Below, one piece after another: positions 1 through 64,000 of a stretch of DNA of 64,000 nt (its first letter is position 1; each line of letters starts with the position of its first letter). Origin of the DNA: Candidatus Pacearchaeota archaeon (GTDB lineage Archaea > Nanoarchaeota > Nanoarchaeia > Pacearchaeales > GW2011-AR1); assembly GCA_023228065.1 (NCBI GenBank), contig JALOBX010000001.1, positions 62,001 to 126,000 on the forward strand, read 5' to 3'. Both the position numbers and the translations under genes were made by a program. Under the pieces are notes generated by a model. It searched no databases. It was not told the origin of the DNA and was given only the letters and a program-made list of their open reading frames with translations.

Positions 1-1
1 G

Positions 2-3000
2 GATAATAAATGTACAGTAAAGCAAATAAGAAAAAAAGGATTGGAACAGAAAGTAGGAATAAGTTGTGCTGAAGATGATAAAGCAAATAATTTTAATTTA
101 ATCATAAATCCAAAAGCTTTATTGACAATAAATGGTGTTGAACAAGAAGTTGAACTTGGGCAGTGGTTGTATGATTCTGATACATTATTGGATGGAAGAC
201 AAAGCATTTATGTTGCATATATGGGGACTAAAGCTAATTCAAAAGATTCAAAAGATTTGTATATTTATTTTATAAATTCTCCTGAAAAAAAAGATAAATT
301 AAGTGAAGATGAACTTTCCCGCATGAATCTTTTTGTTGGTGATTTGATTGCTCACGGAGAAAGTATTCAAGATAGGAATTTGGATAAAGTTATTAATAGC
401 TTAAAATTCTCTGCAGGAGCTGCTGCATTATTTGGACAATTCCTTAAAGAAGGAAAAGGTATTGCTTGGGCAAATTTTGGAGAAGAAATAACAATATTTG
501 ACAAAACAATTTCTATTCTTGGTTTTTCGGAAGCACAAAATATTGAACTTATCGGAACTGCCAAGGAAAATTATGACAATGCTGTAACAGATTATGAAAC
601 AATCAGAAATCAATTTGCTTCAGAAAGATATATTGGAGATGTTAATTCGACATTTGGGGAACAAGCATTATATCAGGAAATTATTCTTTCATGGAATTCA
701 AATCAGAAAGCAACAGTTATTGAATTGTGCAAAGAATTCATGCAAAATTATCCTCATTCAAATACCAATATAGCAGAGTATTGCAAAAATGATTATCATC
801 TTTCAAATAGCGATTCTCAAAATATTTATGTTACAATCAATAAACAAACAAGGCAAATTTCTTTTGATGGAATTTATGAACCTAGTTTTGCAGATTACAG
901 TTCAGAGATATTAATCCGAGGTTCTAATGGGAAAGTATCTACATTAACATTGACAAAGAATGGAATCATAAATTTAAATGAATTTAAAAGTGATGAAAGT
1001 AAAAACACTAATGATTATATCCAGTTTGTTTCTCTTGATGATACATTTGCTACAGTAGTAATCAGCGCAAATGGAAAAACAGAAAGAATAAAACTTGAAA
1101 AGGGAATTCAGCAAACAATTGAAGATTATATTTTTAGTCTTCAGGAAATTAATATAAAGAAAGTTGCAAAAGTTTCTGTTATTTCTAATATTAATAATGC
1201 AGGAACTCAAACTAACTTTAGTTTTAAAATAGGAATAGAAAAAAGGGCAATTGTTCTTCCTCCAGAAAAAGTCAAGCAGACAATATCTAATTTAAACAAA
1301 GAGATTAAAGAGTGGGAAAAAATGTCTAGTTCTCTTGGGAAAGTTGTGGAGGGACTTAAGACTGGATGTGTCATTGCAGGAGCTGCATTGGTAGCAAAAA
1401 ATTTTATTTCTAATCTTGGTGGAACAGGAATTGCTAGACAATCTGTTATGCAAGGAAGTGGAGGATGGAATGAAAGATGTTCTGATTTAGTTGCAAAAGG
1501 AACTTATTCTTCAATGGATCAATGTTTCACAGAAAATTCAGAAGAGATTGATTCAGATGTTTCAGAGCTTTCTGGTTTAATTGAACAGCAGAATACTCAA
1601 ATAAAACAACTTGAAGAAGGAATAACTACACAAGAATTTTTGTCAGATAATGTTGTTGATACAGATGCCTTTGTAAAAAGTTATTCTCCCCAAGTCACTA
1701 ATACAATGAAGAATCTCCCAGAACAAATTGCAGACCCGAATGGACTTGGAGCTCCTATAAGCAAAAATGAAATGGTTACTATTCTTTCTTATGATGCATG
1801 GAAACAGGGAAAATATAGTGTAGAACAATTAAGAGATATTGAATTGTACACGAAAGTTTTGAATAATCCTAATTCAAATGAGGGATTAAAAAACATTGCA
1901 AATTCAAGACTTTATTCTCGTTTCTCCGATATAAAAGCAAATTCAGAGAACTATGCTCAAATTTCTAATTGGGCAGATGACTTGAGATTATCAACAGATA
2001 AATTTAGTTTTATAGAAATTGGCGGGGAAAATGTAAAGAAGATTCCTTACACTGGAACAACTCTCGGGGAAATCGGAATGAGCGTCGGAGGTTTCCCTAC
2101 AAATACTCCTGCAGCATTAGTAACTACCTCTAATGGAAAAAAATATATAATCGTTTTAGATAATTCTGCGGGAATATCAAAACTTCCAATTAAAAGATTA
2201 GATAGCGATAAACTTGCAATTTATGATTCATCTGGAATATTTGTTTCAGAACCACCTATTGAATTTAGAAATATTTATTTTGAAAGAATCGATGCTTCAA
2301 GCTATAAAAATCAATATAAAAATGCTAAACTAAGTTATTATGAAACAGAACCTTACAAAGGACTTCCTGCAATTGTACCTTTTGATACAAATAATGGGTG
2401 GTATGCAGCAACAAAACAAACCCTTCCTGTTGGCGGGAGTATTCAACCCTACGAAGCTTCTGGGAGAGTAAATAGTTTTTATTTATGTAATATCGGAGCG
2501 AATGGGCTCGAAGAATTCCAGACAATTGGTGATGATACTTGTCAGATGATTAATCTTGGGACAGGACAGCCTTACAATCAATTTCCAGGACTTAGTGAAA
2601 CTGAAGCAAAGAAAATAATAAATCAAGCAGTAGATGCAATTGAACAGGCTTCTAAATTATACAAGTCTGGATTATCTGGAAAAGTTAAAATCGGAAATAA
2701 TGTTGTTGATGTCGGAAGTCCAGCAGTTGATGTTCCTCAATTTCAATGTCAGGATTTCATGTCTCCAAAAGAATGTTTGTTAATGTTTAATTTATGTGAT
2801 CCAGTAATCTGCCCTTCAAGCAGATGTGATTTGGGAGGAGCATATCCTGTGAAAGATGTTATTCAATCAGGAATTGTTGGAAGCATTGTATTATGTCTTC
2901 CTAATATTCAAGAAAAAATATTCATGCCTGTCTGCCTTACTGGAATAAAAGCAGGCATCGACGGATTTTTGTCTGTAAAAACATCTTACAGAGATTGTTT

Positions 3001-6000
3001 AAATGAAAGTTTAAACACAGGAAGATTAGTCGGAATTTGTGATGAAGTTTATAGCATTTACTTATGTGATTTCTTTTGGAGACAAGCTCTTCCTATTGCA
3101 GAGATGGTTATACCAAAAATTATAGAATCTCTTTTAGGACAAAATGTAAGAGGTGGAGGAGAATATCTTAGTGTTTCAAATGCCTGGGGAACTGCTGAAA
3201 AATCTATTGAATATATGACAAAGTTTTATGGAGCAAATTCTAATAAAGCATTTTTAGCACGTTCAACTGAAGAAATAGGGAGTGATATATGCAAGTCTTA
3301 CACATCAGCAGTTTATCCTTCTGGAGGAGATTTGTTAGGAACATTAACTCAAGCTGATTCACCTCCACAATTCCACGGAAGATTTGATGAGATTCCTATG
3401 ACCTCTGCAACAGTCCCTCCAACTTCACATTATAAAGTCTTTTATCATATCTTTGCAGGAAAAGATACTGGAGCATATTATCAAGTATATCTAAAGGGAA
3501 GTGCTACTAGTTCATATTACCAAGATACAACACAGAATTTAATGATTGCTACAGGTTATGCAAATGTTGGAGGTTATGCTTCAGAGACAAAAGATTTGAT
3601 TGCAGCTTCGGGATATGACGAGATGTGCATTAATGTAAATGGACAAGAAGAATGCGGATTTGCACAAGTATCTACAGACTTTGCACTTAATTATATACAG
3701 GACAAATATATTCAAAGTCAAGCAACACAAACAGGAATTACAAAAGAGTCTGAATGTATTTCTGGAACTGCAAGTGCATATAGTCTTTTAAGCGGCAATT
3801 TACAGTCAGCAGCTGAAGAAGCAATAAATCCTGAAATTTATAATAAAGGATTAACGAGGGTTTGTTCAACAGATAATCCTGGAAAAGGAACAGATGCTGC
3901 GGCTGGAACAGAGAGTGCAAAGTGGAAAGAAGTTGGATATTGTGATAATGAAAAAATAAAATGCTGGATAGATACAGAAAGTGTGAAGGAAATAATCAAG
4001 ACAACAACTGTCGAGGGAGAAACCTTAGAAACAGTTTCTGAAAATTATGTAGATATACTCAGCAAGCTTGAAGGGGGATATTTAGATGAGGAACAATTTT
4101 CTGTAAGCATTAAAAAAATAGAAGATGAAAAAAATCCTGCAAATAGAGTGAATATGATTCAAAATATTCTTGAGAAAGTATTTTGGAATAAACAGAAAGC
4201 TTACTTATATTATTTGAGAGGGAATGCTTATGCAGAATTATTAATTGCTATCCTGCCTAAAAATAAGATTGTTGCAATAACTAAGGAAGAAACTGCAAAA
4301 ACAACTACTTCCCAAAAGAGATGCGGACCAAATGATGAGTATTTTTGCAATAATGATTGTCCGATGGGTTATGATGCAAGCACTCCTACAGACGGAATAA
4401 AATGCGGCGGACTTCTTATTAAATGCTGTAGAGTATCAACAGCGAGCAGTTCAACTGAAGCAATTAGCGGAGAGGGAGGAGAAAGAATTTGGCAGACTGC
4501 AAAAAATCTTGCTAACAAGAATTGGGAAGAAACACGAAATACCAATACATGCAGAGAATCTCTTAAGAGTCAAGGAACACTTAATCAGGCTAATCTTAAT
4601 GATTGTGTTTCTAATAATGTATGTGCTAGATTTGTCCTTCGTGCTATGATTAATGCAGGTGTTAGAACTCCTGAATTAGTCAATGGGAAATACGGAAATC
4701 TTGTAAATGCCGAGGGAGAATTCACAGGAGCATGGACTGCTTTGGAAAGTATAATTGAAATGATAAAAGTATTTGAAGCAAATAAAAATGAATTTATAGA
4801 AATAACAAATTTTAATAGTTTTGAGAAAGGAGATATTATTATTTTAGGATTTGGAGCCAAAAAAACCCAACATCTTGGGATTTTTGACAGCTATAATAAC
4901 AATAGAAAATCCATTAATGTTTATGGCGAACCGGGATTATCTGGCGGCGCAGCTGAACTTCAAAAAGGCAATCCTATAAAATCAAGTGAATGGTATGTCT
5001 ACAAGGCTTTCAGATTTGTTGGAAATATGTATAGCACGTCAATTAATAATCCTGTAGAAATAATCGAAGAAGAAATTGTGGAAACAGCAAATACCGTCGG
5101 AGAAAAAATAGCTTTGTATGCTTCAGATGTTGCTTCTGGAAATGCATTTGGTTCTTCTGATAATTCAGTTAAATTTGTTTCTGCTTCTTTAATTAATTCA
5201 GGAGTAAGTGGAATTAGTGAAACTTCTTCTATGACAACTCTTGTTTCAGTATTAAACTCTAATACTAACTTTATAAAAATTGATATAAGCAGCATTAACA
5301 ATTTAAGAAAAGGAGATATAATTTTTCTGGGAAAGGGATGTGACAGAGATTATTCTATTGGAATTTTTAATGCAGTCTCTGGAAATAAAATTGTTTTTTA
5401 TACAAATTTAAATAATGGAGTAAAAAGTGAGATTTATTCTTATTTGCATGAAGTAGACAATAATTTATATGTTTATAGAATTTACAGATATGTCGGAGAT
5501 TTGGGCGGGAATTTGATGGAGAATGCTGATGCACGAACTGAATGGACATTGAATAGTGCTTATGAAAAATCAAGAAGTTTAAGTGGGTCTTATAAAAATA
5601 ATAAAATTTTTGTTGATGAATTAATTTTTGATAAAGTTTTGACCGAAGAAGAATGCAAAACTATGCGTGGCGGATTTTTATTCTTTGGAAATAAAGATAT
5701 GGATGATTTAGCTACAATTTTAATTAATAAAATTGAGAGTTCAGGAATATCAGAGAATAATCAAGAAACAAACGAGCCAACTACAAATACTTTAAGCAGT
5801 GAATTAAACAAAGTTATCAATGCGCAGCAAAATCTTGCAAGTGTTTCATACCAAGGACAGCCTTATTGTGCGAGATATTCAAGAGAACTTGCATTCAAAT
5901 ATTTTGGATATAATTATTATTACACTGATGTTTGGTGCAGGAAGGCAGTTGGAGATAAAGTTGTATGGGAAACTCCTTCAATGACAGAAGTGTATAAGAT

Positions 6001-6334
6001 GCAGGATCTTACTGATATAAGAGAAGAAAATGAGAATCAATTAATCAGTTTAGAGAATGCAGGAACATTAAAACCAGGCATGATTGTTGGAGTTTATTAT
6101 CCTGCAACATCAAGCGGTGTAGTTTACGGCAAAGATGTTCCATGTGAAGGATTTGGAGTGTCAGCATCTCCTTATTATACTCACAATTTACTTTATTTAG
6201 GGAAAAATAATAATGGAGAATTAGTCTTCGCTGAACTTTTCCATTTAGCACCCTCTATAAGAACTTTGGATGATTTTGGAAATGATGGTTTTGTAGTAAT
6301 GGCTGTTTTTAGTCCTCCAGCAAGTTTGAATTAA
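2..6334 (+). CDS. Giant Cys-rich surface protein with NlpC/P60-like domains, 5' end outside window
   Basis: The frame is open from base 2, so the gene begins beyond the left edge; the TTG at 41 is only the first possible start inside the window. Residue numbers below count from 41. A Cys-rich middle section (around residue 918, CDPVICPSSRCDLGG, then many more Cys) suggests a disulphide-stabilised extracellular protein. The C-terminal third holds three NlpC/P60- or CHAP-like cysteine-hydrolase folds. Domain one has NVCARFV (Cys about 1528), KGDIIILG and QHLGIF (His about 1611). Domain two (about 1690-1830) keeps KGDIIFLG but has NSVKFV and YSIGIF, so lacks Cys and His. Domain three has PYCARY (Cys about 1943), LKPGMIVG and YYTHNLLYLG (His about 2048). 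Such domains usually cut peptides or amides; acting on a neighbour's envelope is inference. Confidence 0.75.
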   Translation, partial: DNKCTVKQIRKKGLEQKVGISCAEDDKANNFNLIINPKALLTINGVEQEVELGQWLYDSDTLLDGRQSIYVAYMGTKANSKDSKDLYIYFINSPEKKDKLSEDELSRMNLFVGDLIAHGESIQDRNLDKVINSLKFSAGAAALFGQFLKEGKGIAWANFGEEITIFDKTISILGFSEAQNIELIGTAKENYDNAVTDYETIRNQFASERYIGDVNSTFGEQALYQEIILSWNSNQKATVIELCKEFMQNYPHSNTNIAEYCKNDYHLSNSDSQNIYVTINKQTRQISFDGIYEPSFADYSSEILIRGSNGKVSTLTLTKNGIINLNEFKSDESKNTNDYIQFVSLDDTFATVVISANGKTERIKLEKGIQQTIEDYIFSLQEINIKKVAKVSVISNINNAGTQTNFSFKIGIEKRAIVLPPEKVKQTISNLNKEIKEWEKMSSSLGKVVEGLKTGCVIAGAALVAKNFISNLGGTGIARQSVMQGSGGWNERCSDLVAKGTYSSMDQCFTENSEEIDSDVSELSGLIEQQNTQIKQLEEGITTQEFLSDNVVDTDAFVKSYSPQVTNTMKNLPEQIADPNGLGAPISKNEMVTILSYDAWKQGKYSVEQLRDIELYTKVLNNPNSNEGLKNIANSRLYSRFSDIKANSENYAQISNWADDLRLSTDKFSFIEIGGENVKKIPYTGTTLGEIGMSVGGFPTNTPAALVTTSNGKKYIIVLDNSAGISKLPIKRLDSDKLAIYDSSGIFVSEPPIEFRNIYFERIDASSYKNQYKNAKLSYYETEPYKGLPAIVPFDTNNGWYAATKQTLPVGGSIQPYEASGRVNSFYLCNIGANGLEEFQTIGDDTCQMINLGTGQPYNQFPGLSETEAKKIINQAVDAIEQASKLYKSGLSGKVKIGNNVVDVGSPAVDVPQFQCQDFMSPKECLLMFNLCDPVICPSSRCDLGGAYPVKDVIQSGIVGSIVLCLPNIQEKIFMPVCLTGIKAGIDGFLSVKTSYRDCLNESLNTGRLVGICDEVYSIYLCDFFWRQALPIAEMVIPKIIESLLGQNVRGGGEYLSVSNAWGTAEKSIEYMTKFYGANSNKAFLARSTEEIGSDICKSYTSAVYPSGGDLLGTLTQADSPPQFHGRFDEIPMTSATVPPTSHYKVFYHIFAGKDTGAYYQVYLKGSATSSYYQDTTQNLMIATGYANVGGYASETKDLIAASGYDEMCINVNGQEECGFAQVSTDFALNYIQDKYIQSQATQTGITKESECISGTASAYSLLSGNLQSAAEEAINPEIYNKGLTRVCSTDNPGKGTDAAAGTESAKWKEVGYCDNEKIKCWIDTESVKEIIKTTTVEGETLETVSENYVDILSKLEGGYLDEEQFSVSIKKIEDEKNPANRVNMIQNILEKVFWNKQKAYLYYLRGNAYAELLIAILPKNKIVAITKEETAKTTTSQKRCGPNDEYFCNNDCPMGYDASTPTDGIKCGGLLIKCCRVSTASSSTEAISGEGGERIWQTAKNLANKNWEETRNTNTCRESLKSQGTLNQANLNDCVSNNVCARFVLRAMINAGVRTPELVNGKYGNLVNAEGEFTGAWTALESIIEMIKVFEANKNEFIEITNFNSFEKGDIIILGFGAKKTQHLGIFDSYNNNRKSINVYGEPGLSGGAAELQKGNPIKSSEWYVYKAFRFVGNMYSTSINNPVEIIEEEIVETANTVGEKIALYASDVASGNAFGSSDNSVKFVSASLINSGVSGISETSSMTTLVSVLNSNTNFIKIDISSINNLRKGDIIFLGKGCDRDYSIGIFNAVSGNKIVFYTNLNNGVKSEIYSYLHEVDNNLYVYRIYRYVGDLGGNLMENADARTEWTLNSAYEKSRSLSGSYKNNKIFVDELIFDKVLTEEECKTMRGGFLFFGNKDMDDLATILINKIESSGISENNQETNEPTTNTLSSELNKVINAQQNLASVSYQGQPYCARYSRELAFKYFGYNYYYTDVWCRKAVGDKVVWETPSMTEVYKMQDLTDIREENENQLISLENAGTLKPGMIVGVYYPATSSGVVYGKDVPCEGFGVSASPYYTHNLLYLGKNNNGELVFAELFHLAPSIRTLDDFGNDGFVVMAVFSPPASLN

Positions 6335-6374
6335 TTCTAAACCTTTTTATATAGTAGATTAATAATAATTTTAA

Positions 6375-6388
6375 GCGGAGTTGCCAGA
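6375..6388 (+). repeat. Copy of the first 14 nt of tRNA-Leu, 80 bp upstream
   Basis: Bases 6375-6388 (GCGGAGTTGCCAGA) repeat exactly the first 14 nt of the tRNA-Leu gene at 6455-6468, in the same orientation. The 66 bp between the copies are not tRNA-like and contain a hairpin (AAGTG/CACTT) and a perfect 16-bp palindrome. The layout looks like a small insert bounded by a target-site duplication or attachment-site core. Confidence 0.7.
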
Positions 6389-6431
6389 AATCAAAGTGCA
6401 AACACTTTTCATTCGTTCGCTTTCAGCAAAC

Positions 6432-6447
6432 GAGTGGCTAGCCACTC
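6432..6447. repeat. Perfect 16-bp palindrome upstream of tRNA-Leu
   Basis: GAGTGGCTAGCCACTC is its own reverse complement. It lies in the 66-bp segment between the two copies of the tRNA-Leu 5' end. As RNA the arms would leave almost no loop, so a DNA-level role (protein binding or recombination) is as likely as a transcript structure. Confidence 0.7.
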
Positions 6448-6454
6448 CTCTAAT

Positions 6455-6538
6455 GCGGAGTTGCCAGAGTGGTCAAATGGGCGAGATTTAGGCTCTCGTG
6501 GCTCAGTGCCTGCATAGGTTCAAATCCTATACTCCGCA
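6455..6538 (+). tRNA. tRNA-Leu (anticodon TAG)
   Basis: Class II tRNA of 84 nt. Acceptor GCGGAGT pairs with ACTCCGC, followed by A73. The anticodon stem is CGAGA/TCTCG around the loop TTTAGGC, giving TAG. A long variable arm (TGGC...GCC) and a T arm ATAGG-TTCAAAT-CCTAT complete it. CCA is not encoded. Its first 14 nt are duplicated upstream at 6375. Confidence 0.95.
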
Positions 6539-6547
6539 CTTTTAGAA

Positions 6548-7462
6548 TTATTTTTTAGACTCTTTTTCTTTTATCTTATCTTCGAGCTTTAATTTATCTA
6601 TCAATTCTTTATAACGATTTCTAATTGTTACCTCTGTTATTCCTGCAATATCTGCAACTTCTCTTTGTGTTTTCTTTTCATCGTTCATTAAAGCAGCGAC
6701 GTAAAGTGCAGCAGCAGCGATTCCTGCAGGGCCTCTTCCAGAAGTTAATTCAACTTTTTCCGCATTTTTCAAAACAGTTAATGCATCATTTTGTGTTCGT
6801 GGTGAAAGTTTCAAAACTGAAGAGAATCTTGATATGTAATCTTTCGGAGAACTTTGTTTTACTTTGATTCCTAATTTTCTTATTATGAATCTATAAGTTC
6901 TTCCAATTTCTTTTCTCTCAACATCTGAAGCTGTTGCCATTTCATCTAATGTTCTTGGTATGTTATAGCTTCTGCATGCAGCATACAAACAAGCAGCAAT
7001 TACTGATTCCATACTCCTCCCTCGAACAAGTCCTCTCTGCAAAACATAATTGTAAATTCTTGATGCTTCATCTCTTACAACATTAGGCAAATTAAGATAC
7101 GAAGCAATAACTCTTAATTCTGCCATTGCTAATCTTAAATTTCTCTCAATAGAAGTTGATACTCTTTCCTGCCATTTTTTCAATCTTAAAAATTTTCTTG
7201 TATTTCCTGGTTCTAATTTGTAAATATCTGAGATTTCTCCGACGTTAGTTGTAAGCCCTTTATCAAATTTCTGCATGCTTATCGGAGCTCCACCCCTTCC
7301 TTTCTTTTCATCTTTATCAAATTTCCCTTGCAAATCCATTCCACTATCAGCCATCTTTTCTTCAATTACAAGACCGCAATCATTACAAATTATTTCTCCG
7401 AGATGAGGATCATAAGTAAGGTTTATGCTTCCACATTCTGGACATTTTTTTACAAAATTCAT
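6548..7462 (-). CDS. tfb: Transcription initiation factor TFB
   Basis: Archaeal TFIIB homologue that bridges TBP on the TATA/BRE promoter to RNA polymerase. The N-terminal zinc ribbon is visible (CPECGSINLTYDP then ICNDCGLVIEE), followed by a B-reader/linker with RGGAP and two cyclin-like repeats (about residues 110-200 and 205-295; YAACRSYNIPRTL and YVAALMNDEKKTQREVA). Length 304 is normal. The ATG at 7462 gives the canonical start MNFVKKCPECGS. No second TFB is seen here. The gene faces tRNA-Leu convergently. Confidence 0.96.
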   Translation of the reverse strand: MNFVKKCPECGSINLTYDPHLGEIICNDCGLVIEEKMADSGMDLQGKFDKDEKKGRGGAPISMQKFDKGLTTNVGEISDIYKLEPGNTRKFLRLKKWQERVSTSIERNLRLAMAELRVIASYLNLPNVVRDEASRIYNYVLQRGLVRGRSMESVIAACLYAACRSYNIPRTLDEMATASDVERKEIGRTYRFIIRKLGIKVKQSSPKDYISRFSSVLKLSPRTQNDALTVLKNAEKVELTSGRGPAGIAAAALYVAALMNDEKKTQREVADIAGITEVTIRNRYKELIDKLKLEDKIKEKESKK

Positions 7463-7556
7463 TTTAAAAGTATTTTTAGATAAGCTTTATAAAGCTTTTC
7501 CTTATATAAACCTTTGCTTTTTTATAACTATGTCTAAGAAGTAAAAAATATTATTT

Positions 7557-7916
7557 TTATTCAATAACTATTCCATTAAGAACACCATTTTCAGTAGGTC
7601 TGTTTGTTACTTTTACTTTTCCTGCTTCAGTTAAAACTATTGTTCCTTTTGTTATAATATTCTGTCTTGCAAGGAATCTGTTTGAGGGTGTTTCAACGAC
7701 ATTTTTTATTTCCATCTTTTTGCTTTTTCCTTTGTCTTGTATATTAATAAATTTAGCTCCAAGAAGGAATATTTTTTTACTTCCGCCTCTGATTCTTTTT
7801 GCTCTTCTTTTTTCATTTCCTAATTTTACTATTTTTCTCTGCCCTGCTATTTCGAACGCTTTTCTCTTCCTATGGCGAATATTTCCTCCACCAGATATTT
7901 TTTTTCCGAGATTCAT
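7557..7916 (-). CDS. rps8e: Small ribosomal subunit protein eS8
   Basis: 119 residues, typical for the archaeal protein, which binds 16S rRNA in the small subunit. Family signatures are the basic stretch RHRKRKAFEIAGQ, the RIRGGSKKIFLL segment and the conserved run VVETPSNRFLARQNIITKG, followed by VTNRPTENGVLNGIVI. It is divergent from the Sm-like gene at 8014 across a 97-bp region holding promoters for both. Confidence 0.95.
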   Translation of the reverse strand: MNLGKKISGGGNIRHRKRKAFEIAGQRKIVKLGNEKRRAKRIRGGSKKIFLLGAKFINIQDKGKSKKMEIKNVVETPSNRFLARQNIITKGTIVLTEAGKVKVTNRPTENGVLNGIVIE

Positions 7917-7984
7917 ATTAAGATTTTTGATTTTTTGTTTAAATATCTTTCCTTTTATTAATCATCTACTTGACTGACGAAACT

Positions 7985-7993
7985 TTTATAAAT
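7985..7993 (+). promoter_or_regulatory. TATA box of the Sm-like gene (leaderless promoter)
   Basis: TTTATAAAT is centred about 25 nt before the ATG at 8014, preceded by a purine-rich CGAAAC where a BRE would lie. With the usual archaeal TATA-to-start distance, transcription would begin at or next to the start codon. The same arrangement recurs at many genes in this window. Confidence 0.6.
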
Positions 7994-8013
7994 GATGTCC
8001 AATCAATTAAAAT

Positions 8014-8262
8014 ATGGCAAATGGAATTGAAAGACCTTTAGACTTGCTAAATAATTCAAAAGGGAAAGAAGTATTGGTTTATCTAAAAGGCGACAAGCAA
8101 TTTGTAGGAACTTTATTAGCATTTGATATCCATATTAATTTGGTATTAGATAATATCAAAGAAATGCAAAACGGAGAGGTAAAAAGAAGTTTGGGTTTAA
8201 CTTTCTTAAGAGGAGACACTATAATCTGTATTTCTCCAGCATCAACTGCTTTAAAAAAGTAA
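8014..8262 (+). CDS. Sm-like archaeal RNA-binding protein (SmAP)
   Basis: An 82-residue Lsm/Sm fold protein that forms a ring binding U-rich RNA. Sm1 is visible as KEVLVYLKGDKQFVGTLLAFDIHINLVLDN (family pattern: G-K-V-LKxG-xxGxLxxFDxxxNLVL) and Sm2 as LTFLRGDTIICISP, matching the LGLxxIRGDNVVxI pattern. Length and starting motif RPLDLLN are typical. It lies 30 nt upstream of RNase Z and is probably co-transcribed with it. Confidence 0.95.
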   Translation: MANGIERPLDLLNNSKGKEVLVYLKGDKQFVGTLLAFDIHINLVLDNIKEMQNGEVKRSLGLTFLRGDTIICISPASTALKK

Positions 8263-8292
8263 ATATATAAACGTTTTTTTACTTATTCCTAT

Positions 8293-9183
8293 ATGATTAA
8301 ATTAATCTTTTTAGGGACATCTGATGCAATTCCTAGCATAGAGAGAAATACGACTTCTATTCTGTTAAGTTACAAAGATGAAAACATACTGATAGATTGC
8401 GGAGAAGGAACGCAGCGGCAGTTACGAAAAGCAAATTTTAACCCATGCAAAATAACTAAAATCTTAATCAGTCATTGGCATGGAGATCATATTTTAGGAC
8501 TTCCCGGACTTTTACAAACCTTAAGTTTTAGCGGATATAATAAATCTCTTGAGATTTATGGGCCAAGAGGAACAAAAAATCTTATGAAAGCATTATTGAA
8601 AACATTTGTATTTCAAGAAAAAATAAAATTAACTGTTAAGGAAGTAGAGAATAGATTTTTTGAGAGTGAAGATTTTTATCTTGAAGCAGAACATATGACA
8701 CATGGAACTCCCTGTAATGCATATACTTTTGTCAAGAAGAAATCCTTGAGGATTGACAAGAAAAAACTGGAAAAAACAAAAATTAGCGGACCACTTCTTA
8801 AGCATCTTAAGGAAGGAAAGAATATTGTTTATGATGGGAAAACATATTTTTCTAAAGACATGACCTTTGAGGAAACAGACAAAAAAATATCTTTTGTATT
8901 TGACACATCTTTTAATGAAAGAATAATCCCTTTTGTAATAAATTCAGATATCCTTGTTTGTGAGTCTACTTTTGGTTCTGAACTTGAAGAAAGGGCAGAA
9001 GATTACAAGCATTTAACTGTTAAACAAACTGCAAGAATAGCAAAAGAATCCAAATCAAAAAAACTCATTCTTACTCATATAAGCCAGAGATATAGCAAGA
9101 ATCCGCAAGTTCTTTTGAAAGATGCAAAAAAGATATTTAGAAATTCTGTTCTCGCAAAAGATTTTGATAGGTTTGATATTTAA
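8293..9183 (+). CDS. rnz: Ribonuclease Z (tRNA 3' endonuclease)
   Basis: Metallo-beta-lactamase-fold nuclease that trims tRNA 3' trailers. The zinc motif is SHWHGDH; FVFDTSFN (metal Asp), CESTF and the late ILTHISQRY complete the site. The AEHMTHGTPCNAYTFV stretch corresponds to the His after the flexible arm. Length 296 fits the short RNase Z form. None of the six tRNA genes here encodes CCA, which fits a need for this enzyme plus a CCA-adding enzyme elsewhere. Confidence 0.93.
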   Translation: MIKLIFLGTSDAIPSIERNTTSILLSYKDENILIDCGEGTQRQLRKANFNPCKITKILISHWHGDHILGLPGLLQTLSFSGYNKSLEIYGPRGTKNLMKALLKTFVFQEKIKLTVKEVENRFFESEDFYLEAEHMTHGTPCNAYTFVKKKSLRIDKKKLEKTKISGPLLKHLKEGKNIVYDGKTYFSKDMTFEETDKKISFVFDTSFNERIIPFVINSDILVCESTFGSELEERAEDYKHLTVKQTARIAKESKSKKLILTHISQRYSKNPQVLLKDAKKIFRNSVLAKDFDRFDI

Positions 9184-9210
9184 AAAAATGCTCTGAAACA
9201 ATTCTATTCT

Positions 9211-9318
9211 TTATTTAGGTTTCTTATTAAATCGTTCTATAATTAAGTAAATTATTAAAGAAATTACAACTCCAATCAGTATCGGAACTCCTCTAGTTAA
9301 TAATATGCTTGAATTCAT
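9211..9318 (-). CDS. Possible 35-residue single-span membrane peptide
   Basis: An ORF starting MNSSILLTRG with a hydrophobic stretch VPILIGVVISLIIYLII, ending in a basic tail (ERFNKKPK). It fills the space between RNase Z and tRNA-Arg. There is no clear Shine-Dalgarno or known family, so coding is judged only from the membrane-helix composition with positive C-terminal residues. Confidence 0.4.
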   Translation of the reverse strand: MNSSILLTRGVPILIGVVISLIIYLIIERFNKKPK

Positions 9319-9328
9319 TTATTGTATA

Positions 9329-9403
9329 TGCCCCGGACAGGATTTGAACCTGCGACCCTTAGCTTAGAAGGCTAATGCTCTATCCAGGCTGAGCTACCAG
9401 GGC
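9329..9403 (-). tRNA. tRNA-Arg (anticodon TCT)
   Basis: Reads 9403 to 9329. Acceptor GCCCTGG/CCGGGGC with A73, D stem GCTC/GAGC with GG in the loop, anticodon stem TTAGC/GCTAA around CTTCTAA (TCT), and T arm GCAGG-TTCAAAT-CCTGT. 75 nt, no intron, CCA not encoded. Confidence 0.95.
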
Positions 9404-9465
9404 ATATATTATTATTCTTGTCTAATAACCTTTAAAAGTTTTGCATTCTTATTTTATTCATTAAA

Positions 9466-10317
9466 ATGAAAAAAGATGTTGAGACTTTAAGATTCCCGTT
9501 AAAAGAAAAGTGCGTAGCTATGCTTGCTCCTAGTTTTGTTGTTGATTTTTCTTATCCTAAAATAATTTCTCAGCTTAAAGATTTGGGTTTTGATAAAATT
9601 GTTGAATTAACTTTTGGAGCTAAAATGATTAATAGAGATTATCATAAAATTCTTGAAGAATCAAACAAGCTTGTTATTTCCAGTGTTTGTCCTGGCATTG
9701 TTGAAACTATCAAAGCAAAATTTCCCAATTACAAAAAAAATTTAATTTTAGTTGATAGTCCAATGATTGCAATGGCAAAAGTTTGCAGAAAAGAATATCC
9801 AAACCATAAAATTGTTTTTATTGCTCCCTGTAATTTTAAAAAAATAGAAGCACAGAGTTCTGATTATGTTGATTATTCTATTGATTACAAAGAATTAAAG
9901 GAAATCTTAAAGAACAATAATCTTTCTGAAAAAAAATATCCAAAAGAAGAAATATTTTTTGATAAATTTTATAATGATTATACTAAGGTTTATCCTTTGT
10001 CTGGTGGGTTATCCAAAACCGCAGGGGTAAAAAAAATTCTTAAGCCTGATGAAACCAAAATTATTGATGGAATGGCAGAAGTTATCAAATTCTTAGAAAA
10101 TCCTGAGAAAAAAATAAAATTTCTTGATGTAACTTTCTGCAAGGGCGGATGTATTGGCGGGCCTGCAGTTAATTCAAAGTTACCTATGATATTAAGAAAA
10201 AAGAAAGTAATTCATTATATGAAATTGGCTGAAAAAGAGAAGATTCCTGAAAATAGGAAAGGAATCATAAAAATGGCTTCAGGCATTTCATTTAAGTCTA
10301 ACTATCCGAACAAATAA
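9466..10317 (+). CDS. Minimal [FeFe]-hydrogenase-like protein (H-cluster domain only)
   Basis: This 283-residue protein matches the large-subunit C-terminal domain of [FeFe] hydrogenases. Loop 1 is SSVCPGIVE (Cys75), loop 2 is APCNFKKIE (Cys122, Lys125, Glu128; family PCxxKxxE) and loop 3 is FCKGGCIGG (Cys225, Cys229; family ACxxGCxxGG). All four cysteines that hold the H-cluster are present, and SPMIA matches the SPQQM helix. The usual proton-relay Cys before the loop-1 ligand is Val74. There is no N-terminal ferredoxin domain or separate small subunit. No maturation genes lie in the window. It could make H2, sense H2, or be a Nar1-like cluster protein; the absence of a Nar1-type N-terminal cluster argues against the last. 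Confidence 0.75.
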   Translation: MKKDVETLRFPLKEKCVAMLAPSFVVDFSYPKIISQLKDLGFDKIVELTFGAKMINRDYHKILEESNKLVISSVCPGIVETIKAKFPNYKKNLILVDSPMIAMAKVCRKEYPNHKIVFIAPCNFKKIEAQSSDYVDYSIDYKELKEILKNNNLSEKKYPKEEIFFDKFYNDYTKVYPLSGGLSKTAGVKKILKPDETKIIDGMAEVIKFLENPEKKIKFLDVTFCKGGCIGGPAVNSKLPMILRKKKVIHYMKLAEKEKIPENRKGIIKMASGISFKSNYPNK

Positions 10318-10350
10318 TTTTATATATCGTTTTATTTTAAACAGGATATT

Positions 10351-10463
10351 GCGGAGGTGGCACAATGGTACTGCGTCTCCCTGCAGCTCAAAAGAAGGGC
10401 TTTATCGCTCTACTCTTGCGAGCAGAGAGGAGATTTTCGGGAGTTCGATTCTCCCCCTCCGCT
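10351..10463 (+). tRNA. tRNA-Cys (anticodon GCA) with a 41-nt intron
   Basis: Exons 10351-10386 and 10428-10463 give a 72-nt tRNA. Acceptor GCGGAGG/CCTCCGC with T73 (U73 is a tRNA-Cys identity base); anticodon stem TCTCC/GGAGA around CTGCAG+A; T arm GGGAG-TTCGATT-CTCCC. The intron sits at position 37/38. CTGC (exon) pairs with GCAG (10422-10425) between 3-nt bulges AGC and AGA, as EndA requires. The D stem has three clean pairs. Confidence 0.9.
10387..10427 (+). other. Intron of tRNA-Cys (bulge-helix-bulge)
   Basis: Boundaries were set by the bulge-helix-bulge: cut after the second base of each 3-nt bulge. The intron can itself fold (AAGA/TCTT and GGGC/GCTC). The inner helix next to the bulges is only two clear pairs (TC/GA), so the motif is slightly relaxed. 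The EndA gene at 15272 is the expected processing enzyme. Confidence 0.8.
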
Positions 10464-10511
10464 TTTTGAATGAAATGAAAAAAGAGGTTAGCCAAAATTT
10501 CTTATCTTGAG

Positions 10512-10521
10512 CCTCCGCTTT
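10512..10521 (+). repeat. Copy of the 3' end of tRNA-Cys, 56 bp downstream
   Basis: CCTCCGCTTT at 10512-10521 repeats 10456-10465, the last acceptor bases of tRNA-Cys plus two flanking T. It is only 10 nt, so chance is possible, but it parallels the longer duplicated tRNA ends at tRNA-Leu and tRNA(CAT). Confidence 0.4.
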
Positions 10522-10571
10522 CAATCTAAATTTTTAAAAATATTTAAAAAGTGTAGTGCCTAAATGTTCTT

Positions 10572-12245
10572 ATGGCTTTTATTGTCAAAAAAACAATAAG
10601 TGGAAAAGATTATTATTATCTCAATGAGAACAAAAGAATTGATGGGAAAGTAAAAACTAAGACTCTTGCGTATCTTGGAAAAAATAAAAAACAAGCAGAG
10701 GAAAAATTTAAAATCTTTTTAGCAGAATCATCTGTAAGAGAAAATACAATTAAAAAAGAAAATAAAAATAAAATGACACCAAATCCGAACCCTACAAAGA
10801 TTTCTATTGAAGAGTTGTCTAATTTTTGCAAAACAAAGGGTTTCATTTTTAGAAGCTCAGATATTTATGGAGGATTTTCTGGCTTCTGGGATTTTGGGCC
10901 ATTAGGAGTTGAATTATTTAATAATATTAAAAGAGAATGGTGGAAATTTTTTGTTCATGAAAAAGAAAATATTGTTGGAATGGAAGCAAGTGTTATCTCT
11001 CATCCAAGAGCATGGATTGCAAGCGGGCATGTAGCCAACTTTAGCGATGTTGCAGTTTATTGCCCCAAATGCAAGCTTTCAACAAAGATTGATAAGAGCG
11101 AAGTTGGAAAAATAAAATGTGAGAAATGTAACGGAGAGTATGAAGTTAAGGGGGAATTTAGTTTAATGTTTAAGACAAAGGTGGGAGCATTGGATACAAT
11201 TGATGCTTATTTAAGAGGAGAAACAGCACAAGGAATGTTTATGGATTTTAAATTAATTCAGCAAACTTCAAGAATGCAACTTCCATTTGGTATTGCACAA
11301 ATTGGAAGATGTTTTAGAAATGAAATTGCTCCCAGAGACTTTTTATTCAGATGCAGAGAATTTCACATTGGAGAATTTGAATTTTTTATAAATCCTGAAG
11401 AAAAAAAATGCGATCTGCTTGATGAAATTCATCTTAATGTAGAATTTAATCTTTTAGACTCTGAAACACAAAAAATAGGGAAAGATGAATTAAAAAAAGT
11501 GAAGATGAAAGAATTAATCAAAAAAGGAAAACTTGAAGAATGGCATGCTTATTGGCTTGCAGAACAAATTATTTGGTTTAGAAAAATTGGACTGGAAAAA
11601 ATAAAAATAAGAGAACATACAAAAGAAGAGTTAAGCCACTACAGTTCTGCTACTTTTGATATTGATTATGAATATCCTTTTGGTTCAAAAGAAGTTGCCG
11701 GAAATGCTAACCGGGGACAATATGATTTGACACAGCATCAGAAAGAAAGCAAGGAAAAAATGGAAATCTTCGACGAGAAATACAAGAAAAAAGTTCTTCC
11801 TAAGGTTATTGAGCCAACATTTGGAATTGAGAGAATTTTTTTAGCTATTCTTACAAAAGCATATACTTACGATTCTGAAAGACAAAATGTTATTTTAAAA
11901 ATTCCCGCTTTTCTGGCTCCTATCAAAGCAGCAATATTTCCAATTGTAAAAAGAGATGATTTAGAAAAAATTTCAAGAGAAATCTTTAACAATTTAAAAA
12001 AAGAATGGAATGTCTCTTATGATGAATCTGGAAGCATTGGGAGAAGATATGCAAGGAATGATGAAATTGGAACTCCTTTTTGTATAACTATCGACGAGGA
12101 ATCTATCAAAAATAAAGATGTTACAATAAGAGATAGGGACACAAAAAAACAAATCCGTGTAAAAATTTCTGAATTAATGGAAGTCATAAAAAAAATTATT
12201 GCTGGAGAAATTAATTTTGAAAAAGCGGGAAAATTAATAAAATAA
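10572..12245 (+). CDS. glyS: Glycyl-tRNA synthetase, archaeal/eukaryal type, with extra N-terminal module
   Basis: Class II synthetase charging tRNA-Gly. Core visible: GGFSGFWDFGPLGVELFNNI, the zinc-binding CPKCKLSTKI...CEKC insert, motif 2 RCFRNEIAPRDFLFRCREF, motif 3 PTFGIERIFLAIL and an HGTP anticodon-binding domain (LAPIKAAIFPIV). The first ~48 residues (FIVKKTISGKDYYYL...GKVKTKTLAYLGK) are not part of the usual enzyme; they resemble the N-terminal leader segment of IS1634-type transposases. An internal Met around base 10773 would give a conventional start, but the upstream ATG preserves an uninterrupted, well-formed module. 557 residues. Confidence 0.95.
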   Translation: MAFIVKKTISGKDYYYLNENKRIDGKVKTKTLAYLGKNKKQAEEKFKIFLAESSVRENTIKKENKNKMTPNPNPTKISIEELSNFCKTKGFIFRSSDIYGGFSGFWDFGPLGVELFNNIKREWWKFFVHEKENIVGMEASVISHPRAWIASGHVANFSDVAVYCPKCKLSTKIDKSEVGKIKCEKCNGEYEVKGEFSLMFKTKVGALDTIDAYLRGETAQGMFMDFKLIQQTSRMQLPFGIAQIGRCFRNEIAPRDFLFRCREFHIGEFEFFINPEEKKCDLLDEIHLNVEFNLLDSETQKIGKDELKKVKMKELIKKGKLEEWHAYWLAEQIIWFRKIGLEKIKIREHTKEELSHYSSATFDIDYEYPFGSKEVAGNANRGQYDLTQHQKESKEKMEIFDEKYKKKVLPKVIEPTFGIERIFLAILTKAYTYDSERQNVILKIPAFLAPIKAAIFPIVKRDDLEKISREIFNNLKKEWNVSYDESGSIGRRYARNDEIGTPFCITIDEESIKNKDVTIRDRDTKKQIRVKISELMEVIKKIIAGEINFEKAGKLIK

Positions 12246-12275
12246 TTCTCCGACGACAAATCACCAAGGGTTTCT
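12246..12275. repeat. GC-rich repeat fragment after glyS, related to the copy after alaS
   Basis: Directly after the glyS stop lies TTCTCCGACGACAAATCACC, then AAGGGTTTCT. It aligns with 19802-19828 downstream of alaS (TTCTCCG, ACC-AA-GG-TTTC) with gaps, and shares CGACAAATC with an insert in the DHH gene at 28138-28146. The GC content stands out from the surroundings. Relationship is by eye only. Confidence 0.4.
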
Positions 12276-12360
12276 AATACTTTTTATTAATTTTAAAATT
12301 TCTTGCAAAAATTTATAAACAAGAATTTCCTAATATAAATAATTAAAATAGAGGTGATGC

Positions 12361-12531
12361 ATGGTAGCAAAAAAAAGAAGAACAACTGCTAAGCAAAAGA
12401 CTGCAGCTAGAAAAAATCTGGTTAAGGCCAGAAAAAAATGGAAAGGAATGACACACAAAGCTAGAAAAGCAGCAATGCCTAACAAAAAAAGAAAAAAGAC
12501 TACTACTGTTAAAAGAAAAAGAAAAAAGTAA
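12361..12531 (+). CDS. Small Lys/Arg-rich protein (56 aa), possibly nucleic-acid-binding
   Basis: Starts MVAKKRRTTAKQKTAARK and ends in a basic tail KKTTTVKRKRKK; about half of all residues are Lys or Arg. It has its own TATA-rich promoter and a strong Shine-Dalgarno (GAGGTG, 12351-12356) and is followed at once by a T-rich terminator (ATTTTTCTTTTTT), so it is a highly expressed single gene. A chromatin or ribosome-associated role fits the composition. It is not recognisably a histone fold or Alba, and no function is assigned. Confidence 0.75.
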   Translation: MVAKKRRTTAKQKTAARKNLVKARKKWKGMTHKARKAAMPNKKRKKTTTVKRKRKK

Positions 12532-12622
12532 TTTTTCTTTTTTAAAAATGGCATGATCTCTCTTTTTATTTTTTCTTTTATAATGATCTGCCTCAACAAA
12601 ATATTTTCTTATTCTCTTTAAT

Positions 12623-12982
12623 ATGAAAAAAATATCTGAAGGATGCATTTTTTGCATGATAAGCGAAGGAAAAATCCCTGCAAAAAAGATTTATGAAAAT
12701 TCCAATTTCTTTTCTGTACCCGATGTTAATCCAAAATTAAAAGGACATAGTTTAGTTATCTCTAAGCAACATTTTGACAATATTCTTGAAATGCAATCTA
12801 CTCTTGGAAAAGATTTGCTGGATTGTCTAAATAAAACTGCGGAAAAATTAATGAAAGAAAATAATGCTGATGGATTTAACATATTTAATAATAATTTTGA
12901 ATCTGCCGGACAAATCATTAAACATATTCATTTCCATATTCTTCCAAGAAAAAAAGGAGATGGATTCAGCTTAAATATTTGA
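12623..12982 (+). CDS. HIT-family nucleotide hydrolase
   Basis: 119 residues of the histidine-triad fold. The N-terminal CIFCMISEGKIPAKKIYE and the KGHSLVISKQHFDNILE core lead to the catalytic triad HIHFHILPR. Members hydrolyse nucleoside phosphoramidates or dinucleoside polyphosphates; the exact substrate cannot be read from sequence. Its 3' end overlaps the convergent VanZ-like gene by 12 nt. Confidence 0.9.
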   Translation: MKKISEGCIFCMISEGKIPAKKIYENSNFFSVPDVNPKLKGHSLVISKQHFDNILEMQSTLGKDLLDCLNKTAEKLMKENNADGFNIFNNNFESAGQIIKHIHFHILPRKKGDGFSLNI

Positions 12983-13354
12983 TTTTGATTTTCTAAAATA
13001 ATAAAAATATACAATTGCAGATGCAAATATTCCAAGACTATCTGTCAGCCAATCAGTTATTCCCGCACCCCTGAATGGAACGAACATTTGATGAATTTCA
13101 TCTAGTGCAGCATAGATTAATGAGATTATTATTGGAATTATCACTTGTTTTGTATCTATTTTTTCTTTTTTTATTAATATAAATAATAAAAAGTTAAACA
13201 AAAAAAATACAACCATATGGTAAATTCTGGAAGGCCATATATTTTTTATATTGCTCATAGAACTTCCTGGAATTGAAGAAAAAACAAAAATTTCAACAGC
13301 GATTAATACAAAAAGAATAAAAATAATTTTTTTATTTTCAAAAATATTTTTCAT
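12971..13354 (-). CDS. VanZ-like membrane protein
   Basis: Four predicted membrane segments with the VanZ-family signature DEIHQMFVPFRGAGITDWL near the C-terminal third. VanZ-like proteins are small membrane proteins of unclear chemistry (one confers teicoplanin resistance). The ATG at 13354 (MKNIFENKK) is preceded by AAAGGT and begins just before the first helix; an in-frame ATG at 13438 would add 28 residues but abuts the tRNA gene and is less likely. Confidence 0.8.
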   Translation of the reverse strand: MKNIFENKKIIFILFVLIAVEIFVFSSIPGSSMSNIKNIWPSRIYHMVVFFLFNFLLFILIKKEKIDTKQVIIPIIISLIYAALDEIHQMFVPFRGAGITDWLTDSLGIFASAIVYFYYFRKSKSNI

Positions 13355-13446
13355 TAAACCTTTCTTGCATTCAGATTTATAAAAATTATGTATTATGGCT
13401 CTGACTAAAAATCCGAAAAGATTTTTGTCTAGTTCCATACTTCGTA

Positions 13447-13518
13447 TGGCTCTGAGGAGAATTTAACTCCCGACCTCTGCCTTATGAGAGCAGCGCTCTG
13501 ACATTGAGCTACAGAGCC
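13447..13518 (-). tRNA. tRNA with CAT anticodon (elongator Met or Ile2), atypical elbow
   Basis: Reads 13518 to 13447, 72 nt. Acceptor GGCTCTG/CAGAGCC, D stem GCTC/GAGC, anticodon stem CTGCT/GGCAG around CTCATAA, T stem GGGAG/CTCCT. It lacks the G:C triplet of initiators and A1:U72. The D loop is AATGTCA, without the conserved GG, and the T loop is TTAAATT, with A where C56 is expected. The two losses concern the same tertiary contact. Met versus Ile2 identity is unresolved. Confidence 0.8.
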
Positions 13519-13605
13519 ATATGATTTATTGCAATCCTCTGTAGCGAATAAATGCAGTTTTATAACATTTTCTACCATTGTAGTTTCTTTTTTAAAAGAA
13601 ACCCA

Positions 13606-13620
13606 TGAGCTACAGAGCCA
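13606..13620 (-). repeat. Copy of the 5' end of the CAT tRNA, about 100 bp upstream of it
   Basis: TGAGCTACAGAGCCA at 13606-13620 is identical to 13505-13519, which is the complement of the first 14 nt of the tRNA plus one flanking base. The 86 bp between the copies end with a near-palindrome (GTTTCTTTT-TT-AAAAGAAAC, 13583-13602). It has the same orientation relative to the tRNA as the tRNA-Leu case. Confidence 0.7.
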
Positions 13621-13680
13621 ATATAAATTCTGTAAAAATAGTAGAAAAAGATAATTTAAAAGTCTTTGTAAGAAAATTAT

Positions 13681-13875
13681 TTATCTTCTATTCATCGCTT
13701 TTTCTTGCTTCTTTGTTCTGGTTAACAATCCTGCTATTTGGTTTCTTATTTTTTTACTAGTTTCTAAACCTTCAAGAGTTTTTTTATTCTTTGTAAAATT
13801 CTCATTAGGTTTTACTCCTTCTTTTACTAATTTCTTAACTGCTTTTCTTATTTGCTTTGATTTTGTTTTACCCAT
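13681..13875 (-). CDS. rps17e: Small ribosomal subunit protein eS17
   Basis: 64 residues. MGKTKSKQIRKAVKKLVKEG, then NFTKNKKTLEGLETSKKIRNQIAGLLTR, which matches the conserved core of archaeal eS17 (F..NK..v..l....SKk.RNrIAGyiTR). eS17 is part of the small-subunit head region. Length is normal for archaea. It is monocistronic here, reading toward the tRNA. Confidence 0.9.
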   Translation of the reverse strand: MGKTKSKQIRKAVKKLVKEGVKPNENFTKNKKTLEGLETSKKIRNQIAGLLTRTKKQEKAMNRR

Positions 13876-13971
13876 CTTATTTTACAGAAAAGTTCGTTTA
13901 AAAAGTTTTGCTGTTATCTATTTTGAGGATTCTTTAATAAGATATATAAACTTCAGGCACCTTTGTTTTTT

Positions 13972-14049
13972 ATGAATAGACAAGGCAGCAGTATGAATTT
14001 AAGAATGATTTGTTCTGTCTTAGCTGTGTCTATTAAGCTCCTAAACTAA
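13972..14049 (+). CDS. Leaderless 25-codon mini-ORF ending in a hairpin
   Basis: A TATA box (GATATATAAAC, 13941-13951) lies about 27 nt before this ATG, so the transcript would start at the start codon. The peptide begins MNRQGSSMNL and ends VSIKLLN. Its last codons and stop lie in a hairpin (14035-14065). A second mini-ORF at 28873 has the same layout and similar peptide ends (M-x-R-x4-M, Cys, SIKL). The downstream gene with a Shine-Dalgarno starts 90 nt later. It could be a regulatory leader peptide. Confidence 0.5.
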   Translation: MNRQGSSMNLRMICSVLAVSIKLLN

Positions 14050-14065
14050 TTATGTTTAAGGGCTT
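14035..14065 (+). promoter_or_regulatory. Hairpin over the mini-ORF stop codon
   Basis: AAGCTCCTAAAC pairs with GTTTAAGGGCTT (11 of 12 positions, one C-A mismatch, one G-U), with loop TAATTAT. The stop codon TAA (14047-14049) opens the loop, so a ribosome finishing the mini-ORF must disrupt the stem. Confidence 0.5.
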
Positions 14066-14139
14066 TAATTCTATATAATATTTTCATGCAGGTTAAGGTC
14101 CTACTAATTAGTTTTGGATAATTAAACTTTGGAGGAAAA

Positions 14140-14301
14140 ATGAAAACTTTAGAAGAAGAAACAAATGAGAAAATGGAAGAACCTTTTCCTAAAAAGGAAG
14201 AAGACTTTCCCAAAAAGGATTACGAGAGGGGAAAATATACCCCTGAACAAGCAAAGAAAGAACACCCCCTTTTCTATGAATGTTGGACAGGTATAAACTA
14301 A
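14140..14301 (+). CDS. Small charged protein (53 aa), unknown
   Basis: Starts MKTLEEETNEKMEEPFPKKE and contains an internal repeat PFPKKEED/FPKKDYE; ends HPLFYECWTGIN. Strong Shine-Dalgarno GGAGG six nt before the ATG. It is the apparent target of the leader mini-ORF and hairpin upstream and abuts the convergent gene at 14303. No family is recognised. Confidence 0.65.
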   Translation: MKTLEEETNEKMEEPFPKKEEDFPKKDYERGKYTPEQAKKEHPLFYECWTGIN

Positions 14302-14302
14302 A

Positions 14303-15226
14303 CTAATCTATCTTAATAATATCAGAAAGATTTTTTATAGCAGAGATTAAGTCACTCAATTTTTTAGAAGGCTCTCCAAAAAATAGAATGTTATACTTCA
14401 TCTTTTTGTCAGAAGCTTTTTTATGAGTTTCCAAAATTTCTTTTTCAGTAATTTTCTTCTTGTTAAATACAAAAAATAATTCTTCCTCTTTCTTTCTTTT
14501 GACTTTTAAAACTGCTTCATCGTTCTTAAAATCTTCAATATCTAATATTTCAATCCCCTCTTTTGATAAAAATTCTTTTATTTTATTAAAAAAATTCTCT
14601 TCTTTTTTCTTATTCTTATTTTGCTTTTTGTGTTCTTCATGTTTTGGTTTTTTCTTATTTTCTTTTTTAATTTCTTTTTCTTCGGTTTTCTCTATGATTT
14701 TTTCTTCTTGGATAGGTTCTTCTTCTTTTTCTTCCTTAATTTTTACTGGCTCTTCGAAAATATTTTCTATTTTCTTAACTTCCTCTTTTGACTCTTCAAT
14801 CGCTTTTTCTTCTTCAAATTCTTCTTCTGGAATTATAAAGAATCTCCAATAAATTTCCTCTCCTTTCTTGAAGGGAATTGCAAAATCTTTTATTTCTCTT
14901 AATGCAATCCTTATTGCAGGTTCTTGCTCAGAATCTTTCAAAAATTTATTTTCTTTTAATCTAATGAAAGCATCTTTTTCTTTGCTCTTCAAATATTGTG
15001 AAAATCTCTCTAATTGCGGTTCTTGTCCGGGGATAAAATATAATGGGGAACTTCCAACTCTTATATTGCTGATATTAACTATCTTTTCTCCATATAACTC
15101 AGAAAGAAAAGCAGAAGCAAAAAGGATGCTCAATCCTGTTTCCCCTGCAATTTGCACAGGTAGACTTGGGCCTTTTAATTTAATCAGGGAAATTATCTTC
15201 TCTTTTATTTGCATAACATCTGGCAT
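14303..15226 (-). CDS. Winged-helix / coiled-coil protein, unknown
   Basis: 307 residues in three parts. Residues 1-95 look like a winged-helix DNA-binding domain (LPVQIAGETGLSILFASAFLSELYGEKIV, then SPLYFIPGQEPQLERF). Residues ~140-215 are a highly charged Glu/Lys coil. Residues ~220-307 form a compact domain with alternating strands (GIEILDIEDFKNDEAVLKV, ELFFVFNKKKITEKEI, MKYNILFFGEP) resembling a nuclease-like or Rossmann-like core, without identifiable catalytic residues. No function assigned. Confidence 0.75.
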   Translation of the reverse strand: MPDVMQIKEKIISLIKLKGPSLPVQIAGETGLSILFASAFLSELYGEKIVNISNIRVGSSPLYFIPGQEPQLERFSQYLKSKEKDAFIRLKENKFLKDSEQEPAIRIALREIKDFAIPFKKGEEIYWRFFIIPEEEFEEEKAIEESKEEVKKIENIFEEPVKIKEEKEEEPIQEEKIIEKTEEKEIKKENKKKPKHEEHKKQNKNKKKEENFFNKIKEFLSKEGIEILDIEDFKNDEAVLKVKRKKEEELFFVFNKKKITEKEILETHKKASDKKMKYNILFFGEPSKKLSDLISAIKNLSDIIKID

Positions 15227-15271
15227 ATTTAAAATAGAGGTAAAAAGGTTATAAAGATTTTTATAGTGAAA

Positions 15272-15790
15272 TTAAGGTTTAATCCATTTAACTTCATAAT
15301 AGCTTATATCTCCTTCTTCATCTGCAATTGCTAAAAGAAGATTCTTCTTTGTGCTGTGGGCAACTCTGTTCTTTGCAGAGAACTCATGCCATGTAAGTCC
15401 TTTTGACTCATGTTCAGCAAATACAATCCATCTTGCATGTTTCTCTCCTGGTTTTGCACCTTTATCATAAACTCTGAAATCAGCTCCAAATTTCAAGGCA
15501 GTTTTAACAACATATCCTCTTTCTCTTAAATCTTTAAAAACAAGATATTTTATCTGAATCTTTTTGTCAATTTTTCTGCACTTTTCTATAAATTCTTTCT
15601 TTGACAGTTTTTTGTCCTTTGCAAATATTTCCATTTTGCCCTTCTCAACGAGAAATATTGCTTCTGCTATAGAATATTGAATTTTATCTTCTCTAGGTTC
15701 TCCGAAATGGCTTTTTTCATAAAGGGAATATGCTAATGTATCTGCACTGGATATTATTTCCCCCATGATGTATGATTTTATCTTGTCCAT
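15272..15790 (-). CDS. endA: tRNA-splicing endonuclease
   Basis: 172 residues, the size of the homotetrameric archaeal enzyme that cuts bulge-helix-bulge introns. The catalytic triad is readable: Tyr108 in FRVYDKG, His118 in GEKHARWIVF, and Lys148 in AHSTKKNLLLA. The C-terminal WHEF...YYEVKWIKP strands are typical of the dimer interface. Its substrate in this window is the tRNA-Cys intron at 10387. Confidence 0.95.
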   Translation of the reverse strand: MDKIKSYIMGEIISSADTLAYSLYEKSHFGEPREDKIQYSIAEAIFLVEKGKMEIFAKDKKLSKKEFIEKCRKIDKKIQIKYLVFKDLRERGYVVKTALKFGADFRVYDKGAKPGEKHARWIVFAEHESKGLTWHEFSAKNRVAHSTKKNLLLAIADEEGDISYYEVKWIKP

Positions 15791-15810
15791 TACCCATTAA
15801 GGCTGGAGTA

Positions 15811-15823
15811 ATATTTAAAAATA
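15811..15823 (+). promoter_or_regulatory. TATA box for the leuS leader transcript
   Basis: ATATTTAAAAATA is centred 27 nt before the ATG of the mini-ORF at 15844, so the predicted transcript starts on that ATG. It is the nearest strong promoter upstream of the leuS cluster. Confidence 0.55.
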
Positions 15824-15843
15824 TGCTTTACACCTATATTTTT

Positions 15844-15918
15844 ATGAAAACTGCTAAGGTTAATCAGTTAATGAATGTAACTTTTGTAGTTGTAGTTCTC
15901 TTAGTCTTACTGTTATAA
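15844..15918 (+). CDS. Leu/Val-rich leader peptide (24 codons) upstream of leuS
   Basis: The peptide begins MKTAKVNQLMN and ends VVVVLLVLLL, with five Leu codons among the last six (CTC TTA GTC TTA CTG TTA). It is predicted leaderless. The stop codon overlaps a 9-bp hairpin whose loop holds T6. The next genes are an 87-codon ORF and leuS. This is the classic layout of a leucine attenuator leader, although a hydrophobic Leu/Val run also fits a small membrane peptide; both readings are open. Confidence 0.5.
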   Translation: MKTAKVNQLMNVTFVVVVLLVLLL

Positions 15919-15941
15919 ATCTCAGATTTTTTCTGGGATTT
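15917..15941 (+). promoter_or_regulatory. Hairpin with U-tract after the Leu leader peptide
   Basis: AAATCTCAG (15917-15925) pairs with CTGGGATTT (15933-15941) through nine pairs including one G-U; the loop is ATTTTTT. The run of T is a potential archaeal termination signal. Stalling at the Leu codons would cover or free this element. A further AGAG/CTCT pair lies at 15957-15966. Confidence 0.5.
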
Positions 15942-15988
15942 GCATTATTATCTATTAGAGAACTCTCAATTAAATTAAAAAACAAAAA

Positions 15989-16252
15989 ATGGAAAAACGA
16001 AAAGTAATCAACATGGGCGGAGGAGAATATCAGTTGCTAAAACCCAAAACTAATGACAATCATCCTTGTTATCATGATTTTGGGGAGAAAAAAAGCATCA
16101 AAGCGATTGTTTATATGATAGACAATAAAGTTTTTGATTTAGAACTTTCAGAAGGTATTCAAAGTGAAATAAGAAATTACAGAGAGAATCTTGTGAAAAA
16201 GAAACAAAGATATTTTCAGAAGAATGGACTAGAAAACAATTTAAAGAATTAA
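15989..16252 (+). CDS. Unknown protein (87 aa) between leader and leuS
   Basis: Starts MEKRKVINMGGGEYQLLKPK, contains NHPCYHDFGEKKSIKAIVYM and a charged helical C terminus (EGIQSEIRNYRENLVKKKQR). No Shine-Dalgarno; an AT-rich stretch 20 nt upstream could be its own TATA box, otherwise it is on the leader transcript. It ends 14 nt before leuS, suggesting co-transcription. No family recognised. Confidence 0.65.
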   Translation: MEKRKVINMGGGEYQLLKPKTNDNHPCYHDFGEKKSIKAIVYMIDNKVFDLELSEGIQSEIRNYRENLVKKKQRYFQKNGLENNLKN

Positions 16253-16266
16253 AACAATTTACTGAT

Positions 16267-18735
16267 ATGGAAATGGATTTTTCAAAAATAGAAAAGAAAT
16301 GGCAGACTAAATGGGAAAAAGGAAATATTTTCGGAGTTAAAGAAGATAATAAAAAAAAGAAGTTTTATGTTTTGGAAATGTATCCTTATCCCTCTGCAAG
16401 CGGATTGCATATTGGACATGCTTTTAATTATATCATAGGAGATATACAGGCAAGATTTAATATTATGGGGGGGTTTAATGTTCTTCACCCAATGGGATTT
16501 GATTCTTTTGGACTTCCTGCAGAAAATGCAGCAATAAAAGCAAAATCTCATCCCAAGATATTTACAGAAGAGGCTATTGAAAATTTTATAAAACAGCAGA
16601 AAGCTCTTGGATTAACTTATGACTGGAGTAGAATGGTAGAATCTCACAAACCAGATTATTATAAATGGGATCAATGGATTTTTCTTAAGATGTTTGAGAA
16701 AGGAATGGCTTACAAAAAAAAGTCATCTGTTAATTGGTGTTCGCAATGCAATACAGTTTTAGCAAATGAACAAGTTAACAATGGAAAATGCTGGAGACAC
16801 AAAGATACAAATGTTGAGATTAAGCATCTTGAACAATGGTTTTTAAAAATTACAGATTATGCTGATGAACTTTATGAAAAAATTGACACTCTTACTGGAT
16901 GGCCAGAAAGAATAAAATTAATGCAGAAAAACTGGATTGGAAAATCTCACGGGACTGAAATCAATTTTGAAATTGATGGAGAAAAATGGCCAATATTTAC
17001 TACAAGACCAGATACAATTTTTGGAGTTACATTTATGGTGATATCTGCACAGCACCCAAGATTGATGGAACTTGTAACTAAAGAACAAAAAAAAGAAGTT
17101 GAAAAATTCTTGAAAAAATTAAAATCAACATCTGAAAAAGATTTGTCTGACTTAGAGAAGGAAGGAGTATTTACTGGAAGTTATGCAATTAATCCAATCA
17201 CCAAAGATAAAGTTCCTGTTTATGCTGGGAATTTTGTGGTTGCTGATTATGGGAGTGGAATGGTAATGGCTGTTCCTGCACATGACCAAAGAGATTTTGA
17301 ATTTGCAAAGAAATATGGAATAAAAATAAAAATTGTTATTCAACCACAAGAATTACCTGAATTAAATATTAAGAACATGAAAGAAGCTTACACTGAAGGG
17401 GGAAAATTAGTTGATTCTGGGAATTTTACAGGATTATTCAATGATGAAGCAAAAGAACATATTTCAATTTTTTTAGAAGAAAAAAAATTAGGTAAGAGAA
17501 TTATTAATTATAAATTAAGAGACTGGTTAATCTCAAGACAAAGATTTTGGGGAACTCCTATTCCAATTATTTATTGTGATAAATGCGGGATTGTCCCTGT
17601 TCCTGAAAAAGATTTACCTGTTAAACTTCCAGAAAATATCAAATTTACCAGCGAGAAAAATCCGTTGATTGAGAATAAAGAATTTGTAAATGTAAAATGT
17701 CCAAAATGTAAGGGAAATGCAAGAAGAGAAACAGATACTATGGATACTTTTGTAAATTCTTCCTGGTACTTTTTTAGATATTGCGACAATAAAAACAACA
17801 AGGCAATTTTTGAAAAGAAAAAAGCAAAATACTGGATGCCTATTGATTTATACATTGGCGGAGCAGAACATGCATGCATGCACTTAATTTATTCTAGATT
17901 TTATACAAAATTCCTTAGAGATTTGGGTTTGACTGATTTGGATGAACCTACTAACAATTTATTTAATCAGGGAATGATTCATGGAGATGATGGGGCAGTC
18001 ATGTCAAAATCTAGGGGGAATGTTATTGATCCTTTGGATGTAATAAAAAAATACAGCGCAGATACTTTGAGAATATTTTTAGTTTCAGTTTCTTCTCCTG
18101 ACAAAGATTCTTCCTGGAGTAATACTGGGATTGAGGGGATGCACAAGTTTATCAATAAATTCATTAATTTTGTTCGGGAAATAAAAAAAGGAAAGTCTTC
18201 TGAAAGAGCTGAAGATAAAATAAACAGGGCAATTGGAAAAATAAGCAATGATGTTAAAGAAATGCAATATAACCTTGCAATAATTAAGATAAGGCAACTT
18301 ATTGATTTCCTTTCTGAAGAAAAAGAAATCTCCAAGAAAGATTTAAACAGTGTTATAAAATTAATTTCCCCTTTTTGTCCTCATATTACAGAAGAACTTT
18401 GGCATAAACTGGGGAATAAAACTTTTATTAGTCTAGAAAGTTGGCCTGTTGCAGATGAAAAGAAAATAAATGATGAAATTGAAAGACAGGACAAAATGAT
18501 TGAAGGAATTTCAAATGATATAAACAATATAATAAAAATTGTTGGAATGAAAAATAAAGTTTTTATTTATACTCTTCCAAAAGAAAAAGAAATCTTTGAA
18601 AAAGCAACAGAGATAATAAAAAAGAAAACTAATCTTGATGTAATTGTTTATTCTGTGAGCGATAAAGAAAAATATGACCCTGAAGGAAAATCAAAAAAAG
18701 CTAAGCCAGGAAGGCCTGCTATATACCTTGAGTGA
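16267..18735 (+). CDS. leuS: Leucyl-tRNA synthetase, bacterial type
   Basis: Class I synthetase. HIGH is at residues 48-51 (SGLHIGHAFNY) and the signature MSKSRGN near residue 578. Bacterial-type features: MYPYPSASGLHIGH, FGLPAENAAIKAK, VNWCSQCNTVLANEQV, WPERIKLMQKNWIGKS, IGGAEHACMHLIYSRF, and a CP1 editing domain (FTTRPDTIFGVTFMV, PAHDQRDFEFA). Length 822 is bacterial; archaeal/eukaryal LeuRS is usually over 900 and aligns poorly in these blocks. Two Cys pairs (CDKCG, CPKCKGN) form a zinc site. Likely acquired by transfer; it follows a bacterial-looking leader. Confidence 0.95.
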   Translation: MEMDFSKIEKKWQTKWEKGNIFGVKEDNKKKKFYVLEMYPYPSASGLHIGHAFNYIIGDIQARFNIMGGFNVLHPMGFDSFGLPAENAAIKAKSHPKIFTEEAIENFIKQQKALGLTYDWSRMVESHKPDYYKWDQWIFLKMFEKGMAYKKKSSVNWCSQCNTVLANEQVNNGKCWRHKDTNVEIKHLEQWFLKITDYADELYEKIDTLTGWPERIKLMQKNWIGKSHGTEINFEIDGEKWPIFTTRPDTIFGVTFMVISAQHPRLMELVTKEQKKEVEKFLKKLKSTSEKDLSDLEKEGVFTGSYAINPITKDKVPVYAGNFVVADYGSGMVMAVPAHDQRDFEFAKKYGIKIKIVIQPQELPELNIKNMKEAYTEGGKLVDSGNFTGLFNDEAKEHISIFLEEKKLGKRIINYKLRDWLISRQRFWGTPIPIIYCDKCGIVPVPEKDLPVKLPENIKFTSEKNPLIENKEFVNVKCPKCKGNARRETDTMDTFVNSSWYFFRYCDNKNNKAIFEKKKAKYWMPIDLYIGGAEHACMHLIYSRFYTKFLRDLGLTDLDEPTNNLFNQGMIHGDDGAVMSKSRGNVIDPLDVIKKYSADTLRIFLVSVSSPDKDSSWSNTGIEGMHKFINKFINFVREIKKGKSSERAEDKINRAIGKISNDVKEMQYNLAIIKIRQLIDFLSEEKEISKKDLNSVIKLISPFCPHITEELWHKLGNKTFISLESWPVADEKKINDEIERQDKMIEGISNDINNIIKIVGMKNKVFIYTLPKEKEIFEKATEIIKKKTNLDVIVYSVSDKEKYDPEGKSKKAKPGRPAIYLE

Positions 18736-18768
18736 TAGGTTTTTATAATTATTTTATTTATTTAATTT

Positions 18769-19785
18769 ATGAAAAAGAGAAGAATTCTTGCATCATTACC
18801 TCTTGTGATAATGTTATTTGCATTCATTTATGTTCAAGTCTTCAACCAGCCAATTTTATTCTGCAATGATGGAACTGCAATAAATACCTGTGCAAATATT
18901 AAACCTTATTTCTGTCAAAATGGAACTCTGGTAGAAAAATCTTCTATTTGCGGATGTTCAGATATTTCTGTTGCTCTTGATGATAAATGCATTTCAAAAT
19001 ATGAAATTGCACCCAAGAAAATAAGATTGGATTATACTTTACGAGGAGAAAAAAGTAACATAGATTTTTTTGTCTATAAGGGATTGTATAATTATCTTTC
19101 AAAAATTCCAAGATATGTAAATGACAGCAACCCTACTCTTCTTGATTTAAAACTTAAAATGCTTGATGAAGAACAGCAAAGAGAATTACTGCTTCCCCTG
19201 GTAATCGAAATAATTAATAAAGCAAAAACTAAAGAAGACCAAGCAAGAATTGCAATAAGCTTGGTTCAAACTATCTCCTTTGGAAATTCTGATAAAACTT
19301 CTCAATTTGGATCTAATATCTTTGAATACCAAAGATATCCTTATGAAGTTTTATATGACCTGCAGGGAATTTGCAGTGAGAAATCTGAATTATTAATCTT
19401 CTTGCTTAGAGAAATTGGATATAAAACTTCTTATCTTTATTATAATCTTGAAGATCATGAAGCAACAGGGATTGGTTGCCCAAAAGAAGAAAGTCTTGAT
19501 AATACGGGATATTGTTTTATAGAAACTACTGGGCCTTCTATAATTACAGATAATGGTGTAGAATATTTTGGCGTTACAAAATTAAAGTCAAGCCCCACAA
19601 TAATAGATATTTCAGAAGGAATATCTTTAGGAGAGAATTTTTATGAATATAAAGATGCTAGAGATTTAATTAATATAAGAGATATTATAAAACAAGAAGG
19701 AATGATAACTCTTTTCCAACATTTAAGATTTAAATCTCTTGAAAAAAAATATGGATTAATTAATTATGCAGATTATAAATTTTAA
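18769..19785 (+). CDS. Membrane-anchored transglutaminase-like protein
   Basis: 338 residues. An N-terminal helix (ILASLPLVIMLFAFIYVQVF) should anchor or export the protein. A Cys-rich segment follows (residues 30-72). The C-terminal half has a transglutaminase-like triad: Cys in GICSEKSELLIFLLREIGY, His in EDHEATGIG, and an acidic residue in YCFIETTGP. Such proteins act as cysteine proteases or peptide cross-linkers outside the cell. Triad assignment is by pattern and not certain. Confidence 0.7.
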   Translation: MKKRRILASLPLVIMLFAFIYVQVFNQPILFCNDGTAINTCANIKPYFCQNGTLVEKSSICGCSDISVALDDKCISKYEIAPKKIRLDYTLRGEKSNIDFFVYKGLYNYLSKIPRYVNDSNPTLLDLKLKMLDEEQQRELLLPLVIEIINKAKTKEDQARIAISLVQTISFGNSDKTSQFGSNIFEYQRYPYEVLYDLQGICSEKSELLIFLLREIGYKTSYLYYNLEDHEATGIGCPKEESLDNTGYCFIETTGPSIITDNGVEYFGVTKLKSSPTIIDISEGISLGENFYEYKDARDLINIRDIIKQEGMITLFQHLRFKSLEKKYGLINYADYKF

Positions 19786-19802
19786 TTGATAACTGCCTTA
19801 AT

Positions 19803-19844
19803 TCTCCGCGCGAGGACACCAAGGTTTCCTTCGCTTAATCTTCC
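19803..19844 (-). repeat. Palindromic repeat copy A, just after alaS
   Basis: On the minus strand this forms GCGA(A)GGA(A)ACC-TT-GGT(G)TCC-TCGC, a ten-pair stem with single-base bulges. Two blocks, 19823-19844 (22 nt) and 19810-19820 (11 nt), are identical to 60887-60908 and 60914-60924 inside the PduL gene. A diverged relative follows glyS at 12246. It is far more GC-rich than its surroundings. Confidence 0.75.
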
Positions 19845-19845
19845 T

Positions 19846-21540
19846 TTAAGCTATCGTCGCTTTAATGCGACGAATTCCCGCACTTGAACCTTCTTCTTTT
19901 GTGATATTAAATTTTCCAATCTCGCAGGTATTTTTTACATGAGGGCCTGCACAAATTTCTTTTGAGAAATCTTCTATTGTATAAACAGAAACTTTTTCCC
20001 CATACTTTTTCTCAAAAACTCCTATTGCTCCTTTTTTCTTTGCTTCTTCTGGAGACATCTCTTCTCTTTTTACTTCACAGGACTTTTGGATTTCTGCATT
20101 TACTAAATCTTCAACTTTCTTTATTTCTTCAGGAGTTAATTTTCTGTTAAAATTAAAATCCAGCCTTAATCTTTCAGAGGTTATATTGCTTCCTTTTTGC
20201 ATGATATTGTCATTTTTTAAAACAATTCTTAATGCAGATAAAAGCAAATGTGTTGCAGTATGCAACTTAGTTGTTCTCTCTGAACTATCTGCAAGTCCTG
20301 ATTTAAATTTCCCCTGTGTTGCTGTCCTTGAAAGCTCCTGGTGCTTTTGCAATTCTTTTTGAAAATTTTCTTTATTCAATTTAATTTTATTTTTCTTGCA
20401 TTCTTCTTCTATCATCTCTATTGGGAATCCATAGCTTTGATAAAGCAAAAAAGATTCTTCTCCTGAAATCTTTTTGTTCTTCGCAAATTTTTCAAATTTA
20501 TTCATTCCTTTTTCCAATGTCAATTGAAATCTTTTTTCTTCTTTTTCTAATTCCTGAAGTATTATCTTTTTGTTTTTTGTAATTTCAGAATAATCTTCAT
20601 AGATATCAAAAACAGGTTTTGCAACATTGATAATAAAATCTTTCATTCCTAAATCCATCCCATATTTTATTGCTCTGCGAATTAATCTTCTTACAATATA
20701 ACCATGTTCAACATTTCCTGGAACAATTCCATCAGCGACTATAAACACAGATGCTTTAATATGGTCTGCAATTATTCTCATAGCTTTTGTTTCATCTTTA
20801 TTTTTCCCGTATTCTTTCCCAGAAAGTTCTTCAATTTTTTTTATTATTGGAAGAAAACAATCTGTTAGATAATTATCATTTAGATTGTTTAGAATTGCAG
20901 TTGTTCTCTCAACACCCATACCAGTATCAACATTTTTTTGTTTTAACGGAATGTATTTTCCTTCTGAATCTTTATTATATTGCATAAAAACATCATTCCA
21001 TATTTCTATATTATTCACAAACATTTCTGTATCTGGACCGCACGGACCTGTTTTTCCTGCTGGGCCCCACCAATTATCTTTTCTTCCCAAGAATTTTATT
21101 TTTGTAACTCCCAGAGATTTCCATATTTTTGCAGCTTCTTCATCTTTTGGAATTTCTTTTTCTCCTTTAAAACAAGTTACAGTCAATTTTTCTTTTGGAA
21201 TCTTTAATATTTTTGTAAGAAATTCAAAACTAAATTCAATTGCTTCTTTTTTAAAATAATCTCCCAAACTCCAATTACCAAGCATCTCAAAAAAAGTATG
21301 GTGGTAAGTATCTCCAACTTCATCGATATCTCCTGTTCTTATACATCTCTGAACATTGCAAAGCCTTTTTCCTAAGGGATGTGACTGCCCTAATAAATAA
21401 GGAACTAATGGATGCATGCCTGCTGTTGTAAACAGAACTGTAGGATCATTCTCTGGGACAAGGCTTGCACTCGGAAGAATAGCATGTCCTTTTGATTTGA
21501 AAAAATCAAGGTATTTTTTTATAAGTTCTTTGCGATTCAT
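19846..21540 (-). CDS. alaS: Alanyl-tRNA synthetase, short bacterial type without C-Ala domain
   Basis: 564 residues. Begins MNRKELIKKYLDFFKSKGH, then PSASLVPENDPTVLFTTAGM, CIRTGDIDEVGDTYHHTFFE and GMGVERTTAILN, which are bacterial/CPR-type AlaRS features; archaeal AlaRS has a different N terminus and is about 900 residues. The editing domain is present (HTATHLLLSAL and CAGPHV zinc ligands), and the protein ends right after GIRRIKAT. The C-Ala oligomerisation/tRNA-elbow domain is absent. It starts 50 nt from a divergent gene. Confidence 0.93.
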   Translation of the reverse strand: MNRKELIKKYLDFFKSKGHAILPSASLVPENDPTVLFTTAGMHPLVPYLLGQSHPLGKRLCNVQRCIRTGDIDEVGDTYHHTFFEMLGNWSLGDYFKKEAIEFSFEFLTKILKIPKEKLTVTCFKGEKEIPKDEEAAKIWKSLGVTKIKFLGRKDNWWGPAGKTGPCGPDTEMFVNNIEIWNDVFMQYNKDSEGKYIPLKQKNVDTGMGVERTTAILNNLNDNYLTDCFLPIIKKIEELSGKEYGKNKDETKAMRIIADHIKASVFIVADGIVPGNVEHGYIVRRLIRRAIKYGMDLGMKDFIINVAKPVFDIYEDYSEITKNKKIILQELEKEEKRFQLTLEKGMNKFEKFAKNKKISGEESFLLYQSYGFPIEMIEEECKKNKIKLNKENFQKELQKHQELSRTATQGKFKSGLADSSERTTKLHTATHLLLSALRIVLKNDNIMQKGSNITSERLRLDFNFNRKLTPEEIKKVEDLVNAEIQKSCEVKREEMSPEEAKKKGAIGVFEKKYGEKVSVYTIEDFSKEICAGPHVKNTCEIGKFNITKEEGSSAGIRRIKATIA

Positions 21541-21590
21541 GTATTTTTTAGGGAGGAAGATTTTAAAAGACTTATGCTCTATGAGATTTT

Positions 21591-21929
21591 ATGGTTAATC
21601 TTGTAGATGCAAAAAATCTTATTGCTATACTTTTATCCAAAACTGAAAAGACTTCATGCAAAACCATGATAGAAGTCCGCGATTTAATTGAATCAAAATA
21701 TTCTGATATAATTCTTGATATTACAAGAGACTCTGTTTCTTGGGCTCAAAGACGTTATCCTTATTTATTTGAAATTAATCTAGATAGCGGAGATATTAAA
21801 CAAGCAAACTCTTTTTCTGGACTACCAAGCACATTTTTAAGAAATGAATTTTTTAATCCACTAGGAAAAGATGTTTATGAAAGAATAGATAAAGAGGTAG
21901 ATAATTACCTATCTACCAATCATTCTTAA
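21591..21929 (+). CDS. Unknown protein (112 aa)
   Basis: Starts MVNLVDAKNLIAILLSKTEK. Segments TMIEVRDLIESKYSDIILDI and FEINLDSGDIKQANSFSGLP suggest a small alpha/beta protein; no cysteine cluster or membrane helix. A TATA-like sequence in the 50-bp divergent region with alaS could serve it. Its 3' end overlaps the convergent gene at 21909 by 21 nt. No family recognised. Confidence 0.65.
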   Translation: MVNLVDAKNLIAILLSKTEKTSCKTMIEVRDLIESKYSDIILDITRDSVSWAQRRYPYLFEINLDSGDIKQANSFSGLPSTFLRNEFFNPLGKDVYERIDKEVDNYLSTNHS

Positions 21930-22286
21930 TTTGTTTTGAATGTCTCTAAGCTGAAATTCTAAATCCGGGTCATATTCTTCTTTTTCTTCCTGCATCATTT
22001 TTGATGGAAATTCTTCTCTTTTTTGCAGTTCTTCTCTCTTTGCTTTTTGAGGAATTTTTAAGAAAGGGAACGATGCTTTTGTTTTTTTTAATGCCGAATC
22101 TAATTCGTTTATTGCAGAAAAAATTTGGGATTTAATTCTTAATTCTTCTTGTCTTAGAGAGTTATATCTCCTTATTGTCTTCATCATAGTCAACAGAAGC
22201 ATCTCTGCAGACAATAAATTTTTTTTAGATTCTAAAGATTCATAATATCCTAATCCGCGATAAAGTGGATTTTCTTCTTCTGCCAT
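21909..22286 (-). CDS. Helical protein (125 aa), second gene of a pair
   Basis: Starts MAEEENPLYRGLGYYESLES and is almost entirely predicted helix (KKNLLSAEMLLLTMMKTIRRYNS, then ELDSALKKTK), with a Glu/Lys-rich end. It follows the 182-residue gene with a one-base gap, so the pair is surely an operon. A shared structural or cytoskeletal role is possible but not supported by a recognised domain. Confidence 0.7.
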   Translation of the reverse strand: MAEEENPLYRGLGYYESLESKKNLLSAEMLLLTMMKTIRRYNSLRQEELRIKSQIFSAINELDSALKKTKASFPFLKIPQKAKREELQKREEFPSKMMQEEKEEYDPDLEFQLRDIQNKLRMIGR

Positions 22287-22287
22287 T

Positions 22288-22836
22288 TTAAATCTTAGAA
22301 AAAATATTGTTATCTATTTTCTCTATTTTATCTTTTATTTGTTTAATCTCTGCTTCCCAGAATCCTAATTCTCTATCTTCTTTTTCTTTAACTTTTTTTA
22401 CATCTTCAAACATTCTTTCTATGTTTACTATTTGTTTTTTTACTTCTTCAAAAGTTTGTGAGCCTTCTTCAAATTTATCTATTCTTATAAAAATTGGTTC
22501 AGCTTCTTTCGTCTTTGCTTTTTCAAAAGGAGAATAAGAATCTTTTTTTGTTCCTTCTTTTGTCAGAGGTTTTCGCATCATTTGTACATGTTCTTCTTCA
22601 TCTTCATCTACAAATTCATCTGCTTCAACCTCTTCCTCTTTTCTCCCAGTTATCGCTTCTTTGATTGTATCTTGTGAAAATTTATTTCCTAAAGTATTTT
22701 TTGGAAAACTTGGCAGTTGTGGAAGTTCTTCATTAGATTCTTCACTTGGAAATTCCGGCAATTCCTGTAGTCTTGGTAGTTCAGGCAATCTAGGAACTTC
22801 ATTTTTCGTTTCCTCCTTTTTTTTAAATAAACCCAT
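22288..22836 (-). CDS. Pro/Glu-rich coiled-coil protein (182 aa), first gene of a pair
   Basis: Starts MGLFKKKEETKNEVPRLPEL and has a proline-spaced acidic linker with repeated LPxLP units (PRLPELPRLQELPEFP, LPQLPSFP), an acidic stretch (EADEFVDEDEEEH) and a C-terminal coiled coil (IDKFEEGSQTFEEVKKQIVN onward). The design of short motif repeats plus coil suggests a scaffold that binds a partner. TATA-rich sequence lies upstream near 22850-22870. Confidence 0.7.
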   Translation of the reverse strand: MGLFKKKEETKNEVPRLPELPRLQELPEFPSEESNEELPQLPSFPKNTLGNKFSQDTIKEAITGRKEEEVEADEFVDEDEEEHVQMMRKPLTKEGTKKDSYSPFEKAKTKEAEPIFIRIDKFEEGSQTFEEVKKQIVNIERMFEDVKKVKEKEDRELGFWEAEIKQIKDKIEKIDNNIFSKI

Positions 22837-22973
22837 CTTTTTTATTACTATGTTTTAATATATATACAATACAAAAGAAGTTTAAAAATCTTTTTTAATA
22901 TCGAATAAAACTAAAAATCAGAATGATTTTTGTATACCGAAAGATATATATTCACTTTTTTTTTAATATTTTC

Positions 22974-23681
22974 ATGCTTAAAAAATTTCTAAAGGATATT
23001 GTGGCTAAGATTGCAGGAAAATCTGCAGAGGGAATAATTGACATACTTGACGGGAAAAAATATACCAATGAATTTGTAATAGCAAAAAAATTAGATTTGA
23101 CAATTAATCAGACAAGAAATTTATTGTATAAAATTACAGACTATGGACTTGTTTCTTCAATAAGAAAAAAGGATAAAAGAAAAGGATGGTATACTTATTT
23201 TTGGAAACTGGAAATTATGAAGAGTCTTGAATTTTTAAGAGGAGAATTAATCAAAATGATGGATCAGATTTCCCATCAAATTAAAAGCAGAGAAACAAAA
23301 GAATTTTATGTTTGTGATGTATGCAACATAGAATTCAATGAAGAAAATGCTCTTGTTCATAATTTTATGTGCAATGAATGCGGGGGGATAGTTTCACGAA
23401 AAGATAATACTTCTATAATAAAGGAATTTAATAGAAATTTAGACAGGCTAAGAAAGGAATTAGAATTAGTTGATGAAGAATTAAATCTTGAGAAAGAAAA
23501 AGTAGAGAAAATTAAAGTTAGAGAAACTAAAAAGCAAGAAAAAATAAAACAGGAAGCTAAACAGAAAATTAAGGATGCAAGAGCCAAAGCTAAAAAGAAA
23601 GAAGCTCCAAAAACCAAAAAAACTGACAAGGCTAAAAAAAATAAGTCTTCTAAGAAAATTGTGAAGAAAAAAAGAAAATAG
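22974..23681 (+). CDS. tfe: Transcription initiation factor TFE (alpha subunit)
   Basis: N-terminal winged helix (residues ~1-85, FLKDIVAKIAGKSAEGIIDI, YTNEFVIAKKLDLTINQTRN) and C-terminal zinc ribbon (FYVCDVCNIEFNEENA...MCNECGGIV), as in archaeal TFE/TFIIE-alpha, which helps promoter opening. The ATG at 22974 is about 27 nt after a TATA box (GATATATATTC) and gives the conserved start; an upstream ATG at 22923 lies within the promoter. A long coiled coil and Lys-rich tail (KKTDKAKKNKSSKK) extend beyond the usual length. Confidence 0.92.
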   Translation: MLKKFLKDIVAKIAGKSAEGIIDILDGKKYTNEFVIAKKLDLTINQTRNLLYKITDYGLVSSIRKKDKRKGWYTYFWKLEIMKSLEFLRGELIKMMDQISHQIKSRETKEFYVCDVCNIEFNEENALVHNFMCNECGGIVSRKDNTSIIKEFNRNLDRLRKELELVDEELNLEKEKVEKIKVRETKKQEKIKQEAKQKIKDARAKAKKKEAPKTKKTDKAKKNKSSKKIVKKKRK

Positions 23682-23683
23682 GA

Positions 23684-24520
23684 ATGGAATCTTATACTCT
23701 CCAACAAAAAAGAAAATTTTTTAGTCTTAACTTAAATCTCATTTTAATAATCCTTAATATTTTATTTTTCTTTATTGTATTAATAACGAGTTCTTTTTAT
23801 GCAGACCTTCATAAATATATTGCTTTGACTCCAGAACTGATAATCAAAGGAGAATTCGTATGGACTCTTTTAACTAGTATGTTTGTCCATGCTAGTTTCC
23901 CCCATCTTTTCTTTAATATGATTTCCCTTTTCTTTTTGGGAAGTTTGGTTGAGAAGATTATCGGAAGAAAAAGATTTCTTTGGTTTTATTTAGCTTCGGG
24001 AATATTTGCAGGACTATTTTTTGCATTACTAGCAGGATTTTTTGGTTTTGGAATTTGGGAAAAATTATTTGGAAATCCTTCAATAGCAGGTGTTGGAGCT
24101 TCTGGGGCGATATTCGGGCTTGTTGGAATTTTAGCAGTTTTGATTCCTAAGAAAAAAGTTTATCTTGTGGGCGGACCTTTAATTGCGATAATATCCCAAG
24201 CAATAATGGAAACTTTATTTCCTGGGAATGCTGTCGTTATGACTTTAGGTTTTCTCTTGAATATTTACATATTTATTTCTATCTTTGCTATATTCTCTTT
24301 TAATCCTGTTATGAGAAAGATTGCATTGCCTATTGAACTATCTTTTTGGTTTGTTCCTGTTGTAGCTATTGTCCCTTTGGTAATTATTGGTTTATTCGTT
24401 AATCTTCCAATAGGAAACACTGCTCATTTGGGAGGATTTATTGTAGGACTTGTGTATGGTTTTTATCTTAAGAATAAATACAGAAATAAAACAAAATATA
24501 TAAGTAGGTTTTTCAATTAA
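23684..24520 (+). CDS. Rhomboid-family intramembrane protease
   Basis: 278 residues with six or seven membrane segments. The catalytic Ser motif is GASGAIFGL and the His lies in HLGGFIVGLVYG; the loop-1 region HASFPHLFFNM is typical (H..xxHxxxN). An insert GFFGFGIWEKLFGNPS lengthens the loop before the Ser helix. Starts two bases after tfe stops, so likely same transcript. Substrates would be membrane proteins with labile helices. Confidence 0.93.
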   Translation: MESYTLQQKRKFFSLNLNLILIILNILFFFIVLITSSFYADLHKYIALTPELIIKGEFVWTLLTSMFVHASFPHLFFNMISLFFLGSLVEKIIGRKRFLWFYLASGIFAGLFFALLAGFFGFGIWEKLFGNPSIAGVGASGAIFGLVGILAVLIPKKKVYLVGGPLIAIISQAIMETLFPGNAVVMTLGFLLNIYIFISIFAIFSFNPVMRKIALPIELSFWFVPVVAIVPLVIIGLFVNLPIGNTAHLGGFIVGLVYGFYLKNKYRNKTKYISRFFN

Positions 24521-24536
24521 TATATCAAGAGGCAAG

Positions 24537-25250
24537 ATGAACAAAAAGAAAAAATTTAATCTTCTTAATGAATATAAAAAATGCTGGGATTATATTAGGG
24601 AATCTAAAAATTTTATTTATTCAATAATTGGAGTTTTTATGCTGTTTGTGCTTATTGGTATATTTGTCCCTGCTCCCCAAATTTTTTATGAGAAAATTAT
24701 GGAATTTCTTCGCGAACTTTTAAAAGAAACAGAAAACTTATCTTTACCAGAACTTATTCGTTTTATTGCATTTAATAATATAAGAAGCACTTTCCTTGGA
24801 ATCTTTCTTGGAATCTTTTTTGGGATTTATCCTCTTATTAGTGCTATCTCAAATGGATATCTTCTTGGATTTGTATCTTTAATAAGCATTAATAGCGATG
24901 GCGGATTAAGTCTATGGAGAATTCTTCCCCACGGGATTTTTGAATTGCCTGCAGTGTTTATCTCCCTTGGTATTGGGTTATTTATCGGATATCAATCAAT
25001 CTTATTTCTTTACAATTTTATTAAATATCATAAAAAAAGCAGTCCTCTTTGGTTATTAATCATCCTAGTAATTTTATTTCCCCTCCCCTTTTTAATAATT
25101 GCATATATAACAGATATCCAACAAAAAAGATTTTCAAAGGAATTAAATTATTCAATTATTAATTCGTTAAGAATCTTCTTCCTAGTAATACTGCCTCTTC
25201 TTGTCATTGCTGGAATCATAGAAGGAACATTTATGATATTAGTCAAATAA
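24537..25250 (+). CDS. SpoIIM-like (DUF95) membrane protein
   Basis: 237 residues with five to six membrane spans. The family core is visible as FNNIRSTFLGIFLGIFFGIYPLISAISNGYLLG followed by LWRILPHGIFELPAVFISLGIGL (pattern N-x-R... G-x-HG-x-x-E-x-P). Bacterial relatives join peptidoglycan-hydrolase complexes in sporulation; archaeal members have no established role. It follows the rhomboid gene by 17 nt in the tfe cluster. Confidence 0.88.
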   Translation: MNKKKKFNLLNEYKKCWDYIRESKNFIYSIIGVFMLFVLIGIFVPAPQIFYEKIMEFLRELLKETENLSLPELIRFIAFNNIRSTFLGIFLGIFFGIYPLISAISNGYLLGFVSLISINSDGGLSLWRILPHGIFELPAVFISLGIGLFIGYQSILFLYNFIKYHKKSSPLWLLIILVILFPLPFLIIAYITDIQQKRFSKELNYSIINSLRIFFLVILPLLVIAGIIEGTFMILVK

Positions 25251-25262
25251 TAAAAAATTTGA

Positions 25263-25448
25263 TTAATCTTTAAGGTCGCTGATTCCAAGCATGATAAAAA
25301 TCAATCCAACTAGGACTACCATCCAGATTAATCCGCCCTTAAAGAAGCTTAATGCAGCATCTCCAAAGTTCCAGAAATTCATCCACCAAACGAAGATTGC
25401 TCCGTTCAGAAATATCAATCCTAATAAGATTTCCATCCATTTATTCAT
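25263..25448 (-). CDS. Small two-helix membrane protein (61 aa)
   Basis: MNKWMEILLGLIFLNGAIFV, a short loop with Trp-rich MNFWNFGDAAL, then a second helix GLIWMVVLVGLIFIMLGISD. Charged residues are few and lie outside the helices. No named family. Convergent with the SpoIIM-like gene. Confidence 0.65.
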   Translation of the reverse strand: MNKWMEILLGLIFLNGAIFVWWMNFWNFGDAALSFFKGGLIWMVVLVGLIFIMLGISDLKD

Positions 25449-25497
25449 ATATTTCCTATAAATTATTCATTTAAAAAGATTTTTGTGGTGTAATGTA

Positions 25498-25845
25498 TTA
25501 TGTTCTTATTATCTCTCTGGAAGAAGATTTATCTGCCTTAAAATATTTTTTAGAAAATATCTCTGCTTTTTTTACATTGAAATTCTTGCAACTAAAAATA
25601 TCTATAAAAGCACGACTTTTAGTTTCATCAAAATGAATTGTGATAGAAGATGTTTCAATAAATTGAACTGCAGATATACCTTCTAAATTTCCTTTTCCAA
25701 ATCTTTTTATCTGACTTTTTCCATAGGGTTTCATATTAATCAGTTTGCACAGCTCTTTTATGAAATTTTTAATATATTTTTTATTCTTAATCAGGCTAGG
25801 ATTGCATCCATATAAATTTATCAGGGCTATTTTTCCGAAAGACAT
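25498..25845 (-). CDS. S-adenosylmethionine decarboxylase-like (SpeD family)
   Basis: 115 residues. The pyruvoyl-enzyme core is IETSSITIHFDETKSRAFID then IFSC. Ser66, His71 and Cys86 align with the serine that becomes pyruvoyl, the processing His and the proton-donor Cys of SpeD; the residue before the Ser is Thr rather than Glu. N-terminal KIALINLYGCNPSLIKNKKY replaces the usual SpeD start. It is divergent from deoxyhypusine synthase, which consumes spermidine, so a polyamine role fits. Relatives of this fold with other substrates exist, so decarboxylation of SAM is not proven. Confidence 0.75.
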   Translation of the reverse strand: MSFGKIALINLYGCNPSLIKNKKYIKNFIKELCKLINMKPYGKSQIKRFGKGNLEGISAVQFIETSSITIHFDETKSRAFIDIFSCKNFNVKKAEIFSKKYFKADKSSSREIIRT

Positions 25846-25896
25846 ATACTATCTTAAAAGGAATAGGTTTTTAAAATTAATTTTTTTAGTAGCACC

Positions 25897-25956
25897 ATGA
25901 AATCAAAAACAAATATTTTTCAATCATTCGCAAAATCAGGAGGATTTTCCAAATGA
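25897..25956 (+). CDS. 19-codon leader ORF overlapping the dys start
   Basis: Starts about 25 nt after a TATA-like TTTTTAAAATTAA (25868-25880), so it may be leaderless. The peptide is MKSKTNIFQSFAKSGGFSK and its stop TGA overlaps the dys ATG as ATGA. The Shine-Dalgarno for dys (AGGAGG) lies inside this ORF, so reading the leader would pass over and then re-initiate at dys. Candidate translational-coupling or polyamine-sensing leader. Confidence 0.45.
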   Translation: MKSKTNIFQSFAKSGGFSK

Positions 25957-26879
25957 AAGAAGTAGTTCCAATTAAAGTCAAGAAAAACATGAAAGTTTCC
26001 GAATTAGTTGACGAAATGGGAAGAACAGGCTTTGGAGCAGGAGCTATCTCAAATGCTTCTGAAATAATGAAAGAAATGTTTTCTGATAAAGAATGCAAGA
26101 TTTTTCTTGGTATGGCTGGAGCAATGGTTCCAGTTGGAATGAAAACTATTATTACAGACATGCTTGACAGAGTTGACATTTTTGTGACCACTGGAGCAAA
26201 TTTAACACATGATTTAATAGAAGCAATGGGAGAAAAGCATTATCAGGGAGATGCAACTGCTGACGATAAAAAACTCAACAAAGAAGGAATTGACAGAATT
26301 TATAATGTTTTCATGAAAAATTCAGTTTATGAAAAAATGGAAACTTTCTTTGAAAAACATTTTGATAAATTAAGAGAATGTAAAAATATCAGAGAATTTT
26401 TATGGAAGATTGGAGAAATTTTGTCAAATGAAAATCTTGGAAAAGATTCAATATTAAGAAAATGTTACGAGAAAAAAATTCCAGTTTTTTGTCCTGGAAT
26501 TGCAGATTCTGGAATTGGCTTGATGATGTGGGGAAGAATCGTTGCAGGGAAAGGCAATACAAATATAGATGTGTTTGGAGATATGAATGAAATAATTGAT
26601 ACTGCATGGACTTCCAAGAAAAATGGTGTTATTTATGTTTGCGGAGGATTGCCTAAAAATTTCATACAGCAATCGTTGCAATTTTCAAAAGGAGCAGATT
26701 ATGGAATCCAAATTACAACAGACAGAACAGAGCCTGGAGGAAGTTCAGGAGCTCCATTAAAGGAAGGAATCTCTTGGGGGAAATTAAATCCCAAGGCAAA
26801 ATTTGTGGATGTTTTTTGTGATGCGACAATTGCTTTGCCGTTGATATATGGAGCTGTGAAGGATAATTTTGCTACATAA
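25953..26879 (+). CDS. dys: Deoxyhypusine synthase
   Basis: 308 residues. Transfers the aminobutyl group of spermidine to a Lys of aIF5A. Recognisable blocks: GRTGFGAGAISNASEIMKEM, FLGMAGAMVPVGMKTIITDM, VTTGANLTHDLIEA, the active-site region VCGGLPKNFIQQS (Lys about 235), and TDRTEPGGSSGAPLKEGISW. The start at 25953 follows AGGAGG by ten nt. Its upstream leader ORF and divergent SpeD-like gene suggest polyamine-linked control. Confidence 0.95.
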   Translation: MKEVVPIKVKKNMKVSELVDEMGRTGFGAGAISNASEIMKEMFSDKECKIFLGMAGAMVPVGMKTIITDMLDRVDIFVTTGANLTHDLIEAMGEKHYQGDATADDKKLNKEGIDRIYNVFMKNSVYEKMETFFEKHFDKLRECKNIREFLWKIGEILSNENLGKDSILRKCYEKKIPVFCPGIADSGIGLMMWGRIVAGKGNTNIDVFGDMNEIIDTAWTSKKNGVIYVCGGLPKNFIQQSLQFSKGADYGIQITTDRTEPGGSSGAPLKEGISWGKLNPKAKFVDVFCDATIALPLIYGAVKDNFAT

Positions 26880-26910
26880 GATTTATAAGTAAATAATTTG
26901 ATAAGGGATT

Positions 26911-27696
26911 ATGATTTTTCAATTTAATGGGAGTCCTTTAATAGAAATCCCTGCAAAAATTCCTACTTATAATGTTCTTTGTGATAAATTTGGAGAAGAA
27001 TTTTTAGATAAATATAATAAAATTGTAGAGTCAGACTTTAATAACCATCCTCTCTTAAAATGCTTATCTTTGAGTAAATATAGTACTGTGGAAGGTTCAA
27101 ATGCTTATTCTGTTGTTCTTGCAAACAGAATTTTAAACCCGCTCGGTTTAAGAACTGTAAACCCCGTAGATATACAAAAAATTATTGATAGTAACAACAT
27201 CCCAAGATTTAATTGTTATTTTACAGTACCAGATAGAAGTATTGATTTAGGTTTACTTTTAACTGATGCAAATGATAGTTTTATAGAAGAACAAGGAGCA
27301 CCGAGATATTTAGCTAATCAATTAGGGAAACAAGCAAAAAAATTGAGATATAAATTCTCTGACGAGAATCCATTATTTCTTAAACCATCTGACTTAGAAT
27401 TATCCATTGATAATAATTCTCCTAACGGACTTGGATTTAAGATAAAAAAGACAGCTAAATTATGTAATGCCCCACAATTCATTTTTGATAATGATTATAA
27501 GAAATTTAATAAAACAAATAAACAAGGGTTTCCTATTTTTGATAAAGATGGAGAAAGGGAATTTTATTTTTGTTCATTTACACGTTCTTTAAACAGGTTA
27601 AGTTTTAATGAATTAAACCGTTTAAGTTTAGAGTGTTATAATCTTTCATATTCTTCTGATAAAAAATATATTATGGTAGCTGGAGAGACTAAATAA
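26911..27696 (+). CDS. Unknown protein (261 aa)
   Basis: Starts MIFQFNGSPLIEIPAKIPTY. Contains PLGLRTVNPVDIQKIIDSNN, YFTVPDRSIDLGLLLTDAND and a C-terminal FYFCSFTRSLNRLSFNELNR. No membrane helix or signal peptide. Parts of the last section resemble end motifs seen in other unknown DPANN proteins such as the one at 56153. Preceded by a TATA-like TTTATAAG about 27 nt before the ATG. No function assigned. Confidence 0.7.
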   Translation: MIFQFNGSPLIEIPAKIPTYNVLCDKFGEEFLDKYNKIVESDFNNHPLLKCLSLSKYSTVEGSNAYSVVLANRILNPLGLRTVNPVDIQKIIDSNNIPRFNCYFTVPDRSIDLGLLLTDANDSFIEEQGAPRYLANQLGKQAKKLRYKFSDENPLFLKPSDLELSIDNNSPNGLGFKIKKTAKLCNAPQFIFDNDYKKFNKTNKQGFPIFDKDGEREFYFCSFTRSLNRLSFNELNRLSLECYNLSYSSDKKYIMVAGETK

Positions 27697-27746
27697 GAAC
27701 AGCTTTAATCCCAAACTATTATATAATCTTTTTAATTTAATTTATC

Positions 27747-28826
27747 ATGCTGACTAAAAAACAAATAATAGAAATCCGCGAACATCTCGAGAAAGCGCAG
27801 AACTCCGTTTTTTTTTTTGATAATGATAATGATGGATTGTGCTCTTATTTATTAATCAGAAAATTTCTTGGGAGGGGAAAAGGAGTTGCAGTAAAATCTT
27901 ATCCAGATATGAATGCAGAATATTTTAGGAAAGTAAACGAATTAAATGCAGATTATATTTTTATTTTAGACAAGCCGGTTGTTTCTCCTGATTTTTTTGA
28001 AGAAGCAGAAAAGTTCAATATCCCTGTTGTATGGATTGACCATCATGATGCTCAAAAAAATATTCCTAGTTATGTTAATTATTATAATCCTCTTTTTAAT
28101 AAAACTAAAGGCTCTGAACAAGTTCAGGCCTCGTCCTCGACAAATCGAAGACGAAAGAATGAACCAGTAACTTATTTATGTTATAAAATTGCAAATAAAA
28201 AAGAAGATTTATGGCTTGCAGTTATTGGATGCATCTCGGACAGATTTGTTCCTGATTTTTATAAAGATTTTGTAAAACTTTATCCAGATTTATCTGTAAA
28301 ATCTAAAGAAGCATTTGATATTTTTTATAAATCAGGGATAGGAAATCTTGCGAAGATTTTTTCTTTTGCATTAAAGGATACTACCAGCAATGTGATAAAA
28401 ATGATTAAATTTCTTATTTTAGCAAAAAGCCCCTATGAAGTTTTGGAAGAAGGAAACAAGAACAAGGAAATGCATGCAAGATTTAAATTTATATACAGAA
28501 AATATGAAAAATTAATTGAAAAAGCAAAATCTATCGCTAGTGAAAACAAAATATTATTTTTTCAATATGGTGGAGATATGAGCATAAATGCTGATTTGTC
28601 TAATGAGCTTACTTATCTTTATCCAAAAAAAATAATTGTAATTATTAGGGTTGTAGGAATTAAGGCAAGTATTTCTGTCAGAGGCAAAAAGATAAGAGAT
28701 TTATTTCTAAAATCAATTGAAGGATTGGAAAATGCAAAAGGCGGAGGGCATGAAAATGCTGTTGGAGGTTCAATAAGAGTGGAAGATGTTGAAAAGTTCA
28801 GGGAGAACATGGAAAAGTTAGTATAA
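27747..28826 (+). CDS. DHH-family phosphoesterase (RecJ-like)
   Basis: 359 residues. DHH domain: FFFDNDNDGLCSYLL (motif I), FILDKP (II), VVWIDHHDAQ (III); C-terminal DHHA1 domain with GGGHENAVGGS. The family includes RecJ-like exonucleases, nano-RNases and cyclic-dinucleotide phosphodiesterases; archaeal relatives pair with GINS. About 18 residues between NPLFNK and EPVTYLCYK (TKGSEQVQASSSTNRRRKN) are unusual and encoded by a GC-rich palindromic insert. Confidence 0.88.
   Translation: MLTKKQIIEIREHLEKAQNSVFFFDNDNDGLCSYLLIRKFLGRGKGVAVKSYPDMNAEYFRKVNELNADYIFILDKPVVSPDFFEEAEKFNIPVVWIDHHDAQKNIPSYVNYYNPLFNKTKGSEQVQASSSTNRRRKNEPVTYLCYKIANKKEDLWLAVIGCISDRFVPDFYKDFVKLYPDLSVKSKEAFDIFYKSGIGNLAKIFSFALKDTTSNVIKMIKFLILAKSPYEVLEEGNKNKEMHARFKFIYRKYEKLIEKAKSIASENKILFFQYGGDMSINADLSNELTYLYPKKIIVIIRVVGIKASISVRGKKIRDLFLKSIEGLENAKGGGHENAVGGSIRVEDVEKFRENMEKLV
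28114..28154 (+). repeat. In-frame palindromic insert inside the DHH gene
   Basis: Two adjacent hairpins: CTGAAC-AA-GTTCAG (28114-28127), then TCGTCCTCGA-CAAA-TCGAAGACGA (28131-28154, one mismatch). They are GC-rich against an AT-rich gene, keep the frame and encode a low-complexity polar stretch where relatives have a short turn. The CGACAAATC core is shared with the repeat after glyS. Confidence 0.6.
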
Positions 28827-28872
28827 ATCTGTCTTACGAAAACTATAAAAATCCCTTTTCTCTAATTCTTTT

Positions 28873-28959
28873 ATGAAGAGAGGACTAACTCATATGTCTT
28901 GGAATTGTTTTAGAGCATGTGGCTTAGTTTACACTTCAATTAAACTTCCCTCAATTTAA
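28873..28959 (+). CDS. Leaderless 28-codon mini-ORF ending in a hairpin
   Basis: A TATA box (AACTATAAAAAT, 28842-28853) lies about 25 nt before the ATG. The peptide begins MKRGLTHMSWN and ends TSIKLPSI, similar in pattern to the mini-ORF at 13972 (M-x-R-x4-M, a Cys, SIKL near the end). The stop codon is inside a 15-bp hairpin, and a small gene follows 92 nt later. Confidence 0.5.
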   Translation: MKRGLTHMSWNCFRACGLVYTSIKLPSI

Positions 28960-28991
28960 TTCAGTGCTTATTGCTCCTGGGTTGAATTGAG
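28950..28991 (+). promoter_or_regulatory. 15-bp hairpin over the mini-ORF stop codon
   Basis: CTCAATTTAATTCAG (28950-28964) pairs fully with CTGGGTTGAATTGAG (28977-28991), counting three G-U pairs; loop of 12 nt. The stop codon at 28957 is in the 5' arm. No U-run follows, so it is more likely regulatory than a terminator. Confidence 0.6.
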
Positions 28992-29051
28992 TTGAGATTA
29001 ATCAAAACAGGGGTAGAAAGGTTTCTGAGTGAATTTGGGATTTGAAATAAA

Positions 29052-29165
29052 ATGCCAAAGAAAAAACAAGATATGGAAAAAGAATTTGTTGAAAAAGAAT
29101 TGAGTAATCTATTGGAGATTACCTTGAAATTAGAAGATGAATTGAATTCAATAGATTATGAATAG
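29052..29165 (+). CDS. Small acidic protein (37 aa), unknown
   Basis: MPKKKQDMEKEFVEKELSNL, then LEITLKLEDELNSIDYE: one amphipathic helix by composition. No clear Shine-Dalgarno. It lies downstream of the hairpin leader at 28873, paralleling the 13972/14140 pair. Confidence is limited by its size. Confidence 0.45.
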   Translation: MPKKKQDMEKEFVEKELSNLLEITLKLEDELNSIDYE

Positions 29166-29223
29166 CAATTCTGAACAAAAAAGAATTTTTCTTAGTAGCT
29201 AGTATGCTAAAAAATTAATATGT

Positions 29224-30672
29224 TCAATAGGTTTTTCCAACATAAACCCAGTAATCTGCAGGTTTGTTGCAAATTATGCATCTCTTATTTTTTATTGAAG
29301 TATTTTCTGGATCTATAAACAATGTTTTTGCCCCGCCTGTTTCCTCTTTTAGGATATCTTCGCATTTTTCTGAAGAGCACATAGGAACCAAGACCATCTT
29401 TTTCTCTTTTATAAATTTAATAAGTTGTTTTTTATCTTCTGTTTTTTCTATGCTGGATTTAAGAATTTTTTCTGCATTCTTATAAAGTTCTTTTTGTATT
29501 TGTTCTAATAGTTTAGGAATTTCTTTTTTTATCATGCTTATTTTAACAATTATTTTTTTACCATCATTTCTTTTTGCGATTGTTACAGAATTTTTTTCCA
29601 AATCTTTTGGACCAATTTCAATCCTGATTGGAATTCCTTTTAATTCCCATTCACTGAATTTTCTTCCTGGAGTTGAATCTTCCCTGTCATCAAGAATAGG
29701 AGAGAGTGTTTCTAATTCTTTTCTTATTTTTTCTGCGATTTTCAAAATTTTTTCTTTTGTTTTATCAAATAGTATTGGAACTATCACAATTTTATTTTCT
29801 GCCAGCTTTGGTGGAACAATAAGTCCTTTATCATCACTATGTACTACAAACATTGTTCCAAGCATTCTCGTGGATATTGCATACGTATTTTGCCATGCAT
29901 ATTGCTCCTTACCATTCTTATCCAGAAATTTTATATTATATGATTTTGCAAAATTTTGTCCATCATGATGGAAACAGGGACCTTCTATAACTCTTCCATT
30001 TGGAATTATGTAATGTAATTTTTCAGAAAAGATTGCTCCAGCAAATTTTTCCTTTTCTGTTTTTCTCCCGTAAATCCCTGGCAAAGCCATAAATTCTTCA
30101 ACAACTTTTTCATAAATCTTCCTGATTTGTTTTCCCTCTTCAAGAGCTTCTTTTTCTGTTGCGAAAACACTATGTCCTTCATTCCACAAAAATTCTCTTG
30201 TTCTGAAAAATGGAACAGGGTTGTTAAATTCCCAACGAACTACATTATTCCATTGATTATATCTTAAGGGCAGGTCTCTCCAGCTTCTAATCCATTTAGA
30301 ATATGATTCATACATTATTGCTTCGCTTGTAGGACGAACAGCAAGTTTTTCATTTAATTTTGTGTTTCCCGCATGAGTCACCCAAGCAACTTCAGGAACA
30401 AAACCTTTAACGTGTTCTTTTTCCTTTTCAAAAGCTTTTTCAGGAATGAACAAAGGGAAATAACAATTTTTTATTCTCACTTTCTTAAATTCTTTATTAC
30501 ATTCAGCAACTATTTTCTCCCATATCTGATATGATTCTGGCTTAAAGACAATGCAACCAGATACAGAACTATAATCTGCTAAACCCGCTTTTAGGATTAA
30601 TTGTTGATACCATTCTGAGAAATTTTCATCCTTCTTTATTGTTATTCCTTCTTGAGAAGATTTTTCTTTCAT
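29224..30672 (-). CDS. proS: Prolyl-tRNA synthetase, archaeal/eukaryal type
   Basis: 482 residues. Class II motifs are visible: YFPLFIPE, HAGNTKLNEKLAVRPTSEAI, PLRYNQWNNVVRWEFNNPVP then FFRTREFLWNEGHS, and GPCFHHDGQNF. The anticodon-binding domain follows (PILFDKTKEKILKIAEKIRK), and the C-terminal zinc-binding domain with four Cys (CSSEKC...CIICNK) ends in YVGKTY, as in archaeal ProRS. No bacterial editing insert. Confidence 0.96.
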   Translation of the reverse strand: MKEKSSQEGITIKKDENFSEWYQQLILKAGLADYSSVSGCIVFKPESYQIWEKIVAECNKEFKKVRIKNCYFPLFIPEKAFEKEKEHVKGFVPEVAWVTHAGNTKLNEKLAVRPTSEAIMYESYSKWIRSWRDLPLRYNQWNNVVRWEFNNPVPFFRTREFLWNEGHSVFATEKEALEEGKQIRKIYEKVVEEFMALPGIYGRKTEKEKFAGAIFSEKLHYIIPNGRVIEGPCFHHDGQNFAKSYNIKFLDKNGKEQYAWQNTYAISTRMLGTMFVVHSDDKGLIVPPKLAENKIVIVPILFDKTKEKILKIAEKIRKELETLSPILDDREDSTPGRKFSEWELKGIPIRIEIGPKDLEKNSVTIAKRNDGKKIIVKISMIKKEIPKLLEQIQKELYKNAEKILKSSIEKTEDKKQLIKFIKEKKMVLVPMCSSEKCEDILKEETGGAKTLFIDPENTSIKNKRCIICNKPADYWVYVGKTY

Positions 30673-30702
30673 ATTGATTATAAATCTAGATTGTATTTAA
30701 AA

Positions 30703-31425
30703 TTAACCTGTCTCGAATTCAGTAGTTGTTACTTTTTTATTTAGTATATTAATAATAGAATCTCCTGCTTTTGCAATTATACATTTCTTTTTGTTGTTTA
30801 CAAGAAATTTTGCAGAATCAAGTTTTGATTTTAAACCTCCAAATCCTTTTGAAGGAATATTCATCCTATCGTAATCTTCTACATTAAAAAATTTAGATTT
30901 TCTAATTGGAACTTTATCTTTTATCAAAGCTCCAATTTCTGTAAGAATTATTAATATATCAAAGTCCATATTAATTAGAAGTTTTGAAGCGAGAGTATCA
31001 TTATCACCAACCTTTAATTCTTCTATTGATGTAACATCATTTTCATTTACTATTGGAACTACTTTTCCTTTCAGATTTTTGTATGTCTCCTTTAAATTTT
31101 CTATTCTATTCTTTTCTTGCAAATCTTTTGAGTTCAATAAAAATTGAGCAATATGGAGATTATACTTAGAAAATATAGATGAATATTTTTCCATTAACTT
31201 TATTTGTCCAATAGAAGCTTGTGCCTGTTTTAATCCAATCTCCCCATTTCCTTTAATTATTTGTCTCCCATAACCAACTGCTCCTGAAGTCACAATTATT
31301 ATTTCATGTTGTTTCTTAATTAATTTTGAAATATCTTTTGCTAAATTTTTAATAATTCTTTCTTTTAATTTTTTCTTTGTTAAATCAAAAATTGCTGCAG
31401 TTCCTATTTTTATTATTATTTTCAT
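30703..31425 (-). CDS. Glutamate 5-kinase-like amino acid kinase
   Basis: 240 residues covering one amino-acid-kinase domain: KIGTAAI (phosphate loop), IIIVTSGAVGYGRQII, ASIGQIKLM, VPIVNENDVTSIEELKVGDNDTLASKLLINMDFDILIILTEIGAL and FGGLKSKLDSAKFLVN. These match ProB, which makes glutamyl-5-phosphate for proline synthesis; the C-terminal PUA domain is missing. No proA or proC is in the window. It lies between proS and the protease; the function could be proline synthesis or another carboxyl-group activation. Confidence 0.8.
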   Translation of the reverse strand: MKIIIKIGTAAIFDLTKKKLKERIIKNLAKDISKLIKKQHEIIIVTSGAVGYGRQIIKGNGEIGLKQAQASIGQIKLMEKYSSIFSKYNLHIAQFLLNSKDLQEKNRIENLKETYKNLKGKVVPIVNENDVTSIEELKVGDNDTLASKLLINMDFDILIILTEIGALIKDKVPIRKSKFFNVEDYDRMNIPSKGFGGLKSKLDSAKFLVNNKKKCIIAKAGDSIINILNKKVTTTEFETG

Positions 31426-31443
31426 GCAATTATAGAAAAAGTA

Positions 31444-32307
31444 TTATATTAAATCCTTTCCATATGCTTGTTGAGATATATCATTAACTATTTCTTTTAT
31501 ATAATTTGATTCAAGAGCAAATCCAATATTTTCACTTCCCCCTATTTTGAAATTATTCATTCCTATTACTTTCCCTTCTTTGTTAATAAGAGGGCCTCCT
31601 GAATTTCCAGGATTAAGAGCAGCATCTGTTTGAACATAGGCAGTTATTCCATTCTCTCCTTCTCTATGGATTGCAGAAACTATCCCCTCTGAAACAGAAA
31701 ACTGAAGTCCTAATGGATTTCCAATAGCAATAACTTTTTCTCCTACTTGTATGCTATCAGAATCTGCTAAAGATAGAGCTCCATAATCCGATGATACTAT
31801 TTTTAATAAAACCAAATCCATTGTGGGATTTTCCCCAACTTTTGAAACAGAATGAGTTTTTCCATCGTAAGTTATAATCCCTGCGGCTTTTGCTCCTTCC
31901 ATCACATGAGCATTGGTAACTACATACCCCCCACTTGCTATTATAAATCCTGAACCTTGAGAAATATCTGTTCTTATTGTGACAACTGATTTTATTGCAT
32001 CTTCAATAATTCCTGAAAAATCAGCGCTTGCAGATGCTTTTAATTTTACTAGTGCAGCATCGAGAGACCCAATTTGTGTACCAAGAGATTTTAAATCGTT
32101 TTTTGTATCCAATAAATTTTCAGATAAATCACTTATTTTAGTTTGTGTATCTGTCTGAAGAGAATCTATTTTTGAATTTAATTCATCATAATTTATATTT
32201 TGTTTTAAGTATACCCAATACATAAAAATACTATTTGCAATTAATACAATAATTAACAAAGAAGTTATTCCTCCAATTACAATTTTATGATGTTTTTCTA
32301 AAGGCAT
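31444..32307 (-). CDS. Membrane-anchored HtrA/DegP-like serine protease without PDZ
   Basis: An N-terminal membrane helix (IVIGGITSLLIIVLIANSIF) and a coiled coil (residues ~38-90) precede a trypsin-like domain. The triad is His in VVTNAHVM, Asp in MDLVLLKI and Ser in NPGNSGGPL; QGSGFI and GNPLGLQFSVSEGIVS are typical of HtrA. The chain ends after NIGFALESNYIKEIV, with no PDZ domain. Predicted to act outside the membrane in protein quality control; the coil may trimerise it. Confidence 0.9.
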   Translation of the reverse strand: MPLEKHHKIVIGGITSLLIIVLIANSIFMYWVYLKQNINYDELNSKIDSLQTDTQTKISDLSENLLDTKNDLKSLGTQIGSLDAALVKLKASASADFSGIIEDAIKSVVTIRTDISQGSGFIIASGGYVVTNAHVMEGAKAAGIITYDGKTHSVSKVGENPTMDLVLLKIVSSDYGALSLADSDSIQVGEKVIAIGNPLGLQFSVSEGIVSAIHREGENGITAYVQTDAALNPGNSGGPLINKEGKVIGMNNFKIGGSENIGFALESNYIKEIVNDISQQAYGKDLI

Positions 32308-32372
32308 AATTATTCAAAAGAAATAATATATAAAAACTTAACTTTGTTTATTTTTAACAGATTATATTCCCC

Positions 32373-32444
32373 GGGCTTATAGTTTAACGGATAGAACAAC
32401 CGGCTTCGGACCGGTTAATCGAGGTTCGATTCCTCGTAAGCCCG
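32373..32444 (+). tRNA. tRNA-Arg (anticodon TCG)
   Basis: 72 nt. Acceptor GGGCTTA/TAAGCCC with G73; D loop with GG; anticodon stem ACCGG/CCGGT around CTTCGGA (TCG); T arm CGAGG-TTCGATT-CCTCG. No intron; CCA not encoded. A hairpin terminator follows at once. Confidence 0.95.
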
Positions 32445-32445
32445 T

Positions 32446-32482
32446 ATTATTATCACCTCTTTTGCAGGATAATAATCTTTTT
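32446..32482 (+). terminator. Hairpin terminator after tRNA-Arg
   Basis: ATTATTATC and GATAATAAT form a 9-bp stem over a 13-nt loop, followed by CTTTTT. The first 18 nt (ATTATTATCACCTCTTTT) recur exactly at 54720-54737 behind another small gene, indicating a repeated terminator or repeat element. Confidence 0.6.
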
Positions 32483-32506
32483 AATTATAAAATGTATAGA
32501 TAAGTT

Positions 32507-32740
32507 ATGACAAAATTAAAAGATTTGGAATCTTTACATCTTGATAGGAGGCGTGGTGGAATATACAATAACACAGGTAAAGTTGATGTTGAAATTGTTG
32601 GGTTAGCTATTATTGATGATTTTGCATGTTATCACGGATTTTATATCCCGGAAGGAGCTGATGCTTATTATATTAATGAGGATTATCGTAGAGATATTAA
32701 TACTTCTTATCCAATAGTTTTCTTAAGAAAGAAGAAGTAA
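32507..32740 (+). CDS. Unknown small protein (77 aa)
   Basis: Starts MTKLKDLESLHLDRRRGGIY and continues VDVEIVGLAIIDDFACYHGF, with aromatic-rich YYINEDYRRDINTSYPIVFL and a basic end. It resembles no known family. A TATA-like TTTTTAATTATAAAATG lies about 28 nt before the ATG. Its stop is four bases from the stop of the convergent gene. Confidence 0.6.
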   Translation: MTKLKDLESLHLDRRRGGIYNNTGKVDVEIVGLAIIDDFACYHGFYIPEGADAYYINEDYRRDINTSYPIVFLRKKK

Positions 32741-32744
32741 ATTA

Positions 32745-32954
32745 CTAATAATTTTTTAGAATAACCTTAGAAGGAGAATAATTATAATTCCCGTTTTTAT
32801 GTGGGATAATTGGATTTCTCCAATATGGATCTTGATCTCTCCATATTCTATCGGGTATATTTGAATTTGGTTTATTTGTTGAAAGACAATTAGTGCTAAA
32901 TAAAACTAATCCTGCGATTATTCCTGTAGTAATTATTTTTGTAAGCCCTTTCAT
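32745..32954 (-). CDS. Small exported or lipoprotein-like protein (69 aa)
   Basis: Begins MKGLTKIITTGIIAGLVLFS followed by TNC, a signal-peptide-like helix ending in a lipobox-like Cys (weak fit at the small residues). The mature part is polar and Pro/Asn/Trp-rich (PDRIWRDQDPYWRNPIIPH), suggesting a short extracellular peptide. Function unknown. Confidence 0.55.
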   Translation of the reverse strand: MKGLTKIITTGIIAGLVLFSTNCLSTNKPNSNIPDRIWRDQDPYWRNPIIPHKNGNYNYSPSKVILKNY

Positions 32955-33054
32955 AATTAACTTAGATTGGTTTTATTTAAAAGGATTATGTATATAGAAT
33001 CTATTTTATAGAGATTTAAGAAAGTTTTATATTTACTTTAGATTTTATCTTCCT

Positions 33055-34347
33055 ATGCAAAAAACAAAAGTTCATGCTGTTCCTGGAGACTATGTTGAGA
33101 TACACCTTACAAAATTAATTTACGAAGGAATTTTATTGGAGGCTCCTGAAAGCGAAAGTGGAATTGTCTTGTTAAAATTAGATTCTGGATATAATATTGG
33201 TTTTAATAAAAAAGATATATTAAAAATTGAAGTTCTTCAAAAAGAAAAAAAAGAAGAGAGAAAAATTGAAGAAATAAAAAAAGACAGCGAGAAAAAAAAT
33301 ATTGCAATGATAATTACTGGAGGAACTATTGCATCTGTCTTGGACCCAACAACAGGCGGAGTTCACCCTCTGCAAAAACCAGAAGATTTTTTTAAATTCT
33401 ATCCTGAACTTTTTAAAAAAGTAAATGTTGCAAAAGTTGAAATTCCCTTCATGAAGGCATCTGAAGATATGGATTACAAAGACTGGCAAAAAGTTGCGAA
33501 GACTGCAGTCACACTTCTTAATGATGCAAATATACAGGGAATAATTATAACTCATGGGACTGATTTTTTACATTATACTTCTTCAGCATTAAGTTTTTTT
33601 ATTAAAGATTTAAACAAACCTATTGTTTTAACTTATAGTCAAAGAAGTATTGACAGAGCTTCAAGCGATGCTAATTTAAATTTACAGTGTGCTGCTCTTG
33701 TTGCAATTTCTGATATGGCTGAGGTTTCTCTTGTTGGACATGCCTCTTCAAGCGACGATTATTGTTATGCAATGCCTGGAACAAAAGTCAGGAAGCTTCA
33801 TACTTCCAGGAGAGATGCATTCAAGGTGATAAATGCTAAACCATTTGCAAAAGTTTTTCCAGATAAGATTGAGAGAATTTCTGAATGGAGATTAAGAAAT
33901 AAGGACAAAGCAAAACTTGATATTGGATTTGAAGAAAAAATTGCTTTGGTTAAATTATATCCTGGACAAAGTCCAGACATTTTGGATTACTATGCTAAAC
34001 AAAAATACAAAGGACTTGTATTAGAACTTTCTGGATTGGGACATGTTCCCTCAAGAAATTCAAAAAATTCATGGATAAAAAAATTAAAAGAAATTCAAAA
34101 AAAAGGAATTATCATTTGCGCTGTTTCACAATGCATCAATGGAAGAGTTGATCCTCTTGTTTATAGCAATGGAAGAGATGTTTTGGGAACAGGGGTTATT
34201 TATCTTGAAGACATGCTTGCTGAAACTGCTTTAGTTAAACTTGGATGGGTTTTAGGACACGAGGAATGGAAGAAAAATAAGAAAATAATCAAAGAAAAAA
34301 TGCTCACTAATTTTGCAGGGGAGCTTAATAATCGATTAGAGGAATAA
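33055..34347 (+). CDS. gatD: Glu-tRNA(Gln) amidotransferase subunit D
   Basis: 430 residues. The N-terminal beta-barrel (residues 1-75, PGDYVEIHLTKLIYEGILLE) is followed by an L-asparaginase-like domain: MIITGGTIASVLDPTTGGVH (first catalytic Thr), IIITHGTDFLHYTSSALSFF (second Thr and Asp) and the Lys-containing ALVAISDMAEVSLVGHASSS. GatD releases ammonia from glutamine for GatE, making Gln-tRNA. gatE lies 850 bp downstream. Confidence 0.95.
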   Translation: MQKTKVHAVPGDYVEIHLTKLIYEGILLEAPESESGIVLLKLDSGYNIGFNKKDILKIEVLQKEKKEERKIEEIKKDSEKKNIAMIITGGTIASVLDPTTGGVHPLQKPEDFFKFYPELFKKVNVAKVEIPFMKASEDMDYKDWQKVAKTAVTLLNDANIQGIIITHGTDFLHYTSSALSFFIKDLNKPIVLTYSQRSIDRASSDANLNLQCAALVAISDMAEVSLVGHASSSDDYCYAMPGTKVRKLHTSRRDAFKVINAKPFAKVFPDKIERISEWRLRNKDKAKLDIGFEEKIALVKLYPGQSPDILDYYAKQKYKGLVLELSGLGHVPSRNSKNSWIKKLKEIQKKGIIICAVSQCINGRVDPLVYSNGRDVLGTGVIYLEDMLAETALVKLGWVLGHEEWKKNKKIIKEKMLTNFAGELNNRLEE

Positions 34348-34350
34348 AAT

Positions 34351-34758
34351 TTATTTTATTTTGTTTATATGTTTTTCTAACATACTTTTTATTTCTCTTA
34401 TTTCTTCTTCTGCTTTTTTGTTAATTCTATAATCATATTCTGATTTTATTCTATCTCTTTGTGTTTGTCTGTTCTGAGACATTAAAATTATGGGTGCTTG
34501 TATTGCTGCAAGACAAGATAAAACTAGATTTAATAGAATAAAAGGATATGGATCAAAAGGTTGTCCTTTTAGATGTTGTAAGAATATATAACTATTCAAA
34601 ATCATCCAAGCCATAAGAAATGTAAAAAAGAAGAGAATAAATATCCAGCTACCTGCAATTTTTGTTAATTGATCTGCTGCTTTTTGCCCCAATGTTCTTC
34701 TACTTTTAAACAAAGGATGAGTTAAATGATGAAAATGTACAGCCTTCTTTTTTGACAT
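34351..34758 (-). CDS. DUF1003 membrane protein
   Basis: 135 residues with two membrane helices (FILFFFTFLMAWMILNSYIF; ILLNLVLSCLAAIQAPIILM). The family core FDPYPFILLNLVLSCLAAIQ and the following MSQNRQTQRDRIKSEYDYRI are well matched. Bacterial members are inner-membrane proteins of unknown role. Convergent with gatD, three bases from its stop. Confidence 0.85.
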   Translation of the reverse strand: MSKKKAVHFHHLTHPLFKSRRTLGQKAADQLTKIAGSWIFILFFFTFLMAWMILNSYIFLQHLKGQPFDPYPFILLNLVLSCLAAIQAPIILMSQNRQTQRDRIKSEYDYRINKKAEEEIREIKSMLEKHINKIK

Positions 34759-34873
34759 AGAATATAAATGTTTTATATTATTATAAATTCTTTTAGTTTG
34801 GTATTATATAAATTATCCCTTCTTAGTAGTTACAAAAGGTAAGATTTAAATAGTTCTGGAGATTGAGGAATAT

Positions 34874-35164
34874 ATGGTAAAAAACATAGATGAAACAGTT
34901 GTTAGAGATATTGCTGGAATGATTCCTGGAGTTAGCGCTAGACTTGGAACTCCTGAAGAAGATTGTGGTTATCATAAAGCAGACGTAGTATTAACCTATT
35001 CTGGAAAAACTTTTTATGTGCAAGTATCTCATACTGCTAAGTCTAAAAAAGAACAGGAAAAACTCTCTAAAAGAGGAACTTATTCAGTTTATACAAACTC
35101 CTTAGACCGAGCTCTTAGTTCTGAAGAGATTGCAAATAAAATTAAAAGTTTTTTGTATCCTTAA
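34874..35164 (+). CDS. Unknown protein, possible nuclease-like fold (96 aa)
   Basis: Starts MVKNIDETVVRDIAGMIPGV. The segment KADVVLTYSGKTFYVQVSHT looks like the D-x(n)-hxVxxS/K strand pair of a PD-(D/E)XK or Archaeal Holliday-junction-resolvase-like core, followed by KSKKEQEKLSKRGTYSVYTN. The catalytic pattern is incomplete, so a nuclease role is only a suggestion. It precedes gatE by 31 nt. Confidence 0.6.
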   Translation: MVKNIDETVVRDIAGMIPGVSARLGTPEEDCGYHKADVVLTYSGKTFYVQVSHTAKSKKEQEKLSKRGTYSVYTNSLDRALSSEEIANKIKSFLYP

Positions 35165-35195
35165 ATTTAATAAACTCCTTTTTGCTTAATTTTTT

Positions 35196-36641
35196 ATGTC
35201 TGATATTAATTATGAAAAACTTGGGTTTAAAGCAGGAATTGAAATTCATCAGCAACTTGACACCAAAAAATTATTTTGCAATTGCCCTTCTATCTTGAGG
35301 CAAGATGAGCCTGATTTTGTTTTAAAGAGAAAACTACATGCTGTTGCAGGAGAGAGGGGAGAAGTGGATATTGCAGCAAAACACGAAGCTGAAAAAGAAA
35401 AAGAATTTATCTACGAAGGTTATGGTACAACCTGTCTTCTTGAACTTGATGAAATTCCTCCATATGAAATAAATCAGGAAGCTCTAAAAATTGTTTTGCA
35501 AATTGCAATTATGCTTAATGCAAGAATTCTTCCAATAACTCAGATTATGAGAAAAACAGTTATTGATGGAAGCAACACTTCTGGTTTTCAAAGAACAATT
35601 TTAATTGCACATGATGGTTGGATTATTACAAAAAGCGGAAGAGTTGGAATTCAAAGCATTTGTCTTGAAGAAGATGCTGCGAGAATAATAGAAAGAAAAA
35701 AAGATTCTACAATTTATAGACTTGACAGATTGGGAATTCCCTTAGTTGAAATTGCAACTTCTCCAGATATACGCGATGCAGAACAAGTCAAAGAAGTTGC
35801 TTTGCATATTGGAAAAATTTTGAGAAGCTGTAAAATTAAAAGAGGAATTGGAACAATAAGACAGGATATTAATCTTTCAATTAAGAATGGAGACAGGATT
35901 GAAGTTAAAGGATTTCAGGATCCTGCAATGATGGTAAAAACAGTTGAATTAGAAATTGAAAGACAGCAATTTGTTCTTAATTCTGGACAAAGACTTAATG
36001 GAGAAGTCAGGAATGCTTTGCCTGATGGAAAAACAGAATTTCTTCGTCCGCTTCCTGGTGCTGCGAGAATGTATCCTGAAACAGATTTGCCCCTATTAAA
36101 AATTTCAAGGGATTTAATTAATGAAGTAAAGAAAAATCTTCCTAAATTAAGAGATGAGATAGAAAAGGATTTGGAAAAAATAGGACTAAACCAAGAGATG
36201 ATAAAATTATTATTCAAACAAAATAAACTTGATGAATTCAAGGAACTTTTAGAAATTCATAATGAACCTAATTTAATTGCTAAAATGATTCTTGTTATTC
36301 CAAAAGAAATTGCAAGTCATGAAAAGAAACAAGCTTCTGAAGTTGAGGAAATTTTAAACAAAGAAGTTCTTGCATTTGTCCTTGAAAAATTAGAAAAGAA
36401 AAAAATTGTGAAAGAGCAAATTAAGCATATTCTTGAAAGAATTGTCAATGGAGAAGAAATGGAAAAAGCTGTTGAATTCAAGAAACATGAAGAAAATATT
36501 GAAGAGCAAATTATGAAATTAATAAAATCAAAACCTGGACTTTCTGAAAATGCTTATATGGGATTAGTTATGAAAGAAATGAAAGGCAAGATAAGTGGTG
36601 GAGAAGTAATGGGAATTATTAGGAAGGTGGTGGGAAAATGA
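35196..36641 (+). CDS. gatE: Glu-tRNA(Gln) amidotransferase subunit E, short form without GAD insert
   Basis: 481 residues. GatE-type start LGFKAGIEIHQQLDTKKLFC with CPS, then HAVAGERGEVD, CLLELDEIPPYEIN, VIDGSNTSGFQRTILIAHDG, EEDAARIIERK and LGIPLVEIATSPDIRDAEQV. The tail domain (KPGLSENAYMGLVMKEMKGK) binds tRNA. Standard GatE is about 620 residues because an AspRS-like GAD domain is inserted; here GEVRNALPDGKTEFLRPLPG runs straight into AARMYPETDLPLL, so the insert is missing. GatE-specific rather than GatB-specific start motif supports the assignment. Confidence 0.9.
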   Translation: MSDINYEKLGFKAGIEIHQQLDTKKLFCNCPSILRQDEPDFVLKRKLHAVAGERGEVDIAAKHEAEKEKEFIYEGYGTTCLLELDEIPPYEINQEALKIVLQIAIMLNARILPITQIMRKTVIDGSNTSGFQRTILIAHDGWIITKSGRVGIQSICLEEDAARIIERKKDSTIYRLDRLGIPLVEIATSPDIRDAEQVKEVALHIGKILRSCKIKRGIGTIRQDINLSIKNGDRIEVKGFQDPAMMVKTVELEIERQQFVLNSGQRLNGEVRNALPDGKTEFLRPLPGAARMYPETDLPLLKISRDLINEVKKNLPKLRDEIEKDLEKIGLNQEMIKLLFKQNKLDEFKELLEIHNEPNLIAKMILVIPKEIASHEKKQASEVEEILNKEVLAFVLEKLEKKKIVKEQIKHILERIVNGEEMEKAVEFKKHEENIEEQIMKLIKSKPGLSENAYMGLVMKEMKGKISGGEVMGIIRKVVGK

Positions 36642-36742
36642 AAAATATAAAGATTATGAATTATAATATTTTACATGGATTTCATAATGTTAACCCTCCT
36701 TATAATTTGGGTGTTGCAGGACATAAAATAATCAGTTTGTAA
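36638..36742 (+). pseudogene. Truncated start of an endonuclease/exonuclease/phosphatase-family gene
   Basis: Overlaps the gatE stop as ATGA. The 34-residue ORF begins MKNIKIMNYNILHGFHN, which matches the N-terminal strand of EEP-family enzymes (K-x-M-T-Y-N-I-L-H-G), then stops at 36740 without the catalytic remainder. Probably a deletion remnant. Confidence 0.5.
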
Positions 36743-36787
36743 CTACTGTTAGTAAACATTTAAAAAGTTCTATCTTGGGGGATTTAT

Positions 36788-37681
36788 ATGATAATTGAAT
36801 ATGATGATAGTATAGAAAAACAAAAATTTTCTGCTTTCTCCAAAGAGCTGGAAGCTTTAGGAATTGAAGGAACTGATAAAGAAGGATATTATAATTTAGG
36901 GGAAATCTCTCATCCAACTGTTGCATTAGATAGGTATAAATTATCTTCTTTAGAAAATGGAGGTTTAATTAAGTACTTATTTACTGAAGCACCTTTTCCT
37001 GTTGGTACCCTTTATGATGGAGTGAATACTTATTGGTTTAAATATGATGGAACTTGGCCAGCTACTATTGATTCTTTAGTACATTTAAGAGGACAAAAAC
37101 AATCAGAATCTCTTTCATTAGCAGATAAAGTTTTGGATATTGGTTGTGGAACTGGAATTGCAGGTAACTATGCTTATAAAAAAAATCAAAACATTAAACA
37201 GATTGATTTTGCAGACATAAATCCCAATAATGTTAAGACTGCTTTAATGAATACTGGAACTAAGACAGGTATTATCTCAAATGGTTTTGATAATATTAAA
37301 GAAAAATATGATGTCATTTTGGCTAGTGCGGTTCCTGCTATGCCTGTTTATCCTGGATTGAAAAGGGAGATAAATCCTTTATTTGAGGGAACAGCTTTCT
37401 TAGAGAATATATTAAAAAATACTTCAGACCATTTAAATAAAAATGGCAAATTAATTTTATCTCATGCTTCAATGTCTGAAAATGTTTTTCAGGATTTAGC
37501 AAAAAAGTATGGTATTAAAGTTAAGGGATTAGACAACAGAGAAATTGCTTTTAGAGAAGAATTTTTACAGGATGCTGATTGGGTTAAATATCTAATTGAG
37601 CTTGGTGGGTTAAGAAATGAAGAGAAAGATGGACATAAGTATTGGTTTGATTTAAAGGTTAGAGAATTAAGTTTTGAATAA
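36788..37681 (+). CDS. Class I SAM-dependent methyltransferase
   Basis: 297 residues. A Rossmann methyltransferase core starts with VLDIGCGTGIAGNYAYKKNQ (motif I), QIDFADINPNNVKTALMN (motif II), EKYDVILASAVPAMPVYPGL (motif IV region) and LNKNGKLILSHASMSENVF (post-core). The ~100-residue N-terminal part (HPTVALDRYKLSSLENGGLI, APFPVGTLYDGVNTYW) may bind the substrate, which is unknown. A TATA-like CATTTAAAAAG lies 28 nt upstream of the ATG. Confidence 0.82.
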   Translation: MIIEYDDSIEKQKFSAFSKELEALGIEGTDKEGYYNLGEISHPTVALDRYKLSSLENGGLIKYLFTEAPFPVGTLYDGVNTYWFKYDGTWPATIDSLVHLRGQKQSESLSLADKVLDIGCGTGIAGNYAYKKNQNIKQIDFADINPNNVKTALMNTGTKTGIISNGFDNIKEKYDVILASAVPAMPVYPGLKREINPLFEGTAFLENILKNTSDHLNKNGKLILSHASMSENVFQDLAKKYGIKVKGLDNREIAFREEFLQDADWVKYLIELGGLRNEEKDGHKYWFDLKVRELSFE

Positions 37682-37683
37682 AT

Positions 37684-38235
37684 TTATTTCTTTTTTACTT
37701 TAGTCTCTTTTTTCTCAACAGACTTATTCATTGATTTTCCTAAATTATACAAAAACATTTTGAATTGCTTTCCTACTTCTTTCCAAGATACTTCTCCTTC
37801 TTCTAAAATTTCTTTCTCTTCTGTTTTTCTTACAGCTCTTGTTATTATTATAGTATATCCTACGATTACTACTCCTATAAATGCAATTGTGTAAATCAGA
37901 TTTATTGGAAGATCTAAATCAAATCCTGTCATTTCTTTGATTAAAAGGAAAAATCTATAGATGAATGTTATTAAATAACTGCTAAATCCCGCACTTAAAA
38001 GAGGTGCTGGAGTATTGAACGGAAGCTTAAATTCCCAGAACATTTCTGATACCATTGCGAAAAAGAAAATTATTAAAATAAGTAAAAGATTTTCAAAAAA
38101 TAAATTTACAATTGAACTATAAATTGAATTTTCTATATAATCTGCTAGAACTCTTGCAATCGCCAACAATATAAGAAAAGCCAGAAACCATACGAGTTTA
38201 GAAAAAATCATAAAAATTACTGAACTCTTTTTCAT
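37684..38235 (-). CDS. Membrane protein (183 aa), unknown
   Basis: Three to four membrane helices (SKLVWFLAFLILLAIARVLA, LLLILIIFFFAMVSEMFWE, LLSAGFSSYLITFIYRFFLL, LIYTIAFIGVVIVGYTIIIT) and a cytoplasmic basic C-terminal tail (KSVEKKETKVKKK). No catalytic motif or known family seen. Confidence 0.7.
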   Translation of the reverse strand: MKKSSVIFMIFSKLVWFLAFLILLAIARVLADYIENSIYSSIVNLFFENLLLILIIFFFAMVSEMFWEFKLPFNTPAPLLSAGFSSYLITFIYRFFLLIKEMTGFDLDLPINLIYTIAFIGVVIVGYTIIITRAVRKTEEKEILEEGEVSWKEVGKQFKMFLYNLGKSMNKSVEKKETKVKKK

Positions 38236-38312
38236 ACTAGTAAATCGGTTTTTACATTTATAATCTTTTCTAGCTCAGTAATATTATTAAATCCCACTTC
38301 TTTTTATAAAAC

Positions 38313-39605
38313 ATGCAAAGAACATTTGTAACAAATTTGAAACCTGGAGAAAAGGTTTTGATTAAAGGATGGGTTTTTGAAATAAGAGCTTTAGCAAAAT
38401 TAGGATTTATTCTTCTTAGAGACAAAACAGGAATTGTGCAGTGTGTTATTCAAGGCGATTTAATGAAAAAACTTTCTGAATTAACCTTAGAAAGTGCAGT
38501 TGAAATAAAAGGGAAATCAAAATCTGCAAATGTCAAAGCAGAATTTGTAAAAAAAGATGTTGAGATAGATGTTGAAAATATCGAGATATTGAGCAGGGCA
38601 GAAACACTTCCAATTCATGTCAACGAAAAAACAACAACTACAGAGTTTTCAAAAAGATTAGATTATAGATTCTTGGACACGAGGAAAGAAACTGTCTCCC
38701 CCATTTTTAAAATTCGATCCAGTATTTACAAGAATGTTGTTGACTTTTTTGATAAAGAAGGATTTGTAATAATAAATACTCCTAAAATTACTACAATTGG
38801 TTTGGAATCGGGAGCAGAATCTTTTGTGGTTGATTATTTTGGAAAGAAAACTGTTCTTGCACAATCTCCTCAATTTTATAAACAAATGTTTGTCAATGGT
38901 GGTTTTGAAAGAATATTAGAAATAGGACAAGTTTACAGAGCGGAAAAATCTAATACAACAAGACATCTTACTGAATTCACCGGAGTTGATTTTGAAATGG
39001 GTTTCATAAAAGATGAAAATGATATCATGGATGCTATAGAAAAAATGTTTAAGTATATTATTTCTAATGTTAAAGAAGAAAGAAAAGATGAATTGAAAAT
39101 TTTGGGCGTTGATTTAAAAGTCCCCAAAAAAATACCGAGAGTCCAAATGAGTGAATTGAAACAAATGCTTGCAAAAAAAGGAAAAAAATTAAGTGAAGAT
39201 GATGATTTAGATGCAGAAGCAGAAAAAATAATTGGAGAATATGCATCGAAAGAATTTGGAGAAGAATTTATCTTTGTAACAAATTATCCTGCTAAGGTAA
39301 GGCCCTTTTATCATATGCATCCTGAAAAAGATGCAAAAGGAACTAAGAGTTTTGATTTATTGTGGAAGGGAGTTGAAATTGCTACAGGTGCTCAAAGAGA
39401 ACACAGATTAAACATTTTACAAAAGCAAGCAAAAGAGAAAGGAGTAAAGATACCAAAAATCTACGAAGATATCTTTAGATATGGCGCAATTCCCCACGGA
39501 GGAGTTGGGTTTGGTTTAGACAGAATAACTCAAAGAATGTTGAATTTAGATAATGTCAGAGAAGCATTATTATTACCGAGGGATGTTGAGAGAGTAACTC
39601 CTTAA
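38313..39605 (+). CDS. aspS: Aspartyl-tRNA synthetase, archaeal type
   Basis: 430 residues. OB-fold anticodon domain (VLIKGWVFEIRALAKLGFIL), then class II core: KIRSSIYKNVVDFFDKEGFV, LAQSPQFYKQM, EIGQVYRAEKSNTTRHLTEF, and the C-terminal PHGGVGFGLDRITQRML. No bacterial GAD insert, as expected for archaea. AsnRS is encoded nearby, so a discriminating enzyme would suffice, but the residues that decide this are not diagnostic to me here. Confidence 0.95.
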   Translation: MQRTFVTNLKPGEKVLIKGWVFEIRALAKLGFILLRDKTGIVQCVIQGDLMKKLSELTLESAVEIKGKSKSANVKAEFVKKDVEIDVENIEILSRAETLPIHVNEKTTTTEFSKRLDYRFLDTRKETVSPIFKIRSSIYKNVVDFFDKEGFVIINTPKITTIGLESGAESFVVDYFGKKTVLAQSPQFYKQMFVNGGFERILEIGQVYRAEKSNTTRHLTEFTGVDFEMGFIKDENDIMDAIEKMFKYIISNVKEERKDELKILGVDLKVPKKIPRVQMSELKQMLAKKGKKLSEDDDLDAEAEKIIGEYASKEFGEEFIFVTNYPAKVRPFYHMHPEKDAKGTKSFDLLWKGVEIATGAQREHRLNILQKQAKEKGVKIPKIYEDIFRYGAIPHGGVGFGLDRITQRMLNLDNVREALLLPRDVERVTP

Positions 39606-40045
39606 ATTTCTTCTAACACCATCATTGTTTGGGTTTTATCAACTCCTGGAATTTTTCTTAATTGGTTTGTAATCAAATCATTTAATACAGGCATATTTTC
39701 TGCTCTTATTTTAACTAAAATATCTGTTGTTCCTGTAACAATATCTACCTCTTGAATTCCTTCCAATCTTTTAATTTTTCTGCCCACTTCATTTTGGGAA
39801 ATATTTTTATTAGAACTATCTTGATTTACTGAGATTAATATAAATGCTTTCAGAGGCTTTCCAATTTTTTCAAAATCAATGTTTATTGTATAATTTTTTA
39901 TTATCTCTTGTTTCTGCATCTTTTTTATTCTATTATGAACTGTGGTTATTGCTATTCCTGTCTTTTTAGAGATTTGACTTGTAGTCAAATTGGAATCTAC
40001 CTGCAGCAATGTTAAGATTTTAATATCTTTTTTGTCTAATTTCAT
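39602..40045 (-). CDS. Lrp/AsnC-family transcription regulator
   Basis: 147 residues. N-terminal winged HTH (DKKDIKILTLLQVDSNLTTS, QISKKTGIAITTVHNRIKKM) and C-terminal RAM ligand domain (FILISVNQD, GIQEVDIVTGTTDILVKIRA). Members sense amino acids and bind DNA as dimers/octamers. Overlaps the aspS 3' end by 4 nt, convergent. Placed between aspS and asnS, it may respond to an amino acid. Confidence 0.93.
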   Translation of the reverse strand: MKLDKKDIKILTLLQVDSNLTTSQISKKTGIAITTVHNRIKKMQKQEIIKNYTINIDFEKIGKPLKAFILISVNQDSSNKNISQNEVGRKIKRLEGIQEVDIVTGTTDILVKIRAENMPVLNDLITNQLRKIPGVDKTQTMMVLEEI

Positions 40046-40149
40046 TAAATGGAATATTTTTCCATATTTATAAATATTTTGGCTAATTTTAGAAAAATAT
40101 TCTAATATTTATGGAATATATTTATAAGATTATTTTTAGAAGTTTTATA

Positions 40150-40731
40150 ATGAAATATCTAAATTTAGAAGAAGTTTTACAGCCTAAACAAAAATATGTC
40201 CAGGAATTATCTTCAAAAATAAGAATAGACATAAAGGCAGTTGAACATGAAATTGCAACAAATACCTGTTTTGAAAAAGCAGAATTAATAAATTGGCCTG
40301 CTGAAAGAGTTGTTAAAGCAATTTTTTTCTACAAAGAAGATCTTTTATATGGTTTTATTTTTCCTGAATTGGGGACAAAAGATTCTCCTAAATATATTGA
40401 TTCTAAAGAGATTTTCCCCAGAATTTTAGGATGTACTAAAAAACAATCCAAAAAATTCAGCAATTCTTATTGTCCTGAAGGAATGGAACATGGGACGTGT
40501 ACTCCCTTTGTTTTGGATGATTCTTTTCAGAATCCGGGAAAAAGATTAACAAATATATTTATTCATGATTTTAAGGAATTAAAAAATAAATTAGTGGATA
40601 TTTCTATAGGTGGATTTGGAGAAAGAGCTCATAAAATCTCTTTGCATCTGCCTTATGAAGGAATATATGAAATTTTAAACTATAAATTTGGGGACAAAAT
40701 TCAGAAAATAAATTTGTTTGAAAATCTTTAA
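40150..40731 (+). CDS. Possible YbaK-type aminoacyl-tRNA deacylase
   Basis: 193 residues from the ATG at 40150, which follows a TATA-like ATATATTTATAAG by about 27 nt; an earlier ATG at 40111 is inside the promoter. The pattern INWPAERVVKAIFFYKEDLL...GFIFPELG, ILGCTKKQSKKF, MEHGTCTPFVLDD and IGGFGERAHKISLHLPYEGI resembles the YbaK/ProX fold (conserved Lys strand, G-T-C-T-P-F loop, late GG...ISL). Position between aspS and asnS supports a tRNA quality-control role; the assignment is tentative. Confidence 0.55.
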   Translation: MKYLNLEEVLQPKQKYVQELSSKIRIDIKAVEHEIATNTCFEKAELINWPAERVVKAIFFYKEDLLYGFIFPELGTKDSPKYIDSKEIFPRILGCTKKQSKKFSNSYCPEGMEHGTCTPFVLDDSFQNPGKRLTNIFIHDFKELKNKLVDISIGGFGERAHKISLHLPYEGIYEILNYKFGDKIQKINLFENL

Positions 40732-40755
40732 ATAACTCTAAATTTATCATATATA

Positions 40756-42060
40756 ATGGTTAATTTTATATCAATACAAGATGCTATGAAAAAAGGGACT
40801 GGAACAGTAGCTGTGCGTGGCTGGATTTACCGAGAAAGAGGAAGCAACAAGATGAAATTTATTGTTCTTCGAGATTCAACAAATATAATCCAGTGTGTTT
40901 TGGAAAGAGAGAAATTTGAAAAGCAATGGAATGAAATTGATAAGTTATTAGTTGAAAGTTCTGTAGAAATTACTGGGGAGATAAAGAAAGATGCAAGAGC
41001 GCCTACTGGTTATGAAATACAAGTCAGCAAAATTAATATTATTGATAGAGCAGAAGATTTTCCTATTAACAAAGATTTGAATGAAGAGCTTCTTGGAGAC
41101 AGGAGACATTTATGGCTAAGAAGCAGAAAAATGACTGCAATTTTAAAAATTCGTTCAACAGTTTTGCAAGCAATGAGAGAACATTGGATAAACAATGGAT
41201 TTTATGAATATCACAGCCCAGAAATTATGAGCATGCAATGTGAAGGCGGTTCTACTCTATTCAAAGTTGATTATTATGGAAAGCCTGCCTATCTAAGCCA
41301 AACTTGGCAGCTTCATGCAGAGCCTGCAATTTTTGCTTTGGAAAAAATCTTTACAATCCAGCCGGCATTTAGAGCTGAAAAATCAAAGACATCAAGGCAT
41401 CTTTCTGAATTGTGGATGGCTGAAATGGAAGCTGCTTGGTGGAAATTTGAAGAACTGCAAAAAGATGCAGAAGAATTAATTAAACATGTTATAAAAAAAG
41501 TTTTGGAGAACAACACCCCTGAACTGGAAATTCTTGAAAGAGATATAAAAAAATTAGAACCTGTTTTAAAAAAGAAATTCCCGAGAATGACTTACACAGA
41601 ATCTCTAAAACTCCTGAAAGAAAAAAAGAAAATGAATGTAGAATGGGGAAAAGATTTGAGGACAATAGAAGAAGATAAACTTTCTGAATTATTTGACACG
41701 CCAATTATTGTAACAGAATATCCAAAAGAGATTAAAGCATTCTATATGAAAGAGCCAGAAGAACATCCCAAACAAGGAAAAGTAGTTTTGGGTTTTGATA
41801 TGATTGCTCCTGATGGATATGGAGAAATTGTTGGAGGTTCTCAAAGAGAAGAAGATATTGAAAAAATTAAAGAGAATTTAAAAAAACAAGGCGAAGATTG
41901 CTCTAAATATGATTTTTATCTTGACACAAGAAGATATGGAAGCGTTCCCCACGGCGGTTATGGGATGGGTGTTGAAAGAGTTATCTCTTGGATTTGCGGT
42001 TTGGACACAATAAAAGACGCAATTGCATTCCCAAGAACAATGACTAGATTGAATCCCTAA
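40756..42060 (+). CDS. asnS: Asparaginyl-tRNA synthetase
   Basis: 434 residues. OB-fold start (VAVRGWIYRERGSNKMKFIV), class II motif 2 PAFRAEKSKTSRHLSELWMA, and C-terminal YGSVPHGGYGMGVERVISWI. The residues LWMAEMEAAWW after motif 2 distinguish AsnRS from AspRS. The matching tRNA-Asn (GTT) is at 54812. It provides direct Asn charging, so the transamidation route need only serve Gln. Confidence 0.95.
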   Translation: MVNFISIQDAMKKGTGTVAVRGWIYRERGSNKMKFIVLRDSTNIIQCVLEREKFEKQWNEIDKLLVESSVEITGEIKKDARAPTGYEIQVSKINIIDRAEDFPINKDLNEELLGDRRHLWLRSRKMTAILKIRSTVLQAMREHWINNGFYEYHSPEIMSMQCEGGSTLFKVDYYGKPAYLSQTWQLHAEPAIFALEKIFTIQPAFRAEKSKTSRHLSELWMAEMEAAWWKFEELQKDAEELIKHVIKKVLENNTPELEILERDIKKLEPVLKKKFPRMTYTESLKLLKEKKKMNVEWGKDLRTIEEDKLSELFDTPIIVTEYPKEIKAFYMKEPEEHPKQGKVVLGFDMIAPDGYGEIVGGSQREEDIEKIKENLKKQGEDCSKYDFYLDTRRYGSVPHGGYGMGVERVISWICGLDTIKDAIAFPRTMTRLNP

Positions 42061-42155
42061 TTTCTTCAATATTGAAAATATATTTTTTATTCTCAAATAT
42101 ATATCTTATTGAAAATATTGACAATTGTTAAAATAATTTTTTTTCTCAATTTTGA

Positions 42156-42569
42156 ATGACAAAAAACATTCAAGATAAAGTAAATTATTGGGAAGAATTA
42201 ACCGAAGAAGAAAAAAAAGCAATTCATCATCAAGAAGACATTCCAATAATTTCAATCATAAAAGGAATTCCTGCAGAAGAAAAAAAAGAAATTTATAATC
42301 ATATAGACCACAAAGATTCTTCTTTTCATCATTATATGCAAGAACAAACAAAATGGGTAAAGGATTTAATTTTTTATATGAGCCAAAAATATGACCGAGA
42401 TATGTCGAATAGTCCTGAACTTGCTGAAGAAATTATGAATAATCTTTGTTATAGATTCAGACTTTATTTTGCTGCAAAATATATAAAGGAAATTAAAATT
42501 CGCGATAAAAATAAAAAGGCTATTGAGTTTGTTAAACTGGCTAAAAGATGTAGTAATTGTTATAATTAA
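42156..42569 (+). CDS. Unknown His/Glu-rich protein (137 aa)
   Basis: Starts MTKNIQDKVNYWEELTEEEK; contains AIHHQEDIPIISIIKGIPAE, HIDHKDSSFHHYMQEQTKWV and a C-terminal Cys pair (RCSNCYN). Mostly helical, cytosolic. The many His could bind metal. The AT-rich 95-bp region upstream contains TATTGAAAATAT twice (around 42069 and 42108). Possibly paired with the next gene. No family recognised. Confidence 0.6.
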   Translation: MTKNIQDKVNYWEELTEEEKKAIHHQEDIPIISIIKGIPAEEKKEIYNHIDHKDSSFHHYMQEQTKWVKDLIFYMSQKYDRDMSNSPELAEEIMNNLCYRFRLYFAAKYIKEIKIRDKNKKAIEFVKLAKRCSNCYN

Positions 42570-42610
42570 AAAATGACAAAATTTAAATAGTTGGTAGAAA
42601 TAAAATAAAA

Positions 42611-42967
42611 ATGCATAAAGAAATATTGGATGATATTCTTAAAGATTCGCCTTGTATGAAAAATGGATTCTGCGATGATAAAGAAGGACACTGGTGCATA
42701 CTTCGTGAAATAATTCTTAATTTTCAAAGTGATGAAATGGCTGAACAATTAAAATTAATGTATGATTATAAATATATGAGATCAAAAAAAGAAGGATATG
42801 ATATTGGAACACAACAAGCATTTCATGAATTTATGGATAGAGGACATGCAAAAAAGTTTCATGAAATTTATCAAGATGGAATGAAGAATGATGAATTATT
42901 TGAGGGAGTTTTTGGATTTAAGAAACAGCATACAGATAAAGATTTACAAAATCATATAAACAATTAA
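42611..42967 (+). CDS. Unknown Cys-motif protein (118 aa)
   Basis: Starts MHKEILDDILKDSPCMKNGF with CDDKEGHWCILREIIL: four Cys spaced C-x4-C-x7-C in an N-terminal metal-binding-like knot, followed by helical DYKYMRSKKEGYDIGTQQAF and HEFMDRGHAKKFHEIYQDGM. It follows the previous gene by 41 nt in the same direction. No function assigned. Confidence 0.6.
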   Translation: MHKEILDDILKDSPCMKNGFCDDKEGHWCILREIILNFQSDEMAEQLKLMYDYKYMRSKKEGYDIGTQQAFHEFMDRGHAKKFHEIYQDGMKNDELFEGVFGFKKQHTDKDLQNHINN

Positions 42968-42972
42968 AAAAT

Positions 42973-45153
42973 TTATTTTTTCTTTTTCTTGAATATGTTC
43001 TTTAATGTAAAATAGATTGTGAATAATATTGCGATGCTGATTCCTGCAATTATCATTGTATAAATTACAAGAGAGAATGGAGCAGTTGCTGTGCATTTTC
43101 CATTATTGCATCTAACAGGACAAGTTTCTGTAACAAGCCATGTTGAATTTCCTAAGCATAATTGGACATTATCTTCAAAACATCTTAGATTTCCAGGAGT
43201 ACATTCATAAGTTCCCAAGAAGATTACAAATGTTGAAAATCCAGGAGAATATGCAGAGAAATAAGAATAATCTTCATCTTCATCCAAGAATTTTGTCTCG
43301 AGCAAATCCCATTTTGTTGTATCATCTTTATTTCTATAAAGTCTTACATCTTCTTTTGTTCTGTTCTTTTCCTGCATCCATGTCTTGTTAACTTTAAATT
43401 TAATTGTTGCATTTTTTATATTCGTGTCATTTAATTTTTTTGTTTTTACTCTGAATGAACTATAAGAATCCCCTGACTTCCCTATTGCAGAAGAAGAAGG
43501 AGAAGAAGCAGAACTAAATATAACTGAGGCTCCTGTTACTGTTTCAGTTGTTGCAATTATCACTGCTGTTACATCTACATCAGGATTATCTATTCCTATT
43601 TCAACAGGAGTTTCTGGTGTAATCTCAGAGATTGTTTCAGTAGCAATTGGTGTTGTAGTATCTGCTCCACTCCCCCATTCATCATCGCAATATTGAGATT
43701 CTGTTCTTGTTATAGCGTCACATGAAATATTTAATGCTACACAAAATTCTTCTCTTGGTAAACTAGTTAATGTAGTCGCATTTATTTGGGTGCAACTTCT
43801 TGTTTGAATATTATTGCTACATGTCCCCCAATCACTACAAGTCCATACTTCAGTATTAGATGTAAAAACATTTGTAAAAGCATGCATACCTCCACCCCTT
43901 CCAAGATAAACTACTGCTTCTCCTAGTAATGTATCATTAACAATTGTTGGCGGATATATAGAATCAAATTCTCCATTACCTAAATAATTCCAAATCTGTA
44001 TTCCGGTTGTTGCATTTACTGCATAAAAATGATTATCTCCACTTCCAAAAAATAAAACATCTTTAACAATTGAAGAAGGATAAATATAATCTGCTGCTTG
44101 TCCTGTTGCATGAATTGTGTTATTCCAAATATAATTTCCATTTGTTGCATTTAAGGCAAATAAAACATTGCCTCCTGCAGCGAATTTAATAGGAATATAA
44201 ACTCTATTATGTGCAACTGATGGAGAATAGAGAACATCTGATTGTGTTAAATTATATGTTATATTCACAACCCAAATTTCAGCAGCAACCCCAACTCCTG
44301 TATTTGCAGGACTTGTGACATTTAATGCATATACTTTATTACTAAATCCTGCGACACCATCAAATAAACTCACAACATAAATTATCCCATTTGCAATTGC
44401 AGGAGTATAATAAACATCTCCTTGTGTTTCATAAAATGGATCTTCAGAATCAATCACGACTCCAGTTGTAGCATTAGATCTATAAATTATATCGCTTGCT
44501 GTTCCATAAAAAACCATATCATTTGTAATTGTTGGAGCAGTAGTTATCATTCCTGTTGTTCTATTCCAGGAATGTTCTCCTGTAGTGGAATTCAAAGCCA
44601 TTAAAGCTCCAGTATCTCCACTATACCCTCCAAAAATTACCCTATTATTATAAACAACGACAGGAGAGGTTGCTTCATTAGAATAATTCCAAATCCAACT
44701 TCCATTTGTTGCGTTCAACGCAATAACTTGCTTGGGGGTTGGAGCCCCAAAATATACAATTCCATCCGCAATTGCTATTGAACCAGAAGATTCTGGAGTC
44801 CCTCCATGTTTAAATATATATCTCCAAATTAAATTTCCATTTGTTGAATTTACTGCATGTAATGTATTATTTCCTCCAAAATAAATTATATTATTTGATA
44901 TTGCAGATGAAGCTTCTGTTCCAGATTCATTGGAAAGCCAAAGTAAATTAAAATGAGTCATATTTAATGAACCTGGATAATATCCTGTATGATTTAAATT
45001 TCTACCAACCACAAGCCACTCTCTTAATGAGGAGGAATCAGAATTAACAAGAGCAACTGAAAAATAAATTGAAAAAATAAAAAATATAGATAGAATTAAG
45101 ACAAATAAAAATACAAAATATTTTTTTTTATTTACCTCTTTTTTCTTTTCCAT
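42973..45153 (-). CDS. Surface beta-propeller glycoprotein with TSP1-like and PGF-pre-PGF domains
   Basis: 726 residues. N-terminal export helix (FVFLFVLILSIFFIFSIYFS); eight or so PQQ-type propeller repeats (ALNATNGSWIWNYSN and variants); a thrombospondin-1-like motif (VWTCSDWGTCSNNIQTRSC); a PGF-pre-PGF domain (KKLNDTNIKNATIKFKV, VRLYRNKDDTTKWDLL, YSPGFSTFVIF); then a membrane helix and Lys-rich tail. Many NxS/T sequons suggest heavy N-glycosylation. It is likely part of the cell surface. It is divergent from the next surface gene. Confidence 0.82.
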   Translation of the reverse strand: MEKKKEVNKKKYFVFLFVLILSIFFIFSIYFSVALVNSDSSSLREWLVVGRNLNHTGYYPGSLNMTHFNLLWLSNESGTEASSAISNNIIYFGGNNTLHAVNSTNGNLIWRYIFKHGGTPESSGSIAIADGIVYFGAPTPKQVIALNATNGSWIWNYSNEATSPVVVYNNRVIFGGYSGDTGALMALNSTTGEHSWNRTTGMITTAPTITNDMVFYGTASDIIYRSNATTGVVIDSEDPFYETQGDVYYTPAIANGIIYVVSLFDGVAGFSNKVYALNVTSPANTGVGVAAEIWVVNITYNLTQSDVLYSPSVAHNRVYIPIKFAAGGNVLFALNATNGNYIWNNTIHATGQAADYIYPSSIVKDVLFFGSGDNHFYAVNATTGIQIWNYLGNGEFDSIYPPTIVNDTLLGEAVVYLGRGGGMHAFTNVFTSNTEVWTCSDWGTCSNNIQTRSCTQINATTLTSLPREEFCVALNISCDAITRTESQYCDDEWGSGADTTTPIATETISEITPETPVEIGIDNPDVDVTAVIIATTETVTGASVIFSSASSPSSSAIGKSGDSYSSFRVKTKKLNDTNIKNATIKFKVNKTWMQEKNRTKEDVRLYRNKDDTTKWDLLETKFLDEDEDYSYFSAYSPGFSTFVIFLGTYECTPGNLRCFEDNVQLCLGNSTWLVTETCPVRCNNGKCTATAPFSLVIYTMIIAGISIAILFTIYFTLKNIFKKKKK

Positions 45154-45244
45154 AAGCTAGTTATAAATTATTAGATATTTAAAGTTATTTTTTTATAAAT
45201 CGTAATATTTAAATATACTTTTCTTTTTATAAAATAAGAAGAAA

Positions 45245-46384
45245 ATGAAAAAGAGGCAATTTGTTCATAGTTTTGTTTTATTACTAGTTCTATTTGCAGC
45301 AATAGGAATTATATTTTTATCTTCTAATTTAAAATTTACTGGAATGGTTGTTGAATTTAATGAGTATGAAAATAAGACAAGCTGTGAAGGTGCAGGATAT
45401 AATTGGGAAGACATAACTGAAGAGAATTGTACTACTACACCTATTTGTACAAATAATCCTATTGATTGTGAACCTTGTTTGGAATATGAAGATTTAAATG
45501 GAACTCAAGGAGATTGTATTCTTTGGACTTCTTGTCTTAATGAAACTTGTACTGATGAGGAAACTTGTGAAGATATTATAATTGGCGGACAATGTACTGG
45601 AGAGGTTTGTGATTCTAATAATTTAGATTTATGTTTAGATGAAACTACTTGTACTAATTCAACTGGCTATTGGTATGATTCTGATTCTGATGGAACTTCT
45701 ACTTGTAATGATGAAGAACAATGTGTTCCTGCAACATGTGAATCTCTTGATTATGAATGTGGTAGTATTGGTGATGGTTGTGAATCCACATTAGATTGTG
45801 GAAGTTGTGATTCTGGATATACTTGTGAAACTGGAGTTTGTGAAGCTGAAGAAACTAGCTCTTCAACTAGCAGTAGTGGTGGAGAAGAAAATGATAACGC
45901 AGAAATTCCTTCTACTACAATTATAAGTTCAAATACTGTCAGAACTCCTTCTTGTGTTCCAGACTGGCAATGTGGAGATTGGCAAGAATGTATAGATGGA
46001 AATCAAGTTAGAGCTTGTACTGATGCTAATACATGTAATTCTGCAGAAGGACTTCCAGAAACATCACAATCTTGTGTTGTGGAAATAAAAGAAACCTGTT
46101 TTGATGAAATAAAAAATCAAGATGAAACTGGTATAGATTGTGGCGGTTCTTGTGAGAAAAAATGCAGTTTCTTTACAATTGTTGGTAGTGCAGTAAGCGG
46201 ACCAATTGATGCTGGAAAGACCTTTGTATTACAAGGAATGTTTGGTAATGTGACAAAGACAATTATTTCAATATCAAGTTTAGTCTTCATTGCTGGCGGT
46301 GCTTTTGCTGGCTGGTTCTTTTTAATAAGGAAGAAAAAAGGAATAAAGAAATTAGATAAGATAATTGATAATTTAGACAAATAA
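45245..46384 (+). CDS. Cys-rich surface protein with two anchors
   Basis: 379 residues: export helix (FVLLLVLFAAIGIIFLSSNL), a region with more than 40 Cys (CEGAGYNWEDITEENC, CTDEETCEDI), a TSP1-like motif (CVPDWQCGDWQECIDGNQVR), the repeat-unit CFDEIKNQDETGIDCGGSC, then a C-terminal membrane helix and basic tail. It shares the TSP1-like module with the divergent gene at 42973, suggesting both belong to the same surface layer or adhesion complex. Confidence 0.78.
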   Translation: MKKRQFVHSFVLLLVLFAAIGIIFLSSNLKFTGMVVEFNEYENKTSCEGAGYNWEDITEENCTTTPICTNNPIDCEPCLEYEDLNGTQGDCILWTSCLNETCTDEETCEDIIIGGQCTGEVCDSNNLDLCLDETTCTNSTGYWYDSDSDGTSTCNDEEQCVPATCESLDYECGSIGDGCESTLDCGSCDSGYTCETGVCEAEETSSSTSSSGGEENDNAEIPSTTIISSNTVRTPSCVPDWQCGDWQECIDGNQVRACTDANTCNSAEGLPETSQSCVVEIKETCFDEIKNQDETGIDCGGSCEKKCSFFTIVGSAVSGPIDAGKTFVLQGMFGNVTKTIISISSLVFIAGGAFAGWFFLIRKKKGIKKLDKIIDNLDK

Positions 46385-46451
46385 ATCATTCTAATAAAAC
46401 CATCTAAAATAGAACCCAAAGATTTTAAAGTGATTTTTTCCTTCTCTTGCT

Positions 46452-47117
46452 ATGAAGATTGGAGAGCTTGATTTGGGATGGTTGGGACATTCTGGGTTTA
46501 GGATAAAGAACCATAAAGTTATCTATATTGATCCATATAATATAAAAGAAACTTCTGAAAAAGCAGATATAATCCTTATTACTCACAGCCATTATGACCA
46601 CTGCAGTGTTGCCGATATTAAAAATATTATAAAAGATGGAACAAAAATTGTCCTTACTGCAGATTCACAGAGCAAGATAACGAGATTTGGTACTCCTATT
46701 GATATTCAAATATTAGAACCGAATAAAGAATTAAATCTTGGAGAAATTAAAATCTCTGCTGTTTCTGCTTATAATATAGATAAACCATTTCATTCTGTAA
46801 ACGAAGGCTGGGTTGGGTATATAGTTAAAATGAATGATGTCATAATTTATCATGCAGGAGATACTGATCTTATTCCAGAAATGCAGAAATTAACCGGATA
46901 TAAACAACCCGATAAAAAATTTATTGCTTTGCTTCCTATTGGGGGGAGATTTACAATGAATTCAGAAGAAGCTGCAGAAGCAGCAAAATTAATCAAGCCT
47001 TCATTAGCAATACCGATGCACTATGGGAGCATAATTGGAGATAAGAGTGATGCAGAGGAATTTGTAAGATTGTGCAAGGAAACTGGTGTTGATGCAGTGA
47101 TTTTGGAAAAGGAGTAA
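46452..47117 (+). CDS. UPF0173-type metallo-beta-lactamase-fold hydrolase
   Basis: 221 residues. Motifs: WLGHSGFRI, ILITHSHYDHCS (HxHxDH), IYHAGDTDLIPEM (metal Asp), and PMHYGSIIGD. Matches the UlaG/YtkL-like MBL hydrolases of unknown substrate. It starts 68 nt after the previous gene and ends two bases before taw3, so may be co-transcribed with it. Confidence 0.88.
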   Translation: MKIGELDLGWLGHSGFRIKNHKVIYIDPYNIKETSEKADIILITHSHYDHCSVADIKNIIKDGTKIVLTADSQSKITRFGTPIDIQILEPNKELNLGEIKISAVSAYNIDKPFHSVNEGWVGYIVKMNDVIIYHAGDTDLIPEMQKLTGYKQPDKKFIALLPIGGRFTMNSEEAAEAAKLIKPSLAIPMHYGSIIGDKSDAEEFVRLCKETGVDAVILEKE

Positions 47118-47119
47118 AG

Positions 47120-47680
47120 ATGGACAAATTCTTAAAACGCAAACAAGATGTTCTTTCAAAATTAGACAAATCTTCAGTTGGAAAATGGGATGAAAAAATT
47201 TCTAAACTTTGTGATAAGATAAATTATTTAAAAGATTATTATACAACTTCTTCCTGTTCAGGAAGAATTATATTAATGATAGATCAGGAGAAGAAAGGAA
47301 AAGATTTGTTTGTTTTTGTTTCTCATGATAAAGTTTCTTTTGAAAAATTGAAAAGTGAATTAAACAAAATATTAAAGACAAATAAAAAAATAAAATTCAA
47401 ATTTGAGTCCTGTATTTTGCATATTGCCTGCAAGACTCTGGAAGATGCAGAAAAAATTTATGAAAAGGGGAAACTTGCTGGGTGGAAAAAATCTGGAATT
47501 ATTGGATTAAGAAATGGATTTATGGTTGAGTTGAATAGTTCGGAGAAATTAGAATTTCCTATAATTCAAAATAAAAAAATTTTGGTTGATGATAATTTCT
47601 TAAATATTATTCTTAAAGAAGCGAATGAAAAAATGGAAAAAACTTGGATGAAGATTGAGAAACTAAATAGTTTTTTATAA
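47120..47680 (+). CDS. taw3: tRNA wybutosine-pathway methyltransferase Taw3 (TYW3 family)
   Basis: 186 residues. Conserved FLKRKQDVLSKLDKSSVGKW, YYTTSSCSGRIILM (the SSCSGR signature), VSHDKVSFEKLKSELNKIL, ILHIACKTLEDAEKIYEKGK and KSGIIGLRNGFMVEL. TYW3 proteins N4-methylate the wybutosine precursor at position 37 of tRNA-Phe. No other wyosine genes are in the window. Confidence 0.92.
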   Translation: MDKFLKRKQDVLSKLDKSSVGKWDEKISKLCDKINYLKDYYTTSSCSGRIILMIDQEKKGKDLFVFVSHDKVSFEKLKSELNKILKTNKKIKFKFESCILHIACKTLEDAEKIYEKGKLAGWKKSGIIGLRNGFMVELNSSEKLEFPIIQNKKILVDDNFLNIILKEANEKMEKTWMKIEKLNSFL

Positions 47681-47715
47681 TTAAATTTATATAATTATAA
47701 TCTTTTATGATTTAA

Positions 47716-48144
47716 ATGATAAATAATCATGTAGAATCTCCAGATGCTCTGTGTCTTTTTCTTGAGAAAAATTCTATTCATTTATTTTATCTTCGTGAAA
47801 ATATTTCAGATCATTTTGATATTATTGCTCTTGCTCCATTTAAAATAAAAAAAGAAATTCTGGACCATTCTGACTTAGAAAGATTAGCTTCATGTTTGGT
47901 CCAATATAATGACACTTTTAAAATTGATTTTCCTTATTCTATAATTAATGGAGCTCCAGAACTTTTAAAAGATATTTTTTATTTAGTTCAAGAAAAAGGA
48001 AAAAACTTGGGGGTTAAAGAATTTAAGGAATTAAGTTCTGAGGATTTTATCTTTCTTGAAAAGGAGCTTGATGAAATTTACACAACAAGATTCTTGAATT
48101 CTGTAGATTCTTTAGTGTTAAAGCATGGCGGGAATATAAAATAA
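47716..48144 (+). CDS. Unknown protein (142 aa)
   Basis: Starts MINNHVESPDALCLFLEKNS; contains IHLFYLRENISDHFDIIALA and ILDHSDLERLASCLVQYND, then ELSSEDFIFLEKELDEIYTT. Looks soluble and mixed alpha/beta. A TATA-like TTTATATAATTATAATC precedes the ATG by about 30 nt. No family recognised. Confidence 0.65.
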   Translation: MINNHVESPDALCLFLEKNSIHLFYLRENISDHFDIIALAPFKIKKEILDHSDLERLASCLVQYNDTFKIDFPYSIINGAPELLKDIFYLVQEKGKNLGVKEFKELSSEDFIFLEKELDEIYTTRFLNSVDSLVLKHGGNIK

Positions 48145-48163
48145 CCTTTTGGTATTAAAATTT

Positions 48164-48640
48164 TTAATTTGTGGAGTATACCTGAACCAATTCAGGAATT
48201 TTATTATATAAAATTTCACAATTATCACAACTTTCTACATAACATAAGGAGGTATATTCTTTATTAATATCTGTTGGAACATTTTTTGTTATTAATTCAT
48301 ATTGTTTGTATGAATTCGAAGCTAAATTTCCAAAAGAATCTGTAGCTTTTGCAATTAGTTTTTCTGTGTCTAACTCAAAGCTTTTACAAGTAACTTTTAT
48401 ATTCTTTGCTTCTTCATTTCCATAATTATATATATTAAAGGTATAAAACATTTCTGTGTTATTATACAAATTTTCATTCCAACTGAATAATTCAGAATTA
48501 AGAATCGCTTTTTCTTCAGATTCGGTATAATTACTTATCTTTGTAAAATATAACACTCCCAAGATGATTGTAATAATTAATAAAATCCCAGAAATAATTT
48601 TATAGGTATTACTTTTTGATACCATTGCTTTATTATGCAA
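48164..48640 (-). CDS. Membrane-anchored extracellular protein (158 aa)
   Basis: One N-terminal helix (IISGILLIITIILGVLYFTK) then a beta-rich domain with MFYTFNIYNYGNEEAKNIKV and a Cys pair (CYVESCDNCEILY). The NYGNEEAKNIKVTC pattern resembles CARDB/immunoglobulin-like extracellular modules. Function unknown. It is convergent with the previous gene. Confidence 0.65.
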   Translation of the reverse strand: MHNKAMVSKSNTYKIISGILLIITIILGVLYFTKISNYTESEEKAILNSELFSWNENLYNNTEMFYTFNIYNYGNEEAKNIKVTCKSFELDTEKLIAKATDSFGNLASNSYKQYELITKNVPTDINKEYTSLCYVESCDNCEILYNKIPELVQVYSTN

Positions 48641-48706
48641 CCTTTTTTTATAAATCTATCTAAAATAACCACTCCTCGAGAACGATAAGAATATTTAAAT
48701 AAAAAA

Positions 48707-48771
48707 TGCCTCGCTTTCTTAATATTAATTCAAACATCAAGTAGATTGAATCAGTATTCGTTGACGAGGCA
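48707..48771. repeat. Inverted repeat, possible small structured RNA
   Basis: TGCCTCG (48707-48713) and CGAGGCA (48765-48771) would close a 65-nt fold containing a second stem ATTCAA/TTGAAT. Read on the minus strand the fold is followed by T6 (48701-48706), like a terminator. The plus strand carries a 12-codon ATG ORF inside. Strand and promoter are uncertain: the nearby TATA-like boxes do not sit at the right distance. Confidence 0.4.
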
Positions 48772-48808
48772 CTCTTTCTTTATATAATTAAATGGAAATG
48801 TCTGAAAT

Positions 48809-48891
48809 ATTTAAACATTTCGTTAGAAAAACATGCATTTCCGAATCCTGATTAACAGGATTAACATACAAATGAAAGGAGGAATAAAAAG
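48809..48891 (+). promoter_or_regulatory. ftsZ promoter and structured leader
   Basis: A TATA-like AAATATTTAAAC (48807-48818) would start a leader of about 55 nt. It contains the hairpin AATCCTG-ATTAA-CAGGATT (48844-48862, seven perfect pairs) and a strong Shine-Dalgarno AAAGGAGG (48875-48882) before the ATG at 48892. Unlike most genes here, ftsZ is therefore not leaderless. Confidence 0.55.
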
Positions 48892-49977
48892 ATGGTATTA
48901 GATTTTGCAAAAGAAGCGATTGATAATGCAGGAACTCACAGCATTAACTTTGATGAATTGAAAGCTGGAAAAGCTAACATTAAAGTTGTTGGTGTTGGAG
49001 GAATGGGCTGTAATGCAGTAACATGGCTTTTTAATAAGGGTATTAGCGGAGCTACTGTTTATGCAACAAATACAGATGCACTTCACCTTAGCGTTTCTAA
49101 ATCTGATGAGAAAATTCTTATAGGGAAAGAATTGACAAGAGGATTAGGAGCAGGCGGAAGACCTCAAACAGGAAGAGAAGCTGCAAAAGAAGCTTTGGCT
49201 GAATTGAAAAAAGCAGTCGGAGGAGCAGATATGGTTTTTGTCATTGCCGGAATGGGTGGTGGAACAGGAACAGGAGCTGCACCAGTAATCTCACAAATTG
49301 CTAAAGAATCAGGAGCAGTTGTTATCGGTGTTGTTACTATGCCTTTTGAGGCAGAAAGAGCAAGAATTGATAAAGCTGAATTCGGACTTCAGGAATTGAG
49401 GGAAGTGACTGATACAACAATTGTACTTGACAATAACAGACTAGTTGATATCGCAGGACAATTGCCTATTGAACAGGCATTTGCTGTTGCTAATGAATTA
49501 GTAAGCACTATGGTTAAGGGTATTGTTGAAACAATTACATTACCAAGCTTAATCAATCTTGACTACGCAGATGTTTCATCTATTATGAAAGACGGCGGTG
49601 TTGCTGTTATCGGAATCGGAGAGGCAGATACACAAAACAAAGTTATGGAAGCATGCCAACAAGCACTTACACATCCTCTACTTGACGTGGATTATAAAGG
49701 AGCTACTGGAGCTTTGATACATGTAACTTGTGGACCTGACTTGAAGTTGGAAGAATTCGATTTAATAGGGAGAGTCGTATCTGAAAACTTAAATGCCGAG
49801 GCAAATGTTATTATTGGAGCTAGAATTAGCAAAGAATTCACCGGAAAGGTTAGAGTTATAACAATAATGACTGGAGTTAAATCTCCATATGTTCTTGGTA
49901 AAGATTTAGAAGAACAGAGTTCATCACGTCCTGTTAATAAAGAAATGTCTGACTTGGGAATTGAAGTTTGGCGATAG
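48892..49977 (+). CDS. ftsZ: Cell-division protein FtsZ
   Basis: 361 residues. Tubulin-like GTPase forming the division ring. NIKVVGVGGMGCNAVTWLFN (nucleotide-binding), the G-box GMGGGTGTGAAPVISQIAKE at about residues 119-138, VVTMPFEAERARIDKAEFGL, and LDNNRLVDIAGQLPIEQAFA followed by INLDYADVSSIMKDGGVAVI. C-terminal domain and a short conserved tail (SDLGIEVWR) are intact. Strong Shine-Dalgarno. The start MVLDFAKEAIDNAG matches archaeal FtsZ. Confidence 0.97.
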   Translation: MVLDFAKEAIDNAGTHSINFDELKAGKANIKVVGVGGMGCNAVTWLFNKGISGATVYATNTDALHLSVSKSDEKILIGKELTRGLGAGGRPQTGREAAKEALAELKKAVGGADMVFVIAGMGGGTGTGAAPVISQIAKESGAVVIGVVTMPFEAERARIDKAEFGLQELREVTDTTIVLDNNRLVDIAGQLPIEQAFAVANELVSTMVKGIVETITLPSLINLDYADVSSIMKDGGVAVIGIGEADTQNKVMEACQQALTHPLLDVDYKGATGALIHVTCGPDLKLEEFDLIGRVVSENLNAEANVIIGARISKEFTGKVRVITIMTGVKSPYVLGKDLEEQSSSRPVNKEMSDLGIEVWR

Positions 49978-50071
49978 ATAAATAGGGATTTTTTATTTTT
50001 TATTTTCCCTTTTTATTTTTTAATATTTTTATTACATAATCTTTAAAAATTATCTTTTTTTATTTCAAATT

Positions 50072-50293
50072 ATGGTTAAGAAATTATTTAGATCAAGAGG
50101 TTCATATTGGTATGAATACAGAAGTAGCGATGATGATGAATCGGAACGAATAAGAGTTGTTGAGATTAGTGCTAATTCTATGGAAAAATTATTCGAAATA
50201 AAAAGAGAATATGAAAAGCAATGGAATTGTAATTTGGACCATATTACTAAGTATATTGATTGGTACATTGTTAACTTAATTGGTCTTTCTTGA
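50072..50293 (+). CDS. Unknown small protein (73 aa), island edge
   Basis: Starts MVKKLFRSRGSYWYEYRSSD; acidic DDDESERIRVVEISANSMEK and helical LFEIKREYEKQWNCNLDHIT. Its stop TGA overlaps the next start (ATGA), so the two are translationally coupled. No family recognised. It opens the accessory region after ftsZ. Confidence 0.6.
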   Translation: MVKKLFRSRGSYWYEYRSSDDDESERIRVVEISANSMEKLFEIKREYEKQWNCNLDHITKYIDWYIVNLIGLS

Positions 50294-51090
50294 ATAGATG
50301 GATTTTTAAGTTTAAGTTATCTTTTTTATTTATGGCTTTTATGAGTTGGATTAAAGGGAAAGATAAGGAAATCAATTTTATTAATTCCAAAGGCGAAAAA
50401 GAATGGATACAAGTCTTTTTAACTATTAATTTTGGTAAATTAGAAAGGAAAAGAATTGCTGAAATTGCTGTAGATATATTAGAAATGTTCGTAAATGCTA
50501 AATCTATCTACAATTCTAATGGAGAATATTTAGGTTATGTAAATCCCAAAATAAATCAGAATGCTATTTTAACTTATAATAAAATTACAAAAGAGTTAAG
50601 GTATGATACAATTTCAAAACCATTTTTTCCAGAGATAAAAGAAATTAATGGAAATTCAAAATTGATATTTACACATAAAGGAAAATATTCTCTTCCATCT
50701 CTTTACAAAGATTTATTTATTCTCTGGAATATCTGTGAAGAAATATTAAAATTATATGTTAAAGATAAGGGAACTGCTCCAACATTTAACACAATTTTTA
50801 TTGATAATAAACCTGCAATAGAAAATTTAGAGAAACTTTTGAGATTTAGATATAAAGTTGAAGATAGATTAAATTATGGAGAGAGAAGAAATAAAGAAAT
50901 TACTAAAAAGTGTTTAAGTGCAAATGTAAAAGATTGTTTAAACTCGGTTAAGAAAGAAGAGTTTCATATTAAAAATACAAAATTAGATAAAAATAAATCT
51001 AACGAAGTTAAAAGATGGATTAAAGAGGTTGAGAATCTCTTATCAACAACTCATCTTAATCAATTCCAACCATTTATTATTCTCTTCTAA
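50290..51090 (+). CDS. Unknown protein cut off by the insertion sequence
   Basis: 266 residues, starting MNRWIFKFKLSFLFMAFMSW. It has a soluble helical body (ERKRIAEIAVDILEMFVNAK). The last ~16 residues (STTHLNQFQPFIILF) are read from the antisense of the transposase 3' end, over 48 nt of overlap; the natural C terminus is thus lost. The overlap marks the left boundary of the inserted element near 51040. Confidence 0.6.
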   Translation: MNRWIFKFKLSFLFMAFMSWIKGKDKEINFINSKGEKEWIQVFLTINFGKLERKRIAEIAVDILEMFVNAKSIYNSNGEYLGYVNPKINQNAILTYNKITKELRYDTISKPFFPEIKEINGNSKLIFTHKGKYSLPSLYKDLFILWNICEEILKLYVKDKGTAPTFNTIFIDNKPAIENLEKLLRFRYKVEDRLNYGERRNKEITKKCLSANVKDCLNSVKKEEFHIKNTKLDKNKSNEVKRWIKEVENLLSTTHLNQFQPFIILF

Positions 51091-51918
51091 TTTTATATCT
51101 GTTGCTAAATCCGAAGGAGTTTTCCCTTTCAGTGCGAGATGAGGGCGAATGAAGTTATAATAAATTTCAAATCCTTTCATTATTGAATTTGCACTTTCTA
51201 TACTTCCGTGAAAACCTCTGAATGTTTTTGTTCTTTGTCTTAATGAGTTGTGCATTCTTTCAATCATAATATTGAAACCTTCTCTTTTTAATTGAGTTAC
51301 AACTTTATGTTTTATTTTATTTCTCTGAAAATTATAATATCCGAATGCTAAATTAACTGCTTTTGGATATGCAAGAAATCCGTCTGAAGTTATTGTTTCA
51401 AATTGATTATCTGTTTTCTTTCTTGCTAATTTCAAAACTTGTTTAAGTTCATTCTGTCCTCTTGATTTAACATAATTTGAAGCAACCATAAATCTTGTTT
51501 TTGTATCAATAGAATCAATAAACCAACTTTGCTTTCCTTTTGTTTTGTATTCTACTTCGTCAATCTGCATTTCTTTTCCAACTTGCAATTTAAGATTATC
51601 TGTGAATTGAGAAATCTTTTTTGAATACTTGACAATCCACTGATATATAGAAACCCAACTTGCATTATGAGGATAAAATGCTTGTAAGTGGTGCTGTATC
51701 TGTCTTGTGCTTACTCCCTTGTAAAATAAGTCCAAACAGAGAGTTATCTTTTGAGGATTATTTCTCATTCTGTAGAATGGAGTTTTCTCTATGAACTTTT
51801 TAGAGCAAGATTTACAATAATATCTTTGCTGTTTTCCGTGCGTTTCCGTTATAAAGCATCCTCGCTTTACTACTTCTTGACTTTTGCAGTGAGGACAGAT
51901 AATCTGATTATTTTTCAT
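51043..51918 (-). CDS. DDE transposase (IS6/IS240-like)
   Basis: 291 residues. N-terminal zinc finger (CPHCKSQEVVKRGC... RYYCKSCSKKF) and a helix-turn-helix (GVSTRQIQHHLQAFYPHNAS), then a DDE catalytic core: Asp in MQIDEVE, Asp in ITSDGFLAYPK, Glu in MIERMHNSLRQRTKTFRGFH. Organisation matches IS6/IS240-type single-ORF elements. The promoter on the minus strand is embedded in two operator-like sites (51929-51963). Intact reading frame, so possibly active. Confidence 0.88.
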   Translation of the reverse strand: MKNNQIICPHCKSQEVVKRGCFITETHGKQQRYYCKSCSKKFIEKTPFYRMRNNPQKITLCLDLFYKGVSTRQIQHHLQAFYPHNASWVSIYQWIVKYSKKISQFTDNLKLQVGKEMQIDEVEYKTKGKQSWFIDSIDTKTRFMVASNYVKSRGQNELKQVLKLARKKTDNQFETITSDGFLAYPKAVNLAFGYYNFQRNKIKHKVVTQLKREGFNIMIERMHNSLRQRTKTFRGFHGSIESANSIMKGFEIYYNFIRPHLALKGKTPSDLATDIKLEENNKWLELIKMSC

Positions 51919-51928
51919 AGTATAATTC

Positions 51929-51963
51929 GGTAACCGAACTATATAAATATATCGGTACCCGAA
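51929..51963 (-). promoter_or_regulatory. Paired operator around the transposase TATA box
   Basis: GGTAACCGAA (51929-51938) and GGTACCCGAA (51954-51963) in the same orientation, 15 bp apart, with TATATAAATAT between them. On the minus strand this reads TTCGGGTACC - TATA - TTCGGTTACC just before the ATG at 51918. The identical design occurs at 53623-53657, so this is probably a repressor site; the sites might alternatively be element-end repeats. Confidence 0.6.
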
Positions 51964-52046
51964 AATACAATAGAAAAGTATTTAAATACTTATTAATATA
52001 ATATAACTATATAAAACTAAATAACTATATTTTATATATAACTAAT

Positions 52047-53315
52047 ATGAAAACACCTGATGGAAATATGGAATTTGAAAATATCTGGGCAAAGTTTGGA
52101 TTAAGAAGTAGTCCTTATACTCCTTCCCCACTTTCACTAATTGGAGATATAGAAATTGGAAAAGCGTTTTATGGAAGAAAAAGTGAACTTAATACTCTTG
52201 GTAAGAGAGTTAATTCAAATTCTTCAAGTATCACCCTTATCTATGGAAAAAGTGGAGAAGGAAAAACTTCACTGGGGAACTATTTAAGATGGAAATTATG
52301 CCGTGAAAAAAGTTTTAAAGAAAGTAAATTTATAACTATTGTAGAAGAAATGAGGGTTCAAAATGATTGGAATCTTTCTGAGTTCATTCGTCAAACTTTA
52401 TTTAAAATATATAATGCTTCTATAATTTTTAACTGGAAAAATGAAGGTATGGAATTAAAGACATTAGAGCAAATAAAAAATAATCTTGATTTATTTAGTC
52501 AAAGAAGTTGTGAAATATCCAATGAAGGACTAAAGATAAATGAGACAAAGGGGAATTATTCTTCCTTACCCATAGAAGTTTTACAGGGCTGGTTTTTACA
52601 ATTATGTCAAGAGATAAAAGGGTACAATAAGAAAATTATCTTACAATATAATAACTTAGAAAATTTATCTGATGATGAATTAGGAAAATTTTTAATGTCT
52701 ATAAAAGAGATATTGGAAATCCCTAACACTCATTGGTTATTTCTTGGAACATCAGAAAGTATATCTGTAGTTGAACAATATCCCCAACTTCATTCAAGAT
52801 TCAAAAATTATTTACGATTAGAAACTTTAACTAAGGAGGAAGTATTGGAAATATTAAAATTAAGATGTGAATGTTTAAGTACGGATGGAATAAATTACAT
52901 TAAACCATATGATGAAGAAACAATTATTAATCTTTATGAAAAATTAAATGGAAATATGAGGTTTATTTTTAAAATTCTTGATGATATAGCAGAAAAACTT
53001 TCCTCATCTAATTGTAAAGTAACTATAAATGAAATAAATTATATTCAACAAAAAGAAAGAGAAAAAACATTTGGGAGATTAACCCCCAATCATCAGAAGA
53101 TTTTATCTTATTTAGTTAATAAGGAAGAAAGTTCTATGACGGATTTATCTTTAGGAACGGGAATATTACCAAGCAATCTACCTAAAGAAATTAGGGAATT
53201 AAAAGATAAAGGGATAATAGTTACATCAGAAGACCCAAATGACAAAAGGTTTACCTTAGTAAAGCTTTCTCAAAAAACATTCTTGAATTTTGTATTCTCA
53301 AAATCCGAAGAATAA
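52047..53315 (+). CDS. AAA+ ATPase with C-terminal winged helix
   Basis: 422 residues. N-terminal FGLRSSPYTPSPLSLIGDIE resembles the start of ExeA/TniB-type ATPases; Walker A is YGKSGEGKTS, Walker B is degenerate (KIILQYNNLENL, Asn for Asp), and sensor-like LFLGTSES and RFKNYLRLETLTKEEVLEIL follow, as in Orc1/Cdc6- or TniB-like AAA+. C-terminal winged helix (LSYLVNKEESSMTDLSLGTG). It sits between transposase and AbrB-like gene and may be an accessory, anti-element or plasmid-replication factor; none is proven. Confidence 0.75.
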   Translation: MKTPDGNMEFENIWAKFGLRSSPYTPSPLSLIGDIEIGKAFYGRKSELNTLGKRVNSNSSSITLIYGKSGEGKTSLGNYLRWKLCREKSFKESKFITIVEEMRVQNDWNLSEFIRQTLFKIYNASIIFNWKNEGMELKTLEQIKNNLDLFSQRSCEISNEGLKINETKGNYSSLPIEVLQGWFLQLCQEIKGYNKKIILQYNNLENLSDDELGKFLMSIKEILEIPNTHWLFLGTSESISVVEQYPQLHSRFKNYLRLETLTKEEVLEILKLRCECLSTDGINYIKPYDEETIINLYEKLNGNMRFIFKILDDIAEKLSSSNCKVTINEINYIQQKEREKTFGRLTPNHQKILSYLVNKEESSMTDLSLGTGILPSNLPKEIRELKDKGIIVTSEDPNDKRFTLVKLSQKTFLNFVFSKSEE

Positions 53316-53365
53316 TCATAATCATCTATTGTAATAACTGCAGATAAAAGATATGGTGTAGGAAA

Positions 53366-53435
53366 GGGCTAACCTCATTTGTAACGAGGAGCCCAATCCG
53401 TCACGGAGCCCGAAAACAATGTAGTCGTAGGGCTC
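53366..53435 (+). ncRNA. GC-rich structured region, candidate non-coding RNA
   Basis: First hairpin: GGGCT-AA-CCTC (53366-53376) pairs with GAGG-AGCCC (53386-53394), 9 bp with a 2-nt bulge. Second: GAGCCC (53406-53411) pairs with GGGCTC (53430-53435) over an 18-nt loop. The two hairpins share AGCCC/GGGCT and could rearrange. The GC content is well above the flanks and no ORF fits. Strand is not certain; plus is assumed from the ATPase upstream. Confidence 0.5.
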
Positions 53436-53452
53436 TTTGATTCCCAAGAAGA

Positions 53453-53611
53453 TTATTCTTTTTCTATTATAATCTTATTATTGTCAAATTTGACTTTTAA
53501 ATCTTTAGATAAAAATTTGCTATCTTCAACAACTTTTTTAGGTAGATTAATTTTATATTTGAAATAAGTAGTATCACCAACTTTTTTATCCACTGATTTC
53601 ATTATCTTCAT
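53453..53611 (-). CDS. AbrB/SpoVT-like DNA-binding protein (52 aa)
   Basis: From the ATG at 53611: MKIMKSVDKKVGDTTYFKYK then INLPKKVVEDSKFLSKDLKV, a swapped-hairpin AbrB-type pattern (K-x-I-x-L-P-K-x-V). Such proteins are repressors, often antitoxins; no toxin gene is next to it. The ATG at 53644 lies within the promoter TATA region and is rejected. The promoter carries the same operator pair as the transposase, so autoregulation and transposase control are plausible. Confidence 0.65.
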   Translation of the reverse strand: MKIMKSVDKKVGDTTYFKYKINLPKKVVEDSKFLSKDLKVKFDNNKIIIEKE

Positions 53612-53622
53612 AAGAGAAATTA

Positions 53623-53657
53623 GGTAACCGAAGTTTTTAAACATTTAGGTATCCGAA
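53623..53657 (-). promoter_or_regulatory. Paired operator around the AbrB-like gene TATA box
   Basis: GGTAACCGAA (53623-53632) and GGTATCCGAA (53648-53657), 15 bp apart, with TTTTTAAACAT between. Same site sequence, orientation and spacing as the transposase promoter at 51929-51963. TATA centre to ATG (53611) is about 27 nt, consistent with a leaderless transcript. Confidence 0.65.
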
Positions 53658-53716
53658 AGAATTGGCTTGGTCAACCCAGCCTAAAAACAAATAAACTTTT
53701 TGTTTTAAAAATAACC

Positions 53717-53809
53717 TTATAGTTTTTGAATTAAGGCAATTCCAAAACAAATTAAAAGGTAAATCCCAAAAGAGATAAAACCTAATTTAATTACATTTTC
53801 TACTTCCAT
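53717..53809 (-). CDS. Possible 30-residue membrane peptide
   Basis: MEVENVIKLGFISFGIYLLI continues CFGIALIQKL: a single hydrophobic helix. It lies in the 300-bp gap between the AbrB-like gene and the nitroreductase, which otherwise holds only AT-rich sequence. No Shine-Dalgarno; coding is uncertain. Confidence 0.35.
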   Translation of the reverse strand: MEVENVIKLGFISFGIYLLICFGIALIQKL

Positions 53810-53915
53810 TAATTTATAAGATATTCAGAAAATTTAAGCTTATCGGTTATTGAAAAATAACAACATAAAAGACCAATTAAGTTAACAATGTAATTGATTG
53901 GAAAGATTATTAAAT

Positions 53916-54479
53916 TCAATAAACTCTTTTTTCCGGCTTGTCCATCTTGACATTGCCGTAAGAATCAAAATATAAAATTCTGTCCAAATCTATTTTTGCT
54001 TTCCGTGTTCTTGCTTTTTCTTTTTCATAACCTATTGGAAAAATTGCTTCAATATCTATGTTATCAGGAATTTTTAATTCTCTTTTGATTTGTTCTTCAA
54101 CAAAATATCCTACCCAACAAGTTGACAATCCTGATTCTATTATTTTCAAGAAAAAATTCTGCATTGCTGCTCCTGCTTGCTGTCGTGTCCAAATTTTTGC
54201 AGATTCTTTTCCGTATAAATTTGATGGGCGTGAAGGATTTGAACAAACTACTACAATATATTTCACTTGAGCAATAAATTGTTGCTGACAAGCTTCTGCA
54301 ATTTTGTTTATTTTATCTTCATCACTAACTACAATAAATTTTAATGTATAATTTCCTCCAGCCATAGGAGCATATCTTGCAGAATCAATTGCTTCAATAA
54401 TATCTCTCCAATCAGGTTTCTTTTTTGGATTAAACTTTCTAACACAATGCCTGTTCTGAATTGCCTTGTCTAATTCCAT
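53916..54479 (-). CDS. Nitroreductase-family flavoprotein
   Basis: 187 residues. Typical start AIQNRHCVRKFNPKKKPDW (R-x-S/C-x-R-x-F), SARYAPMAGGNYTLKFIVVS, then GAAMQNFFLKIIESGLSTCW (FMN-binding helix GAA.QN), VGYFVEEQIKRELKIPDNID and FPIGYEKEKART. FMN-dependent NAD(P)H oxidoreductase; substrate unknown. The RXR motif and helix are intact, so the enzyme is likely functional. Confidence 0.9.
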   Translation of the reverse strand: MELDKAIQNRHCVRKFNPKKKPDWRDIIEAIDSARYAPMAGGNYTLKFIVVSDEDKINKIAEACQQQFIAQVKYIVVVCSNPSRPSNLYGKESAKIWTRQQAGAAMQNFFLKIIESGLSTCWVGYFVEEQIKRELKIPDNIDIEAIFPIGYEKEKARTRKAKIDLDRILYFDSYGNVKMDKPEKRVY

Positions 54480-54530
54480 AAAATAGTCTAAGTGGAATAG
54501 ATTTATAAATTATATTTTTTTAAATATTAT

Positions 54531-54692
54531 ATGGCAGCAACACCACCAGACCCAAGAAAAAGAAAACTTGACTATAATGTAGCTCAACAGGTTTATGATG
54601 AATTTGCAAAAGCTTGTAGCAGAAAAGGATTTGCACCGCAAGTTATTCTTGAAAAATTAATGGCTAAGTTCAATCAGACAGGACAGATTTAG
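54531..54692 (+). CDS. Small ribbon-helix-helix-like protein (53 aa)
   Basis: MAATPPDPRKRKLDYNVAQQ continues VYDEFAKACSRKGFAPQVIL then EKLMAKFNQTGQI. The pattern of a short strand (KLDYNVAQ) and two helices with G in the turn fits a RHH/CopG-type or plasmid-type regulator. Divergent from the nitroreductase gene, whose promoter it could control. A TATA-like ATATTTTTTTAAATATTAT is directly upstream. Confidence 0.6.
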   Translation: MAATPPDPRKRKLDYNVAQQVYDEFAKACSRKGFAPQVILEKLMAKFNQTGQI

Positions 54693-54719
54693 AGCCCAAC
54701 CCACTCACCCGAGAAGGAA

Positions 54720-54748
54720 ATTATTATCACCTCTTTTTTGAATAATAA
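54720..54748 (+). terminator. Hairpin terminator repeat
   Basis: TTATTAT (54721-54727) pairs with ATAATAA (54742-54748). The first 18 nt are identical to the terminator after tRNA-Arg at 32446. It ends the RHH transcript. Confidence 0.5.
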
Positions 54749-54811
54749 CAAACTTGTAAAAATTATTTTTAATCTTAGAATTAATATTCATTCTTAATAT
54801 TCATTCTTCAA

Positions 54812-54885
54812 CGTCCCGGGCAGGATTCGAACCTACGACCCCATGATTAACAGTCATGTGCTCTAACCAACTGAGCTACCGGGAC
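54812..54885 (-). tRNA. tRNA-Asn (anticodon GTT)
   Basis: Reads 54885 to 54812, 74 nt. Acceptor GTCCCGG/CCGGGAC with G73, D stem GCTC/GAGC with GG in the loop, anticodon stem CATGA/TCATG around CTGTTAA (GTT), T arm with TTCGAAT. No intron. Confidence 0.95.
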
Positions 54886-54917
54886 ATAATCAACCGAAAT
54901 TTTTTTGATATTTAAAG

Positions 54918-55448
54918 TTATTCTTTAGATTTCTTGTACTTCCTCTTCTTTTCTTTTAACCCCAAATCAAAAACAGGCTTAATATGATGCTTTTCTAAAA
55001 ATGAATAAACATTTGATTGTTTTGAACCTTGAATTATTGAGATTACTGCCTTTTGGGCATTTTCTATTAATTCTGGAGAACCTATAATACCAACATCATT
55101 ATCATTTATTTCAAAATTGCATTCTGTTAAATCAGATAGTGTCTTTAATGTTTTTCCACCCCTTCCTATTATTCTTGCTCTTATTGTTTCAAAATCTTTT
55201 CTTGGAGTATAATCTTTTATATTTATAATCTCGAAGAGAAAATCTTCCTGTTTAATTAACAATGCAACTGAAATAGGAAATCCAAAACTGATTGCATCGA
55301 TTACTTTTTCTGCAAGATATTCATTCTCTGGAGTTCCATCTAAAGTTATGTCTTTTCCTCTTATTGACATTTTTACTTCAATTGTATCTTCAATATCTTT
55401 CTTGTTCCTTAAGATTTTAGAAGCTTTTTCAGAGAATATAGTCCTCAT
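54918..55448 (-). CDS. Pno1/Dim2-like KH-domain protein
   Basis: 176 residues with two KH domains. The second is clear: RIIGRGGKTLKTLSDLTECN (GxxG = GRGG) and IIGSPELIENAQKAVISIIQ, ending SNVYSFLEKHHIK, as in archaeal Dim2/Pno1, which acts on 3' end maturation of 16S rRNA with aIF2-alpha and Nob1. aIF1A lies next on the same strand (276 nt upstream), consistent with a translation-linked cluster. Confidence 0.9.
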   Translation of the reverse strand: MRTIFSEKASKILRNKKDIEDTIEVKMSIRGKDITLDGTPENEYLAEKVIDAISFGFPISVALLIKQEDFLFEIINIKDYTPRKDFETIRARIIGRGGKTLKTLSDLTECNFEINDNDVGIIGSPELIENAQKAVISIIQGSKQSNVYSFLEKHHIKPVFDLGLKEKKRKYKKSKE

Positions 55449-55535
55449 ATTTTAACTAAATAATTAAGGGTTTTAAGTTTTTGTGTATCTTCCAAAAATA
55501 ACAATCTTTTTATAGGAGTATTTTATCAATAGGGC

Positions 55536-55727
55536 ATGGAAAAAATATATGAACTTGAATTCAAGACACAAATTGGTCCAAATAGCCATATTCATAAGAT
55601 TTATCTACAAGGAAAGAAAGTTTTGGGATATACTACTTTTTCTCCTTTCATTATTGAAAATGTAACTATAAAAGAAATTGATGAGAGAAATGTCCCTAAA
55701 AATATAGCAGACAAAATTAAAAATTAA
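55536..55727 (+). CDS. Unknown small protein (63 aa)
   Basis: Starts MEKIYELEFKTQIGPNSHIH, a beta-strand-rich sequence (KIYLQGKKVLGYTTFSPFII, ENVTIKEIDERNVPKNIAD). Lies opposite in direction between the KH-protein and aIF1A genes and overlaps the aIF1A stop by 4 nt. TATA-like TTTTTATAG lies about 27 nt before the ATG. No family recognised. Confidence 0.6.
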   Translation: MEKIYELEFKTQIGPNSHIHKIYLQGKKVLGYTTFSPFIIENVTIKEIDERNVPKNIADKIKN

Positions 55728-56077
55728 AATTCGCTTGTTTCTGTTTTAAGATATCCTTTCTTTTTCAGCCATTCAATCTGATTTGGCTTGTATTTGAGTA
55801 TTACATCTCCTTTATTCTTATCCAATTCCCAAGGTTCAACAATTACAACATCTCCTGGGCGAAGCCAAAGTTTTCTTTTTAATCTTCCAGGAACACGGCA
55901 ATTTCTATTTTTTCCATCAAGACAATTTACCATCATTTTATTTCCTCCAAGACGCTGTTCAATAACTCCTATTACTTCTTCCCCTTTGGGTAATGGAGCA
56001 CGGCTAACAAACTGTTGTTCGCCTTCAGCATTTTCAACTTCTCCTTGTTCTTCTGTGTCTTCAAATTCTTCTGGCAT
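55724..56077 (-). CDS. Translation initiation factor aIF1A
   Basis: 117 residues. OB-fold: GEEVIGVIEQRLGGNKMMVN, CLDGKNRNCRVPGRLKRKLW, LRPGDVVIVEPWELDKNKGD, VILKYKPNQIEWLKKKGYL. These match eIF1A/aIF1A. An N-terminal acidic stretch (EEFEDTEEQGEVENAEGEQQ) is longer than in many archaea. It works on the small subunit A site during initiation. Confidence 0.95.
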   Translation of the reverse strand: MPEEFEDTEEQGEVENAEGEQQFVSRAPLPKGEEVIGVIEQRLGGNKMMVNCLDGKNRNCRVPGRLKRKLWLRPGDVVIVEPWELDKNKGDVILKYKPNQIEWLKKKGYLKTETSEF

Positions 56078-56152
56078 AATTATTGGACAGAAATATTGTT
56101 TATAAAATTATGGAATATAAATCTTTAAATAACTCCATTTTATCTAAAAATC

Positions 56153-56824
56153 ATGGCACCATTGATAGATGTTAGCAATGAGGTTTTAAACAGACTTAAT
56201 CAGTTAGGAATTCATTATAAATTAAAAAATTCTGAATCAAAAAAAAGAGACAATTCTAACTTTATTTATGTCCCCTCAATAAATCTTTATGTTGCAAAAG
56301 AAAGAACTTTATTGGGAAAAGACTTTTACGAATCACAAAATATTCTTCATGAAAACAATGAAAAAATGCTGACTCCTTTTGAATTTATAGAATTTTTGAA
56401 ATATACAAAAGAAAATCATCAAGATATTTATAATGAAACAACAAAAGTTCAATGCCCTTGGAAAGCAGAATGGCTTGGTGCTGATTTTAAAACAGAAGGA
56501 GATTGTATGTACGTTATCTATTCTCTTTTTGATTCAAAAGGAAAAATTGTTCAAAAGAAAGAGATTCTTGATAGGAATACTTTAATGAGAGATAAAACTC
56601 CTGGAATTTCTCTTGATAATTATCTGCAGAATCCTACTAAGCAAGGCTTTCCCAGCAAAAAAGTCAAGTCAGTAAATTTATATTCCTGGTATCCAAGAAG
56701 CAATAATAATTTAGTCGAGAGATTCAATGCTTTTGAGATTGGTGGGGCTTGCTTGTTTGGTTACAGGCTTCCATCTTTCAGAAATTCTAATCTTGGAGTA
56801 CGAGCAGCTAAGCTGCTAGATTAA
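56153..56824 (+). CDS. Unknown protein (223 aa) with a C-terminal 'LGVRAAK' motif
   Basis: Starts MAPLIDVSNEVLNRLNQLGI. The middle has CPWKAEWLGADFKTEGDCMY; the end (SLYSWYPRSNN-type: VNLYSWYPRSNNNLVERFNA, then PSFRNSNLGVRAAKLLD) resembles the end of C-type-lectin/formylglycine-enzyme-like folds (RN...GVRAA). No signal peptide. No reverse transcriptase lies near, so nothing shows diversification. Function unknown. Confidence 0.65.
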   Translation: MAPLIDVSNEVLNRLNQLGIHYKLKNSESKKRDNSNFIYVPSINLYVAKERTLLGKDFYESQNILHENNEKMLTPFEFIEFLKYTKENHQDIYNETTKVQCPWKAEWLGADFKTEGDCMYVIYSLFDSKGKIVQKKEILDRNTLMRDKTPGISLDNYLQNPTKQGFPSKKVKSVNLYSWYPRSNNNLVERFNAFEIGGACLFGYRLPSFRNSNLGVRAAKLLD

Positions 56825-56861
56825 TTTTTATTATTCAGAAAAATTAGTTGAACAATCTTAA

Positions 56862-57416
56862 TTATTTCTTCTTTAAAACATAGAAAAAATGTTTTTTATG
56901 AAACGGAAATAAATCTGTTTGAGCTACAATTTCAAAATATTCTTTTAATTCTTTTTCGGCATCTTTGGCTGTTTCCTTAAAATCTTTCTGCGAGATGCTT
57001 TGTGTCTTAAGAGAAAGAAAAATCCTGCATTTTTTGTCTACTAATTTGGAAGCATTAGTTAATATTCTAATCTGATCTGTTGAAGGAATGTCCTGAAATA
57101 AAATATCTGCTTTTTCTTTGAACATTGCTTTTTGTATAAAATCTGTATCTCTTGCATCACTGAAAATTGGAGCAATGTTCTCTTTTTTTTCTGCAAGCTT
57201 GACAAGTCTTATCGCCATCTGCGGAGAATTTTCAACTGCGAAAACAATTCCTTTTGTTAATTTTGATATTTGTCCCACTGTTGTTCCAGAAGAAGCTCCC
57301 AAGTAGAGAACATTTTCACTTCCAGTTAAATTCGCATTCAGCCCTTTCTCTAGTGCTGCTTTCCATTTGCTTGTATTCGGATTCCATTCTTCTTTGTTTT
57401 TCATTTGGTTTCTCAT
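56862..57416 (-). CDS. flpA: Fibrillarin-like rRNA/tRNA 2'-O-methyltransferase
   Basis: 184 residues. VLYLGASSGTTVGQISKLTK (SAM-binding motif I), GIVFAVENSPQMAIRLVKLA, NIAPIFSDARDTDFIQKAMF, ADILFQDIPSTDQIRILTNA and RIFLSLKTQSISQKDFKETA with terminal FPFHKKHFFYVLKKK. This is fibrillarin with a short N terminus (NPNTSKWKAAL fits the WNPxRSKLAAAI start). It methylates RNA guided by C/D sRNAs, together with Nop5 encoded just upstream. An 81-nt insert separates it from nop5. Confidence 0.93.
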   Translation of the reverse strand: MRNQMKNKEEWNPNTSKWKAALEKGLNANLTGSENVLYLGASSGTTVGQISKLTKGIVFAVENSPQMAIRLVKLAEKKENIAPIFSDARDTDFIQKAMFKEKADILFQDIPSTDQIRILTNASKLVDKKCRIFLSLKTQSISQKDFKETAKDAEKELKEYFEIVAQTDLFPFHKKHFFYVLKKK

Positions 57417-57507
57417 TAAAATTTTCTACTCGCGACTTCGCTTGTTTAACACTGACATTTCTTCCGCGAAGTCGCTCGCCCTCAGCCGCTGTCGTAAGGT
57501 TTCTCAT
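57407..57507 (-). repeat. 81-nt palindromic insert flanked by 10-nt direct repeats
   Basis: ATGAGAAACC (minus strand) occurs at 57507-57498 and again at 57416-57407, the second copy being the fibrillarin start. Between them lie 81 GC-rich nt with GCGACTTCGC/GCGAAGTCGC (57432-57441 with 57466-57475), a 10-bp perfect stem over 24 nt. The copies look like a target-site duplication; before insertion the nop5 stop and flpA start would have overlapped. Confidence 0.65.
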
Positions 57508-58178
57508 CATCGGGCAAAATTTTGAAAATAATCCTGTTTAATGGATATTGCGATTTTGTTTGCTAATTGTCTTGCTGTTTTCCCTTTATCTTTTTGTGAT
57601 TTTAGTTTATTTGAATAATAAATTAATCCATACTTTGGACATGGTTTTTTCTTTGCAATATGCCTGAACATTGCTTTTTCAGCACCAATCAGTTGAATTG
57701 TACTTGAAGGCATTTTGTACAAATTATCAATCCCTCCAACAGAACTTATTAATTTACCAATAATATAAGGTTCTATATTCTGATAAGAATTAGGCAGATA
57801 TTTTTTAACTAATTTTTCTAATATTTTTTCAAAATCTGTTAGTTTATTTTTATCTTTTAATACACATCTTTCATCTAAACTTTTTATAAACTGATATAAA
57901 TAACTTTTTTCAGATTCATCTAAATTCAATCCTTCTTTTGAATCTAATTTTGATTTCTTTAATTCCTGAAAAATTTCCTTTGTGTCTTCCTTATTTGAAT
58001 AAGGATATAATAAATTATAAATTTCTTTTATCCTTCCATAAAAATTTGGATTCCTATTTCGCTTGGAATCTTCTAAAATTCTTGTAAAAAAAATTATTAA
58101 ATTATCCTTTAAAATGTTTTTCTGAATATTTTTCTTTGATTGTTCAATATTCCACTGAATAATCTGATTAGATTCCAT
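57507..58178 (-). CDS. nop5: Nop5/Nop56-58-like box C/D RNP scaffold protein
   Basis: 223 residues. The NOP domain is clear: YIIGKLISSVGGIDNLYKMP, SSTIQLIGAEKAMFRHIAKK, KPCPKYGLIYYS and KTARQLANKIAISIKQDYF. The N-terminal part is shorter than in larger archaeal Nop5 proteins. Nop5 holds the L7Ae-bound sRNA and recruits fibrillarin. The chain ends QNFAR at the insert boundary; a longer basic tail seen in many relatives is absent. Confidence 0.92.
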   Translation of the reverse strand: MESNQIIQWNIEQSKKNIQKNILKDNLIIFFTRILEDSKRNRNPNFYGRIKEIYNLLYPYSNKEDTKEIFQELKKSKLDSKEGLNLDESEKSYLYQFIKSLDERCVLKDKNKLTDFEKILEKLVKKYLPNSYQNIEPYIIGKLISSVGGIDNLYKMPSSTIQLIGAEKAMFRHIAKKKPCPKYGLIYYSNKLKSQKDKGKTARQLANKIAISIKQDYFQNFAR

Positions 58179-58202
58179 TACTAAATAATAAGAATTACTT
58201 TT

Positions 58203-58502
58203 TTATTTCTTTCTACCCTTTCTTTTATTCTTTTCCTTCATCTTTTCTAATTTTGCTCTTTGAGACAAAATTATTGAAAAACAGCCCAAAGCAGAGCCAG
58301 AGGCATAAATTACAATTAAAAACCAATTTGTAGTTACTACTACTCTTTCAATTATGAAGAAATTAAGCAAAGTTATGACAATTGTTAGCAAGGAAGCAGG
58401 CAGGGCCTGGAGCCTTCCAACGAATAGGTAATATAAAGTGACTAATATATCTCCGACTATCCCTAGTACCAACATTGTTATTACTTCTGTTATTGTTACC
58501 AT
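58203..58502 (-). CDS. Small three-helix membrane protein (99 aa)
   Basis: Helices VITMLVLGIVGDILVTLYYL, ALPASLLTIVITLLNFFIIE and FLIVIYASGSALGCFSIILS, then a basic tail RAKLEKMKEKNKRKGRKK. The pattern (GxDxxxTxYY near the first helix) resembles DUF5698-like proteins but is not decisive. Preceded by Shine-Dalgarno-like GGAGGTTTAGGAG. Confidence 0.7.
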   Translation of the reverse strand: MVTITEVITMLVLGIVGDILVTLYYLFVGRLQALPASLLTIVITLLNFFIIERVVVTTNWFLIVIYASGSALGCFSIILSQRAKLEKMKEKNKRKGRKK

Positions 58503-58676
58503 ATTTTACTCCTAAACCTCCGGGAGGGTTGTCTTCTTCTTTCATTTTCTGTTTATTTAAAATTGATTTAACTATTGTCTTCATCAAAATTATCACCTAA
58601 TCTGTATTCCAGACATAATTCTAGAGAAAATTGGTTATATAAATGTTACTTCTGTGAGAAAAAGACAATGAGCAGA

Positions 58677-58976
58677 CTATATCAAAACCAATGCAAAAGG
58701 AATCCCCTGAATCATTTTTATCCCTTCTTCTTTAATAATCCCTTCTTTTAGGGCTAAATTTACAGAATTTTTCCCCACTATATTGAATGTTGCATCTTCC
58801 TGCACCATTTTTCTTATTATTTCAGCAGCTTTTTCCTCATTTGTTTCTTCTCCACGAAAAAAGCTATCTTTAACTTCCAGCTGAAATTTCCCTTCTTCAA
58901 AATTTTTCCCAATCAAGTCAGAATCACAAATTGCTACAACATCCCTATAGGACTTTATAACTTTAACAAATAACAT
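58677..58976 (-). CDS. DUF424 family protein
   Basis: 99 residues. FVKVIKSYRDVVAICDSDLI, GKNFEEGKFQLEVKDSFFRG, NEEKAAEIIRKMVQEDATFN and IVGKNSVNLALKEGII match the archaeal DUF424 family (conserved, role unknown, sometimes thought translation-linked). Length is normal. Confidence 0.85.
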   Translation of the reverse strand: MLFVKVIKSYRDVVAICDSDLIGKNFEEGKFQLEVKDSFFRGEETNEEKAAEIIRKMVQEDATFNIVGKNSVNLALKEGIIKEEGIKMIQGIPFALVLI

Positions 58977-59006
58977 AATAAAAATAAAAAATAAGAATTA
59001 ATAAAC

Positions 59007-59153
59007 TTACTTCTTACCCATCATTCTACAGACAGTAGTTCCGCATTTTGAGCACTTTCCCTTCATCATATTAGTACCCCTTGCAGTTTTGGTTTCTTTT
59101 CCATCTTTCATTTCAACTGTCTCTTTACACTTAACACAATAAGCTTGAACCAT
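59007..59153 (-). CDS. DUF5679-like zinc-ribbon protein (48 aa)
   Basis: MVQAYCVKCKETVEMKDGKE then MMKGKCSKCGTTVCRMMGKK: two CxxC pairs that would bind one zinc. Strong Shine-Dalgarno AGGAGG. Matches the DUF5679 pattern (AYCVKCK...G.C..CGTK..R). Function unknown; small zinc ribbons like this often bind nucleic acid. Confidence 0.8.
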   Translation of the reverse strand: MVQAYCVKCKETVEMKDGKETKTARGTNMMKGKCSKCGTTVCRMMGKK

Positions 59154-59321
59154 TTTTTTCCTCCTTATTTAGGATTTATTAAAAGACAAATTCTATGAAT
59201 CTGTTAAGTTTAAGAAATAAATCTGGCTTTTAAATGTTTGGAGAAGAGATTTTATTTATATTTTGGGGAGTATTTATTCTCACTACATAATTTTTATAAA
59301 TAATCAATTTGGATTGGTGTT

Positions 59322-59783
59322 ATGACAAGAATCAGTTTTTTTAGCAGTATTTTATGTGCATTTAATGGATTAATTAAGGGGGTGCTAAAAGAAAGAAATA
59401 TTAAAATACAATTTCTGATAACTTCTGTTTTGTTTCTAATTGCTATCCTTTCAGATATATCAAATATTCATTTAGCAATAGTTCTGTTTATTTGTTTTAC
59501 AGGAATTACCTTGGAATTAATAAATACAGGTGTTGAAAGGTTTATTGATTTAATACATCCAGAATATAATAAAGAAGTTGGAAAATTTAAAGATGAAATG
59601 GCGGCTATTGTAGTATTGGTTTTTGGAATGGCTGTTATAATAAGTTTAATTATTTTATATCCTTCAATAATAAATATCCTAAGTTTAGTTTACAGAGATA
59701 GCAAATTTATTTTAATGGTAGTAATAAACATAATTTTAATCTTAACCATTATTTCTGCAATTTATATAAAAAACAAAAATTAA
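59322..59783 (+). CDS. DagK-type lipid kinase
   Basis: 153 residues. N-terminal SSILCAFNGLIKGVLKERNI, three membrane helices, catalytic ITLELINTGVERFIDLIHPE and KFKDEMAAIVVLVFGMAV, matching bacterial diacylglycerol/undecaprenol kinases (E.x.NTAIE...D...K D.AA.AV). In archaea the natural lipid substrate is not clear. It is 18 nt upstream of ackA. Confidence 0.88.
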   Translation: MTRISFFSSILCAFNGLIKGVLKERNIKIQFLITSVLFLIAILSDISNIHLAIVLFICFTGITLELINTGVERFIDLIHPEYNKEVGKFKDEMAAIVVLVFGMAVIISLIILYPSIINILSLVYRDSKFILMVVINIILILTIISAIYIKNKN

Positions 59784-59801
59784 AAAGACATTTAACTTTA
59801 A

Positions 59802-60860
59802 ATGTTGATGAAGAAAAAGAGGAAGATTTTGGTTTTTAATGTAGGCAGTTCAAGCGTGAAATACAATTTATTTGAAGATGCTGAGTTGATAGATTCTGGG
59901 AATTATGCGGGATTAAAAAAAAGAGGAGATTATATTCAATCTGTAAGGGAAATTTTTGAAAAAATAAATGGGGATAATATTGATTTTATTGTTCATAGGG
60001 TAGTTCATGGGGGAGATTTAAAAAAACCGACTAAGATAAATCAGGATATAAAAGAAATCATAAAAAAATTTTCTGAATTTGCCCCTCTGCACAATCCAAA
60101 AGAGCTTATGGTTATTGAATTGTGTGAAAAATATAAAAAACCGCAATATGCAGTTTTTGATACATTATTTTTTTTAGAATTGCCAGAAGTTGCGAGAACA
60201 TATGCAATTCCAACAAGCATTACAAGAAAATATAGAATAAGACGTTATGGATTTCATGGACTTTCTCATGAATATGTTTCAAGAGGATTAAAAGGAAAAA
60301 CAATAACCTGTCATCTCGGTTCAGGTTCAAGTATATCTGCAATTCTTAATGGTAAACCTATTGATACGAGCATGGGATTTACTCCTTTGGAAGGTTTGGT
60401 TATGGGAACTCGTTCAGGAACAATTGATCCTGGTTTGATTTTATTTTTGGAAAAAGAAGGATATAATATAAAAGAATTATTAACAGAAAAATCAGGATTA
60501 ATTGGAATATGCAACAATGAAAATTTTAAAGAGATTCGTTCAAAGATGAAAGAGAATAAAAAATACAAATTTGCTTATGATATTCTTCTATACTCAATTG
60601 TGAAGATGATTGGTGCTTATGTTGCAGTTTTAAACGGATTAGACAACCTTGTTTTTACAGCGCAGATTGGTGAACATGCACAAATATTAAGAGAAGACAT
60701 TTGCAAACAGCTTTCTTATCTTGGAATAAAGATAGATAAAAAGAAAAATGATAATAATTCAGAAATAATATCCTTAAAAGATTCAAAGGTGAAAGTCTAT
60801 GTCAAAAGAACAAATGAAGAAAAAATTGCAGTTGAAGAGGTTTTAAAACTTTTAAAATGA
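59802..60860 (+). CDS. ackA: Acetate kinase
   Basis: 352 residues. Motifs: KILVFNVGSSSVKYNLFEDA (phosphate 1), HRVVHGG, FHGLSHEYVSRGL (catalytic His), HLGSGSSISAILNGKPIDTS, MGFTPLEGLVMGTRSGTIDP and the adenosine region VFTAQIGEHAQILREDICKQ. Converts acetyl phosphate + ADP to acetate + ATP. Shorter than the usual ~400 residues, with small loops removed. Its stop overlaps the PduL start (ATGA), so production is coupled. Confidence 0.95.
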   Translation: MLMKKKRKILVFNVGSSSVKYNLFEDAELIDSGNYAGLKKRGDYIQSVREIFEKINGDNIDFIVHRVVHGGDLKKPTKINQDIKEIIKKFSEFAPLHNPKELMVIELCEKYKKPQYAVFDTLFFLELPEVARTYAIPTSITRKYRIRRYGFHGLSHEYVSRGLKGKTITCHLGSGSSISAILNGKPIDTSMGFTPLEGLVMGTRSGTIDPGLILFLEKEGYNIKELLTEKSGLIGICNNENFKEIRSKMKENKKYKFAYDILLYSIVKMIGAYVAVLNGLDNLVFTAQIGEHAQILREDICKQLSYLGIKIDKKKNDNNSEIISLKDSKVKVYVKRTNEEKIAVEEVLKLLK

Positions 60861-61486
60861 AGATCAGGCGTGACCCAAATTCAAGGGGAAGATTAAGCGA
60901 AGGAAACCGCGTAGGTGTCCTCGCACCAGTAGAAATTTCAGCTAGGCATGTACATTTATCAGAAAAAGATTTTGAAAAATTATTTGGAAAAAATAAAAAA
61001 ATTGTTCCAATTAAATCTCTTTCACAAGTGGGAGAATTCGCATCAGAAGAAAAAATTAGTTTAATAGGAAATAAAAAAGAAATAAAAGATGTTCGAATCC
61101 TTGGCCCATTTAGAAAAAATTCTCAAGCAGAAATTTCTCTGACAGATGCTTATCATTTAAAATTAAATCCTCCTCCAAGAATTAAAGTTTCGGGAGATTT
61201 AGCAAATACTACAAGAATATTAATTAAAGGTCCAAAGGCTTCAATAACAATTCCCTGTATTATTGCCCAAAGACATCTGCATTGTTCTAATCAGGAAGCA
61301 AAAAGATTAAAAATAAAAAATAATCAAAGGATTTCTGTAAGAACAAAAGGATTAAGAGATGTAACATTTCACAATGTAGTTGTAAGGACTGGAGAAAATT
61401 TCAGATTATCACTTCATCTAGATACAGATGAGGGAAATGCAGCTGGAATTCATGGAAAGAGTTATGGAGAAATAATAAAAAAATGA
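60857..61486 (+). CDS. pduL: PduL-type phosphate acetyltransferase with repeat-derived N terminus
   Basis: 209 residues. The PduL fold is clear: PVEISARHVHLSEKDFEKLF (first zinc-binding HxH), RILGPFRKNSQAEISLTDAY, IPCIIAQRHLHCSNQEAKRL (second HxH) and LHLDTDEGNAAGIHG. It makes acetyl phosphate from acetyl-CoA, feeding AckA. The first ~23 residues before PVEISARHVH are encoded in good part by the palindromic repeat also seen after alaS (RGRLSEGNRVGVLA), so the N terminus seems to have been extended by an insertion. Confidence 0.92.
   Translation: MKIRRDPNSRGRLSEGNRVGVLAPVEISARHVHLSEKDFEKLFGKNKKIVPIKSLSQVGEFASEEKISLIGNKKEIKDVRILGPFRKNSQAEISLTDAYHLKLNPPPRIKVSGDLANTTRILIKGPKASITIPCIIAQRHLHCSNQEAKRLKIKNNQRISVRTKGLRDVTFHNVVVRTGENFRLSLHLDTDEGNAAGIHGKSYGEIIKK
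60887..60924 (+). repeat. Palindromic repeat copy B, read in frame inside pduL
   Basis: 60887-60908 and 60914-60924 are identical to 19823-19844 and 19810-19820 (reverse strand) after alaS. The fold is GCGA(A)GGA(A)ACC-GCGTA-GGT(G)TCCTCGC, same stem as copy A but with a 5-nt rather than 2-nt loop: a 3-nt difference. Confidence 0.75.
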
Positions 61487-61773
61487 AAAAAGAAAAAGAA
61501 TTAACAAGAAGGGAGAAACTAAAATTAAAGGCAAAAGCTTCAGCATTAAAATTTAAAAGAGAATTAAAAAAATCTACAGTAACCGCAATTATTGCTGCCT
61601 TTGGTTTTTTAATTGCATTAACTTGGAGAGATGTAATAATTGAATGGGTAACAAAAATTTCAGAAGCAAGTCCATTAAAAAATAACCTCATAATTGCAAT
61701 AATTGTGACTATTCTTTCTGTAATGGGAATTGTTGTAATCTCTAGATTTGATAATGAAGAAAAAAATAATTGA
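61483..61773 (+). CDS. DUF5654-like membrane protein (96 aa)
   Basis: A basic N terminus (RREKLKLKAKASALKFKREL) and two helices: VTAIIAAFGFLIALTWRDVI and NLIIAIIVTILSVMGIVVIS. The AFGFxIALTWRD motif matches the DUF5654 family found in DPANN archaea. Start overlaps the PduL stop (ATGA); its 3' end overlaps nth. Function unknown. Confidence 0.75.
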   Translation: MKKEKELTRREKLKLKAKASALKFKRELKKSTVTAIIAAFGFLIALTWRDVIIEWVTKISEASPLKNNLIIAIIVTILSVMGIVVISRFDNEEKNN

Positions 61774-62407
61774 AAAAGTAATGAATATTCTCTCTGAAGT
61801 TTATAATTCAAATGAAAAAACTACTTTGAATAGGATGAGAAAAAAGCCAGATGCTTTTAAGATTCTTATTTCATGTCTTCTTTCCTTAAGAGTTCAGGAT
61901 AAAGGAACAGAGATAGCTTCCAATAATTTATTTGCAGTTGCCCAAACTCCACAGGAAATTTTAAACCTGCCGACAAAAAGATTAGAAAAACTGATTTATT
62001 CTTCCGGACACTATAAAAGAAAATCTATGATACTAAAAAATGTTTCAAAAGAAATAATAACAAGATTTAATGGACATGTTCCCTGCACAAAAGAAGAATT
62101 AATGAGCATAAAATATATTGGACCTAAGACTGCAAATATTGTCTTGGCTTTTGCATTTGGGCAAAAAGTTCTTCCGATAGATACTCACTGTCACAGGATT
62201 CCAAACAGGCTTGGCTGGGTTAAAACAAAAAAGCCAGAAGAAACTGAAATTGAGTTGGGGAAAGTTCTTCCAAAAAAATATTGGACAGAATTTAATGCAA
62301 TTTTCGTGCAGTTCGGAAAAACAATTTGTGTTCCAATTTCTCCTAAATGTTCAAGCTGCCCTGTAAGCGAATACTGCTCAAGAATTGAAGTTACTAAATT
62401 TAGATAA
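61748..62407 (+). CDS. nth: Endonuclease III (DNA glycosylase/AP lyase)
   Basis: 219 residues. Helix-hairpin-helix LMSIKYIGPKTANIVLAFAF with the catalytic Lys (GPKTAN) and Asp in PIDTHCHRI; the 4Fe-4S cluster ligands are C-x6-C-x2-C-x5-C (CVPISPKCSSCPVSEYC). Removes oxidised pyrimidines. Overlaps the end of the DUF5654-like gene by 26 nt; the second Met (61754) would also start the conserved helix. Confidence 0.93.
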   Translation: MIMKKKIIEKVMNILSEVYNSNEKTTLNRMRKKPDAFKILISCLLSLRVQDKGTEIASNNLFAVAQTPQEILNLPTKRLEKLIYSSGHYKRKSMILKNVSKEIITRFNGHVPCTKEELMSIKYIGPKTANIVLAFAFGQKVLPIDTHCHRIPNRLGWVKTKKPEETEIELGKVLPKKYWTEFNAIFVQFGKTICVPISPKCSSCPVSEYCSRIEVTKFR

Positions 62408-62438
62408 GATTTATAAAATATTATTTCCCGCTTGTTTT

Positions 62439-63002
62439 ATGTTGGGAATAATGATTATAGATATGCAAAAGAAATTTTTTGAATGTATAGATTTAGAAGA
62501 AAAACTATACTTATTAAGGAATCAAAAAAGACTGATAAATTTTGCAGACGAGAGAAATATCCCAATTCTTAGTTTGGAATACAAACGATGCGGACAAATG
62601 ATAGAATCATTAAAGAAAAGATTGGAGAATATTGAAAATTATCAAATTCCAAAATATAATGACAACGGATTTATAATTGCATTTAAAAAAAATAAGAAGA
62701 TTTATTACAATATAGAATCTGCATCTATAAAATCAGTTTATGGCGGAGAATACACTGAAAATGATAAATTAAATAGTATATTAAAAAATAAAGGAATTAA
62801 TCATTTAATTATTACTGGAATTTTCAAAGATGAATGTGTTTATCATACTGTAAAAGGGGCAGTAAAAAGAGGGTATAAAATATTTACATCAGAAGACTTA
62901 ATGGATTGCAAGGGGTGGTTGTATGATTGGTATAAAGCTAATTCAAACCATTATAAAACGCTGGATAAGTTGTTTGAAGGAATCAATAATCAAAATCTTT
63001 AA
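62439..63002 (+). CDS. Isochorismatase-like cysteine hydrolase
   Basis: 187 residues from the ATG at 62439, which lies about 27 nt after a TATA box (GATTTATAAAATA). An upstream in-frame start within nth (62385) is unlikely. LGIMIIDMQKKFFECIDLEE carries the catalytic Asp; Lys and the nucleophilic Cys (ITGIFKDECVYHTVKGAVKR) follow, with NIPILSLEYKR. Substrate unknown; the family includes nicotinamidases and phosphatase-like hydrolases. Confidence 0.85.
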   Translation: MLGIMIIDMQKKFFECIDLEEKLYLLRNQKRLINFADERNIPILSLEYKRCGQMIESLKKRLENIENYQIPKYNDNGFIIAFKKNKKIYYNIESASIKSVYGGEYTENDKLNSILKNKGINHLIITGIFKDECVYHTVKGAVKRGYKIFTSEDLMDCKGWLYDWYKANSNHYKTLDKLFEGINNQNL

Positions 63003-63026
63003 AAAGCAATTTTCTCTTCACTTTCT

Positions 63027-63143
63027 ATGAAACGATCAAGCCGTAGATGGAAAAAGAAAAGACAGATGAGATGGAAGTGGCAAAGAAAGCGACTTAAGAA
63101 AGAGAAGCATAAAAGAAAAGTAAGAAGAGAAAGAGCTAAGTAA
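63027..63143 (+). CDS. rpl41e: Large ribosomal subunit protein eL41
   Basis: A 38-residue, extremely basic peptide: MKRSSRRWKKKRQMRWKWQR then KRLKKEKHKRKVRRERAK. It matches the archaeal eL41 pattern (RKWKKK.RMRWKW.KKR..). eL41 sits at the bridge between subunits and is easily missed because it is so short. Followed by T/A-rich sequence. Confidence 0.8.
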   Translation: MKRSSRRWKKKRQMRWKWQRKRLKKEKHKRKVRRERAK

Positions 63144-63193
63144 TTCTTAATATAAAATATATAAACTATTATTTATTATTATAAATATTAAAT

Positions 63194-63601
63194 ATGTTAG
63201 AGAATTTACCCTATTTTAACATAGGTTTTCGTTCTGAAAATGCAATTAAAGCACTGGAAAAGCTAAGAGATAAATAATATTTTGAAGAACCATTATTAAA
63301 AGATGCTTATTTAATAATTCAAAATTGTGAAAAAACATTATGTAATAAATGCGATTTTAAAGATTATAAAGAAGAATACAGCAAAATATTACTGGGGGAT
63401 TTAGATAAGTTAAGGAAAGAATATCACGGAAAAGACATTTTTATAAGAAGAGTAGAAGAAATTACCCGTACAAAATCTGTTTTAGAAAGAATAATTAATA
63501 AAGAAAAAGTTTCCAGAGAAGAAATAGATGAAGGGATAAAAACATTCAAAGAATTAAGTAAAAAATGTCTTGATTGTTCCCGAAAATATAAACCTAAATA
63601 A
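63194..63601 (+). pseudogene. 135-codon Cys-rich ORF broken by an in-frame TAA
   Basis: ATG at 63194 reads MLENLPYFNIGFRSENAIKA then EKLRDK and meets TAA at 63275. The same frame then stays open to 63601: YFEEPLLKDAYLIIQNCEKT, LCNKCDFKDYKEEY and KCLDCSRKYKPK, with six Cys. No start codon serves the second part. Either a nonsense mutation in a zinc-binding gene, a sequencing error or stop readthrough. A TATA box-like ATAAATATTAAA precedes the ATG. Confidence 0.6.
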
Positions 63602-63666
63602 TACCACAATAATCTTTATAAGTTCTGAGGAAAATATTTTAGTATGAAGTTTAAAGGAGGATTAAA

Positions 63667-64000
63667 ATGAGTGGGATTTGGACAGAAAAATACAGGCCTT
63701 CTAAATTTTCTGACCTTGTCGGGCAGGATAATTCTGTAAAAAGAGTTGAAGCACTTACAGGCTCTCTTAACATTCCGCATATGATGTTTGCTGGCCCAGC
63801 AGGAACAGGAAAATCTACTCTTGCACTTATAATAGTAAAAGAATTATACAAAGAAAATTGGAAAGAAAATTATCTGGAATTAAATGCTTCTGATGAAAGA
63901 GGAATAAATGTTATAAGAGAAAAAGTAAAGAATTTCGCAAGAACAAAATCTTTAGGAAATATTCCTTTCAAAATAATTTTCTTAGATGAAGCAGATGCTC
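63667..64000 (+). CDS. rfcS: Replication factor C small subunit, 3' end outside window
   Basis: Start at 63667 with Shine-Dalgarno AAAGGAGG. SGIWTEKYRPSKFSDLVGQD (RFC box II), HMMFAGPAGTGKSTLALIIV (Walker A), LELNASDERGINVIREKVKN (RFC box) and IPFKIIFLDEADA (Walker B) are the sliding-clamp loader small subunit. The first ~111 residues are inside the window; no intein is seen to that point. Confidence 0.95.
   Translation, partial: MSGIWTEKYRPSKFSDLVGQDNSVKRVEALTGSLNIPHMMFAGPAGTGKSTLALIIVKELYKENWKENYLELNASDERGINVIREKVKNFARTKSLGNIPFKIIFLDEADA

Follow-up and report, generated by a model that had tools for sequence, protein, structure and literature searches.

Upstream of leuS, the gene for leucyl-tRNA synthetase, a Candidatus Pacearchaeota archaeon carries a short reading frame that ends in a run of leucine codons. 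This raises the question of whether archaea employ such leaders for amino acid-dependent attenuation, as a sequence-only reading of the DNA (a stretch of 64,000 nucleotides, here called the window) had proposed. We compared the locus with its counterparts in related genomes, and at the level of DNA the comparison supports the existence of a Leu-specific leader in an archaeon. With a probability of about 0.7, we consider this leader a ribosome-mediated, amino acid-specific attenuator, which may sense the charging of Leu-tRNA and act via RNA helices and an intervening frame (orf2) on the synthetase. The features of the locus are compiled in Table 1.

Table 1. Features of the leuS locus (positions in the window)
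Feature	Positions	Strand	Basis or remark
endA, tRNA-intron endonuclease	15272..15790	-	divergent neighbour; promoter region common with the leader
Leader promoter P1, TATA-box hexamer TTTAAA	15814..15819	+	starts 30 nt before the leader ATG
Leader ORF, MKTAKVNQLMNVTFVVVVLLVLLL plus stop, 24 codons	15844..15918	+	direct reading; Leu-rich counterparts before leuS in relatives
Outer helix A, 5' arm GTTCTCTTAG, within the Leu codons	15895..15904	+	folding; own-versus-cross pairing
Stop-adjacent hairpin B, U-rich loop	15916..15942	+	z -5.1
Outer helix A, 3' arm, CTA (15952-15954) and AGAGAAC (15957-15963)	15952..15963	+	folding; own-versus-cross pairing
orf2, small protein of 87 aa	15989..16252	+	database relatives; alpha/beta model
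P2, TATA-like hexamer, probable own promoter of leuS	16240..16245	+	27 nt before the leuS ATG
leuS, bacterial-type leucyl-tRNA synthetase	16267..18735	+	TIGR00396

Direct reading of the DNA confirmed the TATA box and the 24-codon frame described earlier, and also the five Leu codons of three kinds among the final six sense codons (CTC TTA GTC TTA CTG TTA). The one short ORF that had been noted between leader and leuS is orf2, which has three database relatives (56-62% identity) and was modelled as a folded protein (alpha/beta fold, mean pLDDT 87). The assignment of the LeuRS to the bacterial type was borne out by its match to TIGR00396, and the adjacency of endA and leuS is kept in several relatives. 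When the 68 short ORFs with a TATA box on both strands of the window were inspected, the leader was the only one that passed a rule for Leu plus Val. A looser rule (four or more Leu among the final eight residues) was passed by four of them, three of which lie outside the leader. Thus, taken alone, the leader ORF is not extraordinary; it is lifted above chance by its recurrence before leuS in relatives, judged together with antisense and other-gene controls.

The sequence-only reading had named absence of the ORF from relatives as evidence against a leader. Here, we found that it recurs, although most loci lack it. Among 119 leuS loci, a set that includes related genomes and loci with cut-off upstream DNA, 23 carry a leader under the Leu plus Val rule. 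Under a one-residue rule a Leu-rich, TATA-driven short ORF precedes leuS at 22 loci and an Ile-rich one at none. Upstream of ileS (90 loci from 130 genomes with a match) the relation is reversed, with Ile-rich leaders in 17/90 and a Leu-rich one in 1/90. The Fisher values for leuS versus ileS (2.5e-5 for Leu-rich, 2.3e-7 for Ile-rich leaders) are too small since related genomes are among the loci, which are not independent. On the antisense strand at most one ORF of either kind was found (Leu-rich 1/119 at leuS, Ile-rich 0/90 at ileS), and when the TATA requirement was dropped, Leu-rich ORFs numbered 27/119 sense versus 5/119 antisense at leuS. Cognate-rich leaders were absent before valS, pheS, thrS and trpS at 30 loci each, these being the 30 best-scoring of the 123, 126, 126 and 133 genomes with a match, respectively. 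Non-cognate Leu-rich ORFs occurred there in 1/30 valS loci and, under the last-10 rule, in 2/30 pheS loci; with 57 short TATA-ORFs altogether, this control set is small per ORF. Taken together, the leuS and ileS counts and these controls indicate that the leader residue, as read from the DNA, follows the neighbouring synthetase and is not explained by hydrophobicity alone.

The distribution is patchy. Under the one-residue rule no leader was found at 97/119 leuS and 73/90 ileS loci. In two syntenic relatives (L090, L092) orf2 and leuS are present but the leader is missing, and in L001 its reading frame is broken; L114, which represents the L001/L081 locus in a further genome, was excluded. Where a genome has an Ile leader, a Leu leader is often present too (11/15, among 80 genomes examined for both; p 8.7e-5 without kinship correction, from hand-compiled lists that count L281, near misses and L001 as leaders).

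For the following comparisons we used 29 Leu leaders, consisting of the 23 that pass the Leu plus Val rule and six near misses accepted by eye (L099, L106, L176, L182, L184, L265), and 15 Ile leaders, which are the 17 ileS matches less L281 and L291 (chosen by eye). The last ten residues of the Leu leaders (n=290), which were partly picked for Leu and Val, comprise 145 Leu, 79 Val, 27 Ala, 10 Ile and 1 Phe, and the Ile-leader tails contain 2 Leu among 150 residues; the long ORFs of the window contain 9.4% Ile and 8.4% Leu. It had been argued that free replacement of Leu by Ile, Val or Phe would speak against a Leu-specific device. Ile and Phe are indeed rare and the ileS leaders are Ile-rich, but substitution by Val and Ala is common. 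If hydrophobicity alone were kept, any aliphatic residue should serve, yet Leu and Ile do not stand in for each other in the leaders of the two genes, although Val and Ala are present. Against the proposed sensor stand the high Val content of the Leu leaders and the lack of a leader at the valS loci.

Comparison of these loci establishes, for the DNA, the cognate residue, the promoter geometry, the helices at the stop and the placement of the leader. From there we infer stalling, starvation as the ON state and an output through orf2 to the synthetase. A leaderless transcript would begin at or next to the leader ATG, and ribosomes would translate the 24-codon ORF. A shortage of charged Leu-tRNA would make a ribosome stall within the Leu codon run; its position would decide which RNA helices form at the leader end. 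This choice would determine whether orf2 is translated, and orf2 translation would act on synthetase expression by translational coupling and relief of polarity. At ileS the same device would operate with Ile codons.

In 44/44 leaders a TATA hexamer (that closest to 30 nt) begins 27-30 nt upstream of the ATG, compared with 36/127 control ORFs under the same rule, and this spacing suggests that transcription starts at or beside the leader ATG. Folding of the leader end yielded helices in most leaders. In the window, a 40-base fold of hairpin B includes the stop, as claimed before, but its size differs: 11 bp (5' arm 15916-15926, 3' arm 15932-15942) with a U5 loop instead of 9 bp with T6. It is enclosed by helix A, in which 15895-15904 pairs with 15952-15954 and 15957-15963 (z -4.55 versus 100 shuffles); this outer helix was absent from the sequence-only reading. 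We assigned 12 leaders to class 1 and 15 to class 2 by eye, with L097 and L265 in neither, and counted a helix where at most 5% of shuffles were as stable. Overall, the stop helix beats shuffles in 37/42 leaders. In the segment after the stop a helix was found in 11/12 class-1 and 15/15 Ile leaders versus 15/161 control ORFs, and in the segment across the stop in 11/15 class-2 leaders versus 8/167 control ORFs. At each of the outer seven stem levels, three to six standard pair types occur. In class 1, to which the window belongs, the helices are nested, and the Ile leaders each show one hairpin. For helix A the own-versus-cross pairing at the 12 class-1 loci was reached by 3 of 20000 permutations. 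Class-2 leaders offer two competing pairings, leader end with post-stop strand and post-stop strand with the start of orf2, for which the advantage of the own partner over those of other loci was reached by 120 and 83 of 20000 permutations.

Leader and leuS lie close together on the same strand; a separate TATA-like hexamer precedes the leuS ATG by 25-33 nt at 17/22 leader loci and 50/61 non-leader loci (background 51/339 ATGs of these leuS upstream regions). That of the window, P2, had gone unmentioned in the sequence-only reading. No Shine-Dalgarno-like sequence precedes leuS at the 22 leader loci examined out of 29. In view of both findings, leuS could be expressed independently of the leader transcript, and since the leader is followed by an orf2 with 55 or more codons at 41/44 loci, the direct output may be orf2, contrary to the earlier model. 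Along this line, it is possible, though we favour it less, that a ribosome sensor has orf2 as its only output: leader and orf2 would constitute a separate transcription unit, the synthetase would be made from its own leaderless promoter, and its level would be adjusted indirectly by the orf2 product or by transcription over P2. The class-2 helices, which cover the orf2 start, and the Ile hairpins, which end near it, speak for this arrangement. However, the 41 orf2 sequences fall into 28 clusters, so that no common product is evident, and three leaders (L163, L300, L317) precede the synthetase without such an orf2. The cognate residue is scarce in orf2 (Ile 4.7% before ileS versus 8.4% before leuS; Leu 7.2% before leuS versus 9.5% before ileS), as expected if orf2 is made in starvation. 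This bias may also reflect differing kinds of orf2 proteins, the fold having been predicted for the orf2 of the window only.

Transcription attenuation proper, in which the leader ribosome would hide or lay open the U-rich hairpin as a controlled site of termination or cleavage (aCPSF1/FttA), appears doubtful to us. Excerpts of PMC8116511 discuss archaeal poly(U) and aCPSF1 termination and how coupled ribosomes might exclude it, and of the 27 hairpins in class-1 and Ile leaders 16 have a run of at least four U in the loop. But an intrinsic terminator has the U-run behind the stem, an order seen only in L184 and L238; elsewhere the run, where present, lies in the loop, as in the window, and 11/27 loops lack it.

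Far less probable is a small hydrophobic membrane or type-I-toxin-like peptide whose site before leuS is incidental. The tail alone does resemble a transmembrane helix, a caveat raised at the outset, but the near-complete separation of Leu-rich leaders at leuS from Ile-rich ones at ileS argues against it, as does the class-2 nucleotide pattern, whose six matches in 138 genomes all lie before leuS. Chance or AT-rich composition, for which the abundance of short TATA-ORFs in the window (68, four of them with Leu-rich tails) would speak, is practically negligible given the antisense counts and the differences of helices and promoter spacing from control ORFs.

It had further been suggested that the device could have arrived together with the bacterial LeuRS. 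This idea is not supported by our data, since archaeal-type leuS genes carry leaders in 3/6 genomes (by rule in L185 and L188, by eye in L184), an ileS version exists, and 66 bacterial leuS loci gave only two chance-like matches. Excerpts of a 2021 paper (PMC8448881) state that no archaeal example of ribosome-mediated attenuation was known, and we found no archaeal leader-peptide attenuation among the matches listed from excerpts of the open-access literature. In our reading, leuS and ileS of a Pacearchaeota-like DPANN lineage are probably under amino acid-specific attenuation by ribosomes on leader peptides, a system that would have arisen separately from those of bacteria on leaderless transcripts with a TATA promoter, would work via a fast-changing intermediate frame and would be the first attenuation known from the domain.

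Because the leader residue switches between Leu and Ile according to the downstream synthetase, one can test whether ribosomes of archaea control expression on nascent RNA, a question that bears on how transcription and translation are coupled in this domain. The leaders also suggest a route by which archaea with small genomes could sense their amino acid supply. As they come with Leu or Ile and in three RNA layouts, they offer naturally occurring variants ready for reporter tests.

The trp, leu and ilv leaders are bacterial cases of attenuation, and T-box riboswitches, which sense tRNA charging, precede aminoacyl-tRNA synthetase genes. With the T-box our leader shares the proposed sensing of tRNA charging and the place before synthetase genes. 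In contrast, Rfam gave no T-box match at gathering score in the window (its six matches there are all tRNA), and the specificity of the leader resides in a reading frame. Ribosome-mediated transcription attenuation of bacterial amino acid operons, as outlined in excerpts of PMC1183508, likewise involves a short leader ORF with a codon run matching the amino acid of the downstream gene and RNA helices that overlap the control codons and the stop. The archaeal leaders differ from it in their TATA promoter and apparently leaderless start, in control codons that are the last before the stop, in a neighbouring synthetase with its own TATA box and an intervening orf2, and, in the window, in a U-run located within the loop rather than behind the stem. 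Compared with translational attenuation by erm-type leaders (excerpts of PMC8274638), they use amino acid codons instead of drug-dependent stalling. There the position of the leader ribosome decides on access to the downstream start, as proposed here, and the post-stop strand of the archaeal class-2 leaders can pair with the start of orf2.

The ileS loci, which had been fetched as controls, became the main result of the analysis. Here, we found short TATA-driven ORFs with Ile-rich ends (e.g., MAIKKIQTIIGISSIIAIIIIII, MAIENIQIERRIISIIAIII). Under a one-residue rule (ORF of 14-34 codons, one residue at least four times among the last eight), 17 of 90 ileS loci were Ile-rich, 1 was Leu-rich and 0/90 were Ile-rich in antisense. 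At 119 leuS loci, mostly from 138 family genomes (six loci archaeal-type; the rest from a further search and the window), the same rule gave Leu 22/119, Ile 0/119, Val 3/119 and Phe 1/119. When we applied a Leu+Val rule (a 14-32-codon ORF starting with ATG and preceded at 18-40 nt by a TATA-like hexamer, with at least six Leu+Val and at least three Leu among the last eight residues), recurrence of the ORF in relatives, a check named by the sequence-only reading, was found at 23/119 leuS loci; leuS antisense (0/119), valS (0/30) and the first 30 ileS loci (0/30) gave none. Another 54 ileS loci, taken from additional genomes of this class, yielded 4 Ile-rich cases, 3 of them convincing. No cognate-rich leader was detected at valS, pheS, thrS or trpS (30 loci each), and Leu-rich ORFs occurred there at 1/30 valS (last-8 rule) and 2/30 pheS loci (last-10 rule). 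Since these four sets total 57 short TATA-ORFs, the per-ORF comparison is modest; better controls are ileS for Leu (79 short TATA-ORFs) and leuS for Ile (90). A motif, LGL(V/I)(L/M)GMP, is conserved upstream of 13/30 pheS loci (e.g., L337, L342, L354, L358) and was found in none of the other sets searched; it is probably the C-terminus of the adjoining gene.

The ten C-terminal residues of the 29 Leu leaders add up to 290, of which 145 are Leu, 79 Val, 27 Ala, 10 Ile and 1 Phe; among the corresponding 150 residues of the 15 Ile leaders, 97 are Ile, 19 Ser, 15 Ala, 2 Leu and 2 Val. The suggestion that Leu is not freely replaced holds for Ile and Phe, but Val and Ala are common. Plain hydrophobicity does not account for the Leu/Ile split, since leaders were selected for their first-named residues yet not against the opposite one, and the window's long ORFs contain 9.4% Ile and 8.4% Leu.

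All elements noted from sequence upstream of leuS (TATA box, 24-codon ORF, stop hairpin, intervening short ORF) are present in the window.

Features of the window
Feature	Position	Strand	Remark
tRNA, 113 nt	10351-10463	plus	by Rfam, missing from ARAGORN list; endA close by; perhaps intron-bearing
ORF	10572-12245		presumably glycyl-tRNA synthetase, by look of sequence
endA	15272-15790	minus	upstream neighbour of leuS region
TATA box	15814-15819		between endA and leuS
Leader ORF, 24 codons	15844-15918		MKTAKVNQLMNVTFVVVVLLVLLL; between endA and leuS
Hairpin			contains leader stop codon; between endA and leuS
Outer helix, 3' arm	15952-15963		pairs with leader Leu codons
orf2, 87 codons	15989-16252		between leader and leuS
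leuS	16267-18735		3' of orf2
alaS-like ORF, 564 aa	19846-21540	minus	matches short alanine--tRNA ligase model NF002436

The window's source is a Pacearchaeota-like DPANN archaeon; among named contigs, the top seven matches to its LeuRS are from records of Pacearchaeota, Nanoarchaeota, Nanohalarchaeota and Woesearchaeota. The closest relative, locus L087 (LeuRS 84% identical), shares gene order and an identical TATA stretch, and its leader is MTDKPSQILNLVLPVAVLLVLL. Its stop-adjacent hairpin differs in letters with pairing preserved, and an AGAGAAC strand common to both loci pairs with a GTTCTCT stretch of the leader. The leader is lacking in two further syntenic relatives (L090, L092), though orf2 and leuS are present, and at L001 its frame is broken.

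In all 44 leaders (29 Leu, 15 Ile), a TATA hexamer starts 27-30 nt upstream of the ATG, compared with 36/127 control ORFs under the identical rule (hexamer nearest 30 nt); this spacing fits a leaderless start. Leu and Ile leaders co-occur above expectation (11/15; 80 genomes examined for both, kinship uncorrected).

It had been proposed that the device could have been acquired with a bacterial LeuRS. This did not hold: leaders precede bacterial-type and archaeal-type leuS alike (the latter at L185 and L188 by rule and L184 by eye; 3/6 genomes), and 66 bacterial leuS loci gave 2 chance-like matches under a looser rule not requiring a promoter, which matched 27/119 family leuS loci in sense and 5/119 in antisense. 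Thus, the device is a property of the archaeal lineage, not of the enzyme.

Three RNA layouts were distinguished. In class 1 (12 loci, including the window), an outer helix (helix A) encloses the stop-adjacent hairpin; in class 2 (15 loci), the leader end and post-stop bases form a short hairpin, with alternative pairing to the orf2 start; in Ile leaders (15), the hairpin starts between 2 nt inside and 4 nt past the stop. No more than 5% of shuffles reached the stability of the helix in 11/12 class-1 leaders and all 15 Ile leaders, as against 15/161 control ORFs; for a window spanning the stop, the corresponding counts were 11/15 class-2 leaders and 8/167 controls. Comparison of own with cross pairing gave 3 of 20000 permutations for helix A, and 120 and 83 of 20000 for two class-2 pairings. 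CTC makes up 19/145 Leu codons in leader tails versus 33/1201 in the window's long ORFs, partly because the helix employs GTTCTC. A class-2 nucleotide pattern had six matches in 138 genomes, all upstream of leuS, two of them (genomes G001, G082) identical; of seven start-pattern matches, five were leuS leaders. G082 carries two leuS genes (C1, C11), one with match values equal to the G001 locus, possibly through contamination or DNA common to bins.

In 41/44 loci, an orf2 that is 55 codons or longer starts 16-105 nt past the leader stop. Its frame is kept open there despite a spread over 28 clusters among the 41 sequences; ileS-orf2s are Ile-poor. The window's orf2 has a confident alpha/beta predicted structure, for which structure comparison gave no clear relative. 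An SD-like sequence lies upstream of orf2 in 7/13 Ile-leader loci; at leuS, none was found in 22 leader loci, of which 17 have leuS's own TATA-like hexamer 25-33 nt upstream of its ATG. The low content of the cognate residue in orf2 hints that orf2 may be made when this residue is scarce, although leuS and ileS orf2 sets may be unlike protein kinds. In the likeliest reading, ribosome stalling on the leader would be the ON state, and output would pass through orf2 translation to the synthetase. Live rivals are that orf2 is the sole output of the leader, or that the hairpin is a terminator.

PMC1183508 describes ribosome-mediated attenuation as a bacterial mechanism, and among the matches listed in the open-access literature we found no archaeal leader-peptide attenuation. 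Because the classical terminator was not found in the window's leader and nearly all other class-1 and Ile leaders examined, and the amino-acid response is a prediction, we do not claim membership in the bacterial class, but the predicted leader device would work alike.
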